DNA from: Methylocystaceae bacterium
GTDB taxonomy: Bacteria > Pseudomonadota > Alphaproteobacteria > Rhizobiales > Beijerinckiaceae
Direction: 5' to 3'
NCBI GenBank assembly: GCA_009773555.1
Contig: WSXZ01000007.1
Location: 1 to 48,156 of the forward strand
DNA: 48,156 bases
Each line of letters opens with the position of its first letter. Position 1 is the stretch's first letter. This document shows, one piece after another, positions 1 to 48,156 of the stretch. Under the pieces are notes generated by a model. The model ran no database searches. It was not told the DNA's origin and saw nothing but the letters and a program-made list of their open reading frames with translations. Made by a program: the position numbers and the translations under genes.

Positions 1-80
1 ACGGCGTCGCCAACATCGCCCAAGCACTTTGGAGCGGAGCACTCGATCCCGCCGTCACCCTCTCATACCGAGGCTTGTAA
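1..80 (+). CDS. 3' end of an unidentified gene (possible curlin-like protein)
   Basis: The frame beginning at base 3 is open to a TAA at 78-80 and reads about 25 residues, with GVANIAQ near its start and LSYRGL at its end. The G-x-x-N-x-A-Q spacing resembles the curlin repeats of the genes that follow on the same strand, so this may be the tail of another member of the cluster. Only the last residues are in the window, so both the coding status and the family are inference. Confidence 0.35.
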   Translation, partial: GVANIAQALWSGALDPAVTLSYRGL

Positions 81-145
81 AGAGCGTTGAACAGCCCTGC
101 GTGCTGGTCGTCTGATTAGAAAAAATCTCTAGAAGGATCCTCCCC

Positions 146-973
146 ATGAAGAAGCTCTCGCTTGTGGCCATCGCCGCCGTGCTCGCTACCCCCGCTTTCG
201 CTGACCCGATCGGCGCCAACGTCGGCATCAACACCTCCGTCTCGCAGGGCGTGAACGTCGGCAGCGTCACCAACCTCGGCCTCAACAACGTTGGCGTCGT
301 CAATCAGAACGTCGCCGTCGGCGGCGGCATCGATCTCGCCGCTGGCGCGTTCAGCCAGGCCACGGCCAATTTCAACATGGACACGCATGCCTTCAGCGTC
401 GGCAGCATCGTCGACTCGGGCAATGGCGGCGAAGGCGGCGACGTCAACGTTGTGGCGATCAACGCCGCGGTGGCGGTGTCTGATACCGAAACGACTCAGG
501 CCGGTCTTGCCGGCGGCCTCGCGATCCCGGTTGCGCTTTCGGCCAATGGCACGGCGCTGCAGGACGCGTCCGCGACCCCGATCGTTCCGATTAACGTTGG
601 CGTCGGCACCGGCGACAGCACCACCGCGTCGGCCGCGAGACTCACCACGGTGCAGGCCAATCTCTCGTCCCAGCAGTCGGCCACGGCCGCCAGCGCCACC
701 CAGGACGGCATCGGCAATGGCATCGACGCCAATGGCGGCAACGGCCAGGCCTTCATGATCACCATCGGCTCCAACAACACCAGCATCGACAACACCTCGG
801 TGTCGCGGATCGAAGTCGACACCAACATCAATGTCGCCGATCGTGGCGGCGTCGCTGGCGGCCTGCGCGTCGACGACTCCTTCAACCCGATCGATATCCA
901 GGACAATGCTATCGCGCTCGCCGGCGTCGCGGTCACCGCGAACCACAACGCCATCGGCAACGGCGCTCCCTGA
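146..973 (+). CDS. Secreted Asn/Gly/Val-rich curlin-like protein
   Basis: 275 residues. A signal peptide (MKKLSLVAIAAVLATPAFA, cut near residue 19) sends it out of the cytoplasm. Residues about 25-60 contain spaced Asn/Gly/Gln units (NxGxxNxGxVNQN) of the kind that form beta-solenoid or curli-like strands. The rest is rich in Asn, Thr, Ala and Val, with no Cys and no catalytic motif. The segment around residues 75-92 (NMDTHAFSVGSIVDS) recurs in the 118-residue protein at 3711, so the two are paralogues. Start choice: AGAAGGAT at 131-138 lies 7 nt before the ATG. It leads a plus-strand run of secreted proteins and a porin. A surface fibre or matrix role is inference; no csgG/csgE/csgF-type export gene is seen. 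Confidence 0.75.
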   Translation: MKKLSLVAIAAVLATPAFADPIGANVGINTSVSQGVNVGSVTNLGLNNVGVVNQNVAVGGGIDLAAGAFSQATANFNMDTHAFSVGSIVDSGNGGEGGDVNVVAINAAVAVSDTETTQAGLAGGLAIPVALSANGTALQDASATPIVPINVGVGTGDSTTASAARLTTVQANLSSQQSATAASATQDGIGNGIDANGGNGQAFMITIGSNNTSIDNTSVSRIEVDTNINVADRGGVAGGLRVDDSFNPIDIQDNAIALAGVAVTANHNAIGNGAP

Positions 974-1034
974 TCTTAGCAAGCCTGGCTAACATCGAGG
1001 GCGGCGTGCAGCATATGTTCAAAGGATCAGTCCT

Positions 1035-1304
1035 ATGAAGCCAATACTGCAAGCCGCCCTCGTCGTTCTCTTCGGTCTCTCTGCAATTGCGTCGCCCGCC
1101 GACGCAGCCAAGAGCCACAGGCAGAGACGATCTATAGCGGTCGTGGCTGAGGACAGTTCGCCGGCATGTCTCGGCGGCTATTTGGCGCAAACGGAAGCCC
1201 AGGATTATCTCAGAGACGACATCTGGGTCTTGGAGCCGGTTCCGGGCAGCGACAATCGCCCCTATCGCTTCGACTGTCGGCAGCCGGTTTTTTTCAGGCG
1301 TTAG
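1035..1304 (+). CDS. Small secreted protein of unknown function
   Basis: 89 residues with a clear signal peptide ending near ASPADA (residue 24). The mature part is about 65 residues, basic at first (KSHRQRR), with two Cys (in PACLGGY and FDCRQ) that could form a disulphide. I do not recognise a family. AAAGGA (1021-1026) stands 8 nt before the ATG, the same arrangement as the other genes of this cluster. It lies 61 nt after the curlin-like gene and 73 nt before the next, so co-expression with them is likely. Confidence 0.6.
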   Translation: MKPILQAALVVLFGLSAIASPADAAKSHRQRRSIAVVAEDSSPACLGGYLAQTEAQDYLRDDIWVLEPVPGSDNRPYRFDCRQPVFFRR

Positions 1305-1377
1305 CTCTGAGCGCTTTGTCTTTGAGAGTGCGCCGCCGCGCGCTTGGTCGTCATTTTTCGAGAGCTGGGAATAGACG

Positions 1378-1962
1378 ATGTCGCGAACCTCGCTTTTAGC
1401 CGCAATCTTCCTCCTGAGCGTCATGAATTCCGCCTTTGCGCAGATGGCGACGCAAAGCGCGCCTTTCAATTTCGCATATGGGTTCACCGGCGGATCGCAG
1501 TCGTCCATCGACCTCTCGCAGTCCGGCTTCGTGAACGTCTATTATGGAGTTCAGGATTCCAATCAGGCGAATCAAGCGGTGATCAACCAGAACGGGCTCA
1601 ACAACTATTCGCAGATGCAGCAGATCGGCGACTCCACGGGTCAGTCTAGCGGCGGCGCGAGCGTTCGCGGCGACGGTCCGCGTTTTGGCGCACAGAATTA
1701 CGCGTCCGTGACCCAGAACGGCGTGGAGAACAGTTCGCAGATCACGCAAATGGGCGGCACGAATGTCGCCGCGGTCGCGCAAAACTCCTATGTCGGAAAT
1801 GGTTCGGCGCCTCGCGTGCTGGTGCCGACCGACGGCCCGATCTACCAGTCCTATCAAACGCCAGAAGGCTATCTCTCTCTGTTCGCCACGGACAGCATGA
1901 GTCTGGCGATCTGGACGCCGCCAGGTCTGACGGCGACGAACAGCTTTGGACGAATGCACTAA
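1378..1962 (+). CDS. Curlin-repeat secreted protein
   Basis: 194 residues. The signal peptide ends at NSAFA (about residue 21). The middle (residues about 60-140) carries curlin-type units, such as NQAVINQNGLNNYSQMQQIG and NYASVTQNGVENSSQITQMG, which match the family spacing of Gln-x-Gly-x-x-Asn-x-(Ala/Ser)-x-x-x-Gln. In curli such units stack into amyloid. The C-terminal about 50 residues lack repeats and are richer in Pro and Tyr. It sits between the small secreted protein and the porin gene on the same strand. A surface amyloid or adhesin subunit is the best inference. Identity with CsgA or CsgB is not claimed, because the repeats are fewer and less regular. Confidence 0.75.
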   Translation: MSRTSLLAAIFLLSVMNSAFAQMATQSAPFNFAYGFTGGSQSSIDLSQSGFVNVYYGVQDSNQANQAVINQNGLNNYSQMQQIGDSTGQSSGGASVRGDGPRFGAQNYASVTQNGVENSSQITQMGGTNVAAVAQNSYVGNGSAPRVLVPTDGPIYQSYQTPEGYLSLFATDSMSLAIWTPPGLTATNSFGRMH

Positions 1963-2001
1963 CGACGAACCTTTGACTTGATGTCCAAAGGACAGGACTA
2001 C

Positions 2002-3561
2002 GTGAAAAAGCGAACAAAAATCGTCGTATCGTTCGCCTGCGCCGCCGGAATGGCGGGCGCGTCGACTGCGCTCGCACAGCCGGCAAGCTTCGATAAGGGC
2101 GTCGACGCTTCGATTCTGGAAGCTGAGCGCGCCATCCAAGAGCTCAACGCCGCGTCAAAAACGCGAGTGAAAGAGAAGCGTCCTGTCAGTCAGCCGGTAG
2201 CAAAAGCGGCGCCGCGGCCCGTCGTCAGAATGACCGGGCCGTGCAATCTGAACGGCAACACCCAATTTTTTCAAATTCCCTATATCGGCTTTTGCGGCGC
2301 GGTCCACGGATCCTTTACCGGTTTCCTGGGCAAGGACTTTGCGACCGAAGACATAGCGTTCACGACGCAGCGGCTTCCTGCCTATCGATACGGGTGGAAC
2401 GGTCTCGGATTGAGCGCCGCCGTGCCGATGCTGTACTATTGGAAAAATCCGCTCGTGGGCAAGACGACGTCCGGCGCCTATACCGGCACATACAGCATGG
2501 TGAATTTTCTGGCCTTCCGGAACACGGATTACGGAACGATCTCCGTGTTCGTCAATGCCGGAGTGTTCGCCAGGACGGTAAAAAATTATGAAGGCGAAAC
2601 GCGCATATCGCTGAACCAATTCTACGGAAACTATTGGCGGGGCGCTCTCGACCAAGCCTGGGTTCAATTCGGCGGGCTGCGCGTCGGACTCCAGCCCTCG
2701 CTCTTCAGTTTCAGCCGCACCGGCTACACCTTCATGCCGGGCTACGCGTCCTACATGACGACGCCGGCGGTTTCGTACACTCACAGAATCGAAAATATCA
2801 ACGTTCTCCCAGGTCTCCTGCCGCGCTTGGGCGCCTCGATCAGCGTATCGGCTGAAGATCCGACGCTGAGGCGTTATCCGGACGGGGTTCTGTCGAGATA
2901 TCCGACGGGCATGGGATACCCGGACTTTGTCGCGCAATTACGCGTCGGCGCCCCCGCCTTCGTCGTCCACGCGTCGGGAGCGATGCACGAAATCAGGGAT
3001 GTTTCCGCCAACGCGTACAATTCCTTCATGCCGAAATACTCCACTTGGGGTTGGGCTGCGCAGCTTGCCGGCGAATATCGTTGGAAGTGGAGCGGGCTCA
3101 TCGGTCCCCTTGGCGGCGAAATGTACGGCAAGGCCATGCTATCGGCGACCGCCACTCAAGGCGCGCTTTCGTATCTCGGCATGCCGTATATGTCGATCGA
3201 CTATGTGAGCAGCTCGACCGGAACGATCCAGAGGAGCTCCGGTCAGTCATTCATGGGATCCTACGAACATCTTTGGACTCCGGTGTTCAAGACCTCGATC
3301 ACGGGAGCGGCGTTTCAGACCTACATGGGCTCCGCCCCGGAATTTCTCGGCTTCGGCAACGTCGCTTTCGGCTTCAATACGCAAGTCAGAGGTCAACGCG
3401 TCGTCGGAAACGCCGAGTATTGGGCCGGCGAGGGGTGGGCGTTCGGTCTGGAAGGCGGTTGGACATGGAGCCAAGCCAACGGCCAATACCTCGGCGGACG
3501 CGGCCTGCCGGTGGCCGTCAACTTCCCGAACGTCCTCACCTATATGCGGAAGGCTTTTTGA
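2002..3561 (+). CDS. Outer-membrane porin (alphaproteobacterial Porin_2-like)
   Basis: About 519 residues from the GTG at 2002. This start is chosen over TTG 1978 and ATG 1981 because it puts a basic signal sequence (KKRTKIVVSF, ending STALAQ) at the N-terminus and has AAAGGA (1987-1992) 9 nt upstream. The mature protein starts with a short coiled-coil-like stretch (ILEAERAIQELNAASK), then a Pro/Lys linker, then a long barrel region of alternating aromatic and polar strands, and ends in a C-terminal Phe (MRKAF), the usual signal for barrel insertion. Family knowledge: Porin_2 proteins form outer-membrane diffusion channels. It lies 39 nt after the curlin-repeat gene, so it may be an export route or anchor for those proteins; that is speculation. 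Confidence 0.8.
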   Translation: MKKRTKIVVSFACAAGMAGASTALAQPASFDKGVDASILEAERAIQELNAASKTRVKEKRPVSQPVAKAAPRPVVRMTGPCNLNGNTQFFQIPYIGFCGAVHGSFTGFLGKDFATEDIAFTTQRLPAYRYGWNGLGLSAAVPMLYYWKNPLVGKTTSGAYTGTYSMVNFLAFRNTDYGTISVFVNAGVFARTVKNYEGETRISLNQFYGNYWRGALDQAWVQFGGLRVGLQPSLFSFSRTGYTFMPGYASYMTTPAVSYTHRIENINVLPGLLPRLGASISVSAEDPTLRRYPDGVLSRYPTGMGYPDFVAQLRVGAPAFVVHASGAMHEIRDVSANAYNSFMPKYSTWGWAAQLAGEYRWKWSGLIGPLGGEMYGKAMLSATATQGALSYLGMPYMSIDYVSSSTGTIQRSSGQSFMGSYEHLWTPVFKTSITGAAFQTYMGSAPEFLGFGNVAFGFNTQVRGQRVVGNAEYWAGEGWAFGLEGGWTWSQANGQYLGGRGLPVAVNFPNVLTYMRKAF

Positions 3562-3710
3562 TGAGGCCGGAGACATGTGGCGTTTCGGCCACATCGCGGA
3601 TTCTATCGCAGTTCGTCGAGGTCGGAACGATCGACCGCGGCGCGCTGCAAAGCTAGGGTGACTATAGGCAGTATCCGAACAACGAAGGCCAACTTCCAGG
3701 GACCAGACTC

Positions 3711-4067
3711 ATGAAAAAGCTGATCGCGACACTATCCTTCTGCACGCTCGCTGCCGGTTCGGCCCTCGCCGACGGTCAGAACAATCAGAACCAGAATCAG
3801 TCCCAAGCGTACGGCAACAACTATTCGACCGTCACACAGATCGGCGTGAACAATAACGCCGCCGTCGTTCAGAACGGCTCGGTCGGCGGAAGCCTCGTCG
3901 ATCTTGGTTCGGGCAACCAGAATCAGACCAATGTGAACATCGATAAGCAAGCCTTCGCGATCGGCAGCATTATCGACAGCGAGGGCGCAACGATCAGCAA
4001 GACGGACTCTGACAACATTTCCATTTCCAATAATGCGCAAGCCTCGATCGTCACGCCCATCCAATAG
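3711..4067 (+). CDS. Small curlin-like secreted protein, paralogue of the 146-973 product
   Basis: 118 residues. The signal peptide ends at GSALA (residue 20). The mature protein starts with a Gln/Asn run (NNQNQNQSQ), then a curlin-like unit (YSTVTQIGVNNNAAVVQNG), then a segment that aligns with the 275-residue protein at 146: VGG, an Asn/Gln-rich stretch, then IDKQAFAIGSIIDS. It behaves like a shortened copy lacking the long C-terminal region. AGGGA lies about 8 nt before the ATG. It is the last gene of the plus-strand cluster and is followed by a strong terminator. A secreted structural subunit is inferred. Confidence 0.75.
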   Translation: MKKLIATLSFCTLAAGSALADGQNNQNQNQSQAYGNNYSTVTQIGVNNNAAVVQNGSVGGSLVDLGSGNQNQTNVNIDKQAFAIGSIIDSEGATISKTDSDNISISNNAQASIVTPIQ

Positions 4068-4099
4068 GCGCGGCGAAGCGTAAGATTGCCGAACCAAAA

Positions 4100-4122
4100 A
4101 ACCCCAGCCTCCGGCTGGGGTT
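4100..4122. terminator. Bidirectional intrinsic terminator
   Basis: A perfect 10-bp stem (AACCCCAGCC at 4100-4109 with GGCTGGGGTT at 4113-4122) has a TCC loop. It is flanked by an A run (4096-4101) on one side and by TTT on the other, so it can stop transcripts arriving from both the secreted-protein cluster (plus) and the MORN gene (minus). Confidence 0.85.
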
Positions 4123-4221
4123 TCCGCTTTCAAGGACGTCGCCTCAGCGAGGCGGCCCGCCTTGGCGACCACCGATCAAACGAGACCCCGCGCCCGCTGG
4201 CGCGCCGAGCCTACGCGCGGT

Positions 4222-5220
4222 CTATTGGGGCTGATATTTGCCCGCGCTGAACAGTCCGGTCTGCGATTGCCCGTCAGGCAAGCTCATCGTTCCCTGGCCG
4301 TCCGGCTCGCCATTCTGGAACTCGCCGCGGTAGGAGGCGCCATTCGGCAGCGTGAGAATGCCCTTGCCGTGCGGGCGTCCATCGCGGAATTCGCCCACAT
4401 ATTTCTTGCCGTCGGGAAATGTGTAAGCGCCCTTGCCGACGATCCGGCCATTGACGAATTCGCCGCTGTAGCTTTCGCCGTTGGCGATCGTGAACGTGCC
4501 TTTGCCGTGACGGATGCCGTTGCGGAACTCACCGACGTATTGGCCGCCGGACGCGAAGGTAATCGCGCCGCGACCGGTCGCTTTTCCGTCGCGGAACTCG
4601 CCCGCATAAAAGTCGCCGTTTGGAAACTTGAGTCCGCCGACGCAGCGCTTCCAGGGCGTCGCCAAACTGACGTCGCAAGGCGGCAGGCCGGTTTTCGGCC
4701 CCTTCTGTTCGCTTTGCGCCGCGCTGCTGGCTTTCGGTCTGATGGCAAGTTCGCCATTAATGAAATTTCCGGAGAACTTCTTGCCATCGGGCATAGTGAC
4801 CGCGCCCATGCCATGGGGAACATCCGCCTTGAACTGGCCGACATAGATTTTTCCGTCAGCGGACACCAATTTGCCCTGCCCGCTTTTTTTCCCGTCCTTG
4901 AAACTGCCGGTGTAGGATTCTCCGTCAGGATGGGTGATGGTCCCTTTGCCGTTTGGCGCGCCGTCGCGGAATTGCCCTTCGTATCTCTTGCCGTCCGTGA
5001 AAATGAGCGCGCCCTTACCGTAAGCTTTGCCGCCTTTCATCTCTCCAATATAGCGATTGCCGTCGGGCGCCGTTATAACGCCGAAGCAATGTTTCGAGAT
5101 GTTTTCTTGCGTGCATTTGGGAACGATTTCCGCCGATGCTGGAAGCGAGCCGACAGCTCCCGTACAAAGCGCAAGCATCAATATGCTGCGGCGAAATTTT
5201 GGGACTGAGGCGTAAGGCAT
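4222..5220 (-). CDS. Secreted MORN-repeat protein
   Basis: 332 residues. The N-terminus has a signal-like stretch (LMLALCTGAVGSLPASA). Two MORN blocks follow: about four full repeats (YIGEMKGGKAYGKGALIFTD and the like) at residues about 55-150, and about five at 205-315, separated by a linker with Cys-containing LPPCDVSL. MORN repeats (Y-x-G-x-F-x-x-G-x-x-x-G-x-G) form extended beta-hairpin surfaces that bind membranes, proteins or peptidoglycan-associated partners. No catalytic domain is attached. It converges with the secreted-protein cluster and is 129 nt from the transglycosylase gene. Function beyond a scaffold role is unknown. Confidence 0.85.
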   Translation of the reverse strand: MPYASVPKFRRSILMLALCTGAVGSLPASAEIVPKCTQENISKHCFGVITAPDGNRYIGEMKGGKAYGKGALIFTDGKRYEGQFRDGAPNGKGTITHPDGESYTGSFKDGKKSGQGKLVSADGKIYVGQFKADVPHGMGAVTMPDGKKFSGNFINGELAIRPKASSAAQSEQKGPKTGLPPCDVSLATPWKRCVGGLKFPNGDFYAGEFRDGKATGRGAITFASGGQYVGEFRNGIRHGKGTFTIANGESYSGEFVNGRIVGKGAYTFPDGKKYVGEFRDGRPHGKGILTLPNGASYRGEFQNGEPDGQGTMSLPDGQSQTGLFSAGKYQPQ

Positions 5221-5349
5221 GGCAAAACCTGCGCTGGTGAAGCGACGGAACCGTGAGCTTATAGCTCAGTCAAAATTTAGAACAACGAACTTTTTCAAGT
5301 GGATTTTGTTCAGCGTCTTTGGACATGCGCCTGAACAACGCGACGCCGC

Positions 5350-6192
5350 TCATAGCGCGCCCGTGAGCTTTGTCGCCAGCAGGGCGATGGTTTTTACGTA
5401 AACGCGCGCCTGATTCCACTCGAGCAAAACCGCGAAGTTGGGCTCGCCTTCATTCCAGCCCGCGCCCGCGCGCCAGCCTTTGCCCTTGAGGAAATTCGCC
5501 GTCGACGCCAGCGCGTCGGCGGTGGATCCTATGAGATCGCGTCTGCCGTCGCCGTCGAAATCGACGCCATATTTCAGATAGGAGGAAGGCATGAATTGCG
5601 TCTGGCCGATTTCTCCAGCCCAGTCGCCGCGCATCTGCGCCGGGGACATATCGCCGCGCTCAACGATTTTCAGCGCATGCTTCAGCTCTTCATTGAACTG
5701 CGGGGAGCGCCTGCAGTCATAGGCGAGCGTCGCCAGCGCCTGCATCGTCCTGAAGCGCCCATTGTCGGCGCCAAAGCCCGTTTCCAATCCCCAGATCGCC
5801 ACAAGCACCGCTCCGGGAACGCCATAACGCGCCTCTATCTGTGCGAGCAGCGCCGCGTGCCGCTGAAGCATCGCCCGCGCCTTGCGCAAGCGGGCGGGCG
5901 TCACCAGGCGACTCGAAAACTTCTCGAAACTTTGGTGAAAAATCCGCTGTCCGCGGTCGCGGCCAATCACCGCGTGATCATAGGTTACGCCGGCCAGCGC
6001 CGCGTCGAGCGTCCGTTGCGAAACGCCTTCCGCCGCGGCGTCGCGTTTCATCTCCTCAAGCCATTGGCTAAAACCGGCCGCAGACGATCCGCAGGGCGCG
6101 GCGCGCGCCGATACGGCGCACGCGCCCAAAGCCAGCGCGCTGGCGGCAAGTAACACACCCCACGCCTTGGCGCTTTTCGACAGCCGGTTCAT
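5350..6192 (-). CDS. Lytic murein transglycosylase, MltB family
   Basis: About 280 residues from the ATG at 6192, preferred over a TTG at 6228 because it begins just before the hydrophobic export segment (AWGVLLAASALALGACAVSA). The fold markers of MltB-type enzymes are present: VAIWGLETGFG with the catalytic Glu, then GDWAGEIGQTQFMPSSYLKY, followed by DFDGDGRRDL. These enzymes cleave the MurNAc-GlcNAc bond in peptidoglycan to give 1,6-anhydro ends in the periplasm. The Cys in ALGACAVSA might be a lipobox-like site, but the following residues are not typical, so a lipoprotein is uncertain. The C-terminus lacks the extra peptidoglycan-binding domain some relatives have. Confidence 0.88.
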   Translation of the reverse strand: MNRLSKSAKAWGVLLAASALALGACAVSARAAPCGSSAAGFSQWLEEMKRDAAAEGVSQRTLDAALAGVTYDHAVIGRDRGQRIFHQSFEKFSSRLVTPARLRKARAMLQRHAALLAQIEARYGVPGAVLVAIWGLETGFGADNGRFRTMQALATLAYDCRRSPQFNEELKHALKIVERGDMSPAQMRGDWAGEIGQTQFMPSSYLKYGVDFDGDGRRDLIGSTADALASTANFLKGKGWRAGAGWNEGEPNFAVLLEWNQARVYVKTIALLATKLTGAL

Positions 6193-6307
6193 GGCCGGCA
6201 GTTTAGTGGGCCTGCGAAGGCGCTGCAATCAGCCGCGCACCCTCACGGCGCCCGACCCTTGGCGGAATGCGCGGCCAACGCCGGCATTTCTCTAGCGATG
6301 CGCTGAA

Positions 6308-6535
6308 TCAGCGGCGCTTTGCCTTGAACTGGCGTTTGCAGGCGCTTGAAAGCTCGTTCATATGCGTGCGCAGGCATCTTTCGACGGCGATCGCATTGGG
6401 CTCGTCCGCCGCGCAAAACTTGTGGGAATCGCGCTCGCAGGCCGTGCGCTGCTTGTCCATCGTCCGGGCTGTCGCGGGATTGAACGCGGCGAGGCCAATG
6501 AAGGCGGAAAGAGAAAAGATCAACAGCTTACTCAT
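6308..6535 (-). CDS. Small Cys-rich secreted protein (GLG1-type repeat)
   Basis: 75 residues. A signal peptide (LLIFSLSAFIGLAAF, ending ATA) is followed by a single compact motif with four Cys. The spacing is C-x3-D-x2-KFC, then a Pro-containing gap, then V-x2-CL-x2-H-x3-LS-x2-C-x3-F. This is the pattern of the cysteine-rich GLG1 repeat, here present once in a tiny periplasmic protein. Two disulphides are expected. It stands alone between the transglycosylase and the CoA-transferase genes. The function is unknown. Confidence 0.7.
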   Translation of the reverse strand: MSKLLIFSLSAFIGLAAFNPATARTMDKQRTACERDSHKFCAADEPNAIAVERCLRTHMNELSSACKRQFKAKRR

Positions 6536-6641
6536 CGGTTGCTCTTTCGTTTAGCCTAACGACCGCTGCGCAAAGTGCGCGACGCGGCCAGAGCGATACC
6601 TGTATCGAGCGTAGTCGATATCAAGTATCAACGCCTGCCTG

Positions 6642-7304
6642 CTAATCGCGACAGAGAGGCATCTCAGGCGTAACTTCCGGCACGATCAGCCGCGCGCCAG
6701 TAGAGGCGACGATATCCGCGACGCTGACGCCGGGCGCGCGTTCACGCAGCGCCAGCCCCTCATCGGTCGGCTCAATGACGGCAAGCTCCGTCACGATCAG
6801 GCTGACGCGCCGCGCCGCCGTCGGCGGCAGTGTGAGAGTTTCGACGATCTTCGGCTCGCCCTTGGCGACGTGCTGCATCGCTATGATGACGCGCTTGGCG
6901 CCCGCGACAAGGTCCATCGCGCCGCCCATCCCCGGCGTAAACTTTCCCGGAATCATCCAGCTGGCGAGATGTCCCGCAGCGTCGATCTGCAACGCGCCAA
7001 GCACCGCCATGTCCACATGGCCGCCGCGAATCAGCGCGAAGCTCGTCGCGCTATCGAAGCTCGCGGCGCCCGGCAACGACATGATGAAGCCGCCGCCAGC
7101 GTCGATGAGATCGCGATTCTCCATTCCATCCGGCGGCGGCGCGCTGAAGCCGATGAGCCCATTTTCGCTCTGCATGGCGACCGACATTCCCTGCGGGATG
7201 AACCGCGCCACGAGAGTCGGCAGGCCGATCCCGAGATTGACGAGCATGCCGTCGCGCAGCTCCAGGGCGACGCGGCGCGCGATGATTTCCTTGGCGTCCA
7301 TCAA
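6642..7304 (-). CDS. atoA: Acetate/3-oxoacid CoA-transferase, beta subunit
   Basis: 220 residues, the normal length. It carries the catalytic-subunit hallmarks LRDGMLVNLGIGLPT and QSENGLIGF; the Glu of S-E-N-G is the residue that forms the CoA thioester in this family. Further family signatures are GAASFDSATSFALIRGGH and PGKFTPGMGGAMDLV. Together with the alpha subunit it moves CoA between a short acyl-CoA and acetoacetate or a similar acid. Its start overlaps the stop of atoD by 4 nt (ATGA), so the two are translationally coupled. It is the last gene of the galK-galT-atoD-atoA run. Confidence 0.92.
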   Translation of the reverse strand: MMDAKEIIARRVALELRDGMLVNLGIGLPTLVARFIPQGMSVAMQSENGLIGFSAPPPDGMENRDLIDAGGGFIMSLPGAASFDSATSFALIRGGHVDMAVLGALQIDAAGHLASWMIPGKFTPGMGGAMDLVAGAKRVIIAMQHVAKGEPKIVETLTLPPTAARRVSLIVTELAVIEPTDEGLALRERAPGVSVADIVASTGARLIVPEVTPEMPLCRD

Positions 7305-7957
7305 CGCGCCCTGCCCACGATGTGCGTGACGAGCACGCCCGGCGTGCGCACCGCGTCGGGCGGAATGACTCCTACGGGCACAATCTCGTTAGCTTCGACG
7401 ATGACGCAGTCCGCGGCGAAGGCCATGACCGGGTTGAAATTTGCGGCCGTGAGCCGATAGGTCAGATTGCCATAATAGTCGGCCTCATGCGCGCGAAGCA
7501 GGGCGAAATCCGCCCGCAGCGGCTTCTCGATGAGAAAGTTCGCGCCGTCGATCTCAATGACCTGCTTGCCTTGCGCAACGACCGTTCCCACGCCGGTCGG
7601 CGTCAAGACGCCGCCAAGCCCGGCGCCGCCGGCGCGAATGCGTTCGGCGAGCGTGCCTTGCGGGATGAGCTCCATGTCGATCGCGCCGGCGCTCATCAAC
7701 CGCTGCGTGGTCGGATTGGTGCCGATGTGCGAGACCTCAACGCGCGCAACGCATCCCGCTTCAATCAGCCTGCCGACGCCGACATTCGGATAGGCTGTGT
7801 CGTTGCCGATGATCGTCAATGCGCGCGCGCCACGCGCGACGAGCGCGTCGATCAACCGATCAGGCGACCCGACGCCAAGAAACCCGCCGATCATGACGCG
7901 CGCGCCGTCAAAAACGAGGGCGGCTGCGGCTTCGACGGTGATCGCGCTTTTTCTCAT
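7301..7957 (-). CDS. atoD: Acetate/3-oxoacid CoA-transferase, alpha subunit
   Basis: 218 residues, full length. The AtoD-like motifs are clear: MIGGFLGVGSPDRLIDAL near the N-terminus, the glycine-rich RAGGAGLGGVLTPTGVGT, and FLIEKPLRADFALLRAH. The alpha subunit supplies part of the CoA-binding cleft of the hetero-oligomeric enzyme in the cytoplasm. It begins only 14 nt after the galT stop, so it is probably read from the galactose promoter. The pairing of a CoA-transferase with Leloir genes is unusual and suggests shared induction rather than a shared pathway. Substrate specificity cannot be read from sequence. Confidence 0.92.
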   Translation of the reverse strand: MRKSAITVEAAAALVFDGARVMIGGFLGVGSPDRLIDALVARGARALTIIGNDTAYPNVGVGRLIEAGCVARVEVSHIGTNPTTQRLMSAGAIDMELIPQGTLAERIRAGGAGLGGVLTPTGVGTVVAQGKQVIEIDGANFLIEKPLRADFALLRAHEADYYGNLTYRLTAANFNPVMAFAADCVIVEANEIVPVGVIPPDAVRTPGVLVTHIVGRAR

Positions 7958-7971
7958 TCACCGAGCCCTGC

Positions 7972-9021
7972 TTATCGTGTGGGCGCATCCAGATAATGCC
8001 TTTCGGAGACTTCGCGCAGACGCGCCGCCGCGGCTTCCGGCGTGATGTCGCGTTGGGGTTCGCCCAGCAACTCAAAGCCCACCATGAATTTCCGCACGCT
8101 CGCCGAACGCAGCAGCGGCGGATAGAAATGCGCATGAAAATGCCAGTCGGCGTGCGGCGCGCCGTCTGTCGGGCGCTGGTGGAATCCCATCGAGTAGGGA
8201 AAGTCGGTTTCGAACAGATTGTCGTAGCGAATCGTCAGCCGACGAAGGATGTCGGCGAGCGCCTCAACCTCATCTCCGGTAAGATCGTCAAAAGAGCCGA
8301 TATGCCTTGTGGCCAGCACCATGGTTTCAAATGGCCAGATCGCCCAGAACGGCACGAGCGCAACGAAATGATCGTTGCGGCAAACGATTCGCTCGCCGAG
8401 GCTTTGCTCAAGCGCCAGATAGTCGCAGAGGAGACAGGAGCCGTTCTTCGCCAGATATGCGCTCTGCCGCGCCGATTCCTTGGCGACTTCGTTCGGAACG
8501 CTGTGGGTCGCCCAGATCTGACAGTGCGGATGCGGATTGCTGGCGCCCATCGCCGCGCCGCGATTTTCAAAAATCTGCACGTAGTTGATCATATCGAGAG
8601 CGCCGAGGCGCATACTCTCGTCGCGCCACGCCTCGACGACGGGGACGATCTCGGGAACGGTCATGCGCGATAAAGTCAGATCGTGGCGCGGCGAGAAACA
8701 CAGCACACGACATCGGCCGGGCTCGCTTTGGGCGACAAGCAGCCCGTCTTGAACGATCTCCTCCGCTGACGCCTGCGGCGTGAGCGCCGCGAAGTCGTTG
8801 TCGAACGCGAAGACGCCCGTGTAGGCTGGGTTGCGTTCGCCATTCGCCCGCGCGTTTCCAGGACACAGATAGCAGGACGGGTCGTATGTAGGCCGATCCG
8901 TTACGCGATCCTTTTCAACCTGGCCTTGCCATGGACGGCTGGTCCGATGCGGCGAGACAAGCACCCATTCGCCCGTGAGCTGATTGAGTCGGCGATGCGA
9001 AGCGCTGTTCAGCAGGGACAC
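7972..9021 (-). CDS. galT: Galactose-1-phosphate uridylyltransferase
   Basis: 349 residues, usual length. It exchanges UMP between UDP-glucose and galactose-1-phosphate in the Leloir pathway. Visible family residues: the C-x2-C metal pair in SCYLCPGN, a His in FSPRHDLTL, and the active site NPHPHCQIW, where the second His carries the uridylyl group. The C-terminal region holds a second HIT-like half ([13 protein letters not shown]). It follows galK by 9 nt in the same orientation. No galE is visible in the window, so UDP-galactose must be epimerised by an enzyme encoded elsewhere. Confidence 0.95.
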
Positions 9022-9030
9022 GAGCCGCTC

Positions 9031-10194
9031 CTAATCGCCGGCAGGACCCGCGCCGGGACCAGGCGCGCAGGTGAGGATGGGCGGCGTCACGCCGGTCGCT
9101 GCGCGATATCTGTCAGCCATCGCCTGCGCGAAGGCGTCAGCGCGGCTCGCTTCCACCAGATTGATGGTGCAGCCGCCAAATCCGCCGCCCATCATCCGCG
9201 CGCCGTAGACTCCCGGAAGGCTGTGGGCGATCTCGACCATGAGATCGAGTTCGGCACAGCTCACTTCATAATCGTCGCGCAGACTTTCATGCGAAAGATA
9301 CATGAGACGGCCGCATTCCTTGAGGTCTCCGGCTTCCAGCGCCGCGGCGGCGCGCAGCGTGCGATCGATCTCGCCGACGACGTGCCGGGCGCGGCGAAAG
9401 ATGAGCTCGGGCATCGCATCCGCGTATCGCATCAGTTGCGCAAACGTCACGTCCCGCAACGCCGATACGCCGTCGAGCCGCGTCGAGAGCGCCGCGACCG
9501 CGCGCTCGCAGTCCTCGCGACGCGAATTATATTCATCGCTCGCGAGTTGATGGCGCACCATCGTGTCGCAAATGACAAGACGCGCGTTCGGATCTATCGC
9601 AACTTTCCGCGAAACGAGACTGCGGCAGTCGAGCAGCAGGGCGCTCCCTTCGACGGCGCAGCACGATATGTATTGGTCCATAATGCCGCAGCGAACGCCG
9701 ACGAATTGGTTTTCGGCGCGCTGACAGATCTTGGCGAGTTCGACTCGGTCGACCTCGGCGCCGGAGATCGACAATAGCGCAAAGCCCGCGGAGACTTCGA
9801 ACGCCGCCGAGGCCGAGAGTCCGGCGCCGATGGGCAGATTTCCGTCGAGGACGAGATCCGCGCCGCTCAGCTTGTAACCAGCGCGCTCAAGAAAGATCGC
9901 CACGCCTCGCACATAATCGGTCCAATCGCCGCGCGGCTGTGCGTTCGCGTCGTCGAGGTCGAATTCGACGACTTCATCCATGACAAGCGAGCCTATGCGC
10001 AAGCGCCGGTCGGCGCGCGGCGCAATGGCGGCCCAGATCGAGAGATCAAGCGCCGCCGGCATGACGAAGCCGTCATTGTAATCGGTATGCTCGCCAATGA
10101 GATTGATGCGGCCCGGCGCCCGAAAAAGGCGCGGCTCACGCTCGAAACTGCGGCGGAAGGCGGCAATCAGATCTTGCTCGATCCTCGACTCCAT
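9031..10194 (-). CDS. galK: Galactokinase
   Basis: About 387 residues from ATG 10194; a GTG at 10203 is the other possible start. It phosphorylates galactose at C1 with ATP. All GHMP kinase blocks are present: the galactokinase signature GRINLIGEHTDYNDGFVMP near residue 30, the ATP loop PIGAGLSASAAFEV, and the C-terminal GARMMGGGFGGCTINLV. It is the first gene of a minus-strand operon and is transcribed away from the GH42 beta-galactosidase gene, with about 80 nt between them, which fits joint control from one divergent region. Confidence 0.95.
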   Translation of the reverse strand: MESRIEQDLIAAFRRSFEREPRLFRAPGRINLIGEHTDYNDGFVMPAALDLSIWAAIAPRADRRLRIGSLVMDEVVEFDLDDANAQPRGDWTDYVRGVAIFLERAGYKLSGADLVLDGNLPIGAGLSASAAFEVSAGFALLSISGAEVDRVELAKICQRAENQFVGVRCGIMDQYISCCAVEGSALLLDCRSLVSRKVAIDPNARLVICDTMVRHQLASDEYNSRREDCERAVAALSTRLDGVSALRDVTFAQLMRYADAMPELIFRRARHVVGEIDRTLRAAAALEAGDLKECGRLMYLSHESLRDDYEVSCAELDLMVEIAHSLPGVYGARMMGGGFGGCTINLVEASRADAFAQAMADRYRAATGVTPPILTCAPGPGAGPAGD

Positions 10195-10277
10195 TCCGGC
10201 CACAATCCCATTGTCATCAAATCGTCAAGGCGACGCCGCATCGGATCGGCGGTAGGGGATCAAATGATAGTCCGCCC
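10195..10277. promoter_or_regulatory. Divergent promoter region between galK and the GH42 gene
   Basis: This 83-nt gap must hold the promoters of both the galK operon (minus) and the beta-galactosidase gene (plus). A TTGACG hexamer on the minus strand (complement of 10223-10228) is a possible -35 element, but I see no convincing -10 at the right distance. No regulator gene is adjacent and no clear operator palindrome stands out. Confidence 0.4.
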
Positions 10278-12245
10278 ATGACACGTCAACGCCTTGGCGT
10301 TTGCTACTATCCTGAACATTGGCCTCAGTCACGCTGGAGCGAAGACGCGGCCATGATGAAGGGTATAGGTCTTTCCTTTGTTCGGATCGGCGAATTCGCC
10401 TGGTCCCGGTTGGAGCCGAGCGAGGGCGCCTATCGTTTCGAGTGGCTGAGCCTCGCCATCGAGGCGCTTGACCGCGCCGGCCTCAAGGTCGTGCTCGGAA
10501 CGCCGACGGCGACGCCGCCGAAATGGCTCGTCGACAAGATGCCGGAGATGGCGGCGCTCGACGCCGACGGGCGGCCGCGCAGATTCGGTTCGCGCCGCCA
10601 TTATTGTTTCAGCCACGAAGGCTACGCTCAAGAATGCGAGCGCATCGTCGAGCTTCTGGCGCGCGCCTTCGGCGGCCATCCCGCCGTAGCGGCATGGCAG
10701 ACCGACAATGAATATGGCTGCCACGACACGGTGCTCAGCTATTCGCCGGCCGCGCTGCAGGCGTTTCGGCGATGGTGCGAGGCTAAATATCGCTCGATCG
10801 AAACGCTGAACGAAGCCTGGGGCAATGTCTTCTGGTCGATGGACTATCGAAGCTTCGATGAGATCGAGCTGCCGAACCTGACCGTCACCGAGGCCAATCC
10901 ATCGCATCTGATGGATTTCCAGCGTTTCTCGTCCGATCAGGTCGTCGCCTTCAACCGGCGCCAAGCGCAGATCATCCGACGTCACGCGCCGGATGCGACA
11001 ATCCTCCACAACTTCATGGGCGCGTTCGTCGACTTTGATCACTATGCGCTGTCGGATGATCTCGACGTCGCCGCGTGGGACAGCTACCCGCTCGGGTTTC
11101 TGGAACGCTCCTCTCACGACGACGCCTTCAAGCTGCGCTACATGCGCGTCGGCGATCCTGACTTTCAGGCCTTTCATCACGATCACTACCGCGCATGTGG
11201 ACGCGGCAGATGGCAGGTGATGGAGCAGCAACCGGGGCCGGTGAATTGGGCGCCGTGGAATCCGGCCCCCGCCAAGGGCGCCGTGCGCCTCTGGACCTTC
11301 GAGGCTTTCGCGGCCGGCGCCGAGACGGTGAGTTATTTTCGCTGGCGGCAGGCGCCTTTCGCGCAAGAGCAGATGCATGAAGCGCTGCTGCTGCCAAACG
11401 CCGCGCCGAATGACGCCTATCATGACGTCGCGCGCATTTCTGAGGAGCTCGCCATGCTCGATGCGCGCGTCGAAACGGCGCGCGCAGAGGTGGCGCTGGT
11501 CTTCGATTATGAAAGCGCCTGGGCGTGGCGCATCGAGCCGCAAGGCCGAGACTTCTCCTATTTCGATCTCGTCATGGGCTTCTATCGGGCGCTGCGGCGC
11601 GCGGGGCTTTCCGTCGACGTCGTTCCGCCGACCGCGGCGGCGATCGCTGATCGAACGCTGATCCTTGTCCCTGCGCTTTTTGCGCCGTCTCACGATTTCG
11701 CAGAGGCGCTGGCGCAAAGCGGCGCGACCATTCTGCTACCGGCGGATCTGCCTCCCGGCGTTTTGCGACGCATCATCGACATTCGCGTCAGACGAGTCGA
11801 AAGCCTTCGGCCAGGCGCACGGATTACGCTTTCCGGACATGGCGCTTTCCTGCGGTGGCGCGAATTCTTGGCTCTCGGCGAGAGCGTCGCGCCCGAGTTC
11901 ACATCGGAAGACGGCGAAACTGCGCTCGCGCGATCCGAGAACGTCTTTTATCTCGCCGGTTGGCCGGACGAAGAATTGCTGAACAACATGCTGCGCCATG
12001 TTGCTCATGTCGCCGGCATATCGACGCTCGATCTCACCGAAGATATCCGCGTGCGCGACAATGGCGCGATGCGCTACATTTTCAATTACGGCGCGGCGTC
12101 GACGGATATTTCGGCGCTGGTCGGCGAAGAGACGCTCTTGATCGGCGAGCGTCTTCTCGAACCTTGCGGCGTCGCCGTCTTCAGGCGTCGGGACTGCTTT
12201 CAACGCGCGGCTCAGAACACCAGCCAAGACGCGACGACAAAATAG
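10278..12245 (+). CDS. Beta-galactosidase, glycoside hydrolase family 42
   Basis: 655 residues, typical of GH42. The N-terminal TIM barrel starts at GVCYYPEHWP. The acid/base Glu lies in AWQTDNEYGCH (about E145) and the nucleophile Glu in WQVMEQQPGPVNW (about E316), both at the positions usual for the family. A trimerisation-type domain (about 395-600) and a small C-terminal beta domain follow. There is no signal peptide, so it acts in the cytoplasm on an imported beta-galactoside. It is divergent from galK-galT, which would take the released galactose. The last 34 nt overlap, tail to tail, with the MgtE-type gene. Confidence 0.93.
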   Translation: MTRQRLGVCYYPEHWPQSRWSEDAAMMKGIGLSFVRIGEFAWSRLEPSEGAYRFEWLSLAIEALDRAGLKVVLGTPTATPPKWLVDKMPEMAALDADGRPRRFGSRRHYCFSHEGYAQECERIVELLARAFGGHPAVAAWQTDNEYGCHDTVLSYSPAALQAFRRWCEAKYRSIETLNEAWGNVFWSMDYRSFDEIELPNLTVTEANPSHLMDFQRFSSDQVVAFNRRQAQIIRRHAPDATILHNFMGAFVDFDHYALSDDLDVAAWDSYPLGFLERSSHDDAFKLRYMRVGDPDFQAFHHDHYRACGRGRWQVMEQQPGPVNWAPWNPAPAKGAVRLWTFEAFAAGAETVSYFRWRQAPFAQEQMHEALLLPNAAPNDAYHDVARISEELAMLDARVETARAEVALVFDYESAWAWRIEPQGRDFSYFDLVMGFYRALRRAGLSVDVVPPTAAAIADRTLILVPALFAPSHDFAEALAQSGATILLPADLPPGVLRRIIDIRVRRVESLRPGARITLSGHGAFLRWREFLALGESVAPEFTSEDGETALARSENVFYLAGWPDEELLNNMLRHVAHVAGISTLDLTEDIRVRDNGAMRYIFNYGAASTDISALVGEETLLIGERLLEPCGVAVFRRRDCFQRAAQNTSQDATTK

Positions 12246-13225
12246 GTCAGGAGGGAAAACGTGTCCTGCACCACGGTCGCGACCGGGCCGGAGCCGAGCG
12301 CTGCGTCATAGCCGAGCCTTGCAAACAACCAAGGCATGAGAAATCCAAACGTCGTTGCGATGGTGCTCGCGACCGCCAGCGAAATCCCGACGGTTGCGGC
12401 GAGGCCGACGCTCGAAAAGAAGAACCAGACGATCGGAAAAGCGAGACCGCCGAGCATCGCGCCGAGCAGCGCCCCGGTGCCGAGCTCGCCGGCAAAAAGC
12501 GGCAGCAAGGCCGAATCGGTGAGGGAGAGGCCGCGGATGACGACGACTTCCGACTGTGTGCCGACCGAATCCGCGAGATAAACGATCGCAGGGATAAAGA
12601 AGGCGACGGCGATATGCGCGCTGAGCGCAGTTTCGAAGCGCGACATCATGGCGGTCGCCGCTGCGCTGCCGGCCATGCCGACAAGCAGCCAAGGCAATCG
12701 ATAAAGCGCGCGACGGTGCGGCGCGGCCGTCAACGCGTCTCTTGCAGCCTCCGACTTGCCGAGGATGCCCACCATGTGATGCAGATCCTCAAGATGCTCG
12801 TCGCGCAAGATGGTCATGAGCGCGCGCGCCGGCACGGCGCCGAGAAATCTTCCTTCGGCGTCGCAGACGGCCAAGATCGACAGGCCCGAGTGAATGGCGA
12901 CGCTGGCCGCAGCTTCGCGATCCGCGCCGAGCGGCACGCTGTAGGCTTCGGCCGTTCGGGCAATGTCATGCAGCGGCGTCGACTCCGGCGCCCCAAGCAG
13001 ATCGCGTATGGCGACGACGCCAATGAGGCGACTGTCTTCGGCAAGCACGAAAACATGCGAGGCGTCGTCGAAACGCTGGCCGATCAACCGCGCCCGCGCC
13101 TCGCCGGCGCTTTCCCGCGAGCGGGCCACAGGCACGGACGTCACAAGATAGCGCCCCACGGTCTGGCCGTTCGTCTCCTCTGGAGGCAGGCGGTCTAGCG
13201 TCGGGGCACTGGGCATTACGGTCAT
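12212..13225 (-). CDS. MgtE-type divalent-cation transporter lacking the N domain
   Basis: 337 residues, against about 450 for standard MgtE. The usual superhelical N domain is absent; the protein starts almost directly with two CBS domains (about residues 22-140), which sense cytoplasmic Mg2+ or nucleotides in the family. The membrane part (about 165-337) has five predicted helices with family motifs: FFIPAIVYLADSVGTQSEVV and the pore-lining GSGPVATVVQDTFSLLTYF, where the Asp corresponds to the Mg2+-coordinating residue. It probably imports Mg2+ or a related ion across the inner membrane. Its 3' end overlaps the beta-galactosidase gene on the other strand. It adjoins a block of metal-transport-like genes. 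Confidence 0.85.
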   Translation of the reverse strand: MTVMPSAPTLDRLPPEETNGQTVGRYLVTSVPVARSRESAGEARARLIGQRFDDASHVFVLAEDSRLIGVVAIRDLLGAPESTPLHDIARTAEAYSVPLGADREAAASVAIHSGLSILAVCDAEGRFLGAVPARALMTILRDEHLEDLHHMVGILGKSEAARDALTAAPHRRALYRLPWLLVGMAGSAAATAMMSRFETALSAHIAVAFFIPAIVYLADSVGTQSEVVVIRGLSLTDSALLPLFAGELGTGALLGAMLGGLAFPIVWFFFSSVGLAATVGISLAVASTIATTFGFLMPWLFARLGYDAALGSGPVATVVQDTFSLLTYFVVASWLVF

Positions 13226-13447
13226 GGCTTCTCATTGATGTTCTGAGAGACAAGCGGCGTCCGGGCCTATTGAGCAGCGGGTAGCCGCAGCTCATAGGAA
13301 CGCGCCACGTTACAGTTATGTGACCGTGTTCGCGCGTTCTTTTCGCGATCGCGTCGATTGTTGCTGATAGGATGTCTTGATAGAATTTCCCTTGCCGTCG
13401 TCGCTTGGCCCTGGCGGCCCGTAGCGAATCGGACCGGAGTCGAAGTG

Positions 13448-13804
13448 ATGAAACCCTTTGGATTTGCGCTAGGCGCGTTGACGGGCGCCGCCGCGGTTTT
13501 GCTTCTCAACCGTCAGGGAACGCAGCGCGTGCGTCCGATCGCCAAGGCGGCGATGAAAGCCGCGGTGATGGCCTATCACGAAGCGCGCGTGCAAGGCGCC
13601 GAACTCGCCGAGGCCGCCGAGGATCTCTTCGCCGAAGCGAAGGCCGAGGCAGTGGCGGATATATTTGCTGCGGCGATGGCCACGGCGCAGACGAAGGCTG
13701 CGCAAGCAAAGACCGAAACGAAGCCCGAGGCGACGTCAAAGCCCGAGGGCGCGGCGCCAGCAGGCGAGGCTCCCGCCTCCCGGGCCGCAAGCGAGAGCGC
13801 GTAA
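13448..13804 (+). CDS. DUF5132-like membrane-anchored protein
   Basis: 118 residues from ATG 13448; an earlier in-frame start at 13358 would add a stretch with no family resemblance. A short glycine/alanine hydrophobic segment (FALGALTGAAAVLLL) is followed by RPIAKAAMKAAVMAYHEARV and an acidic helix (ELAEAAEDLFAEAKAEA), the layout I associate with DUF5132. The C-terminal third is a low-complexity Lys/Glu/Pro/Ala tail. The biochemical role of the family is unknown. The next gene (HMA-like) starts directly after its stop codon, and a P-type ATPase gene lies beyond, so a part in metal handling is a fair inference. Confidence 0.6.
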   Translation: MKPFGFALGALTGAAAVLLLNRQGTQRVRPIAKAAMKAAVMAYHEARVQGAELAEAAEDLFAEAKAEAVADIFAAAMATAQTKAAQAKTETKPEATSKPEGAAPAGEAPASRAASESA

Positions 13805-14248
13805 ATGAACGATGCAATCCTGCCCCTGGCGCAGCTGGCCCACGCCATGCCCGGCCGCGCACGTCTGCGTGTCTCGGACCGCCGCGGCGACGCCGCTTAT
13901 TTCGCTTCGGTCTCCAAGGGCCTGTCGGCGATCGCCGGCGTTCGCAACGTCGAAGTGGCGCCGCTGACGGGCAGCGTGCTCATTCAGCACAGCGGACCCT
14001 TGGCGCGCATCGGCGTCGCGGCGCAGGAGGCGCGGCTCTTTGTCGTCGGCGAAGCGCCTCATGCCGCGCGCGCGGCGCCGGCAGTCTCGATCGACCCGAA
14101 AGCCGTCGCGGCGCTGGCGCTGTTCGCCGCCGCGCTGTGGCAAATGTCTAAGGAGAGCGTTTTGCCGCCGGCGATCACCTTGCTGTGGTACGCGAGCCGG
14201 CTGGGCGGAATCTGGTCGCTGGATGGCGACGGCGGGAATGGCGATTAG
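13805..14248 (+). CDS. Stand-alone HMA-like domain protein
   Basis: 147 residues. Residues about 12-65 follow the pattern of HMA-like domains found in front of certain P-type ATPases: HAMPGRARLRVSDRRGDAAY, then GVRNVEVAPLTGSVLI. There is no C-x-x-C metal pair, so it is unlikely to chelate copper in the classical way. A hydrophobic helix follows at about 100-125 (AVAALALFAAALWQM), suggesting membrane attachment. Its ATG directly follows the stop of the DUF5132-like gene, so the two are co-translated. The N-terminus of the nearby ATPase has the same kind of domain, so this protein may regulate or partner that pump. Confidence 0.65.
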   Translation: MNDAILPLAQLAHAMPGRARLRVSDRRGDAAYFASVSKGLSAIAGVRNVEVAPLTGSVLIQHSGPLARIGVAAQEARLFVVGEAPHAARAAPAVSIDPKAVAALALFAAALWQMSKESVLPPAITLLWYASRLGGIWSLDGDGGNGD

Positions 14249-14250
14249 TC

Positions 14251-15432
14251 CTAACCCCTGAGCGCCTCAGCGAGGTCGGTCGCCTCCCACGGCAGATCGA
14301 GATCGGCGCGGCCGAAATGTCCGTAGGTCGCGAGCGGCAGATAGAAGCCTGCCGGGCCGCACATCTGTGGCGCGGTGCGCAAGCCGAAGCGGCGTACGAT
14401 CGAGCCAGGGCGGAAATCCAGGAGCGCGGCGAGGCGTCTGGCGATTTTCTCATCCGCAAGATAGCCGGTGCCGTAGGTCTCGACCGAGAGACTGATGGGC
14501 TCCGCCTGTCCCGCCGCGTAAGCCAGGTGAACTTCGCAGCGCTCGGCAAGGCCCGCCGCGACGATATTCTTGGCGGCGTGCCGCGCCGCGTAAGCGCCGG
14601 CGCGTTCGATGCGCGAAGGGTCCTTGCCTGACAGCGCGGAGCCGCTCTGGCGCGCGATCTCGCCGTACGTATCGATCCCGTTCTTGCGCCCGGTCAGGCC
14701 CGCGTGGCGCGCCGGTCCGCCGATTTCAAAGGGTTCGCCGGCGTTGACGTGAACCGTCGTGTGAGCGTCCGGCCTCATGTCGCCCGCAAAAAGCGCATCG
14801 AGCGCGATCGCGCGCAACTGCTCGAACTTGGCGTCGTCCATCGCCGCGCCGTCAAAGGCGACGGTCAGCGAAACCCCATAGATTCGTGCGGGGCGACCGC
14901 CGCGAAATTCGACGGAGACTTGCGTCTTGGCGTCGGGCGAGAGCGACGAAAATCCGGCGCGCCGAGCGGCGTCGAGCGCCCGCGCGACCTTATGCGCGAG
15001 GCTGATCGGCGCCGGCATGAATTCAGGCGTATCGCGACAGGCGTAGCCGAAAACATTGGCCTGCTCATGCGCGACGCGCCTGCTGACCGCCGCGTCGTCG
15101 TCAAGCTCCGCTAAAGGCGGCTCGCGCGCTTCGAGCGGCAATTCGACGAAGCTCGTCAGTATCGAGCAGTTGCGCGCGTCGAAGCTCCCCGCGGCGTAAC
15201 CGGCCTCCTGCATGACCGCGCGCGCGAGCGCCGGCAAATCGACGAGCGCGTCGGCGGCGTATCGCGCGGCGAGAAAGACGACGCCCGTCGCCAGGGCGCA
15301 TTCCACAGTTGCACGCGCGCGGTCATCTTCACGCAGCAGCGCATCGATCGCCGCATCGCTGATCTGATCGCAGAGCTTGTCGGGGTGCCCCGGAGTCACC
15401 GACTCCGACGTGAAGATCATGTCAGGCGACAT
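14251..15432 (-). CDS. Divergent methionine adenosyltransferase (MetK) paralogue
   Basis: 393 residues, full MetK length and fold: ESVTPGHPDKLCDQISDA at the N-terminus, LSPDAKTQVSVEF, GLTGRK, SGKDPSRIERAGAYAARHAA, KNIVAAGLAERCEV and YGHFGR are all kept. Yet several substrate residues differ from canonical MetK. The GEITT motif is lost (ARYAAD instead), GDQG is HEQAN (about 122-126), and the Asp before GLTGRK is His (H243). Canonical MetK makes S-adenosylmethionine from ATP and methionine; here triphosphate and metal sites look intact while the methionine side looks changed. Its start overlaps the ATPase stop by 11 nt, so it is the second gene of that operon. It is unlikely to be the housekeeping MetK. 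Confidence 0.8.
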   Translation of the reverse strand: MSPDMIFTSESVTPGHPDKLCDQISDAAIDALLREDDRARATVECALATGVVFLAARYAADALVDLPALARAVMQEAGYAAGSFDARNCSILTSFVELPLEAREPPLAELDDDAAVSRRVAHEQANVFGYACRDTPEFMPAPISLAHKVARALDAARRAGFSSLSPDAKTQVSVEFRGGRPARIYGVSLTVAFDGAAMDDAKFEQLRAIALDALFAGDMRPDAHTTVHVNAGEPFEIGGPARHAGLTGRKNGIDTYGEIARQSGSALSGKDPSRIERAGAYAARHAAKNIVAAGLAERCEVHLAYAAGQAEPISLSVETYGTGYLADEKIARRLAALLDFRPGSIVRRFGLRTAPQMCGPAGFYLPLATYGHFGRADLDLPWEATDLAEALRG

Positions 15433-18400
15433 GGCTTTCTCCGTTGCCGCGCAGCGGCGTCTCTTCGCGATCGGCGATTCTGCCGATGATATCGTTGGCG
15501 AGCGAACTGCCGAGGGCGATGGCGCCGATCCGCAACAGGTCGCCGGCGCCGAGCGGCGACAGGCCGAGAAGGCGCCGGGTCAACGGAAAGAGTTGCACGC
15601 CCGCCTGCAGCAGCAGGGTCGCGCCGACGGCGCCATAAAGCGTCGAATTGGGCGGCCTGCCGACCTCGGAGCTTAATCCGCGTAACTCCGAACGACAGGC
15701 CAGACTGTGGAGCAACTGGCCGCAGGTGAGGCCGTGAAAGGTGACGGTGCTGGCGCGCGCGCCGCCGGCGCCGCCGCCGAGGCTGAAATAGCCGATCAGC
15801 GCCGCGACGCCCATCACCGACCCCTCGCGCAGAATGCGCCGGAAATCGGAGGCGGCGAGAATCGGCGCTTTCGGATCATGCGGCGGCCTGTCGAGCACGT
15901 CCGGCTCCGGCGGCTCAAGCCCCAGCGCGATCGCCGGCAGCGCGTCGGTCGCCAGATTGAGCCAGAGCAGCTGCATCGGCGTCAACGGCTCGCCGCCGAC
16001 AAGGGCGGCGCCGAGCATGGCGATCGTCTCGGATGCGTTGGTCGAAACGAGATAGCGCAGGACCTTGCGGATATTGGCGTAAGTGGCGCGGCCGAGTCGT
16101 ATGGCCTCGACGATGCCGTCCATGTCGTCGGTCGCGAGCACGATGTCGGCGACCTGACGGGCGACGTCGGCGCCTTCGCCGCCCATCGCGATTCCGACGT
16201 CCGCCGCGCGCAAGGCGGGGCCGTCGTTGACGCCATCGCCGGTCATCGCCACGATATGGCCGTGGCCTTGCAGCGCCTTGACGATGTTGAGCTTGTCGAC
16301 CGGGCTGACGCGCGCGAAGACATGCGGCTGCCTCGCCAGCGCCTCGAGCATCTCGGGCTGCATCTTCGCCATCTGCCCGGCTTCGAGCACGCGCAGCTCG
16401 CCGCCATGATTGAGATCGAGGCGCCGCGCGATGGCGAAGGCGGTCGCGCTTTGATCGCCGGTGATCATCACCGTGCGCACGCCGGCGCGATGCAGCTGCT
16501 TGAGCGCCGGGCCGACGCTGGCGCGAATAGGATTCGCGATGCCGGCAAGGCCGAGCCACACGAGATCATGCTCGTCCCGGGGATCGCCGCCCGCTTCGCC
16601 GACCGCGACGCCGAGAACGCGCAGCGCGTCGCCAGCCATGTGTTCATTGGCCTTGAGAATGGCGGTCCGCGCCGGGCCGTCGAGCGGCGCGGCGCCATCG
16701 GCCATGCGGCGGGTCGCGCAACGCGCCAGCACCTCGACCGGATCGCCTTTGACGCAGAGAATGCGCGCGCCGCCGGTCGCTTCGTGGAGCGTGCTCATGC
16801 GCTTGCGGCCTTCCCCGCGCGCCACGCAAGTCGCCATAGGCGCCGATCGCCTCAGAGCGATGGGATCGACGCCCATCGCCATGCCCGCTTGCACCAATGC
16901 GGTTTCGGTCGGCGTGCCGTCGATCTCCCAACCTTTCGCCGCCGGCGCGACGGCTGCGTCGCTGCACAGCGTCGCGGCTTCGAAGAGGCGACGCGCAATA
17001 TCGATTGTTGCGGCGTCGGCATCGACGCCGTCGCGCAACAATCGGCCTTCCTGTAACTCAAACGCGCCATTGTCGACGTGAACGCGCACCGCCGCCATGC
17101 GGTTTTCGGTGAGCGTGCCGGTTTTATCGAGTCCGATCGTCTCGATCGCGCCAAGCGTCTCCACGGCGTCGATCTTGCGCACCAGCACCTTGCGCTTGCG
17201 CATGTCCTGCACGCCCAACGCGAGCGTCGTGGTCGCGACGGCGGGCAGCCCTTCGGGGATGGCCGCCACGGCGAGCGAAATCGCGCTGCGCAAAGTCGGG
17301 ATAAGCCCGTGGCCGCGCAGAAGGCCAAGAGCAAAGACGCAGGCGCAAATGGCGCCATTGACGATGACAAGTTCGCGCTCGACGTCGCCAAGTTCGCGCT
17401 GAATAGGCGTTTGTGGCCGCTGCAGCGCGCCGAGCAACTGCTGCACGCGGCCGATCTCGGTCTGCGCGCCGATGGCGGTGATAATGGCTACGCCGGATCC
17501 GCCGGTCACCGCCGTGCCGCGAAACACCATATTGCGACGATCGGAGACTCCCGTATCCGGCGCCAGAACAATCTTTGCGTCTTTCGGCGCTGGTTGCGCC
17601 TCGCCGGTCAACGGCGATTCGTTCACCGTCAAATCGTCGCTGGCGATCAGTCGCGCGTCTGCCGGCACGAAGGCGCCGCGCTCGATCAGCAGGAGGTCGC
17701 CCGGCGCAAGATCGCGCGCGTCGATCCTCAATCGCGCGCCGTCGCGGACGACGGCGGCGTCCGATAGCTCCTCCGAGGCAAGGCCAGAAATCGTACGGTC
17801 CGCCTGACGCTCGGTGGCTGCGGCGATGCCGGCGTTGATCAGCACCACCGCAGCAATCATCACCGCATCGGCGACGCCGCCGGTGGCCAGCGACACCACC
17901 GCCGATGCGCCGAGCAAAACAATCGGCAGACTGGTCAACTGCTCTGCGAAAACAATCGCAGCCGAGCGCGGCTCTGCGCGGCGGAGCTCGTTACGCCCCC
18001 ATTTCTGCAATCGCTCCGCCGCGTCTTCCGCCGTTAGGCCTCGATCGATATTCGTTTCCAGACGCGCCGCGAGCGCGTCCGTCGCCTCGGCGTGAGCGGC
18101 GCTTTCCGGCGTGAGCGACGCGCCTTCGCCGACGTCCCATGCCGGCTCTTCGGCGACCGCCGCTTCGAGCGCCTGCATCAGTCGCGCGCTTGTGAGGGGC
18201 TGCTGGAATTCGATGAGAGTCGAACCCGTCAATTCGCTGGAGCGAACGAAAAGGACTCCGGGCAGACGTCGAAGCCGCTTCTCGACAGCCCGCGCGAGGG
18301 CTGCGCGGCCGCGCAGCCCCATATGGCGGATCCGCGCGCGGCCGCAACAAGCATCATGAATAAGCTCGGCGCCCGATTGCGCACAGGACTCCACGCCGAA

Positions 18401-18460
18401 GCGACGTGAACCTACGGGCGCGTTCTCTGAGTCCGCTTCAGCCAGGATCATTGAGCACAT
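15422..18460 (-). CDS. P2-type cation-transporting ATPase with HMA-like N-terminus
   Basis: 1012 residues. An N-terminal HMA-like domain (about 34-95: HDACCGRARIRH, then GVLFVRSSELTGSTLIEF) precedes a complete P-type pump: actuator TGE (285-287), IPEGLPA in TM4 (about 401-407), phosphorylated Asp445 in DKTGTLTE, KGDP (571-574), TGD (668-670) and the hinge GDGVNDGPAL (741-750). PEGLP and the NLATDALPAIALGLE segment place it with P2 (Ca2+/Mn2+/Na+-like) pumps rather than CPx heavy-metal pumps, so the fused HMA-like domain is odd. The start at 18460 is kept because the domain begins before the next internal Met (residue 47). metK-like overlaps its stop. The transported ion is unknown. Confidence 0.88.
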   Translation of the reverse strand: MCSMILAEADSENAPVGSRRFGVESCAQSGAELIHDACCGRARIRHMGLRGRAALARAVEKRLRRLPGVLFVRSSELTGSTLIEFQQPLTSARLMQALEAAVAEEPAWDVGEGASLTPESAAHAEATDALAARLETNIDRGLTAEDAAERLQKWGRNELRRAEPRSAAIVFAEQLTSLPIVLLGASAVVSLATGGVADAVMIAAVVLINAGIAAATERQADRTISGLASEELSDAAVVRDGARLRIDARDLAPGDLLLIERGAFVPADARLIASDDLTVNESPLTGEAQPAPKDAKIVLAPDTGVSDRRNMVFRGTAVTGGSGVAIITAIGAQTEIGRVQQLLGALQRPQTPIQRELGDVERELVIVNGAICACVFALGLLRGHGLIPTLRSAISLAVAAIPEGLPAVATTTLALGVQDMRKRKVLVRKIDAVETLGAIETIGLDKTGTLTENRMAAVRVHVDNGAFELQEGRLLRDGVDADAATIDIARRLFEAATLCSDAAVAPAAKGWEIDGTPTETALVQAGMAMGVDPIALRRSAPMATCVARGEGRKRMSTLHEATGGARILCVKGDPVEVLARCATRRMADGAAPLDGPARTAILKANEHMAGDALRVLGVAVGEAGGDPRDEHDLVWLGLAGIANPIRASVGPALKQLHRAGVRTVMITGDQSATAFAIARRLDLNHGGELRVLEAGQMAKMQPEMLEALARQPHVFARVSPVDKLNIVKALQGHGHIVAMTGDGVNDGPALRAADVGIAMGGEGADVARQVADIVLATDDMDGIVEAIRLGRATYANIRKVLRYLVSTNASETIAMLGAALVGGEPLTPMQLLWLNLATDALPAIALGLEPPEPDVLDRPPHDPKAPILAASDFRRILREGSVMGVAALIGYFSLGGGAGGARASTVTFHGLTCGQLLHSLACRSELRGLSSEVGRPPNSTLYGAVGATLLLQAGVQLFPLTRRLLGLSPLGAGDLLRIGAIALGSSLANDIIGRIADREETPLRGNGESHVA

Positions 18461-19008
18461 TGTCTGGCGCGCATCGAAGCCCGCTTTTCACGACCGTTCG
18501 ATGACATTTTCGGCACTGCGGAATCGCTTCCGCAAAACCGCTGTTCTAAAGTCATGTCGTCGGCAGCCGATCGTAAACCGCGCAATGGGCGCGCTCCGCA
18601 ATGTTTGAGATCGCTACTATAGTTGCGCGCAAGGGATAGGCGCAACCGCGGGCCACTGCGTTGCGCGCTGCGCATCCGGCGCTGCAAAATCGACTGCCGG
18701 CGGAACCTTAACGAAGGATCGGCGTTCCCCACAAGCGGCAAGCCTATTTTGCGCCTTTGCCAGTTTGCAACTCTGATAGTGTTAGTGTTTTCAGTTTCGT
18801 CGATTCGGGTGGGAGCGAACAATGTTCTTGAGAGAGCTGCTTGCGGCGAGCTTCGCCGCGTCCGCATCTGCTGTCGCCGGCTCAACGTTCTGCACAACGT
18901 CGATAGCGCCATTCTAGGCGTCAAGGTCACGCGGGCGTATAACGTCCTTGCGGCGGACTGCTTTCAAATGCGCAATTCAAAAAATCGCTTTCTCGAGGGG
19001 AGGGAGAC
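18461..19008. other. Long intergenic region between divergent ATPase and catalase-like genes
   Basis: About 550 nt with no convincing large gene. It must contain promoters for the ATPase operon (minus) and the catalase-like operon (plus). A perfect 7-bp inverted repeat with a TCGC loop (TGCGGAA at 18517-18523, TTCCGCA at 18528-18534) lies upstream of the ATPase and could be an operator. A small open frame at 18822-18917 is listed separately. Confidence 0.5.
18822..18917 (+). CDS. Possible small signal-peptide-like ORF
   Basis: 31 codons: MFLRELLAASFAASASAVAG is shaped like an export signal, then about 11 residues to a TAG. GGGAG (18811-18815) is 6 nt before the ATG. It could be a leader peptide for the catalase-like operon, the broken start of a lost exported protein, or chance. 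I recognise no family. Confidence 0.25.
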   Translation: MFLRELLAASFAASASAVAGSTFCTTSIAPF

Positions 19009-20154
19009 ATGATGAGAAGACGGAGCGCGTCTGTCGCGACAGCCGCCATGCTTTTGGCGATGTCAGCAAGCCCGCGCCAAGCCGACAGCGCCGAACAGGC
19101 GGCAGCCGCCGTGCCGGCGGCCCCGCTCACCAAATTCGAGAAAGCGCCTCAGGGCGAAGCCGAGCAGATCGGGCAGATCATTTCGCTCACCACGCAGCTT
19201 CTGCAGATGCGCTATCCTGAGGGCATGGCGCGGCGCGGCGTGCATCCGAAGGATCACGGCTGCGTCAAAGCGACATTCACCGTCAATTCGGATATTCCCC
19301 CAAATTACCGTGCTGGTGTCTTCGCGACGCCGGGGAAAAAATATCCGGCCTGGATTCGCTTCTCCAACGCCACGCCCTTTCTCGCGCCAGATCTCGGCAA
19401 AAATGGTCCCGACAGCCGCGGCATGGCGATCAAGCTCATCGGCGTCGAGGGAGAAACATTGCTGAACGAGCCCGGCGCCAAAACGCAGGATTTTCTGCTG
19501 ATCAATCTTCCCGGCTTCGCCTTTCCGAACGTCTCCGAATATCTGGAAGTCACAAAAATCCAGCTCGCCAAACACGACGACATCTCGTCTTTTTTCGCGC
19601 CGCCGCTCTCGCCCGAGAAGAAGAAGACCCTGGGCGTCGTCACGAAGATCAAGCAAACCAACGTCGGCAATCCGCTCGAGAGTCCGTATTTTTCGGCGGC
19701 GCCATTTCTTTATGGCTCCGACAGGGTCGCAAAATTCAGCGTGACGCCGAGAAGCGCGGAAAAGACGCCCGTGCCGGCAAATCCAACCACGAATTATCTG
19801 CGCGAGGCGATGAAGAAGAGCCTCGATCCCGCCAATGGCAAGCCGGCCGTCTTCGATTTCAAAGTCCAGCTGCGAAACGACGATTCGCTGCCGGTCGAAG
19901 ACGCGACCGCCGAATGGTCGGAGGCGACCGCGCCGCAGCAAAATGTCGCGACGATCGAGATCGACCAGCAAGATTTCGACAATGCGTTTCAGGTGACGGA
20001 ATGCGAGCACATGGCGTTCACGCCATGGCACGGACTGACGGCGCATCAGCCGATCGGCGGCATCAATCGGCTGCGTCGCGACGTCTATATCGCCTCGTCG
20101 AAGTTTCGGTCGCAGCCCAAAGAGCCGACGGGATTCCCAAAATGGCCGTGGTGA
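19009..20154 (+). CDS. Periplasmic catalase-related haem protein
   Basis: 381 residues with an N-terminal export signal (SVATAAMLLAMSASPRQADS). The core follows the catalase-related (y4iL/SrpA-like) family. HPKDHGCVKATFTV holds the expected distal His, PAWIRFSNATPF and DSRGMAIKLIGVEG follow, and RRDVYIASSKFRSQ near the C-terminus is the likely proximal Tyr region. At 381 residues it is shorter than true catalases, and its relatives are thought to be haem peroxidases or lipid-peroxide enzymes. GGGGAGGGAG (18997-19006) is just before the ATG; a second ATG follows at once (19012). Its end overlaps the di-haem cytochrome gene, pointing to a common redox task in the periplasm. The substrate is unknown. 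Confidence 0.8.
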   Translation: MMRRRSASVATAAMLLAMSASPRQADSAEQAAAAVPAAPLTKFEKAPQGEAEQIGQIISLTTQLLQMRYPEGMARRGVHPKDHGCVKATFTVNSDIPPNYRAGVFATPGKKYPAWIRFSNATPFLAPDLGKNGPDSRGMAIKLIGVEGETLLNEPGAKTQDFLLINLPGFAFPNVSEYLEVTKIQLAKHDDISSFFAPPLSPEKKKTLGVVTKIKQTNVGNPLESPYFSAAPFLYGSDRVAKFSVTPRSAEKTPVPANPTTNYLREAMKKSLDPANGKPAVFDFKVQLRNDDSLPVEDATAEWSEATAPQQNVATIEIDQQDFDNAFQVTECEHMAFTPWHGLTAHQPIGGINRLRRDVYIASSKFRSQPKEPTGFPKWPW

Positions 20155-21962
20155 TGCGTCTCACACGCGCGATCGCGCGCATTTCGTTCGTCGCATGCCT
20201 GACGCTGGCGTCACACGCCTGTCTCCACGCGCCGGCTTTCGCGCAAACGGCGCCGGCCGGCGGCGAGTGGCGCGCCGAGCAGGAAAAAAGACTGAAGGCG
20301 CTCGACGCCTATATCAGCCGCAAGCCGGTCGCCTATCGCTGGTTTGCGGATTTTCCCTTCGGCCTTACCGACGGCGCTCCGTTCATCATTTTGAAGCTCC
20401 TGCCAAAGCTCGCGCCCGAAGAATGGGGAAGCGCGGATAATTTTCTCGACGTCGCCGGTCTCTTCATCGACGGGCGCGATCCGACCTACCCTATCGCGCG
20501 CGGCTTCGGCTGGACCGGACTGGCGCGCGACGATGCAAACGGCGCCGTCGACTACGCGGCGTTGAGTTGCGGCGCCTGCCACATCGGCCGCGTGCGTCTC
20601 GATGACGGCAGTTTGCGCTATCTCGACGGCGGCGTGAACGCGCAGTTCAATCTCGTGCAATATCGCGTCAGAGTCAGAAACACGATCGAGAAGATCACCG
20701 CCGGCGCGACGACGCCAGAGGAGAAGATCGAACGCGCCACTCGAGCCATTCTTACAGCGCTCGACAAGGCGCATGCCCAAGACAGAAATTACTTCTACAA
20801 GAATTACTCCTTCGCCGGCCGCCGCTTTGACGCCGCCTATGAGACGCGCCAGATCGAGCTCTTCATGCAGGACGCGCCGGCGATCGTCGGCAAATTCCTG
20901 ACGCGCGCCGGACTGGAATATGTCTCGCTCCTCGATCTCGTCTACAAGAACTACAAAGGTTTCGAAGAGCAGATGACGCAGGGCTTCGGCGGCATGGCCG
21001 ACGCGACCGGCGTCAGCACGTCGATGGTCTACGCCGCCGCCGAAGCGCGCGGCGAAAATCCCGATCCGAAGACAAGCCTGCCGCCGACGCCGGGCATCAC
21101 CGACTTCATGGCCGTGTGGGAGCAGGAGAAGCGTCTGGCGCGCTGGTCCGCGGATCACACACAACTCGTCGACGGCGGCGGACAATGGAACGGCAATATT
21201 CCGATTCCGATTTTCCGCAACCTCGCCGCCGAATTGACGCTGGGGCTCGGACGCGACACCGACATTCGCATCGCCGCTTTCAGCGAGGATCTGCTGCGCG
21301 ATCTCCCGGCGCCGGTCTACCCCTTCCCCGTCGACCTTGCGCTCGCGAAAAAAGGCGCGGCGCTCTTTGAAGAAAATTGCGCGGCGTGTCATCGGCCGCA
21401 TAACGGCAAGGTCTACGACCTCGGCGTGGATCTCGGCCGGGCGCACGTCGTCAGCGACACGATTGCGAAAAACGCCCGCGATAGTTTCTCAAGGATCTGT
21501 CCGCCGACGCGAGTCGTCGAGATGCCGCCCGCGGGCGACCGGATCGCGCCCTGCGCGAAGTTCGAAGAAATCTCGCTGGAGAACCGCGCCGACGTCTCCA
21601 TGGCCGATCCCGCGACGCATGAGGGCTATAACGCCCTGCCGCTTGGCGGCGTGTGGGCGCAGGCCCCCTATCTGCACAACGGCTCAGTGCCGACGCTCTA
21701 TCATCTCCTCGTCCCGCGCGAGCGCCCGGCCGTCTTCATCAAGAGCCGGCTCGACTATGACAAGAAGCTCGTCGGCTTCTCCTGGGAACCGGCGCAGACG
21801 CTCTCGCGCGAGGGCTATCGTTTCGACACGACGTCCTTTCCGGCGCTTTCCAACAAGGGGCACGACAAGGACGTCATCGAGGACGGCAAGACGCTGAAAC
21901 TCGATTGGTCGGACGACATCCCCGGCGCCATGGCGATCGTCGAATATCTGAAGACGAGGTGA
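20142..21962 (+). CDS. Di-haem c-type cytochrome, RoxA/MauG-like
   Basis: 606 residues from ATG 20142, with GGGA 8 nt upstream; ATG 20154 is the alternative. A signal peptide ends near APAFAQ. Two haem c sites are visible: CGACH (about 143-147) and CAACH (about 413-417). The C-terminal APYLHNGSVPTLYHLLVPRERP is a signature of the MauG/cytochrome c peroxidase-like group that includes rubber oxygenase RoxA, whose size this matches. Such enzymes use one haem for catalysis and one for electron transfer. The gene overlaps the catalase-related gene by 13 nt, so the two are made together. Oxidative attack on a lipid or polyisoprenoid is possible, but specificity cannot be told from sequence. Confidence 0.8.
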   Translation: MAVVMRLTRAIARISFVACLTLASHACLHAPAFAQTAPAGGEWRAEQEKRLKALDAYISRKPVAYRWFADFPFGLTDGAPFIILKLLPKLAPEEWGSADNFLDVAGLFIDGRDPTYPIARGFGWTGLARDDANGAVDYAALSCGACHIGRVRLDDGSLRYLDGGVNAQFNLVQYRVRVRNTIEKITAGATTPEEKIERATRAILTALDKAHAQDRNYFYKNYSFAGRRFDAAYETRQIELFMQDAPAIVGKFLTRAGLEYVSLLDLVYKNYKGFEEQMTQGFGGMADATGVSTSMVYAAAEARGENPDPKTSLPPTPGITDFMAVWEQEKRLARWSADHTQLVDGGGQWNGNIPIPIFRNLAAELTLGLGRDTDIRIAAFSEDLLRDLPAPVYPFPVDLALAKKGAALFEENCAACHRPHNGKVYDLGVDLGRAHVVSDTIAKNARDSFSRICPPTRVVEMPPAGDRIAPCAKFEEISLENRADVSMADPATHEGYNALPLGGVWAQAPYLHNGSVPTLYHLLVPRERPAVFIKSRLDYDKKLVGFSWEPAQTLSREGYRFDTTSFPALSNKGHDKDVIEDGKTLKLDWSDDIPGAMAIVEYLKTR

Positions 21963-22008
21963 GGCTGAGAAGGCCCGAACTCTGGTTAATTTCAGCTCAC
22001 TTTCAGCC

Positions 22009-22144
22009 GTCATGGCCGGGCTTGTCCCGGCCATCCACGCCGGGACATCGCGAAATGTTTTTGCGCAGAGAGGGCATGTCCGGCTTATGCTTTCACATTT
22101 GCAGCGCGTCGTCGCTGGATGGCCGCGACAGGCGCGGCCATGAC
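22009..22144. repeat. Inverted pair of REP-like palindromic elements
   Basis: Two 29-nt copies, 22009-22037 on the plus strand and 22116-22144 on the minus strand, are 26/29 identical. Each forms a perfect 9-bp stem (ATGGCCGGG with CCCGGCCAT in the first, ATGGCCGCG with CGCGGCCAT in the second) and a 5-nt loop. Two of the three differences are a compensatory G-C flip within the stem. They lie after the cytochrome gene and may also end its transcript. The paired arrangement is like bacterial interspersed REP pairs. Confidence 0.8.
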
Positions 22145-22241
22145 GCGGTGAGTATGACAGCTTGCGCCTAATTCAGCCTTTAGCGCTCAAGCGCTGCGCA
22201 CTCCGAGAGGATAGTTTGAATCATTTTCGATCGGAAACATC

Positions 22242-23306
22242 CTACCGTAGGATATACTTACTACTTATGAGTTTGTTTAAGGTTGAATATGGTAACTCAC
22301 ACTCGCACATGCATTGCCCGAATCCGCCGAAGGCATAATCTCCATAATAAATTATTGCAGATGGAATTGTAAAACTCCAGTTTGCCAGTTCGCGGGTCCT
22401 ATCGGAAAGCTCCTCCCGTTCATTGTCGCTTAGATTCTCCCTAACCGATGATTTTTCTCCCATGGAGTCACGTTCATCTTTTTGCTCTTTTACCTGTGAC
22501 GCGCAAAGCTGCAATATTTGCTTTGCGCCGGCCTCATCAAATAAATCATTAAAATTTAAAACACGCCCGGAATTAACATCAAATGCCCTATTTACTGAAT
22601 AGCGGAACGGATGCGCTTGACCAATATAGTTTTCATATGCAACGCTAATAGAGGCAATGTTCGCAGAGAGATAACTTAACTGCACCGACAGGTCCACAAA
22701 AAGTTCCGCTCCCTGCATCAGAGATACGTCGACATCATTCAAGTTTGAATCACCAATTGCTCTTTGTATATGTTCATCGATAAACCTATTTGCGTCCGCC
22801 ATCCACGCCGCGCCGGGACGAAAATGAAAGGCTGTAATAGTCAGTCTAGCCTGGCCCTTCGCGGCAGGAACGCGCATGAAAAAGGGCCTTCCCACAACCA
22901 AGTGGCCGCCGCTCCCTGAGGTTGCACGCCCGGCCAAATAGGTCTCCCTTTGCCTGGTGGCTTCAATCAAACATTTAATAAATGGCGCGGTCTCTCGTTG
23001 ATCTTCGCATGAGTTGTTACGCCACTGGATCCAGTCAGTTTGAGATTCCTTTAATGCCGACCGCTCCTTAGCTGTAAACTCTTCTCGCAAGCGATTGTAT
23101 GCGAGGCCCAACAAATCATCGGCAGCGCGAGCTTCTGCATCGGCGCAAATCGCTTTGTCGGCTCGGGTTTGCGCGAGCGCACAATCAATTGCTCGGGCGG
23201 GCGCAGCCGAACAAAATAAAGAAATAGCCGAGATGCATGCGCCTATCCCCGCTGATAAATGGTTTCGCTTAATCACGATCCAATATACCTTCTTTTGAGA
23301 ATTCAT
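22242..23306 (-). CDS. LprI-like (DUF1311) plus RsiV/DUF3298-like secreted protein
   Basis: About 354 residues from ATG 23306; the frame is open to 23369. An export signal ends at SAAPARA. Residues about 40-115 are a LprI/DUF1311 domain (IDCALAQTRADKAICADAEA, ending with paired Cys), a family that includes lysozyme inhibitors. Residues about 140-290 hold a DUF3298/RsiV-like region (VAYENYIGQAHPF, then LNFNDLFDE). RsiV-type domains bind lysozyme, so both halves hint at lysozyme or muramidase sensing; that is inference. The DNA is clearly richer in A+T than its neighbours and has different codon choice, which suggests acquisition. No ribosome site is obvious. Confidence 0.7.
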   Translation of the reverse strand: MNSQKKVYWIVIKRNHLSAGIGACISAISLFCSAAPARAIDCALAQTRADKAICADAEARAADDLLGLAYNRLREEFTAKERSALKESQTDWIQWRNNSCEDQRETAPFIKCLIEATRQRETYLAGRATSGSGGHLVVGRPFFMRVPAAKGQARLTITAFHFRPGAAWMADANRFIDEHIQRAIGDSNLNDVDVSLMQGAELFVDLSVQLSYLSANIASISVAYENYIGQAHPFRYSVNRAFDVNSGRVLNFNDLFDEAGAKQILQLCASQVKEQKDERDSMGEKSSVRENLSDNEREELSDRTRELANWSFTIPSAIIYYGDYAFGGFGQCMCECELPYSTLNKLISSKYILR

Positions 23307-23497
23307 GGCGTCGAGCGAGACTGCTTTGAACCTCACTGCCGCGATCTGCACCCGCATAGCCTGGGACATTTGGCGTATGGTCCGAAATCGGACGGGGCGC
23401 CGCGACCTCTAGCGGCCTCGCCAGGGCGTCGATGCTCGGAAAGTCACGGCCAGCCGTCCTGACGATCGCCAGCGCCGATTCAATGATCAAGGAGGAC

Positions 23498-23662
23498 ATG
23501 ACTCTTCTCGCGCGCGCGTCGTTATTTCACATCTCAATGGCATACGTCCCATCTAACACAGCGGCTCTCGCTGAAGCACGCGTTGCGCGCGCGCCCAGCT
23601 CTGCTGCAGCTTATTCGCGCGCGTTGAGCAATAGGGAATTCTCACTAAGAGATATGTGCTGA
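23498..23662 (+). CDS. Possible small protein with a strong ribosome site
   Basis: 54 codons beginning MTLLARASLFHISMAYV. AAGGAGGAC (23489-23497) stands directly before the ATG, nearly a full anti-Shine-Dalgarno match. The peptide is Ala/Arg/Ser-rich and matches no family I know. A competing minus-strand frame starts at the same place, so coding is unproven. Confidence 0.25.
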   Translation: MTLLARASLFHISMAYVPSNTAALAEARVARAPSSAAAYSRALSNREFSLRDMC

Positions 23663-23696
23663 TCGTCCACCCTTCCGTCTCTCGACCCTCCGCCTT

Positions 23697-23719
23697 GACT
23701 CTCCCGCATCGGGAGAGTC
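23697..23719. terminator. Perfect hairpin upstream of imuA
   Basis: GACTCTCCCG (23697-23706) pairs fully with CGGGAGAGTC (23710-23719) around a CAT loop. There is no clear U tract, so it may be a weak terminator insulating the SOS operon or a regulator site; it lies 7 nt before the LexA box. Confidence 0.5.
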
Positions 23720-23726
23720 ATTATAA

Positions 23727-23741
23727 GAACATAACAGGAAC
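23727..23741 (+). promoter_or_regulatory. LexA (SOS) box of the imuA-imuB-dnaE2 operon
   Basis: GAAC-ATAACAG-GAAC, an exact match to the direct-repeat LexA operator known in alphaproteobacteria (GTTC-N7-GTTC on the other strand). It ends 6 nt before the imuA ATG and overlaps the ribosome site AGGAA, so the promoter must be very close to the gene and the untranslated leader short. Confidence 0.88.
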
Positions 23742-23747
23742 CATGAG

Positions 23748-24554
23748 ATGACCCAACCGCTGGCGTCGCTGCGGCAAAGCCTGGCTTGCGCCTATCCGGC
23801 TGCAGCCTCCGAGACGATCGCACTGGGCGCGCAGAGCCTCGATCGGCGGCTCGGCGGCGGCATTCTCCGTGCGGCGCTGCATGAGGCCTATGCCGAGACG
23901 GCGGCCGACGCCCCGGCGGCGACGGGCTTCGCCCTGGCGCTCGCCCGCCGCGCCATGGCGGGGGGCGGCAAGCCGCTGCTCTGGGCCCGGCAGGAGGCGC
24001 TGACCAGCGAATCCGGCGCGCCCTATCCGCCGGGCCTCGCCGACATCGGCCTCGACCCCGCCGCCGTCGCCTTCATTCGCGTGCGCGACGCCAAGGAGGC
24101 GCTGCAGGCCGGCGCCGAAGCCGGACGCTGCGCAACTGTAGGCGCGACGCTGATCGAACTCTTCGGCGAAGCCCGCGCCTATGACCTGACCGCGAGCCGG
24201 CGCCTGGCTCTGGCGGCCGCCGCCGCCGGCGCGCCGATCTTTGTCTCCCGCGTCGGCGCCTCCCCCGCGCCGAGCGCCGCCTCAAGCCGCTGGCTGGTGC
24301 GCGCCGCGCCTTCCCGCGCGCTGGCGGCGAATGCGCCGGGCTCTGCGGCTTTTACGATTTTTCTGCTGCGCCAGCGTGGCGGCGCGGCGGGGCAAGAGCA
24401 GCATGAGTGGCGTGTGGAGTGGAACCGTGACCGTGGCGCCTTCGAGGACAGAACATTCGACACATCGTCGCTATCTGGCCCTGTGGCTTCCCTTCCTGTC
24501 GGCGGAACGCCTGGCGAAGGCGCGCCGCAGAGGGCCGGACGCAAATTCGGATGA
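23748..24554 (+). CDS. imuA: ImuA, SOS mutagenesis accessory protein
   Basis: 268 residues. ImuA is a RecA-like protein that acts with ImuB and DnaE2 in error-prone repair of damaged DNA. Visible family features: IALGAQSLDRRLGGGILRAALHEAYA near the N-terminus, the LARRAMAGGGKPLLWARQ strand, and a C-terminal EWRVEWNRDRGAFE. The classical Walker A is degenerate, as usual for ImuA. An earlier ATG at 23743 is closed at once by TGA, so ATG 23748 is used. It is controlled by the adjoining LexA box and its 3' end overlaps imuB widely. Confidence 0.88.
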   Translation: MTQPLASLRQSLACAYPAAASETIALGAQSLDRRLGGGILRAALHEAYAETAADAPAATGFALALARRAMAGGGKPLLWARQEALTSESGAPYPPGLADIGLDPAAVAFIRVRDAKEALQAGAEAGRCATVGATLIELFGEARAYDLTASRRLALAAAAAGAPIFVSRVGASPAPSAASSRWLVRAAPSRALAANAPGSAAFTIFLLRQRGGAAGQEQHEWRVEWNRDRGAFEDRTFDTSSLSGPVASLPVGGTPGEGAPQRAGRKFG

Positions 24555-26010
24555 CGCGCCGCTCATCCTCGTCAAAAAAGAGCGCAGCGCGCTGCGCATC
24601 GACGCGCTCGATCGAAAGGCGATCGCGCTCGGCCTGACGCGGGGCATGACGCTCGCCGACGCCAGGGCGCGCGCGCCCCATCTCGCCGTCGCGCAGGCCG
24701 ACCCTGACGCCGACGAGCGGCTGATGCTGCGGCTGGCCGCCTTTGGCGAACAGTTCACGCCGCTCGTGGCGCTCGATCCGCCCTGCGGCCTCATGCTCGA
24801 CGCGACGGGCTGCGCGCATCTTTTTGGCGGCGAAGCGATGATGCGGACCTGCATCCTGCAGGCGATGGCGCGCCTCTCCTTCACCGGCCGGGCCGCCGTC
24901 GCCGGAACGCCCGAGGCCGCGCGCGCGCTGGCGCGTTTTGGCCAAGAGGTCGTCACGCCTCCGGGCGAGGACGAAAATTTTACCCGCCCGCTCTCCATCG
25001 CCGCGCTCGAAGCGCCAAAAGAGACGAGCGTGGCGTTGACGCGCGCCGGCCTCACGAGCTTGGGCGATCTCGCCGATCGTTCCTCGGCCGCGCTGACGGC
25101 GCGTTTTGGCGACGAAACCATGCGGCGGCTGACCCGTATTCTGGGACGCGAGGACGCGCGCATCACGCCCTTGCGGCCCTTGCCGGAATGCATGGTCGAG
25201 CGGCGCTTCGCCGAGCCTTTTCTCGATCTCTCTGCGATAGAGAATGTTCTGCGGCCGCTGATCGCGGAAGCGATGGGCATTCTCGAAAGGCGCGGCGAAG
25301 GCGGCCGCGCTTTTGAAGCGCGCTTCTTTCGCACCGACGGCGCCGTCGCTGTCCTCAATTTCGAAACCGGCGCGCCCTCGCGCAATGTCGAGGCGCTGCT
25401 GCGGCTCTTTCGCCTGAAAGCCGACTCGCTCGCCGATCCGCTCGATCCGGGATTCGGCTTCGACGTCATCCGCTTTTGCGTCCTCAACGCCGAAACTCTG
25501 GCGCAAAGCCAGATCGGCTTCGAGCGGCAGAGCGCGCAGGAAGGCGACGTCGCCGATCTCGTCGATCGCCTCGCGGCGCGCTTTGGCCGCGAACGCGTGC
25601 TGCGCTTTGCGGCGCATGAGACGCATGATCCCGTGCGCGCCGCCTCCTATGTTTACGCGGCGTCTCCTTCCAAACCCAATTCCTGGGAGAAGCCGGAGCC
25701 GGGCGAACCTCCCTTGCGGCCGCTGTTTCTGTTTGATCCGCCGCAGCCCATCGACACAATGGCCGAGACGCCGGACGGGCCGCCGATGCATTTCAAATGG
25801 CGCCGCGTGCGCCACATGATCGCCCGCGCCGAAGGGCCGGAGCGCATCGCGCCGGAATGGTGGCGCAACGCCGTCGGCCGCGACAGGCGAACGCGCGACT
25901 ATTACCGGCTGGAGGATCGCGAAGGCCACCGCTTCTGGGTGTTTCGAGAGGGCCTCTATGAAAGCGAAACCGCCGCGCCGCGCTGGTTCCTGCATGGGCT
26001 CTTCGCATGA
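24403..26010 (+). CDS. imuB: ImuB, Y-family polymerase-like mutasome hub
   Basis: About 535 residues from ATG 24403. GTG 24427 is a good alternative, with GGAG about 7 nt upstream and a start nearer the conserved RRYLALWLPFLSAERL. ImuB has the Y-family fold but lacks the catalytic acidic residues; here the first metal-site region reads YLALWLPF and the SIDE-type motif is absent, although LDATGCAHLFGGE is kept. It serves as a hub linking DnaE2, ImuA and the beta clamp. The start lies inside imuA in another frame (over 120 nt overlap), and the stop overlaps dnaE2 by 4 nt, so the three are translated together. Confidence 0.9.
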   Translation: MSGVWSGTVTVAPSRTEHSTHRRYLALWLPFLSAERLAKARRRGPDANSDDAPLILVKKERSALRIDALDRKAIALGLTRGMTLADARARAPHLAVAQADPDADERLMLRLAAFGEQFTPLVALDPPCGLMLDATGCAHLFGGEAMMRTCILQAMARLSFTGRAAVAGTPEAARALARFGQEVVTPPGEDENFTRPLSIAALEAPKETSVALTRAGLTSLGDLADRSSAALTARFGDETMRRLTRILGREDARITPLRPLPECMVERRFAEPFLDLSAIENVLRPLIAEAMGILERRGEGGRAFEARFFRTDGAVAVLNFETGAPSRNVEALLRLFRLKADSLADPLDPGFGFDVIRFCVLNAETLAQSQIGFERQSAQEGDVADLVDRLAARFGRERVLRFAAHETHDPVRAASYVYAASPSKPNSWEKPEPGEPPLRPLFLFDPPQPIDTMAETPDGPPMHFKWRRVRHMIARAEGPERIAPEWWRNAVGRDRRTRDYYRLEDREGHRFWVFREGLYESETAAPRWFLHGLFA

Positions 26011-29000
26011 GCGCGCCTTTCGCCGAACTCGTCGCGGCGACGAATTTCTCCTTTCTGCGCGGCGCGTCGCATCCGTCAGACATGGCGCTGACGGCGCTGC
26101 TGCTCGGCCATAGCGGCATTGGCGTCGCCGATCGCAACAGCGTCGCCGGGGTCGTGCGCGCCTATGCCGCGCTCAAGGAACTGCGCGAAAAATTAAGCGA
26201 TCCGCCGGCCGGCGACGATACCGCGCTTCTGGCGCAGCTTGACGCAGAGCGCGTCCAATCCTTCAAGCTCGTCGTCGGCGTGCGGCTCGTCTTCGCTGAC
26301 GAGACGCCCGACATCGTCGTTCATCCGCAAAACCGCAACGGTTGGGGAAGGCTCACGCGGCTGCTGACGACAGGGAATCTTCGCGCCAAGAAAGGCGAAT
26401 GCCATCTTTATTTCGACGATCTTGCGCAAGCCGCGCACGATCTGCTGCTGATCGTCATGCCTTCGCGCAATCTGACGCGCCTGCCCTCGACGCTCGCGCG
26501 TCTGAGCGATCTGGCGCCAGGCGACGTCTGGCTCGGCGCGACCATGCCGAGGCGCGGCGACGACAGGCGGCGTCTCGCAAGACTGAAAGAAATCGCCGCG
26601 CGAACGCAGACGCCTTTGCTTGCGACAAATGACGCGCTTTACGCCGATCCCGACCAGCGCGATCTGCAAGACGTCATGACCTGCATCCGCGAAGGCGTGA
26701 CGCTCGCGCAAGCCGGACGCCGGATCGAGATCAACGCCGAGCGTCATTTGAAGACGCCCGACGAAATGGCGCGTCTCTTCACTGAGACGCCAGAGGCGAT
26801 CGAGGAGACGCAATGTTTTCTCGCGCGCGTCGATTTCTCGCTCGATCAACTGAAATATGAATATCCGGACGAGCCTGTCCCGCCGGGGCGCAAGCCACAG
26901 GAATGGCTTGAGGAGTTGACCTATCGCCACGCCGTCATGCGCTATCCAGACGGCGTGCCGGAGAAGGTCGAGAGGCTTCTGCGCGAGGAGCTGGCGCTCA
27001 TCGAGACGCTCGACTACGCGCGCTATTTCCTCACCATTCACGACATCGTGCGGATCGCCGAAGACAAGGGGATTCTCTGCCAGGGGCGCGGCTCCGCCGC
27101 CAATTCCGCCGTCTGCTATGTGCTCGGCGTCACCTGCGTCGATCCGGCTGAGAATGATCTGCTCTTCGCCAGATTCATCTCGCAGGAGCGCAAGGAGCCG
27201 CCCGACATCGACGTCGATTTCGAGCATGAGCGGCGCGAAGAGATCATCCAGCATATTTACGGCAAATACGGCCGCGAGCGCGCCGGACTCGTCGCGACGG
27301 TCATCAGCTATCGGCCGCGCAGCGCCATTCGCGAAGTCGGCAAGGTCTTTGGATTGACCGAGGACGTGACCGCCGCGCTCGCCAGCACGCAATGGGGCAG
27401 TTGGGGCTCCGACATTCCACAGGCTTACATCCGCCAGACCGGGCTTGATCCCGAAAATCCCGTCATCCGCCGCGCCATTCGTTTCGCGACGCGCCTGCTC
27501 GGCTTTCCGCGCCATCTCTCGCAGCATGTCGGCGGCTTCGTCCTCGCGCGCGGGCGGCTCGACGAATTGACGCCCATCGCCAACGCCGCGATGCCGGAGC
27601 GCACCTTCATCGAATGGGACAAGGACGACATCGACGCGCTCGGTCTGATGAAGGTCGATGTGCTGGCGCTCGGCATGCTCACCTGCATCCGCAAATGTTT
27701 CGATTATTTGCGCGCCCATGAAGGAAAGGACATGGGCCTCGCCGACGTGCCGGCCGACGACAAGGCGACCTACGACATGCTGTGCAGAGGCGACTCCATC
27801 GGCGTCTTTCAGGTCGAGAGCCGCGCGCAGATGAACATGCTCCCGCGCCTGAAGCCGCGTGAATTCTACGATCTCGTCATTCAGGTGGCGATCGTGCGGC
27901 CCGGACCCATTCAGGGCAATATGGTGCATCCCTATCTGCGCCGCCGCAACGGCAGCGAGCCGGTGATCTATCCTTCGCCCGCGCCCGAGCACGGGCCGGC
28001 GGACGAATTGCGCAAGGTGCTCGAAAAGACCAAGGGCGTGCCGCTGTTTCAGGAGCAGGCGATGAAGCTCGCCATGGTCGCGGCGAAATTCTCCGACGTT
28101 GAAGCCAATCGTCTGCGCCGCGCCATGGCGACCTTCCGCAATCTCGGCACGATCCATGAATTCGAGGCGCTGATGGTCGAGCGCATGGCGGCGCGCGGCT
28201 ATGATCGCGGCTTCGCGCAAAGCTGCTTCGAGCAGATCAAGGGCTTCGGCTCTTACGGCTTTCCGGAAAGCCACGCCGCGTCCTTCGCCAAGCTCGTCTA
28301 CATCTCCTCCTGGATCAAATGCCACTATCCGGCGATCTTCGCCTGCGCGCTGCTCAACTCGCAGCCGATGGGCTTTTATGCGCCGGCGCAGATCGTGCGC
28401 GACGCGCGCGAGCATGGCGTCGACGTGCGCGCCGTCGACGTGAATTTCAGCGAATGGGACAATACGCTGGAGCGTGCAAAGGATGGCGCATTGGCGCTGC
28501 GTCTCGGCTTCCGCCAGGCGGACGGCGTGCATGAGAATGAAGGGCGGCGCATCGTCGAAGCGCGGACGAAGCCCTATGACAGCGTCGAAGATCTCGCCCG
28601 GCGGGCGGCGCTCAACGGGGCGACGATGCGCGCGCTCGCCGACGCCGACGCTTTCCGCTCATTGCAAAGCGACCGCCGCGACGCGCTCTGGGCCGTGCGG
28701 CGTCTGCCGGACGCCAAACCCCTGCCGCTCTTTGCCGCCGCCGACGCGCGCGAACTCGCCAAGGAACAAGATCCGCTGCTGCCGTCCATGTCGCTTGGCG
28801 AACATGTCGCCGCCGACTATCAGACGCTGCGGCTCTCGCTGAAAGCCCATCCCATGGCGGTGCTGCGGCCGATTTTCACGCGCGAACGGATCATGGCCTG
28901 CGCGGAAGTTTCGGCGCTCACTGATGGCGCCTTTGCGCGCGGCGCCGGCGTCGTGCTGGTGCGGCAACGGCCCGGACAGGGCAACGCCATTTTCGTCACG

Positions 29001-29306
29001 CTGGAAGATGAAACCGGCGTCCTCAATATCGTCATCTGGGCGCGCCTCTTCGAGCGCTACCGCCGCGAGACGATGGCGTCACGACTCATGCTGGTGGAAG
29101 GCAGGGTGCAGAAGAGCCCCGAAAATGTCGTGCATCTGATGGCGCAGCGCATTATCGACCGCAGCCAGGACCTCAATAGGCTGTCAGAGGCGCATCGGCC
29201 GGAAATCGTGCTGTCTCGCGCGGACGAATTCATCCATCCCCAGCATCCGCGCGGCGGCCATCCGCGCAATGTCCGGATCTTGCCGAAGTCGCGGGATTTC
29301 CATTGA
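26007..29306 (+). CDS. dnaE2: Error-prone DNA polymerase III alpha subunit DnaE2 (ImuC)
   Basis: 1099 residues, the family's usual length. It performs translesion synthesis with ImuA and ImuB during the SOS response. The N-terminal PHP domain starts TNFSFLRGASHPSDM. The polymerase active site is seen in PPDIDVDFEHERREE (about residues 398-412), followed by GLVATVISYRPRSAIREVGK and the helix-hairpin-helix region. Near the C-terminus an OB fold (RQRPGQGNAIFVTLEDETGV) is present. The ATG overlaps the imuB stop (ATGA). It ends 21 nt before the converging lapA-like gene with no obvious terminator between them. Confidence 0.95.
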   Translation: MSAPFAELVAATNFSFLRGASHPSDMALTALLLGHSGIGVADRNSVAGVVRAYAALKELREKLSDPPAGDDTALLAQLDAERVQSFKLVVGVRLVFADETPDIVVHPQNRNGWGRLTRLLTTGNLRAKKGECHLYFDDLAQAAHDLLLIVMPSRNLTRLPSTLARLSDLAPGDVWLGATMPRRGDDRRRLARLKEIAARTQTPLLATNDALYADPDQRDLQDVMTCIREGVTLAQAGRRIEINAERHLKTPDEMARLFTETPEAIEETQCFLARVDFSLDQLKYEYPDEPVPPGRKPQEWLEELTYRHAVMRYPDGVPEKVERLLREELALIETLDYARYFLTIHDIVRIAEDKGILCQGRGSAANSAVCYVLGVTCVDPAENDLLFARFISQERKEPPDIDVDFEHERREEIIQHIYGKYGRERAGLVATVISYRPRSAIREVGKVFGLTEDVTAALASTQWGSWGSDIPQAYIRQTGLDPENPVIRRAIRFATRLLGFPRHLSQHVGGFVLARGRLDELTPIANAAMPERTFIEWDKDDIDALGLMKVDVLALGMLTCIRKCFDYLRAHEGKDMGLADVPADDKATYDMLCRGDSIGVFQVESRAQMNMLPRLKPREFYDLVIQVAIVRPGPIQGNMVHPYLRRRNGSEPVIYPSPAPEHGPADELRKVLEKTKGVPLFQEQAMKLAMVAAKFSDVEANRLRRAMATFRNLGTIHEFEALMVERMAARGYDRGFAQSCFEQIKGFGSYGFPESHAASFAKLVYISSWIKCHYPAIFACALLNSQPMGFYAPAQIVRDAREHGVDVRAVDVNFSEWDNTLERAKDGALALRLGFRQADGVHENEGRRIVEARTKPYDSVEDLARRAALNGATMRALADADAFRSLQSDRRDALWAVRRLPDAKPLPLFAAADARELAKEQDPLLPSMSLGEHVAADYQTLRLSLKAHPMAVLRPIFTRERIMACAEVSALTDGAFARGAGVVLVRQRPGQGNAIFVTLEDETGVLNIVIWARLFERYRRETMASRLMLVEGRVQKSPENVVHLMAQRIIDRSQDLNRLSEAHRPEIVLSRADEFIHPQHPRGGHPRNVRILPKSRDFH

Positions 29307-29327
29307 AGGCGCGACAGAGACAGCCGC

Positions 29328-29669
29328 TTAGCTGCTCTTCACTCTCTTATCGGCCGGCAGGCTCGCCAACGCCTGCTGACGCAGTTTGTCGATCTCCACA
29401 CGCGTCTTGCGCGCCTCGGCGCGAGCGATCTTCGCGGCGCGGCGTACGGAGAGATGCCCAAGCCAGGAAGAGATCCCGCCCGCAAGCACGCCAATCGCCA
29501 TCGACGCCAGAACGACAAGAAAGATCGGCGCCTCGAAAGAAGGACCCGATCCGTCGCTCGGCGCGAAGGGATCAAGCCCGATGCGCACCGAGCCACGATT
29601 GGCCATCGAGAAAAACAAAATGATGAGCGCCAGAGGAACGAAAATGATGACGCGCAGGATGGACTTCAT
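29328..29669 (-). CDS. LapA-domain (DUF1049) inner-membrane protein
   Basis: 113 residues. Two hydrophobic helices (residues about 5-22, IIFVPLALIILFFSMANR, and 50-70, FLVVLASMAIGVLAGGISSW) are followed by a basic/acidic coiled-coil-like tail (RRAAKIARAEARKTRVEIDK). NRGSVRIGLDPF between the helices is typical of the LapA family, whose members help control LPS assembly at the inner membrane. It lies downstream of ihfB, a common order in Rhizobiales. Confidence 0.8.
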   Translation of the reverse strand: MKSILRVIIFVPLALIILFFSMANRGSVRIGLDPFAPSDGSGPSFEAPIFLVVLASMAIGVLAGGISSWLGHLSVRRAAKIARAEARKTRVEIDKLRQQALASLPADKRVKSS

Positions 29670-29783
29670 AACATCTCCCTCTTGCCGGCGCCGCGCAACA
29701 CGCTGGGCAGCCGCACATATAGCCGCCGCTTCGCCGCTGCCGCGCGTCCCGAAACCCAGAGGACGCAGCCGCTTTAGATCGCC

Positions 29784-30074
29784 TCAGGCCGGATAATTCT
29801 CGTTGAGGCGCTCGCGCATCTCTTTACCGGTTTTGAAGAACGGCACGCTCTTTTGCTGCACCGACACCTGCGCGCCGGTGCGCGGATTGCGGCCGGTGCG
29901 CGCATCGCGCTTCTTGACCGAGAAAGCGCCGAAGCCTCGCAATTCAACGCGATCGCCCCGCGCCAGCGCCGAGGTGATCTCGTCAAGAATCGTGCTGACG
30001 ATTGTCTCGACGTCGCGCTGGTAAAGATGGCCATTTCGGCGCGCGATACGTTGAATAAGTTCCGACTTTATCAT
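29784..30074 (-). CDS. ihfB: Integration host factor beta subunit
   Basis: 96 residues from ATG 30074 ([14 protein letters not shown]); the frame is open further upstream, but family alignment supports this start. IHF binds and sharply bends DNA for recombination, replication and transcription. The HU/IHF signature is clear: [19 protein letters not shown], then [12 protein letters not shown] with the DNA-intercalating Pro, and [12 protein letters not shown]. It follows sppA by 45 nt in the same orientation. Confidence 0.95.
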
Positions 30075-30119
30075 GAGCCGATCCAATATGTTGGCGTCGA
30101 ACACAGCGCGACGCCCGAG

Positions 30120-31091
30120 TCAGTTTGCGGCCGAATGCTGCCAAATCGCCAAAAGGCCGTCAAGCTCGCCGCTCCGTTCGAGCAGAATTGATTTTTCTAA
30201 AAAACCGGCGATCGACTCCAGCCCGGCGACCCGCGCGAGGCCGGCGGCGGCGCCGACAAGCCCAAGCCGCTCGAGGCTGGATTTCTTCTTCCACTCGCGC
30301 ACGGGCATGTCTTTCGCAATTTCCTTGTTGGCGACCAGCCAGTCGATGGCCTCGCGCTGGCCGCCGATGAGATCGACAAGCTTCAGCGGCACGCCCTGGC
30401 GCGCGGTGAAAACACGGCCGTCAGAGACCTTCGCGAGTTCCGCGTCGTCAAGCTTGCGCCGCTCCTGAACCAGCGCCTTGAACCAGGCGAAGGAGTCAGC
30501 GACAAGACTGGCGACCGCCTCGCGCGCCTCCGGGCTCGTCGGTTCGAGCCCGTTCGGCGAGGCCTTGAGCGGCGACGATTTTATCGTCTCGACCTCGACG
30601 CCCCAATTGTTAAGCAGCTTCGAGACGTTGGGATATTGGAACAACACGCCGATCGAGCCGACGAGCGAATTGCCGCGCGCAACGATCGTATCGGCGGCGA
30701 GCGCGGCGATATAGGCGCCGGACGCGGCCACCGTCCCAACAACGGCGACGACGGGCTTCTTCTCGGCGACGCGCCGAACCTCCTCATAGAGCCGCTCCGA
30801 GCCTGTCGTCGTGCCGCCGGGACTCTCAATCTCCAGCAGCAGAGCCTTCGTCTGGCTCGATTCCCCAATCTTCTTGATCATATCGATTGTGTCGTCGTCG
30901 CCGGTGATGACGCCCTGCAGCTCGAGACGGGCGATATGCGGCGTGAGCTTATCCGCCGAATCGGCGCCGCCGAGCCGCACCACGGCGACGAGACCCGCCA
31001 GACCCAAGGCGAGCAGGGCGGCGAGACGCCACCAGCCCAGCTTGCGGCGAAGCCTGCGGCGATCAACGAAATAGTCGGTGGGAGGTGACAT
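30120..31091 (-). CDS. sppA: Signal peptide peptidase SppA (short, 36K type)
   Basis: 323 residues from ATG 31091; a GTG at 31121 is the longer option. One N-terminal membrane helix (LAALLALGLAGLVAVV) anchors a single S49 protease domain. The Ser nucleophile is in GTVAASGAYIAALAADT and the Lys base in VETIKSSPLKAS, the Ser/Lys dyad of the family. RGNSLVGSIGVLFQ is also typical. It degrades cleaved signal peptides and some membrane proteins at the inner membrane. It lies between cutA and ihfB. Confidence 0.92.
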   Translation of the reverse strand: MSPPTDYFVDRRRLRRKLGWWRLAALLALGLAGLVAVVRLGGADSADKLTPHIARLELQGVITGDDDTIDMIKKIGESSQTKALLLEIESPGGTTTGSERLYEEVRRVAEKKPVVAVVGTVAASGAYIAALAADTIVARGNSLVGSIGVLFQYPNVSKLLNNWGVEVETIKSSPLKASPNGLEPTSPEAREAVASLVADSFAWFKALVQERRKLDDAELAKVSDGRVFTARQGVPLKLVDLIGGQREAIDWLVANKEIAKDMPVREWKKKSSLERLGLVGAAAGLARVAGLESIAGFLEKSILLERSGELDGLLAIWQHSAAN

Positions 31092-31187
31092 CCAAGGGTC
31101 CCGAAGGCTGGCGCGGCGCACAGAGCGTCGCCGCGCAGGAAAGGTAATGCCGAGATCGACGATTTGGAAGACGCCCGCCGGAGGCGC

Positions 31188-31505
31188 TTACCGTCGCGTG
31201 GCCTCCATCGCCCAGGCGAGATAATCTTTGTCCGCCTCGGCGACGTCGATGCGCAGAATTTCCGGCGTCTCATAGCTATGCAGACGGCGGACCAGTTCGG
31301 CAAGCGCGGGATAGTCATCGCCGCGCGCTTTCATGTGCAACAAAAACTCAGGCTCTTCGCGCATTTCGTCCTTCCAGACGTAGTGGCTGCGAATGGGATG
31401 TATCTGAACGCAGGCGGCGAGCTTCGCCGAGAGCGCCGCCCGGGCAATCGCGCGCGCCTTTTCCTCGTCGTCAATCGTCGTGACGAGGATTACCAGGGCG
31501 CTCAT
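31188..31505 (-). CDS. cutA: Divalent-cation tolerance protein CutA
   Basis: 105 residues. The CutA fold is evident from VILVTTIDDEEKARAIARAA, AACVQIHPIRSHYVWKDEM with the conserved Cys, EFLLHMKARGDDYPAL and YETPEILRIDV. The family forms a ferredoxin-like trimer; it was first linked to copper tolerance, but its biochemical role is unsettled. It begins 6 nt after the protease stop, so it is part of the same transcript. Confidence 0.94.
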   Translation of the reverse strand: MSALVILVTTIDDEEKARAIARAALSAKLAACVQIHPIRSHYVWKDEMREEPEFLLHMKARGDDYPALAELVRRLHSYETPEILRIDVAEADKDYLAWAMEATRR

Positions 31506-31511
31506 GCCGAT

Positions 31512-33002
31512 TTAACCGCCGATGACGGTCGTGAACACCTGCCCGCCGCGCGCCAGGGTGATCTTCCAATAGTAGGCGCGCCCTGCCGTTACGCTCTCCA
31601 GATCGCGCGTCGTCCCGATCTTTTGATCATTGACGGCGAGAATGATGTCGCCGCGCTGCAGATTGAGTTGCTGCGCGTAAGAGCCGTCATCGACCTCGGA
31701 CACGACGACGCCGTTGCTCGTTCCCTGCACCGACATCTCTTCGATGACCGCGGGAGAAATATTCATGACCGTCGCGCCGGCGAAAGGCGACGCGCCCTTT
31801 ATCCTTATCGCGTCGCGCGGCGGCGTTTCGGGCGCCGGCGCGAGGCGAATTTGCGCGACAATCTTTTTGCCGCCGCGCAGAACGCCGAGCGTCGCCTGCC
31901 CGCCGATCGGCTTGGTGGCGAGCCGATAGCCGACCGCCTCCGGATCATCGGCCGTCTGGCCGTCGACCGAAATAATGACGTCGCCGCGCTTTAGACCGGC
32001 TTCGGCTGACGGCCCCTTGGGATCGACGTCGGCCAGCAGAGCCCCGGTGGGGCGATCGAGCCCGAGGCCGTCGGCGATCTCCTGCGAGAGCGTTTGCAGC
32101 GTCGCGCCCATCCAGGCCCGCCGCACCTGCTTGCCGCCGCCCTTCGCGGCGGCGATCACGCTCTTGACCATATTGACGGGAATGGCGAAGCCGATGCCGA
32201 CCGAGCCGCCGGACTTCGAAAAAATCGCGGAATTGATGCCGACGACGCGCCCGTTCATATCAACGAGCGGTCCGCCCGAATTGCCGGGATTGATCGCCGC
32301 GTCCGTCTGAATGAAGAAGCCATAGTCGCTGATGCCGACATGGGTGCGCGAAAGCGCCGAAATAATGCCTTGCGTCACCGTTTGACCGACGCCAAAGGGA
32401 TTGCCGATCGCGAGCGTCAAATCGCCGACTTCGAGCGCGTCCGAATCGCCAAGCTCCATGGTCGGAAAATTGGCGCCGTCGACGAGCTTCAGCACCGCGA
32501 GATCGGTGCGCGGATCGCGCAACAAAATCTTCGCGGCGAATTCGCGCTTGTCGGCGAGCGCCACCTTTACGTCGGTCATGCCCTCGATCACGTGGTTGTT
32601 GGTGACGACAAGGCCGCTTTGATCGACGATCACGCCCGAGCCCAGCGACTGCGCCATGTTGCGCCCCGGCATGCCGCCGCCCTCGCCGAAAAAGCGACGA
32701 AAGATCGGGTCATCGAACAGCGGATTGGCGGGCATGCGCTCGACGCGCGACGCGAAGACGTTGACAACGGCCGGCTGCGCCTTTTTCACCACCGGCGCGA
32801 AGGAATAAATCAGCTCGCCGCGGCTTGTCGGGACGGCGCGATCGGGCGCTGGCGGCGTAAAGCTCTCGACACGGCCAGGCGGCCTTGGCGAGGCGGTCTG
32901 AGCCGGTTCAGGCGAAACTTCGGCGCGCGCGGTGGCCCAAGACGCCGCGAGGGCGCAGGCGAGCGCCGCAGCCATAATAATGTGACGCGCCGAAATCTTC
33001 AT
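31512..33002 (-). CDS. Do/DegP-family periplasmic serine protease
   Basis: 496 residues from ATG 33002, chosen because it begins the signal peptide (KISARHIIMAAALACALAAS) and has GGAG about 6 nt upstream, although the frame stays open to 33218. The protease domain has the triad His (VVTNNHVIEG), Asp (DPRTDLAVLK) and Ser (INPGNSGGPL). Two PDZ domains follow (GDVIISVDGQ and GDIILAVNDQ). Do-family enzymes degrade or refold damaged envelope proteins. It stands downstream of rplQ, a common order in Rhizobiales. DegP and DegQ cannot be told apart here. Confidence 0.92.
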   Translation of the reverse strand: MKISARHIIMAAALACALAASWATARAEVSPEPAQTASPRPPGRVESFTPPAPDRAVPTSRGELIYSFAPVVKKAQPAVVNVFASRVERMPANPLFDDPIFRRFFGEGGGMPGRNMAQSLGSGVIVDQSGLVVTNNHVIEGMTDVKVALADKREFAAKILLRDPRTDLAVLKLVDGANFPTMELGDSDALEVGDLTLAIGNPFGVGQTVTQGIISALSRTHVGISDYGFFIQTDAAINPGNSGGPLVDMNGRVVGINSAIFSKSGGSVGIGFAIPVNMVKSVIAAAKGGGKQVRRAWMGATLQTLSQEIADGLGLDRPTGALLADVDPKGPSAEAGLKRGDVIISVDGQTADDPEAVGYRLATKPIGGQATLGVLRGGKKIVAQIRLAPAPETPPRDAIRIKGASPFAGATVMNISPAVIEEMSVQGTSNGVVVSEVDDGSYAQQLNLQRGDIILAVNDQKIGTTRDLESVTAGRAYYWKITLARGGQVFTTVIGG

Positions 33003-33250
33003 GAAGCGCTCCGTAAGCTCGTTTTTGCCGGCGCATTTATAGACGCAAAGACGCGAGACGATAAGAATGCGCCGCGATGATGGTTCAGTGCGGAGAAGCG
33101 CCGACGAGCGCCAGCCGGACGTCCGTGCGTGCGAGGTTCTCGGACGCTTCCTTGCCCTTAAAACGCTTTCGGCGCCGCATCCCGATGACGGAGATACGAC
33201 GCCGCGATTTCTGATCACCCTGACGATCGAAGCGGTCGCCCTTGCGCCGT

Positions 33251-33664
33251 CTACGCGGCCGCCTCTTCTTCGCGGATCGGCCCGGAGTCCTGACCCCTGG
33301 CGTTCACGTCGCGATCGACGAATTCGATGACCGCGAGCGGCGCATTATCGCCATAGCGGAAGCCCGCCTTCAGCACGCGCGTATAGCCGCCGTTGCGATC
33401 CTTGTAGCGAGGTCCGAGCACGTCGAAAAGCTTGCCGACGAGCTTGACGTCCTTGATCTTGGCGATCGCCTGCCGGCGCGCGTGGAGGTCGCCGCGCTTG
33501 CCGAGCGTCACGAGCTTTTCAACGACCGGACGCAGATCCTTCGCCTTCGGCAGCGTCGTGACAATCTGTTCATGCTTGATGAGCGCCTGCGCCATGTTGG
33601 CGAACATCGCCTTGCGGTGCTCATGCGTGCGCCCGAAGCGGCGCTTCTTGTGACCGTGATACAT
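33251..33664 (-). CDS. rplQ: Ribosomal protein L17
   Basis: 137 residues. The conserved start [20 protein letters not shown] is slightly different from the common RH..GRKLGR form, as in other alphaproteobacteria. [20 protein letters not shown] and [17 protein letters not shown] are typical of L17. The acidic Ala/Glu tail (EEEAAA) is an extension past the core. It closes the alpha operon after rpoA and binds near the exit tunnel of the large subunit. Confidence 0.96.
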
Positions 33665-33718
33665 GCGGCTCTCCGTTGATTATGCGGCCGCCGTGCCAAG
33701 GAACGGCCGTCGATTATA

Positions 33719-33781
33719 GGCAGTCGGCATTAGGCAGTCGGCAATCGAAATCCGACTGCCGAAGCCCGACTGACGATTGCC
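33719..33781. repeat. Heptamer array, copy 1 (after rpoA)
   Basis: Exactly nine 7-nt units in phase: GGCAGTC, GGCATTA, GGCAGTC, GGCAATC, GAAATCC, GACTGCC, GAAGCCC, GACTGAC, GATTGCC. The first half reads GGCAGTC-like, the second half its complement GACTGCC-like, so the RNA can fold back. It begins 1 nt after the rpoA stop codon (in the direction of transcription). A 22-nt part (33751-33772) recurs inverted in the array at 35334-35391. Confidence 0.85.
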
Positions 33782-33782
33782 G

Positions 33783-34802
33783 TCAGTAATGCTCCTCGAA
33801 TCTCTTCGCGAGATCGTCGATGTTCTCCGGCGGCCAGCCAGGGACTTCCATGCCCAGATGCAGACCCATCTGCGCCAGCACCTCCTTGATCTCGTTCAAG
33901 GACTTGCGGCCGAAGTTCGGCGTGCGCAGCATCTCGGCTTCCGACTTCTGGATAAGGTCGCCGATGTAGACGATGTTGTCGTTCTTCAGGCAGTTCGCCG
34001 AACGCACCGAAAGCTCCAACTCGTCCACCTTCTTCAGCAGCGCCGGATTGAAAGCGAGCTGCGGAATCGACGGCGCGGCCTCTTCGCGGCGCGGCTCTTC
34101 GAAATTGACGAAGACGTTTAGCTGGTCCTGGAGAATGCGCGCCGAATAGGCGACCGCGTCTTCCGGGCTCATCGCGCCATTCGTCTCGACCGTCAGCGTC
34201 AGCTTGTCATAGTCGAGAACCTGGCCCTCGCGGGTGTTTTCGACGCGATAGCTGACCTTTTTAACTGGCGAATAGAGGCTGTCGATCGGGATGAGGCCGA
34301 TCGGCGCGTCTTCGGCGCGGTTGCGGTCGGCGGGCGCATAGCCCTTGCCGTTCGCGACAGTGAACTCGATGCGGATCTCGGCGCCCTCGTCGAGCGTGCA
34401 GATGACGAGTTCAGGGTTGAGGATCTGCACGTCGCCCGTCACCTGGATGTCGCCCGCGGTGACGGCGCCCGGTCCCGTCTTCTTGAGCGTCAGGCGCTTC
34501 ATGCCATCGCCCTGATATTTGATGGCGATGTCCTTGATGTTGAGGACGATGTCGGTCACGTCCTCGCGCACGCCGGGGATCGACGAGAACTCATGCAGCA
34601 CGCCGTCGATGTGAATCGACGTAATCGCCGCGCCCTGCAAAGACGACAGCAGAATGCGGCGCAGGGCGTTGCCAAGCGTCACGCCGAAGCCGCGCTCCAG
34701 CGGCTCGGCGACGGCGGTCGCGACGCGCTTGGGATCGTCTCCGGCGGTGACTTCGAGCTTGTTCGGCTTGATGAGTTCCTGCCAGTTCTTCTGGATGCTC
34801 AC
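33783..34802 (-). CDS. rpoA: RNA polymerase alpha subunit
   Basis: 339 residues from a GTG at 34802 ([17 protein letters not shown]), fixed by family alignment and by AAGGAAAGG about 9 nt upstream; the frame stays open to 34877 without homology. The N-terminal dimerisation domain has [20 protein letters not shown]; the C-terminal domain has [20 protein letters not shown] and [18 protein letters not shown], which contact DNA UP elements and activators. It is the third gene of the alpha operon, between rpsK and rplQ. Confidence 0.97.
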
Positions 34803-34882
34803 TTGGAGGCCTTTCCTTGAAGCTCCTGAGTGCGGCGTTGGGGCATACGCCGCGCCGCGCGAAATCAAATCAGACAATGAAC

Positions 34883-35272
34883 TCAGACGCGGCGGCGCTT
34901 GCGCGGCCGGCAGCCGTTGTGCGGAATGGGCGTCACATCGCGGATCGACGTGACGGTAAAGCCCGCCGCTTGCAGCGCGCGCAGCGCCGACTCACGGCCG
35001 GAGCCCGGACCGGAGACTTCGACTTCAAGCGTGCGCACGCCGTGTTCGCCGGCCTTGCGGGCGGCGTCTTCGGCGGCCATCTGCGCGGCGTAGGGCGTGG
35101 ATTTGCGCGAGCCTTTGAATCCCATCGCCCCAGCGGACGACCAGGACACAGTGTTGCCTTGTGCGTCGGTGATGGTGATCATGGTGTTGTTGAACGTCGA
35201 ATTCACATGCGCGACGCCGGAAACGATGTTCTTGCGCTCGCGGCGGCGAACGCGCGTTGTGTCCTTAGCCAT
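34883..35272 (-). CDS. rpsK: Ribosomal protein S11
   Basis: 129 residues. Small-subunit platform protein near the mRNA exit. [19 protein letters not shown] and [20 protein letters not shown] are the family signatures, and the C-terminus [18 protein letters not shown] is standard. It lies in the alpha operon between rpsM and rpoA. The 123-nt gap to rpsM is longer than the usual spacing here and carries the second heptamer array. Confidence 0.97.
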
Positions 35273-35333
35273 TGTTCAGTCTGCCTTTCGATATCGACGC
35301 CGCCGTAGTTCCAGCGGCTCCACCTGGACAGTC

Positions 35334-35391
35334 GGCAGTCGGGCTTCGGCAGTCGGAAAAACCGAATGCCGACTGCCGACTTACGACTGCC
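35334..35391. repeat. Heptamer array, copy 2 (after rpsM)
   Basis: Units GGCAGTC, GGGCTTC, GGCAGTC, a 9-nt centre GGAAAAACC, then GAATGCC, GACTGCC, GACTTAC, GACTGCC. The two arms are complementary in register. It sits 4 nt after the rpsM stop in transcript order, inverted relative to the array behind rpoA; 35336-35357 is the exact reverse complement of 33751-33772. Confidence 0.85.
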
Positions 35392-35395
35392 GGAA

Positions 35396-35764
35396 TTACT
35401 TCTTCTTGCCGGCGATCGGCTTCGCCTTGCCCTTGCGGGTGCGGGCGTTGGTGTGCGTGCGCTGGCCGCGCACGGGGAGCTGGCGGCGATGGCGCAGGCC
35501 GCGATAGCAGCCAAGATCCATCAAGCGCTTGATGTTGATCGCGACCTCGCGGCGCAAATCGCCTTCGACCATGTAGTCGCGGTCGATCGTTTCGCGAATT
35601 TGCAGAACTTCCGCGTCAGTGAGCTGCGCCACGCGGCGCTCGGCCGGGATGCTCACCTTCTCGCAGATTTCCTCTGCCTTCTTGGCGCCAATGCCGTGAA
35701 TATACTGGAGCGCGATGACGACGCGCTTGTTGGTCGGGATATTGACGCCTGCAATACGGGCCAC
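35396..35764 (-). CDS. rpsM: Ribosomal protein S13
   Basis: 122 residues. It binds the head of the small subunit and contacts both the large subunit and tRNA. The start [20 protein letters not shown], the helix motif [16 protein letters not shown] and the C-terminal basic tail [20 protein letters not shown] are all typical. It is the first gene of the alpha operon, preceded by a promoter and a leader of about 150 nt. Confidence 0.97.
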
Positions 35765-35925
35765 TTTGTCTCTCCATGTGAGAAGGAGCCTTAAGCTCCG
35801 GGATGACGCCCGCGTCCGGTGGAGCCCGGCCCATGCGCGCGGTTGTGAACCGTTTTCATACGAAAACAGGCCCCGCCCCCCAATCCGGGAGCCGGAGCCG
35901 ACTGTCCAACAACGTGAAGACTGCC
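35765..35925 (-). promoter_or_regulatory. Leader region of the alpha operon
   Basis: About 160 nt lie between the proposed promoter and the rpsM start. The minus strand contains GC-rich self-complementary stretches (GGCTCCGGCTCCCGG and a G-run/C-rich region) that could fold. In other bacteria alpha-operon leaders bind a ribosomal protein for feedback control; whether this one does is unknown. Confidence 0.4.
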
Positions 35926-35954
35926 TATTTAGGGGTCAACGGGTTGAGGGTCAA
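35926..35954 (-). promoter_or_regulatory. Probable sigma-70-type promoter of the alpha operon
   Basis: On the minus strand TTGACC (complement of 35949-35954) is followed after exactly 17 nt by TAAATA (complement of 35926-35931), a good match to alphaproteobacterial housekeeping promoters. It lies 17 nt past the adk stop and directs transcription into rpsM, allowing rpsM-rpsK-rpoA-rplQ to be made apart from the spc operon. Confidence 0.65.
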
Positions 35955-35971
35955 GCGATTTCGAGAAAAAT

Positions 35972-36559
35972 CTAGCCGGCGCCCGACAGGGCGCGATCAA
36001 TCTCCGCGGTTACATCCTCGATCGGCGCCATGCCGTCGATCTTGGTCAGTTCGCTACGCTTCGCATAATGCGCCGAGACCGGGGCCGTCTGGGCCCGATA
36101 GGCTTCGAGCCGCGTCTTGAAGCTTTCCGGATTGTCGTCGGCGCGCACCGCGCCGCCCGCGGCGCGGGTTTCATCCACCCGTTTACGCATCCGGTCGACG
36201 AGCGCGCCTTCGTCGACGGCAAGCTCGAGCACGGCGTCGAGCGACAAGCCCCTGCGCACGAGAAGCTCCTGCAGCGCCTCGGCCTGCGCCACAGTGCGCG
36301 GGAAGCCGTCGAGAATGAACCCGCTGGCGCAGTCAGACGCGCCGAGCCGTTCGTCGATCAGGCCGATCACGACCTCGTCCGGCACCAGCGCGCCAGCGTC
36401 CATGATCTCCTTGGCCCTGAGGCCAATCGGACTTTTCGCCGCGACCGCGGCGCGCAGCATGTCTCCCGTCGACAGCTGCGGCACGCCGTGCTTTTCGACC
36501 AAACGCGCCGCCTGCGTTCCCTTGCCGGCCCCGGGCGGACCGAGCAGCACCAGCCTCAT
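35972..36559 (-). CDS. adk: Adenylate kinase
   Basis: 195 residues, the short form without the zinc-type LID insertion. It interconverts ATP + AMP and 2 ADP. The P loop [19 protein letters not shown], the AMP site ([27 protein letters not shown]) and the short lid region ([11 protein letters not shown]) are seen. The ATG overlaps the secY stop by 4 nt (ATGA), so the two are coupled. It is the last gene of the spc operon, as is usual. Confidence 0.96.
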
Positions 36560-37896
36560 CGGGCGCGCTTCCCGCCGCGAAGCTTGGTCTTGCGTATCAG
36601 CCCCTCATATTGCTGCGCCTGCATATGACCGTGGATCTGCGCCACAGTATCCATGGTCACGCTGACGACGATGAGCAGCGACGTGCCGCCGAAATAGAAC
36701 GGCAGATTGGCGTAGGCGATGAGCCCTTCCGGAATGATGCAGATGATCGCCAGGTAGGCCGCGCCGAGCACCGTGATCCGCATCAGCACTTCGTCGATGA
36801 ATTTCGCCGTGCGTTCGCCTGGACGAATGCCCGGCACGAAACCGCCGTGCTTCTTGAGATTGTCCGCCGTCTCGACGGGATTGAAGACGATCGCGGTGTA
36901 GAAGAAGGCGAAGAACACGATCAATCCGACATAGGCGAGCATATACAGCGGCCGACCATGCCCGAAATAGGCGGAGATCGTCGCGAAGATGCTCTCGCTG
37001 CCGGTCGATTGGTAGAAATTCGCCACGGTCGTCGGCAAGAGCAGCAGCGACGATGCGAAGATCGGCGGGATGACGCCGGACGTGTTCAGCTTCAGCGGCA
37101 GGAAGGACGTCTGTCCCTCATAGACCCGGTTGCCGTGCTGCCGCTTGGGATAGGTGATCAGCAGCCGCCGCTGCGCCCGCTCCATGAACACGATGAAGGC
37201 GACGACGGCGAAGGACATGATGATGACGCCGATGATCAGCGCCGTCGAAATGGCGCCCTGCCGGCCCAGCTCCAAGGTCGACACGATCGCCGACGGAAAG
37301 GCGGCGACGATGCCCGCGAAGATAATGAGCGAGGAGCCGTTGCCGATTCCGCGCGAGGTGATCTGCTCGCCAAGCCACATCAGGAACATCGTGCCGCCGA
37401 CCAGCGTCACGACCGTGGTGATGCGGAAGAACATGCCCGGATCGGTGACGACGCCCTGTTGGCCCTCGAGCCCGATCGCCATGGCGTAGGCCTGGAACGT
37501 CGCGAGCGCGACGGTGAGGTAGCGGGTATATTGGTTGAGGACCTTGCGGCCCTGCTCGCCCTCTTTCTTCAGCGTCTCGAGCGTCGGAATCACCGACGTC
37601 AGCAGCTGAACGATAATCGACGCCGAAATATACGGCATGATGTTGAGCGCGAAGATCGCGCGGCGCTGCACGGCGCCGCCCGCGAACATGTTGAAGAGCT
37701 CGAGCATGCCCTTCGACTGACCGAAAAAGCTTTTCGCGAAAGCCTCGGGGTCGATGCCCGGCAGCGGCACGTAGGTGCCGAGGCGATAGACGATCAGCGC
37801 GCCCAACGTGAACAGGATGCGCTTTTTCAATTCCTCGGATTTGCCGAAGGCGGAGAGATTGACGTTGGCCGCGAGCTGCTCGGCTGCCGATGCCAT
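36556..37896 (-). CDS. secY: Protein translocase subunit SecY
   Basis: 446 residues with ten membrane helices, the channel of the Sec translocon. Markers: [17 protein letters not shown] in TM1, [20 protein letters not shown] with the plug region, [20 protein letters not shown] and the cytoplasmic loop [29 protein letters not shown] lies 7 nt before the ATG. A 156-nt gap with two hairpins separates it from rplO, unusual in this tight operon, which may set its expression apart from the ribosomal genes. Confidence 0.97.
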
Positions 37897-37983
37897 GAAG
37901 AAACTCCCCTTTCGCGCCGCTGTCGACGCGACGCCATTTTGTTGGGCTCAGCGCTCGGAGCGTAGCAGCGCACGAGGCTCGCC

Positions 37984-37999
37984 CGCTCCGTTCGGAGCG
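37984..37999. other. Small hairpin in the secY leader
   Basis: CGCTCCG (37984-37990) pairs with CGGAGCG (37993-37999) around a 2-nt loop, about 90 nt before the secY start. The loop is tight. It is the second of two hairpins in the rplO-secY gap. Confidence 0.5.
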
Positions 38000-38013
38000 T
38001 TTGGTATAAAACA

Positions 38014-38043
38014 GCGCAGCCGCTCATGCGAGAGCGGCTGCGC
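38014..38043. terminator. Terminator-like hairpin between rplO and secY
   Basis: A perfect 12-bp GC-rich stem (GCGCAGCCGCTC, 38014-38025, with GAGCGGCTGCGC, 38032-38043) has a 6-nt loop. On the operon strand it follows the rplO stop by 9 nt, is preceded by AAAAA and followed by TGTTTTAT, so it could act as a partial terminator or attenuator inside the spc operon or as a 3' end for processed upstream mRNA. Confidence 0.75.
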
Positions 38044-38052
38044 CTTTTTGAG

Positions 38053-38529
38053 TTACGGCGCTGGCGTCTCGCCGGCGAGAAGTTTCACGGTGCCGCCGGC
38101 GCCCTCGATGGCCGCGACCGCCGATTTGGAGGCCGCCGAGACCTCGAAGGCGAGCTTGGTCTTCAACTCGCCCTGGCCGAGGATCTTGACGCCGTCGCGC
38201 GGTCTGGTGACGACGCCAGCCGCAAGCAGCGCCTCGACCGTCACCGGCGCGTTGGCGTCGAGCTTGCCGGCGTCGAGCGCCTGTTGAATGCGCCCGAGAT
38301 TGACCTCGTTGTAGTGGGTCGAGAACGGATTGTAGAATCCGCGCTTCGGCAGGCGCCGATGCAACGGCATCTGACCGCCCTCGAAGCCCTTGATCGCCAC
38401 GCCGGTGCGCGCCTTCTGGCCCTTGACGCCGCGCCCGCCGGTCTTGCCCTTGCCGGAGCCGATGCCGCGGCCGACGCGCATGCGGTTCTTGCTCGCGCCT
38501 GGATTGTCGGTGATTTCATTGAGTTTCAT
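38053..38529 (-). CDS. rplO: Ribosomal protein L15
   Basis: 158 residues. Large-subunit protein with a long basic Gly-rich N-terminal arm: [20 protein letters not shown] and [18 protein letters not shown], typical of L15, then [18 protein letters not shown]. The C-terminal globular domain is usual in length, with a short Pro-containing end. It follows rpmD by 10 nt. Confidence 0.97.
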
Positions 38530-38539
38530 GGCCGCGTCC

Positions 38540-38749
38540 TCACTTCCCGTCGACGGTTTTGGCGTCGACGATTTTCACGAGATGCGCCACCTTCGCGATC
38601 ATCCCGCGCACGGCCGGCGTGTCTTCCAGCGCGCGGCGGCGGCCAATGCGCGTCAGGCCGAGGCCAAGAAGCGTACGGCGCTGCCGTTCGGGACGGCCGA
38701 TCGGGCTGCCGATCTGTTCGACGACGATCTGCTGAGTGCTCTTCGTCAT
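38540..38749 (-). CDS. rpmD: Ribosomal protein L30
   Basis: 69 residues. A small large-subunit protein. The core [36 protein letters not shown] and [13 protein letters not shown] match bacterial L30, whose length is normally about 60. It lies between rpsE and rplO with about 11 nt on each side. Confidence 0.96.
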
Positions 38750-38760
38750 GGGTCGTCTCC

Positions 38761-39333
38761 TTACGCGTCGACGGCGTCGGCGTCGACGCCTTGACGGCGC
38801 GACTGCAGCACCGAAACTTTAAGCGAGCGGCGCGCCGCGACGGAGCGCGGCGAGTCTTCGCGGCCGAGCGCATCGAAGGTCGCGCGGATCATGTTGTAGG
38901 GATTGGACGACCCCTGGCTCTTCGCCACGACGTCGTGCATGCCCAGCGTTTCGAAAATCGCGCGCATGGGGCCGCCGGCGATGATTCCGGTGCCCGCCGG
39001 CGCCGCGCGCAGAATGACGCGGCCTGCGCCGTGGCGGCCATGAACGTCATGATGCAGCGTGCGGCCTTCGCGCAGCGGCACGCGGATCAACGCGCGCTTG
39101 GCCGCTTCCGTCGCCTTGCGGATCGCCTCAGGCACTTCGCGCGCCTTGCCGTGTCCATAGCCCACGCGGCCCTTCTGGTCGCCGACGACGACGAGCGCGG
39201 CGAAGCCGAAACGCCTGCCGCCCTTCACCACCTTCGCGACGCGATTGATGTGGACCAGACGATCCACAAATTCGCCGTCGCGATCGTCACGATCCCGATC
39301 GCGGCCGCGACCGCCTTCTCCTTCACGCGCCAT
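38761..39333 (-). CDS. rpsE: Ribosomal protein S5
   Basis: 190 residues from ATG 39333, preferred over GTG 39348 because GGAAGAG stands 4 nt upstream. The N-terminus is an unusually charged Arg/Asp/Gly stretch ([17 protein letters not shown]) before the core [19 protein letters not shown] and [19 protein letters not shown]5 lines the mRNA entry and contributes to accuracy. A 138-nt gap separates it from rplR. Confidence 0.96.
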
Positions 39334-39471
39334 TGTCTCTTCCGTCACTTACGCGGCGTGATGCGCCGCTCGCTTCCTTCACTGCCGACCCATTGGATCG
39401 ACGCCCGGCGCATCTGCGCCGGCACGCATTCCGCGCGAGAAGCGCACGCCCTCAACGGCGCGCGCCCCCAG
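39334..39471 (-). other. Long spacer between rplR and rpsE
   Basis: 138 nt, compared with about 10 nt elsewhere in this operon. It has an 8-bp perfect hairpin (CCGGCGCA at 39405-39412, TGCGCCGG at 39415-39422) and a weaker one near 39350-39370. No promoter or gene is evident. Confidence 0.5.
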
Positions 39472-39834
39472 TTAGAACTCCAGACCGCCCTCGCGGGCGC
39501 CGTCGGCCAGCGCCTTGACGCGCCCGTGATACATGTAAGCGCCACGGTCGAAAACGACCTCCTTGACGCCCTTGGCGACGGCGCGCTCCGCGAGGAGCTT
39601 GCCGACGACCTTCGCCGCCTCGACGTCCGCGCCGGTCTTCAGACCCTCGCGATTCGCCTTTTCGAGCGAAGAGGCGGCGGCGACCGTCGCGCCCTTCTCG
39701 TCGTCGATGATCTGCGCGTAGATCTGCTTGGACGAGCGAAACACCGAAAGGCGCAACCGCCCCTTGGCGCGTTCACGGATCGCCCGGCGCACCCGCGCCT
39801 TTCGACGCTGTTCGACTTTGACATCCCTGGCCAT
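39472..39834 (-). CDS. rplR: Ribosomal protein L18
   Basis: 120 residues. It binds 5S rRNA with L5. The basic N-terminus ([20 protein letters not shown]), [20 protein letters not shown] and the C-terminal [20 protein letters not shown] and AREGGLEF are family signatures. It follows rplF by 9 nt. Confidence 0.97.
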
Positions 39835-39843
39835 GGCGGGTCC

Positions 39844-40377
39844 TTACTTCTTCTTGCCTTCCTTGCGGAAGATGAATTCATTGGCGTATTTGACGCCCTT
39901 GCCCTTGTAGGGCTCGGGCGGGCGCAAGGCGCGGATCTCGGCGGCGACTTGACCGACCTGGCGCCGATCCATGCCGCTGATGCTGATTTCCGTCGGCTTC
40001 GGCGTCACGATCGCGATGCCGGCCGGAATCGGATAACTCACGTCATGCGAATAGCCGAGCGCGAGTTGCAGCGTTTTTCCCTGCACCGCGGCGCGATAGC
40101 CGACGCCGGTGATCTCGAGCTTCTTCTCAAAGCCCGTGGTCACGCCGACGACGATATTGTTGATCTGGGCGCGCGCGGTTCCCCACAGCGCGCGGGCGCG
40201 CTTGGTTTCATTGCGCGGGTCGACCGAGATGGCGTTGTCCTGCTGGACGACGGAGACGTCGTCCGGCGCCAGAAACTCCAGCTGACCCTTCGCGCCCTTC
40301 ACCTGCACGAGCTGACCGTCCACCTTGGCGGTGACGCCGGCGGGAATGACGACAGGCTTCTTGCCGATACGAGACAT
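39844..40377 (-). CDS. rplF: Ribosomal protein L6
   Basis: 177 residues from ATG 40377 ([20 protein letters not shown]), the conserved start; the open frame upstream shows no homology. It has two similar domains, the second ending in the signature [20 protein letters not shown] and [12 protein letters not shown]6 lies near the factor-binding site. It is 32 nt from rpsH. Confidence 0.97.
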
Positions 40378-40409
40378 GGTTGCAAATCCTGTTTGATGAG
40401 GCGCAAGGT

Positions 40410-40808
40410 CTAGAAGACCTTGCACAGCACCTCGCCACCGACATTATTCTCGCGCGCCGCATGATCGGCCATGACGCCCTTCGGAGTCGACACGATGGTG
40501 ACGCCGAGGCCATTCGCCACGCGCGGCACTGCGTCAACCGCCGCATAGACCCGGCGACCCGGACGCGACACGCGTTCGATCTGCTTGATGACCGGCTCGC
40601 CGTCGAAATACTTCAGTTCGATCTCGAACTCGGTCCGGCCGTTGCCGAAGTCGGTGCTGCTATAGCCGCGGATATAGCCCTCTTCCTTCAGCACGTCGAG
40701 CACATGCGCGCGCAGCTTCGAGCCCGGAGAGGACACCCTGTCCTTGCGGCGCATCTGCGCGTTGCGGATGCGGGTGAGGAGATCGCCCAATGGATCGTTG
40801 ATCGCCAT
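40410..40808 (-). CDS. rpsH: Ribosomal protein S8
   Basis: 132 residues. Primary 16S rRNA binder. [40 protein letters not shown] and the C-terminal [20 protein letters not shown] match the family. In E. coli S8 represses the spc operon through the L5 region; no comparable site was verified here. It follows rpsN by 10 nt. Confidence 0.97.
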
Positions 40809-40818
40809 CTGCGTCTCC

Positions 40819-41124
40819 TTACCAGCTTGACTTCACGAGGCCGGGCACCAGGCCGCGGGACCCCAATTCGCGTAGCGCAATGCGCGACATTTTCAGCTTG
40901 CGATAAAAGCCGCGCGGACGGCCCGACACTTCGCAGCGGTTACGCACGCGAACGGGCGCGGAATTGCGCGGGAGTTCAGCAAGCTTGAGACGCGCCTCGA
41001 ACTGCTCTTCGACGCTCAGCGTCTTGTCGTTCGCGACCGCCTTCAGCCGCGCGCGCCTCCCGGCGTAGGACTTCACGAGCCTTCGCTTCCGCTTGTTGTT
41101 CTCAATCGCGCTTTTCTTCGCCAT
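40819..41124 (-). CDS. rpsN: Ribosomal protein S14 (zinc-free form)
   Basis: 101 residues, the long form without the C-x2-C zinc knuckle. [40 protein letters not shown] and [20 protein letters not shown] are typical. It binds in the head of the small subunit. It follows rplE by 47 nt. Confidence 0.97.
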
Positions 41125-41171
41125 TACCAGTTTCGCCTTTCAGTATCCGCGTTTGAGGAGCTGTTAAGCCC

Positions 41172-41894
41172 TCACTGCCGGAACGGGAAATTGAACGCCT
41201 TCAGCAAGGCGCGCGCCTCTTCGTCGGTCTTGGCCGTCGTGCAGACAATCACGTCCATGCCCAGGATCGACTCGGCCTTGTCGTAGTCGATTTCGGGGAA
41301 CACGATGTGCTCCTTGATGCCGAGCGCATAGTTCCCGCGACCGTCGAAGGACTTCGGATTCAATCCGCGGAAGTCGCGCACGCGCGGCAGCGCCACGGTG
41401 ATCAGACGATCGAGAAACTCATACATACGCGTCTTGCGCAGCGTCACCTTCGCGCCGATCGGCATGTTCTCGCGCAGCTTGAAGGTCGAGATCGCCTTGC
41501 GCGCGCGGGTGACGACCGGCCGCTGGCCGGCGATAAGGCTAAGGTCGGCCGCCGCCGACGTCGCCTTCTTGCTGTCGTTGACGGATTCGCCGACGCCCAT
41601 GTTGAGCACGATCTTCTCGATCGTCGGCACTTCGAGCGCGTTCTTATAGCCGAACTGCTTCTGCAACGCCTCGCGCACGACCTCTTCGTAATGCTTGCGC
41701 ATGCGCGGCACATAGGCGCCGTCCGCGCCGACCGCCGCCGCGTCGTCGCCAGATGTCGCCGGCTTTTCCTTAGCCGCAGGCTTTTCGCCGGATTTGGCGG
41801 CGGCCTTCTTGGGCTCCTTCGCCTCCGCGCCTTCGGCGGCGGGCTTTTGAGCCTTGGCGGGCTTTTCGGCCTTGGGCTTCTTTTCCTCAGCCAT
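41172..41894 (-). CDS. rplE: Ribosomal protein L5 with long N-terminal tail
   Basis: 240 residues, against about 180-185 in most bacteria. The first about 60 are a low-complexity Lys/Ala/Glu/Pro tail ([20 protein letters not shown] and onward) ahead of the core, which starts at [20 protein letters not shown]. The core is complete: [35 protein letters not shown] and [16 protein letters not shown]5 binds 5S rRNA and contacts the P-site tRNA. The tail is read from a start that overlaps rplX by 8 nt, so it is probably translated. An internal start near the core cannot be excluded, but I see no good ribosome site. Confidence 0.95.
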
Positions 41895-42204
41895 CGATCA
41901 ATTCTCCGGAACGCTTGGCGACGCGGACCTTGCGGCCGTCGTCGAGAATCTTGAATCCAACGCGTGTCGCTCTGCCGTCCTTGGGATCGGCGACCGCCAG
42001 ATTCGACAAATTGATCGGCGCGGCCTTGTTGATGATGCCGGCTTCGCGATCCTTGGTCTGACGCTGATGGCGCTTGACGATGTTGACGCCGTCGACGACG
42101 GCGCGGCCCTCGTCGGGAATCACGCGCAGCACCTCGCCGCTGCGGCCCTTGTCGCGGCCGGCGAGAACGACGACTTTGTCGCCCTTCTTGATCTTGGCGG
42201 CCAT
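41887..42204 (-). CDS. rplX: Ribosomal protein L24
   Basis: 105 residues. An early assembly protein with a KOW motif: [20 protein letters not shown], then [20 protein letters not shown] and [20 protein letters not shown]. Its ATG overlaps the last base of the rplN stop (TAATG), and its end overlaps rplE by 8 nt, so L14-L24-L5 are tightly coupled. Confidence 0.97.
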
Positions 42205-42572
42205 TACAAAACCTCCGGGGCGAGCGAGATGATCTTCATGTGGTTCTTGGCGCGCAGCTCGCGCGGCACCGGCCCGAATATGCGGGTGCCGATCGGCTCT
42301 TTCTGATTGTTAATCAGCACCGCGGCGTTCGAATCAAAACGGATCACGGAGCCGTCGGCGCGCTTGATGTCCTTCGCGGTGCGAACGACGACGGCCTTCA
42401 GCACATCGCCCTTCTTGACGCGGCCGCGCGGAATCGCCTCCTTGATCGACACGACAATAATGTCGCCGACGCCGGCGTATTTGCGCTTGGAGCCGCCCAG
42501 CACCTTGATGCACATCACGCGGCGCGCGCCGGAGTTGTCGGCGACGTCGAGATTGGTTTGCATCTGAATCAT
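42204..42572 (-). CDS. rplN: Ribosomal protein L14
   Basis: 122 residues, standard. [40 protein letters not shown] and [20 protein letters not shown] are conserved. It forms an intersubunit bridge. It begins the spc segment; the 84-nt gap to rpsQ is where the S10 and spc operons meet. Confidence 0.97.
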
Positions 42573-42656
42573 GGCTTACCCGCCTTTCGTTCCGGTCTGG
42601 TTTCGGCAAGCCCACTTTGGAGTCGCCGACTTCGTCCGGACAATTCGTTCTAACGA

Positions 42657-42899
42657 CTACGCCTCGGCCGTCACTTCGACGACCCGCCAGCGCTTCAATT
42701 TCGAGATCGGCGCGGTCTCTTCGATCGTCACCGAGTCGCCCACCTTGAACGCGCCGCTTTCGTCATGGGCGTGATAGTTCTTCGTGCGGCGCACCGTCTT
42801 CTGGAACAGCGGGTGGGTGAAACGACGTTCGACCTTCACCACCACGGTCTTGTTCTGCTTGTCGCTGACGACGACGCCCTGGAGAATTCGCTTCGGCAT
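42657..42899 (-). CDS. rpsQ: Ribosomal protein S17
   Basis: 80 residues. [40 protein letters not shown] and [20 protein letters not shown] are typical of S17, an OB-fold protein that helps 16S folding. It is the last gene of the S10 operon, 6 nt after rpmC. Confidence 0.97.
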
Positions 42900-42905
42900 G
42901 GCGCT

Positions 42906-43118
42906 TTAACCCTGCTTTTCGGCGCGCTTATGCGCGGCGATGGTTTTCGTGCGGGCAATGTCGCGACGAACGACGCGCACGCGTGAGGTGTTCTCGAGCT
43001 GGCCGGTCGCCCGCTGGAAGCGCAGATTGAACTGCTCTTTCTTGAGCTTCAGCACTTCGTCATTGAGCTGATCTTCGGTCATCGCCTTGATGTCGGAGAG
43101 GCGCTGTTTGGATTTCAT
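42906..43118 (-). CDS. rpmC: Ribosomal protein L29
   Basis: 70 residues from ATG 43118; a GTG directly before it (43121) is the other option, and GGAGAAC lies just upstream of both. [20 protein letters not shown] and [20 protein letters not shown] match the two-helix L29 at the exit tunnel, near the SRP and trigger-factor site. Confidence 0.96.
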
Positions 43119-43128
43119 CACGTTCTCC

Positions 43129-43542
43129 TTATTCGGCGATGCGTTCGATGAAGCGCGTCTTAATCGGCAGCTTCGCGGCGGCGAGCGTCAAGGCCTCCCG
43201 CGCGATAGGCGCCGGCACGCCGTCGATCTCGAACATGATGCGGCCGGGCGCAACGCGCACGGCCCAGAATTCCGGCGCGCCCTTGCCCTTGCCCATGCGC
43301 ACTTCGGTCGGCTTCTTGGAGACCGGCACGTCGGGGAAGATGCGAATCCAGACTCGGCCGGCGCGCTTCATATGACGCGTCAGGGCGCGGCGCGCGGCTT
43401 CGATCTGGCGCGCGGTGATGCGATCCGGCTCTAGCGCCTTAAGGCCGAACTGCCCGAAGTTCAGCGAAAAGCCCGCCTTGGAGGCGCCACGGATGCGGCC
43501 CTTAAAGGCCTTGCGGAACTTGGTGCGTTTGGGTTGCAGCAT
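43129..43542 (-). CDS. rplP: Ribosomal protein L16
   Basis: 137 residues. [40 protein letters not shown] and the [20 protein letters not shown] signature identify L16, which lies at the tRNA-accommodation site. It is 10 nt upstream of rpmC. Confidence 0.97.
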
Positions 43543-43566
43543 GATTGCGCTCTTTAATCTTGTTCG

Positions 43567-44316
43567 TTACGCCGCGTCGCGCGGTTCGCGGTGCTCGCGA
43601 CGGCGGCGTTCGCCGCCGCGGTCGCGATCGCCATGATCGCCGCCGGACGCCTGTTCGGCCGCCTTCTTATCCTGCGCCATCGGATCATGCTCAAGGATTT
43701 CGCCCTTGAAAATCCAGACCTTGATTCCGCAAGCGCCATAGGCGGTATGCGCGGTGGCGGTGCCGTAATCGACGTCGGCGCGCAGCGTGTGCAGCGGCAC
43801 GCGCCCTTCGCGATACCATTCGAGACGGGCGATCTCGGCGCCGCCAAGACGGCCCGAGCAATTGATGCGAATGCCCTGCGCGCCCAGCCGCATGGCCGAT
43901 TGCACGGCGCGCTTCATCGCGCGGCGGAAGGCGACGCGACGTTCGAGTTGCTGCGCAATCGACTCGGCGACGAGCGCGGCCTCGGTTTCGGGCTTGCGCA
44001 CTTCGACGATGTTGATGACGACTTCGCTGCCGGTGAGCTTGCCCACGAGCTTGCGGATCTTGTCGATGTCCGCGCCCTTCTTGCCGATGACGACGCCGGG
44101 ACGCGCCGAATAGATCGTCACGCGGCACTTCTTGTGCGGACGCTCGATGACGATCTTCGACACCGCCGCCTGCTTCAGCGTTTTCGACACGGTTTCGCGG
44201 ATCGCCATGTCCTCGTGCAGGAGCTTGGCGTATTCGCCCTTATTGGCGAACCAGCGCGAATCCCAGGTGCGGTTGACGCCCAGTCGCAGCCCGATCGGAT
44301 TAACCTTCTGACCCAT
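43567..44316 (-). CDS. rpsC: Ribosomal protein S3
   Basis: 249 residues. [20 protein letters not shown] and the KH domain ([20 protein letters not shown]) are standard, as is [20 protein letters not shown]. Past the core the C-terminus is a charged low-complexity tail ([20 protein letters not shown]). S3 forms part of the mRNA entry helicase. It lies 24 nt from rplP. Confidence 0.97.
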
Positions 44317-44329
44317 GGTTTTAAATCCT

Positions 44330-44716
44330 TTAGGCGTTGGCCTGCGCTTCGACTTCGCGCACGATGATCGTCAGATTGGCGAAGGGCTTCTCGACGCGGC
44401 TCGCACGGCCGCGGGCGCGGGCGTGGAAACGCTTCATCACCAGCGCCTTTCCGACAAAGGCCTGGGCGACGACGAGATCGTCGACGTCGAGACCGTGATT
44501 GTTCTCGGCGTTGGCGATGGCGCTTTCAAGCGCCTTCTTCACCTCATGCGCGATCCGCTTTCTGGAGAACTCCAGATCGGCGAGCGCGCGATCCACCTTC
44601 TTGCCGCGGATCAACTGCGCGAGCAGATTGAGCTTCTGCGGCGAGACGCGCAGCATGCGCGCGACGGCCTTCGCTTCATTTTCCGCAAGCCGGCGCGGAT
44701 TGGCTTCCTTCGACAT
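44330..44716 (-). CDS. rplV: Ribosomal protein L22
   Basis: 128 residues. [20 protein letters not shown] and the C-terminal [20 protein letters not shown] hairpin identify L22, which reaches into the exit tunnel. The N-terminal about 10 residues precede the core as in other alphaproteobacteria. It is 13 nt from rpsC. Confidence 0.97.
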
Positions 44717-44738
44717 CGTGAGCCTCTCTTAGCCTCTC

Positions 44739-45017
44739 TTAGCCCCTCTTGGCCTTCTTGTCGGCCGCATGGCCGTGGAAGGTGCGGGTCGGAGCGAATT
44801 CGCCGAATTTGTGCCCGATCATGTCTTCCGACACGGACACGGGAATATGCTTCTGGCCGTTATGCACGCCGAAGGTCAGTCCCACGAATTGCGGGATGAT
44901 CGTGGAGCGGCGGCTCCAGATCTTGATCACCTCGGAGCGGCCTGAACCGCGCGAGGTCTCGGCCTTCTTAAGAAGATAGCCGTCGACGAACGGGCCCTTC
45001 CAAATCGAGCGCGCCAT
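44739..45017 (-). CDS. rpsS: Ribosomal protein S19
   Basis: 92 residues. [40 protein letters not shown] and [20 protein letters not shown] are typical. It lies in the head of the small subunit with S13. It follows rplB by 3 nt. Confidence 0.97.
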
Positions 45018-45020
45018 GGG

Positions 45021-45860
45021 TTAGCCCTTCTTCTTGCGATTGTGTCGCGAGGACACAATGAAACGGTCGGTGGATTTATTGGTGCGGGTCTTCTTGCCCT
45101 TGGTCGGCTTGCCCCAGGGCGTGACCGGATGACGACCGCCAGAGGTGCGGCCTTCGCCGCCGCCATGCGGATGGTCGATCGGATTCATCGTGACGCCGCG
45201 ATTGTGCGGGCGGCGGCCGAGCCAGCGTGAGCGGCCGGCCTTGCCGATGGAGGTGTTCATATGATCGGGATTGGACACGGCGCCGAGCGTCGCGAAGCAC
45301 TGGCCATGCACCAGGCGCTGCTCGCCAGAATTCAGTCTGACGATCACATAGCCCTGGTCGCGGCCGACGATCTGCGCATAGGTGCCGGCCGATCGCGCGA
45401 TGGCGCCGCCCTTGCCGATCTTCATCTCGACATTGTGCACAATGGCGCCGACAGGGATGTTGGCGATCGGCATGGCGTTGCCGGGCTTCACGTCGACCTG
45501 ATTGCCGGCGATCACTTCGTCGCCGACGGAGAGCCGCTGCGGTGCGAGAATGTAGGCAAGCTCATTGTCCGCGTAGCGAACGAGCGCGATGAACGCCGTG
45601 CGGTTCGGATCATATTCGAGCCGCTCGACCTTGCCGGCGACATCGAGCTTCCGCCGCTTGAAATCGACGACGCGATAGGCCTGCTTATGGCCGCCGCCGC
45701 GAAAACGCACGGTGATCCGGCCGGCGTTGTTGCGCCCGCCCTTTGAACTCTTGCCTTCGGTCAGAGTCTTGACCGGCTTGCCCTTGTAGAGCTCGCTGCG
45801 GTCGACAATGACGAGCTGGCGAAGGCTCGGCGTGACCGGCTTGAATGTCTTCAGCGCCAT
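45021..45860 (-). CDS. rplB: Ribosomal protein L2
   Basis: 279 residues. One of the most conserved ribosomal proteins, needed for subunit joining and peptidyl transfer. [20 protein letters not shown], the [14 protein letters not shown] region, [20 protein letters not shown] and the C-terminal [20 protein letters not shown] with its conserved His are present. It is 21 nt from rplW. Confidence 0.98.
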
Positions 45861-45881
45861 CGTTCTATCCTCACGCCTTCC

Positions 45882-46178
45882 TTACAGTCCGGTCGTCACG
45901 TCGATCTTGTGGCCCTCGGCGAGGGTCACGACCGCTTTCTTGACGTCGCTCTGCTGACCGCGCCGGCCCCGGAAGATCTTGACCTTGCCCTTGCGCACCA
46001 GCGTATTGACCGCTTCGACCTTGACGTCGAAGAGACCTTCGACCGCCGCCTTGATCTGCGGCTTCGTCGCGGTCTTCACGACCTTGAAGACCACCTTGTT
46101 GCTCTCCGAGGCGAGCGTCGCCTTCTCGGTGATGACCGGGGCGACGATCACGTCGTAATGGCGAACGTCCTTGCTCAT
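45882..46178 (-). CDS. rplW: Ribosomal protein L23
   Basis: 98 residues from ATG 46178 ([20 protein letters not shown]); the frame is open upstream without homology. [20 protein letters not shown] and [20 protein letters not shown] are typical. L23 is the docking site for trigger factor and SRP at the tunnel exit. The ATG overlaps the rplD stop by 4 nt. Confidence 0.97.
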
Positions 46179-46795
46179 TTCAGTCGCGCCTCCAGCGCGT
46201 CCACTGCGGCGCGGGTCAACACCAGCTTCTCGCGGCGGAGGATGTCGTAAACATTGACGCCTTCGACGGGCAGAATGTCGATCTTCGGGATATTGCGTGC
46301 GGCGAGCACGAAATTGTTCTGCGGCGCGCCGCCGACAATGATGATCGCGTTCTCGAGGCCCGTCTTGGCGAAACTCGAGGCGAGCAGCTTCGTCTTGGGC
46401 TCGGCGAGCTCCGCCGTCTCCCAAACGATGATGCCGCCATCCTTGGCTTTCGCGGACAGAGCATGTTTCAGCGCGAGCTGGCGCACCTTCTTGGTCAGGT
46501 CATGCGCATGGCTGCGCACCACCGGGCCGAAGGCGCGTCCGCCGCCGCGGAACTGCGGCGCGCGCGCCGAGCCGTGACGGGCGCCGCCGGTGCCCTTCTG
46601 CTTGTGCAGCTTCTTGCCGGAGCGCGCGATCTCGGCGCGGTTCTTCACCGCATGGGTGCCGGCGCGCCGCTTGGCGAGCTGCCAGCGGATCATGCGGAAG
46701 ATCAGGTCCTTGCGCGGCTCAAGGCCGAAGACCTCATCGGAGAGTTCGATCGAACCGGCCGCCTGGCCGTCGAACGACGTGACGTCGATCTTCAC
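46175..46795 (-). CDS. rplD: Ribosomal protein L4
   Basis: 206 residues. The central arm [20 protein letters not shown] and [20 protein letters not shown] are diagnostic; this arm reaches the tunnel constriction. In E. coli L4 also represses the S10 operon. It follows rplC by 3 nt. Confidence 0.97.
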
Positions 46796-46798
46796 GGC

Positions 46799-47536
46799 TC
46801 AGTCCTCCTTGTTCGCTTCTTGCGGAGCGGCGTCTAAATTCGCGGCTTCACCCTGTCCGTTGCCGAGGCGGAATTTGCCCGGCTGCGGCGCATCCTTCGG
46901 CAGCGCGCGTTTCACCGCGTCGCGCACGAAAATCCAGCCGCCGGCCGTGCCCGGCACCGCGCCTTCGACCAGCAGCAGTCCCCGCGCCGGGTCCGTCTGC
47001 ACCACCCGCAGATTTTGCGTGGTGACGCGGTCGACGCCCATGTGGCCGGCCATTTTCTTGTTCTTGAAGGTCTTGCCCGGGTCCTGACGGCCGCCGGTCG
47101 AACCGTGCGAACGGTGCGACACGGAGACGCCGTGGGTCGCGCGCAGACCGCCGAAGCCCCAGCGCTTCATCGGGCCGGCAAAGCCCTTGCCGGTGGAGGT
47201 TCCCGTCACGTCGACGAACTGGCCGACGACGAAATGATCCGCCGTGATTTCAGCGCCAATCGGCAGCAACTCTTCCTCTTTCACCCGAAACTCGGCGAGC
47301 TTCATCTTCGGCTCCACCGAGGCCGCGGCGAACCGCGTGCGTTCGGCTTTCGAGACATTCTTGACCTTGGCGCGGCCGATGCCGAGCTGAACGGCGGTGT
47401 AGCCGTTCTTCTCTTGAGTCCGCTGCGCGACGACCTGGCAGCCGTCGAGCTTCAGGACCGTGACCGGCACATGCTCGCCCGCCTCCGTGAAGATGCGGGT
47501 CATTCCGACCTTTTGCGCGATGACGCCCGACCGCAT
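46799..47536 (-). CDS. rplC: Ribosomal protein L3
   Basis: 245 residues from ATG 47536 ([20 protein letters not shown]). The signature [20 protein letters not shown] and [20 protein letters not shown] surround the glutamine that is often methylated by PrmB. A short acidic C-terminal extension ([17 protein letters not shown]) goes beyond the E. coli length. L3 is an early assembly protein near the peptidyl-transferase centre. Confidence 0.97.
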
Positions 47537-47594
47537 GATCCAATCCTTCGCAAAGCGCGCTCGCATCCTTTAGCGAGCGCCGCCTGAATTCCGT

Positions 47595-47903
47595 TTAGAG
47601 CTTGATCTCGACATCCACGCCGGCGGCAAGATCGAGCTTCATGAGCGCGTCCACCGTTTGCGGGGTGGGATCGACGATGTCGAGAACGCGTTTATGCGTT
47701 CTGATCTCGAACTGTTCGCGCGACTTCTTGTCGATATGCGGCGAACGGTTCACCGTGAATTTTTCGATACGCGTCGGAAGCGGAATCGGACCGCGGACCT
47801 GAGCGCCCGTGCGCTTGGCCGTCGAGACGATTTCCTTCGTCGACGTGTCGAGAATCCGGTGATCGAACGCCTTAAGGCGAATCCGGATATTTTGACCGTT
47901 CAT
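47595..47903 (-). CDS. rpsJ: Ribosomal protein S10
   Basis: 102 residues. [40 protein letters not shown] and [20 protein letters not shown] are conserved. S10 lies in the small-subunit head and in some bacteria also works with NusB in antitermination. It is the first gene of the S10 operon, 112 nt after tuf. Confidence 0.98.
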
Positions 47904-48015
47904 TTTTCCGTCCTTTAGGACCGCGAGCGGTTCTGCTCGCCTTCATGCGCCGCGCGCTGCTGCGCGCGACTTCTTTCACAAGAGCGAGCGCTTGGCCCGC
48001 GGCCCAAGATTCGCT

Positions 48016-48156
48016 TTACTCGATGATGCTGGCGACGACGCCGGCTCCAACCGTTCGGCCGCCTTCGCGGATGGCGAAGCGCAGCTTCTCCTCCATGGCG
48101 ATCGGCACGATCAGCGCGACTTCCATCGTCACATTGTCGCCCGGCATCACCATCTC
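48016..48156 (-). CDS. tuf: Elongation factor Tu, 3' end only
   Basis: The last 46 codons of tuf, cut by the window edge. The reading starts [20 protein letters not shown] and continues to [16 protein letters not shown] and a TAA stop, a very close match to domain 3 of EF-Tu. EF-Tu carries aminoacyl-tRNA to the ribosome as a GTP complex. Its position upstream of rpsJ is standard for the str-S10 junction. Confidence 0.96.

Follow-up and report, generated by a model that had tools for sequence, protein, structure and literature searches.

We lean, if only just, toward reading a conserved four-gene locus in a relative of Methylocystis as a Ca2+-type P2 efflux pump encoded together with two scaffold partners and a neofunctionalised methionine adenosyltransferase (MAT) that acts on ATP or tripolyphosphate. 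The pump gene lies directly upstream of a divergent paralogue of MetK, which we call the H-form, and the small proteins beside them belong to the DUF5132 and HMA_2 families. In the paragraphs below, the window is the whole 48,156-nucleotide stretch of DNA that was analysed.

A compact locus that recurs across phyla

The features of the locus are collected in Table 1. Within the window, the start codon of the HMA-like gene abuts the stop codon of the DUF5132-like gene, two bases (14249–14250) separate the convergent stops of the HMA-like and MetK-like genes, and the MetK-like and ATPase genes overlap by 11 nt. A first-pass annotation of this DNA had given the same packing and coordinates, and both held when re-checked on the window sequence.

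Table 1. Features of the four-gene locus and its neighbour in the window
Feature	Position	Strand	Basis or remark
MgtE-like divalent cation transporter with CBS domain	12212..13225	-	divergent from DUF5132; optional neighbour
DUF5132-like small membrane protein, 118 aa	13448..13804	+	Pfam match, conservation
Stand-alone HMA_2 protein, 147 aa	13805..14248	+	Pfam match, alignments
MetK-like paralogue (H-form MAT), 393 aa	14251..15432	-	domains, fold, residues
His243 codon of MetK-like gene	14704..14706	-	replaces E. coli D238 / human D258
Arg57 codon of MetK-like gene	15262..15264	-	replaces E. coli E55 / human E70
P2-type (Ca2+-pump-like) ATPase	15422..18460	-	1012 aa counted from first ATG; start codon uncertain
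HMA_2-like domain, ATPase N-terminus, residues 36-90	18191..18355	-	direct alignment and model from loci

A diagnostic pattern whose key element is His at the position of E. coli D238 retrieved 82 stretches from 84,980 genomes, spread over several phyla. A protein search made without the His pattern gave nine loci, six of which the pattern had retrieved as well, for a total of 85; all nine have ATPase and HMA_2 neighbours and have E55 and D238 changed alike. In 84 of the 85 loci the gene immediately upstream of the H-form encodes the ATPase, the last (L188) having 2 bases of upstream sequence; a stricter length rule gives 83 of 85, the contig of L125 beginning 420 bases upstream. Both genes are on the same strand in all 84 informative loci and mostly overlap or almost do so, though other neighbours vary. 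DUF5132 accompanies them in 71 of the 85 loci, stand-alone HMA_2 in 67 and all four families occur together in 65, with L153, L161 and L167 as examples of well-covered loci that have neither small protein. For L182 and L197, which are broken by frame changes or a stop, and for a shifted stretch in L160, the open-reading parts were used, and alignment A2 was built without L005, whose reading frame is shifted locally. The co-occurrence of the four families that had been proposed as a check therefore recurs in several phyla as a non-random neighbourhood.

The spread is patchy, with the H-form in 6 of the 297 genomes of the order. In a phylum sample of 398 genomes, 34 matched, and among the 30 loci listed the H-form occurs only in the window's genome and in G324; the remaining MetKs that were read are canonical, as is that of G311 in the class sample.

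The trees of the pump and the MetK-like protein match. Over 80 loci the distances correlate at 0.849, whereas 1000 permutations reached at most 0.142, and across 19 genomes the H-form correlates with the ATPase at r = 0.815 and with canonical MetK at 0.315. Purifying selection acts on each of the four genes (dN/dS 0.07–0.33). Half of the close ATPases within the order (five of ten) belong to pumps without MetK, and MetK-linked ATPases form no clade apart from these; we dropped the idea that MetK was added later to the trio, the five MetK-less ATPases not being separated from the MetK-linked ones in the tree. Because the trio of ATPase, HMA_2 and DUF5132 persists without MetK in some genomes, MetK is a part that the wider pump unit can do without. 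The earlier proposal of one functional unit is thus borne out by the neighbourhood kept in 85 loci, the co-varying trees, the selection on all four genes and the cyanobacterial DUF5132 fusion described below; as a claim about all four genes it stands for a conserved module but not for an obligatory MetK.

The patchy distribution, the ATPases found without MetK, and the MgtE and EcsC-family genes that recur in some loci would also suit mere co-transfer of an ion-stress island whose MetK-like protein serves another pathway. We consider this improbable, since it would have to accommodate both the immediate same-strand adjacency at every informative locus and the matching ATPase and MetK-like trees amid varying neighbours.

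A MetK paralogue with replaced methionine-binding residues

The MetK-like protein of the window has three S-AdoMet_synt domains (Pfam) and a MAT fold at high confidence (best PDB match 5h9u, TM-score 0.90). The first-pass proposal was to be given up if this were the sole SAM synthetase in the cell; a canonical metK elsewhere in the genome (G000:C27) rules this out, and a further MetK match is present in 81 of the 82 H-form genomes. All 41 H-forms compared match the metK equivalog model (TIGR01034) at E<=1e-10, and 8 of the 11 scored against its cut-off reach it; L116, L061 and the window are below, the last at 308.3 versus 309.4 bits (1.1 bits short), and the model does not separate H-forms from canonical MetKs. 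H-forms resemble MetK in fold, in about 40% identity and in retaining H14, D16, K17, E42, R244, K245 and K265, but they form a separate clade (support 1.0, branch 0.86), have a P2 ATPase as neighbour at every informative locus, nearly always coexist with another MetK, and differ at E55, Q98, D238 and K269.

The first three of these positions are the equivalents of human Glu70, Gln113 and Asp258, which bind the methionine main chain in human MAT (PMC7271947, PMC6850014). In the window they are R, L and H. E55 is kept in none of the 85 H-forms and is basic (Arg/Lys) in 81, Q98 is kept in 2 and is mostly Leu or Met instead, and D238 is His in 85 of 85, an invariance that holds by construction in 82 of them, whereas the other changes were not selected for. 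K269 is Arg in all 85. Of the ATP/tripolyphosphate and metal set (H14, D16, K17, E42, D163, K165, R244, K245, K265, D271), the window keeps every residue except D271, which is Glu. Among the H-forms, H14, D16, K17 and E42 are kept in 84 of 85 (one gap) and D163, R244, K245 and K265 in all 85; the site is imperfectly preserved at K165 (71 of 85) and D271 (66 of 85, with Glu in 17, the window included). In canonical MetKs, E55, Q98, D238, H14, D16, K17, E42, D163, R244, K245 and K265 are all retained (29 of 29), and the canonical paralogues taken from 19 H-form genomes retain them too (20 of 20).

One reading of these data is that the H-form continues to make SAM, as a second isozyme kept next to the pump either to supply SAM locally or to be expressed when ions cause stress. 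The confident MAT fold, the equivalog scores and the retention of His14 with most Mg2+/K+/triphosphate residues all agree with it, and the change at Q98 does not decide by itself, human Gln113Ala MAT retaining about three quarters of its activity (PMC6850014). It nevertheless seems unlikely to us, because all three methionine-main-chain residues are replaced nearly throughout, with the charge reversed at E55, because none of the 49 canonical sequences has such a replacement, and because a canonical MetK is present as well. Some residual SAM synthesis by the H-forms is still conceivable, since they match the metK equivalog model strongly. The earlier suggestion that the partner enzyme may produce or sense a compound of adenosyl or nucleotide type agrees with this pattern, in which residues for triphosphate and ribose are kept and those for methionine replaced.

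Two other readings take this residue pattern in different directions, and we regard each as rather doubtful. In one, the protein would be a new adenosyltransferase that transfers the adenosine of ATP to an anionic acceptor other than methionine, the product or modification controlling the Ca2+-type pump; the acceptor might, just as tentatively, be some small molecule or else the pump complex. In the other, it would have lost catalysis and would gate the pump by the ATP or polyphosphate state, whether as a sensor of nucleotide or triphosphate or as a structural subunit. Largely retained triphosphate and ribose residues alongside lost acceptor residues would suit a sensor, as would obligate adjacency to the pump; reading the 45 largest neighbour clusters by eye likewise showed no SAM-using gene that recurs next to the H-form. 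Catalytic residues of pseudo-enzymes usually drift, however, and His14 is kept in every H-form but the one with a gap.

A Ca2+-type pump and its probable small partners

P2-type ATPase domains (Pfam) and a PEGLP motif rule out a heavy-metal P1B pump in the window. Like P2A Ca2+-ATPases, among which Lmo0841 of Listeria, SPCA and SERCA are the closest solved structures, the module ATPases conserve the phosphorylation motif DKTGT and, at what we take to be the SERCA positions, the M4 Glu (79 of 80), the M5 Asn and Glu (80 of 80) and the M6 Asn and Asp (80 of 80). The alignment covers 80 of the 85 loci, L125, L151, L188, L195 and L197 being left out for a cut or broken ATPase. Unlike P2A Ca2+-ATPases, they have Gln in place of the M8 Glu in 79 of 80, at a site that we presume to be correctly mapped, and the window ATPase falls below the equivalog cut-offs for PMR1 (536.6 of 798.3 bits), SERCA (489.4 of 703.4) and PMCA (387 of 507.05). 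They also carry an additional N-terminal HMA_2 domain. The first-pass annotation had noticed this domain; its Pfam match in the window is under the cut-off (21.8 of 30 bits), and it is upheld by direct alignment of ATPase residues 31–89 with the stand-alone HMA_2 gene (46% identity) and by a model built from the loci, which matches in 75 of 85.

The stand-alone protein matches HMA_2 (PF19991) at 40.8 bits against a cut-off of 30, and 32 of 32 relatives match the family at E<=0.01. It combines an HMA-like fold, in which R18 and R20 are invariant, with two C-terminal helices that are probably membrane-embedded. None of the 32 stand-alone proteins has a conserved Cys or CxxC, which rules out a metal chaperone acting through CxxC. 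CoBaHMA domains are likewise HMA-like, have conserved basic residues, lack CxxC and are found with P-type ATPases, and on that general description HMA_2 resembles them. Because the Ca2+-pump site residues are kept and HMA_2 has no conserved CxxC, Ca2+ (or Mn2+) is more likely than a heavy metal to be the pumped ion.

The DUF5132-like protein matches PF17195 at E 4.7e-5 and 23.8 bits, slightly under the 25-bit cut-off, and the stretch scored 25.1 bits when its neighbours in frame were included. By inspection, it has one N-terminal hydrophobic segment followed by a Glu/Ala-rich helix with invariant acidic residues (E55, D59, E63 and E67). Among 37 proteins of this set, 32 match DUF5132, 4 YtxH and 1 HMA_2, and none matches DUF1490, the PacL family, at E<=0.01. 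In cyanobacteria, the C-terminal part of DUF5132 proteins matches the membrane hairpin seen in the HMA_2 partner (probability 95.2%, E 2.5e-8), and this apparent fusion supports one unit.

The build of DUF5132, with one transmembrane segment (by inspection), Glu/Ala cytoplasmic repeats and an adjoining P-type ATPase, recalls PacL1-CtpC, one of the mycobacterial metal efflux platforms in which a small one-TM Glu/Ala-repeat protein is encoded with a P-type ATPase (PMC9374683). It differs from PacL in that the window protein lacks a C-terminal His/Asp metal motif, and the module pump is P2, not P1B; the passages of PMC9374683 consulted do not mention a MetK-like partner.

Neighbours, regulation and mobile elements

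MgtE occurs in 29 of the 85 loci, about half of them in Methylocystis or close kin, and in 15 of the 69 non-Methylocystis loci; in the 45 largest neighbour clusters, read by eye, it looks a plausible further partner, as does an 11-locus cluster whose one tested member belongs to the EcsC family. We rejected an ABC-transporter ATPase cluster (18 loci), which is scattered in position over both strands and which we took to be generic, and clusters of 5–6 loci, which come mostly from close relatives; one 6-locus cluster has no Pfam match. The 13 sources searched contained no SAM riboswitch and, at gathering score, no riboswitch near the module, and on that basis riboswitch control was set aside. 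A c-di-AMP riboswitch in L164 sits before a glycosyltransferase-like gene, away from the module. Promoter and terminator hits were no more numerous than shuffling predicts and lay within the shuffle spread.

An H-form on a phage or plasmid was set aside, the 167 plasmid and 134 phage records that matched all being below 60% identity; many of the listed records carry a metK annotation. Stop-free joint reading frames in L160 and L177 were likewise rejected as natural ATPase-MetK fusions, a frame change being equally likely because the ATPase match falls short of its end. A literature search by title and abstract, with most subscription papers and all preprints outside its scope, returned no description of the module.

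Discussion

In the reading we prefer, the P2 ATPase would export Ca2+ or a similar divalent cation. DUF5132, as a membrane anchor with an acidic Glu/Ala helix, and HMA_2, as a basic HMA-like domain with a membrane hairpin, would be partners without enzymatic activity that help the pump to assemble in the membrane or keep it stable there, presumably in a complex and in a role like that of PacL with P-type ATPases. The protein encoded directly behind the pump would be a MAT that has lost SAM synthesis. It retains the ribose-binding Asp and the greater part of the Mg2+/triphosphate site, while its pocket for the methionine main chain has turned from acidic to basic. Its substrate would be ATP or tripolyphosphate: it may use an anionic acceptor in place of methionine, or it may hydrolyse or sense triphosphate, and in this way tune or energise the pump. 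The recurrence of the pump-MetK pairing in several phyla suggests that an enzyme of core metabolism has been taken into the service of a pump.

SAM synthetase is among the most conserved enzymes known. A MAT clade in which exactly the methionine-binding residues are swapped, beside a P2 pump across phyla, suggests that the MAT fold has a use not so far recorded, perhaps with a new adenosyl product or as a triphosphate-driven pump regulator. For some 80 sampled species, a probable annotation as a second 'metK' may be wrong, given that 8 of 11 pass the NCBI cut-off. The module also opens two little-known families, DUF5132 and HMA_2, to genetic study. If true, an adenosylation-controlled ion pump would be common to methanotrophs, phototrophs and sulphur oxidisers.

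Distribution and gene neighborhood of the module

The window carries a DUF5132-like gene and a stand-alone HMA_2 gene that converge, with stops 2 bases apart, on a MetK-like gene and a P2-type ATPase gene (table). Coordinates and strands bear out the layout that the first-pass annotation had put forward as one functional unit. Beyond the ATPase gene, positions 19009-21962 hold divergent genes for a protein with a catalase domain and for a RoxA-like cytochrome c; both genes also adjoin the module in certain Methylocystis loci (L042, L058, L063, L118).

Genes of the module in the window
Gene	Position	Strand
DUF5132-like	13448-13804	+
Stand-alone HMA_2	13805-14248	+
MetK-like	14251-15432	-
P2-type ATPase with HMA_2-like N-terminus	15422-18460	-

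When 297 genomes of the order were searched by protein (E<=1e-90), six genomes from five genera had a match to the MetK-like protein. In all six, the ATPase gene adjoins the MetK-like gene, and HMA_2 and DUF5132 are encoded on the other strand. Three more loci came from 385 genomes sampled from the class, each with ATPase and HMA_2, and with DUF5132 in two of the three short loci and in all three after extension. The canonical Asp of the motif GGPxxDxGLTGRK was His in 9/9 loci from these searches and Asp in all 28 canonical loci whose motif was read. When we ran a degenerate DNA pattern built from the His-bearing motif on 84,980 genomes, it returned 82 stretches, from Methylocystis and other Alphaproteobacteria, Gammaproteobacteria, Nitrosomonas, Cyanobacteria, Chloroflexi, Nitrospirae, Desulfuromonas and Trueperaceae.

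Together with the window and loci from two more genomes (G058 and G108), the extended loci made up a set of 85, chosen solely by MetK motif or MetK-like protein and not by neighbors. In 84 of them the gene immediately upstream, in the same orientation, encodes the ATPase, the 85th (L188) having only 2 bases of upstream sequence; a stricter length rule gives 83/85, as L125 begins 420 bases upstream. Measured from the ATPase stop, the MetK domain mostly lies at -2 to +21 bases, the extremes being -122 and +216. HMA_2 occurs at the ATPase N-terminus in 75 loci and as a stand-alone protein in 67, DUF5132 occurs in 71, and all four parts are together in 65/85, so the families recur together, as the first-pass annotation had proposed to check. 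In 46 loci the two small-protein genes run convergently toward the ATPase and MetK-like genes; DUF5132 is upstream and co-directional in 21 (including Chloroflexi, Nitrospirae and Cyanobacteria), and neither arrangement is found in 18.

Other genes appear nearby. MgtE is present in 29/85 loci, roughly half from Methylocystis or its close relatives. A protein cluster, its single tested member belonging to the EcsC family, lies near the module in 11/69 non-Methylocystis loci, including L205:4810-5667. Further P-type ATPase matches stand in tandem upstream of the module in Roseibium aggregatum SY-2-12 (L143) and on both sides of it in a Beijerinckiaceae MAG (L136). Cyanobacterial loci have c-di-AMP (ydaO) riboswitch matches at L164:7023-7197 (+), ahead of a glycosyltransferase-like gene near the module, and at L184:595-773 (+), and L126 has a cobalamin riboswitch match. 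In L160 and L182 (both Methyloceanibacter) and in L197 (Richelia), frame changes or a stop codon interrupt the MetK-like and/or ATPase gene, through decay or assembly error.

A MetK paralogue with an altered acceptor site

The window genome (4.0 Mb, 144 contigs) encodes a second, canonical MetK (463 bits, above the family cut-off), and the window MetK-like protein scores 308 bits, slightly below the same cut-off. The MetK-like gene is therefore a paralogue and not the cell's only MetK. Had it been the sole SAM synthetase, the reading of the first-pass annotation would, by its own criterion, have been refuted. At least one further MetK match was found in 81 of the 82 genomes with a His-pattern stretch, the sole exception being a 1.9-Mb assembly (G1050). 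The paralogues with His in place of D238 (E. coli numbering), which we call H-forms, make up a single clade (support 1.0, branch 0.86), with the window protein placed among Methylocystis sequences.

An AlphaFold model of the H-form (41 sequences; mean pLDDT 91.5) has the MAT fold (5h9u, TM-score 0.90). We take E. coli E55, Q98 and D238 to be human Glu70, Gln113 and Asp258, by offset and in agreement with our alignments. These human residues hold the methionine main chain, according to passages of PMC7271947 and PMC6850014. None of the 85 H-forms retains E55 (Arg in 67, Lys in 10, His and Gln in 4 each), Q98 is kept in two (commonest replacements Leu, 48, and Met, 10), and D238 is always His and K269 always Arg. 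H14, D16, K17 and E42 are kept in 84/85 (one gap), D163, R244, K245 and K265 in 85/85, K165 in 71, and D271 in 66, with Glu in 17, the window among them. All these positions are intact in 29/29 canonical MetK sequences and in 20/20 paralogues from 19 of the H-form genomes. The adenine side of the H-forms is looser as well (F230 is Phe in 35/85; T227 is never the top residue).

Work cited in a passage of PMC6850014 ascribes less SAM to hypermethioninemia variants such as Asp258Gly, with phosphatase activity retained, so acceptor and triphosphate functions are separable. Counting against a changed function, the metK sequence model fails to separate H-forms from canonical MetK, its cut-off being passed by 8 of the 11 H-forms scored. 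Even so, the simple reading is that the H-form would be an enzyme handling ATP or triphosphate, with an acceptor pocket that has probably turned basic and no longer holds methionine canonically.

The pump and its small partners

The solved structures nearest to the ATPase are Listeria Lmo0841, SPCA and SERCA. Of 80 ATPases linked to MetK, 79 retain the M4 Glu and all 80 the M5 Asn and Glu, the M6 Asn and Asp and DKTGT, and one M8 position is Gln in 79; these membrane positions are taken to match the SERCA sites. We label the ATPase putative Ca2+-type because it has these structural neighbors and cation-site residues yet falls, in the window, below every Ca2+ equivalog cut-off.

All 32 stand-alone HMA_2 proteins match PF19991; their alignment has R18, R20, T55 and Q113 invariant and no conserved cysteine. 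In the structure model (pLDDT 71.7) two helices come after an HMA-like domain, and Foldseek matched the model weakly to HMA domains (best E-value 0.0079, none reaching 0.001). DUF5132 has E55, D59, A62, E63 and E67 invariant in 37 sequences. Seven cyanobacterial loci encode a longer DUF5132 protein whose C-terminus matches, in a profile comparison, the membrane hairpin at the C-terminal end of HMA_2 (hhalign 95.2%, E 2.5e-8; weak scores only in a single-profile search, full E 0.08-3), a natural link between the two. Like PacL1, which a passage of PMC9374683 describes as required for abundant CtpC and zinc resistance, DUF5132 has one TM segment and Glu/Ala repeats, and its gene accompanies that of a P-type ATPase; the likeness is one of build and not membership, because DUF5132 has no match to PacL's DUF1490. 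At L242:5612-8918, also from the order, an ATPase that is P1-like by eye is encoded together with DUF5132 and two stretches resembling HMA_2, so the pair seems to serve further pump classes.

Co-inheritance and possible mechanism

The ATPase and MetK-like genes are adjacent and co-inherited. Their distances correlate across 80 loci (r=0.849; maximum of 1000 permutations, 0.142), and in 19 genomes the H-form tracks its own ATPase (r=0.815) better than it tracks the same genome's canonical MetK (r=0.315), as expected if the pair moves and descends as one. Between Methylocystis species, seven comparisons put dN/dS at 0.07-0.33, so each of the four genes is under purifying selection.

The trio of ATPase, HMA_2 and DUF5132 can exist without MetK, and no H-form without the pump was seen. 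An ATPase search of 249 genomes of the order (E<=1e-150) gave ten matches, five with H-form MetK and five without it, the latter comprising three with a convergent DUF5132-HMA_2 pair, one with HMA_2 alone and one ATPase alone. In the tree, MetK-linked ATPases form no clade apart from these five; four of the five form a clade (support 1.0) adjoining ATPases that do have the MetK partner, from Roseibium, Rhodobacteraceae, Rhodovibrionaceae and a Hyphomicrobiales (a clade of 11 members, 0.98, midpoint rooting). This placement is easier to read as loss of MetK than as an ancestral trio, with five sequences too few to settle it.

Our favored reading is that the module is a divalent cation efflux platform whose dedicated partner would be a neofunctionalised MAT acting on ATP or triphosphate; as parts of this reading we infer the ion, the reaction, assembly into a complex and a regulatory effect on the pump. 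By eye, the 45 largest neighbor clusters hold no SAM-consuming enzyme recurring beside the H-form, which weakly favors an effect on the pump over a pathway product. A literature search, its coverage excluding most subscription journals and all preprints, found no description of the module. P-type ATPases with accessory proteins are the known kind here; the altered MAT may be a categorically new element.
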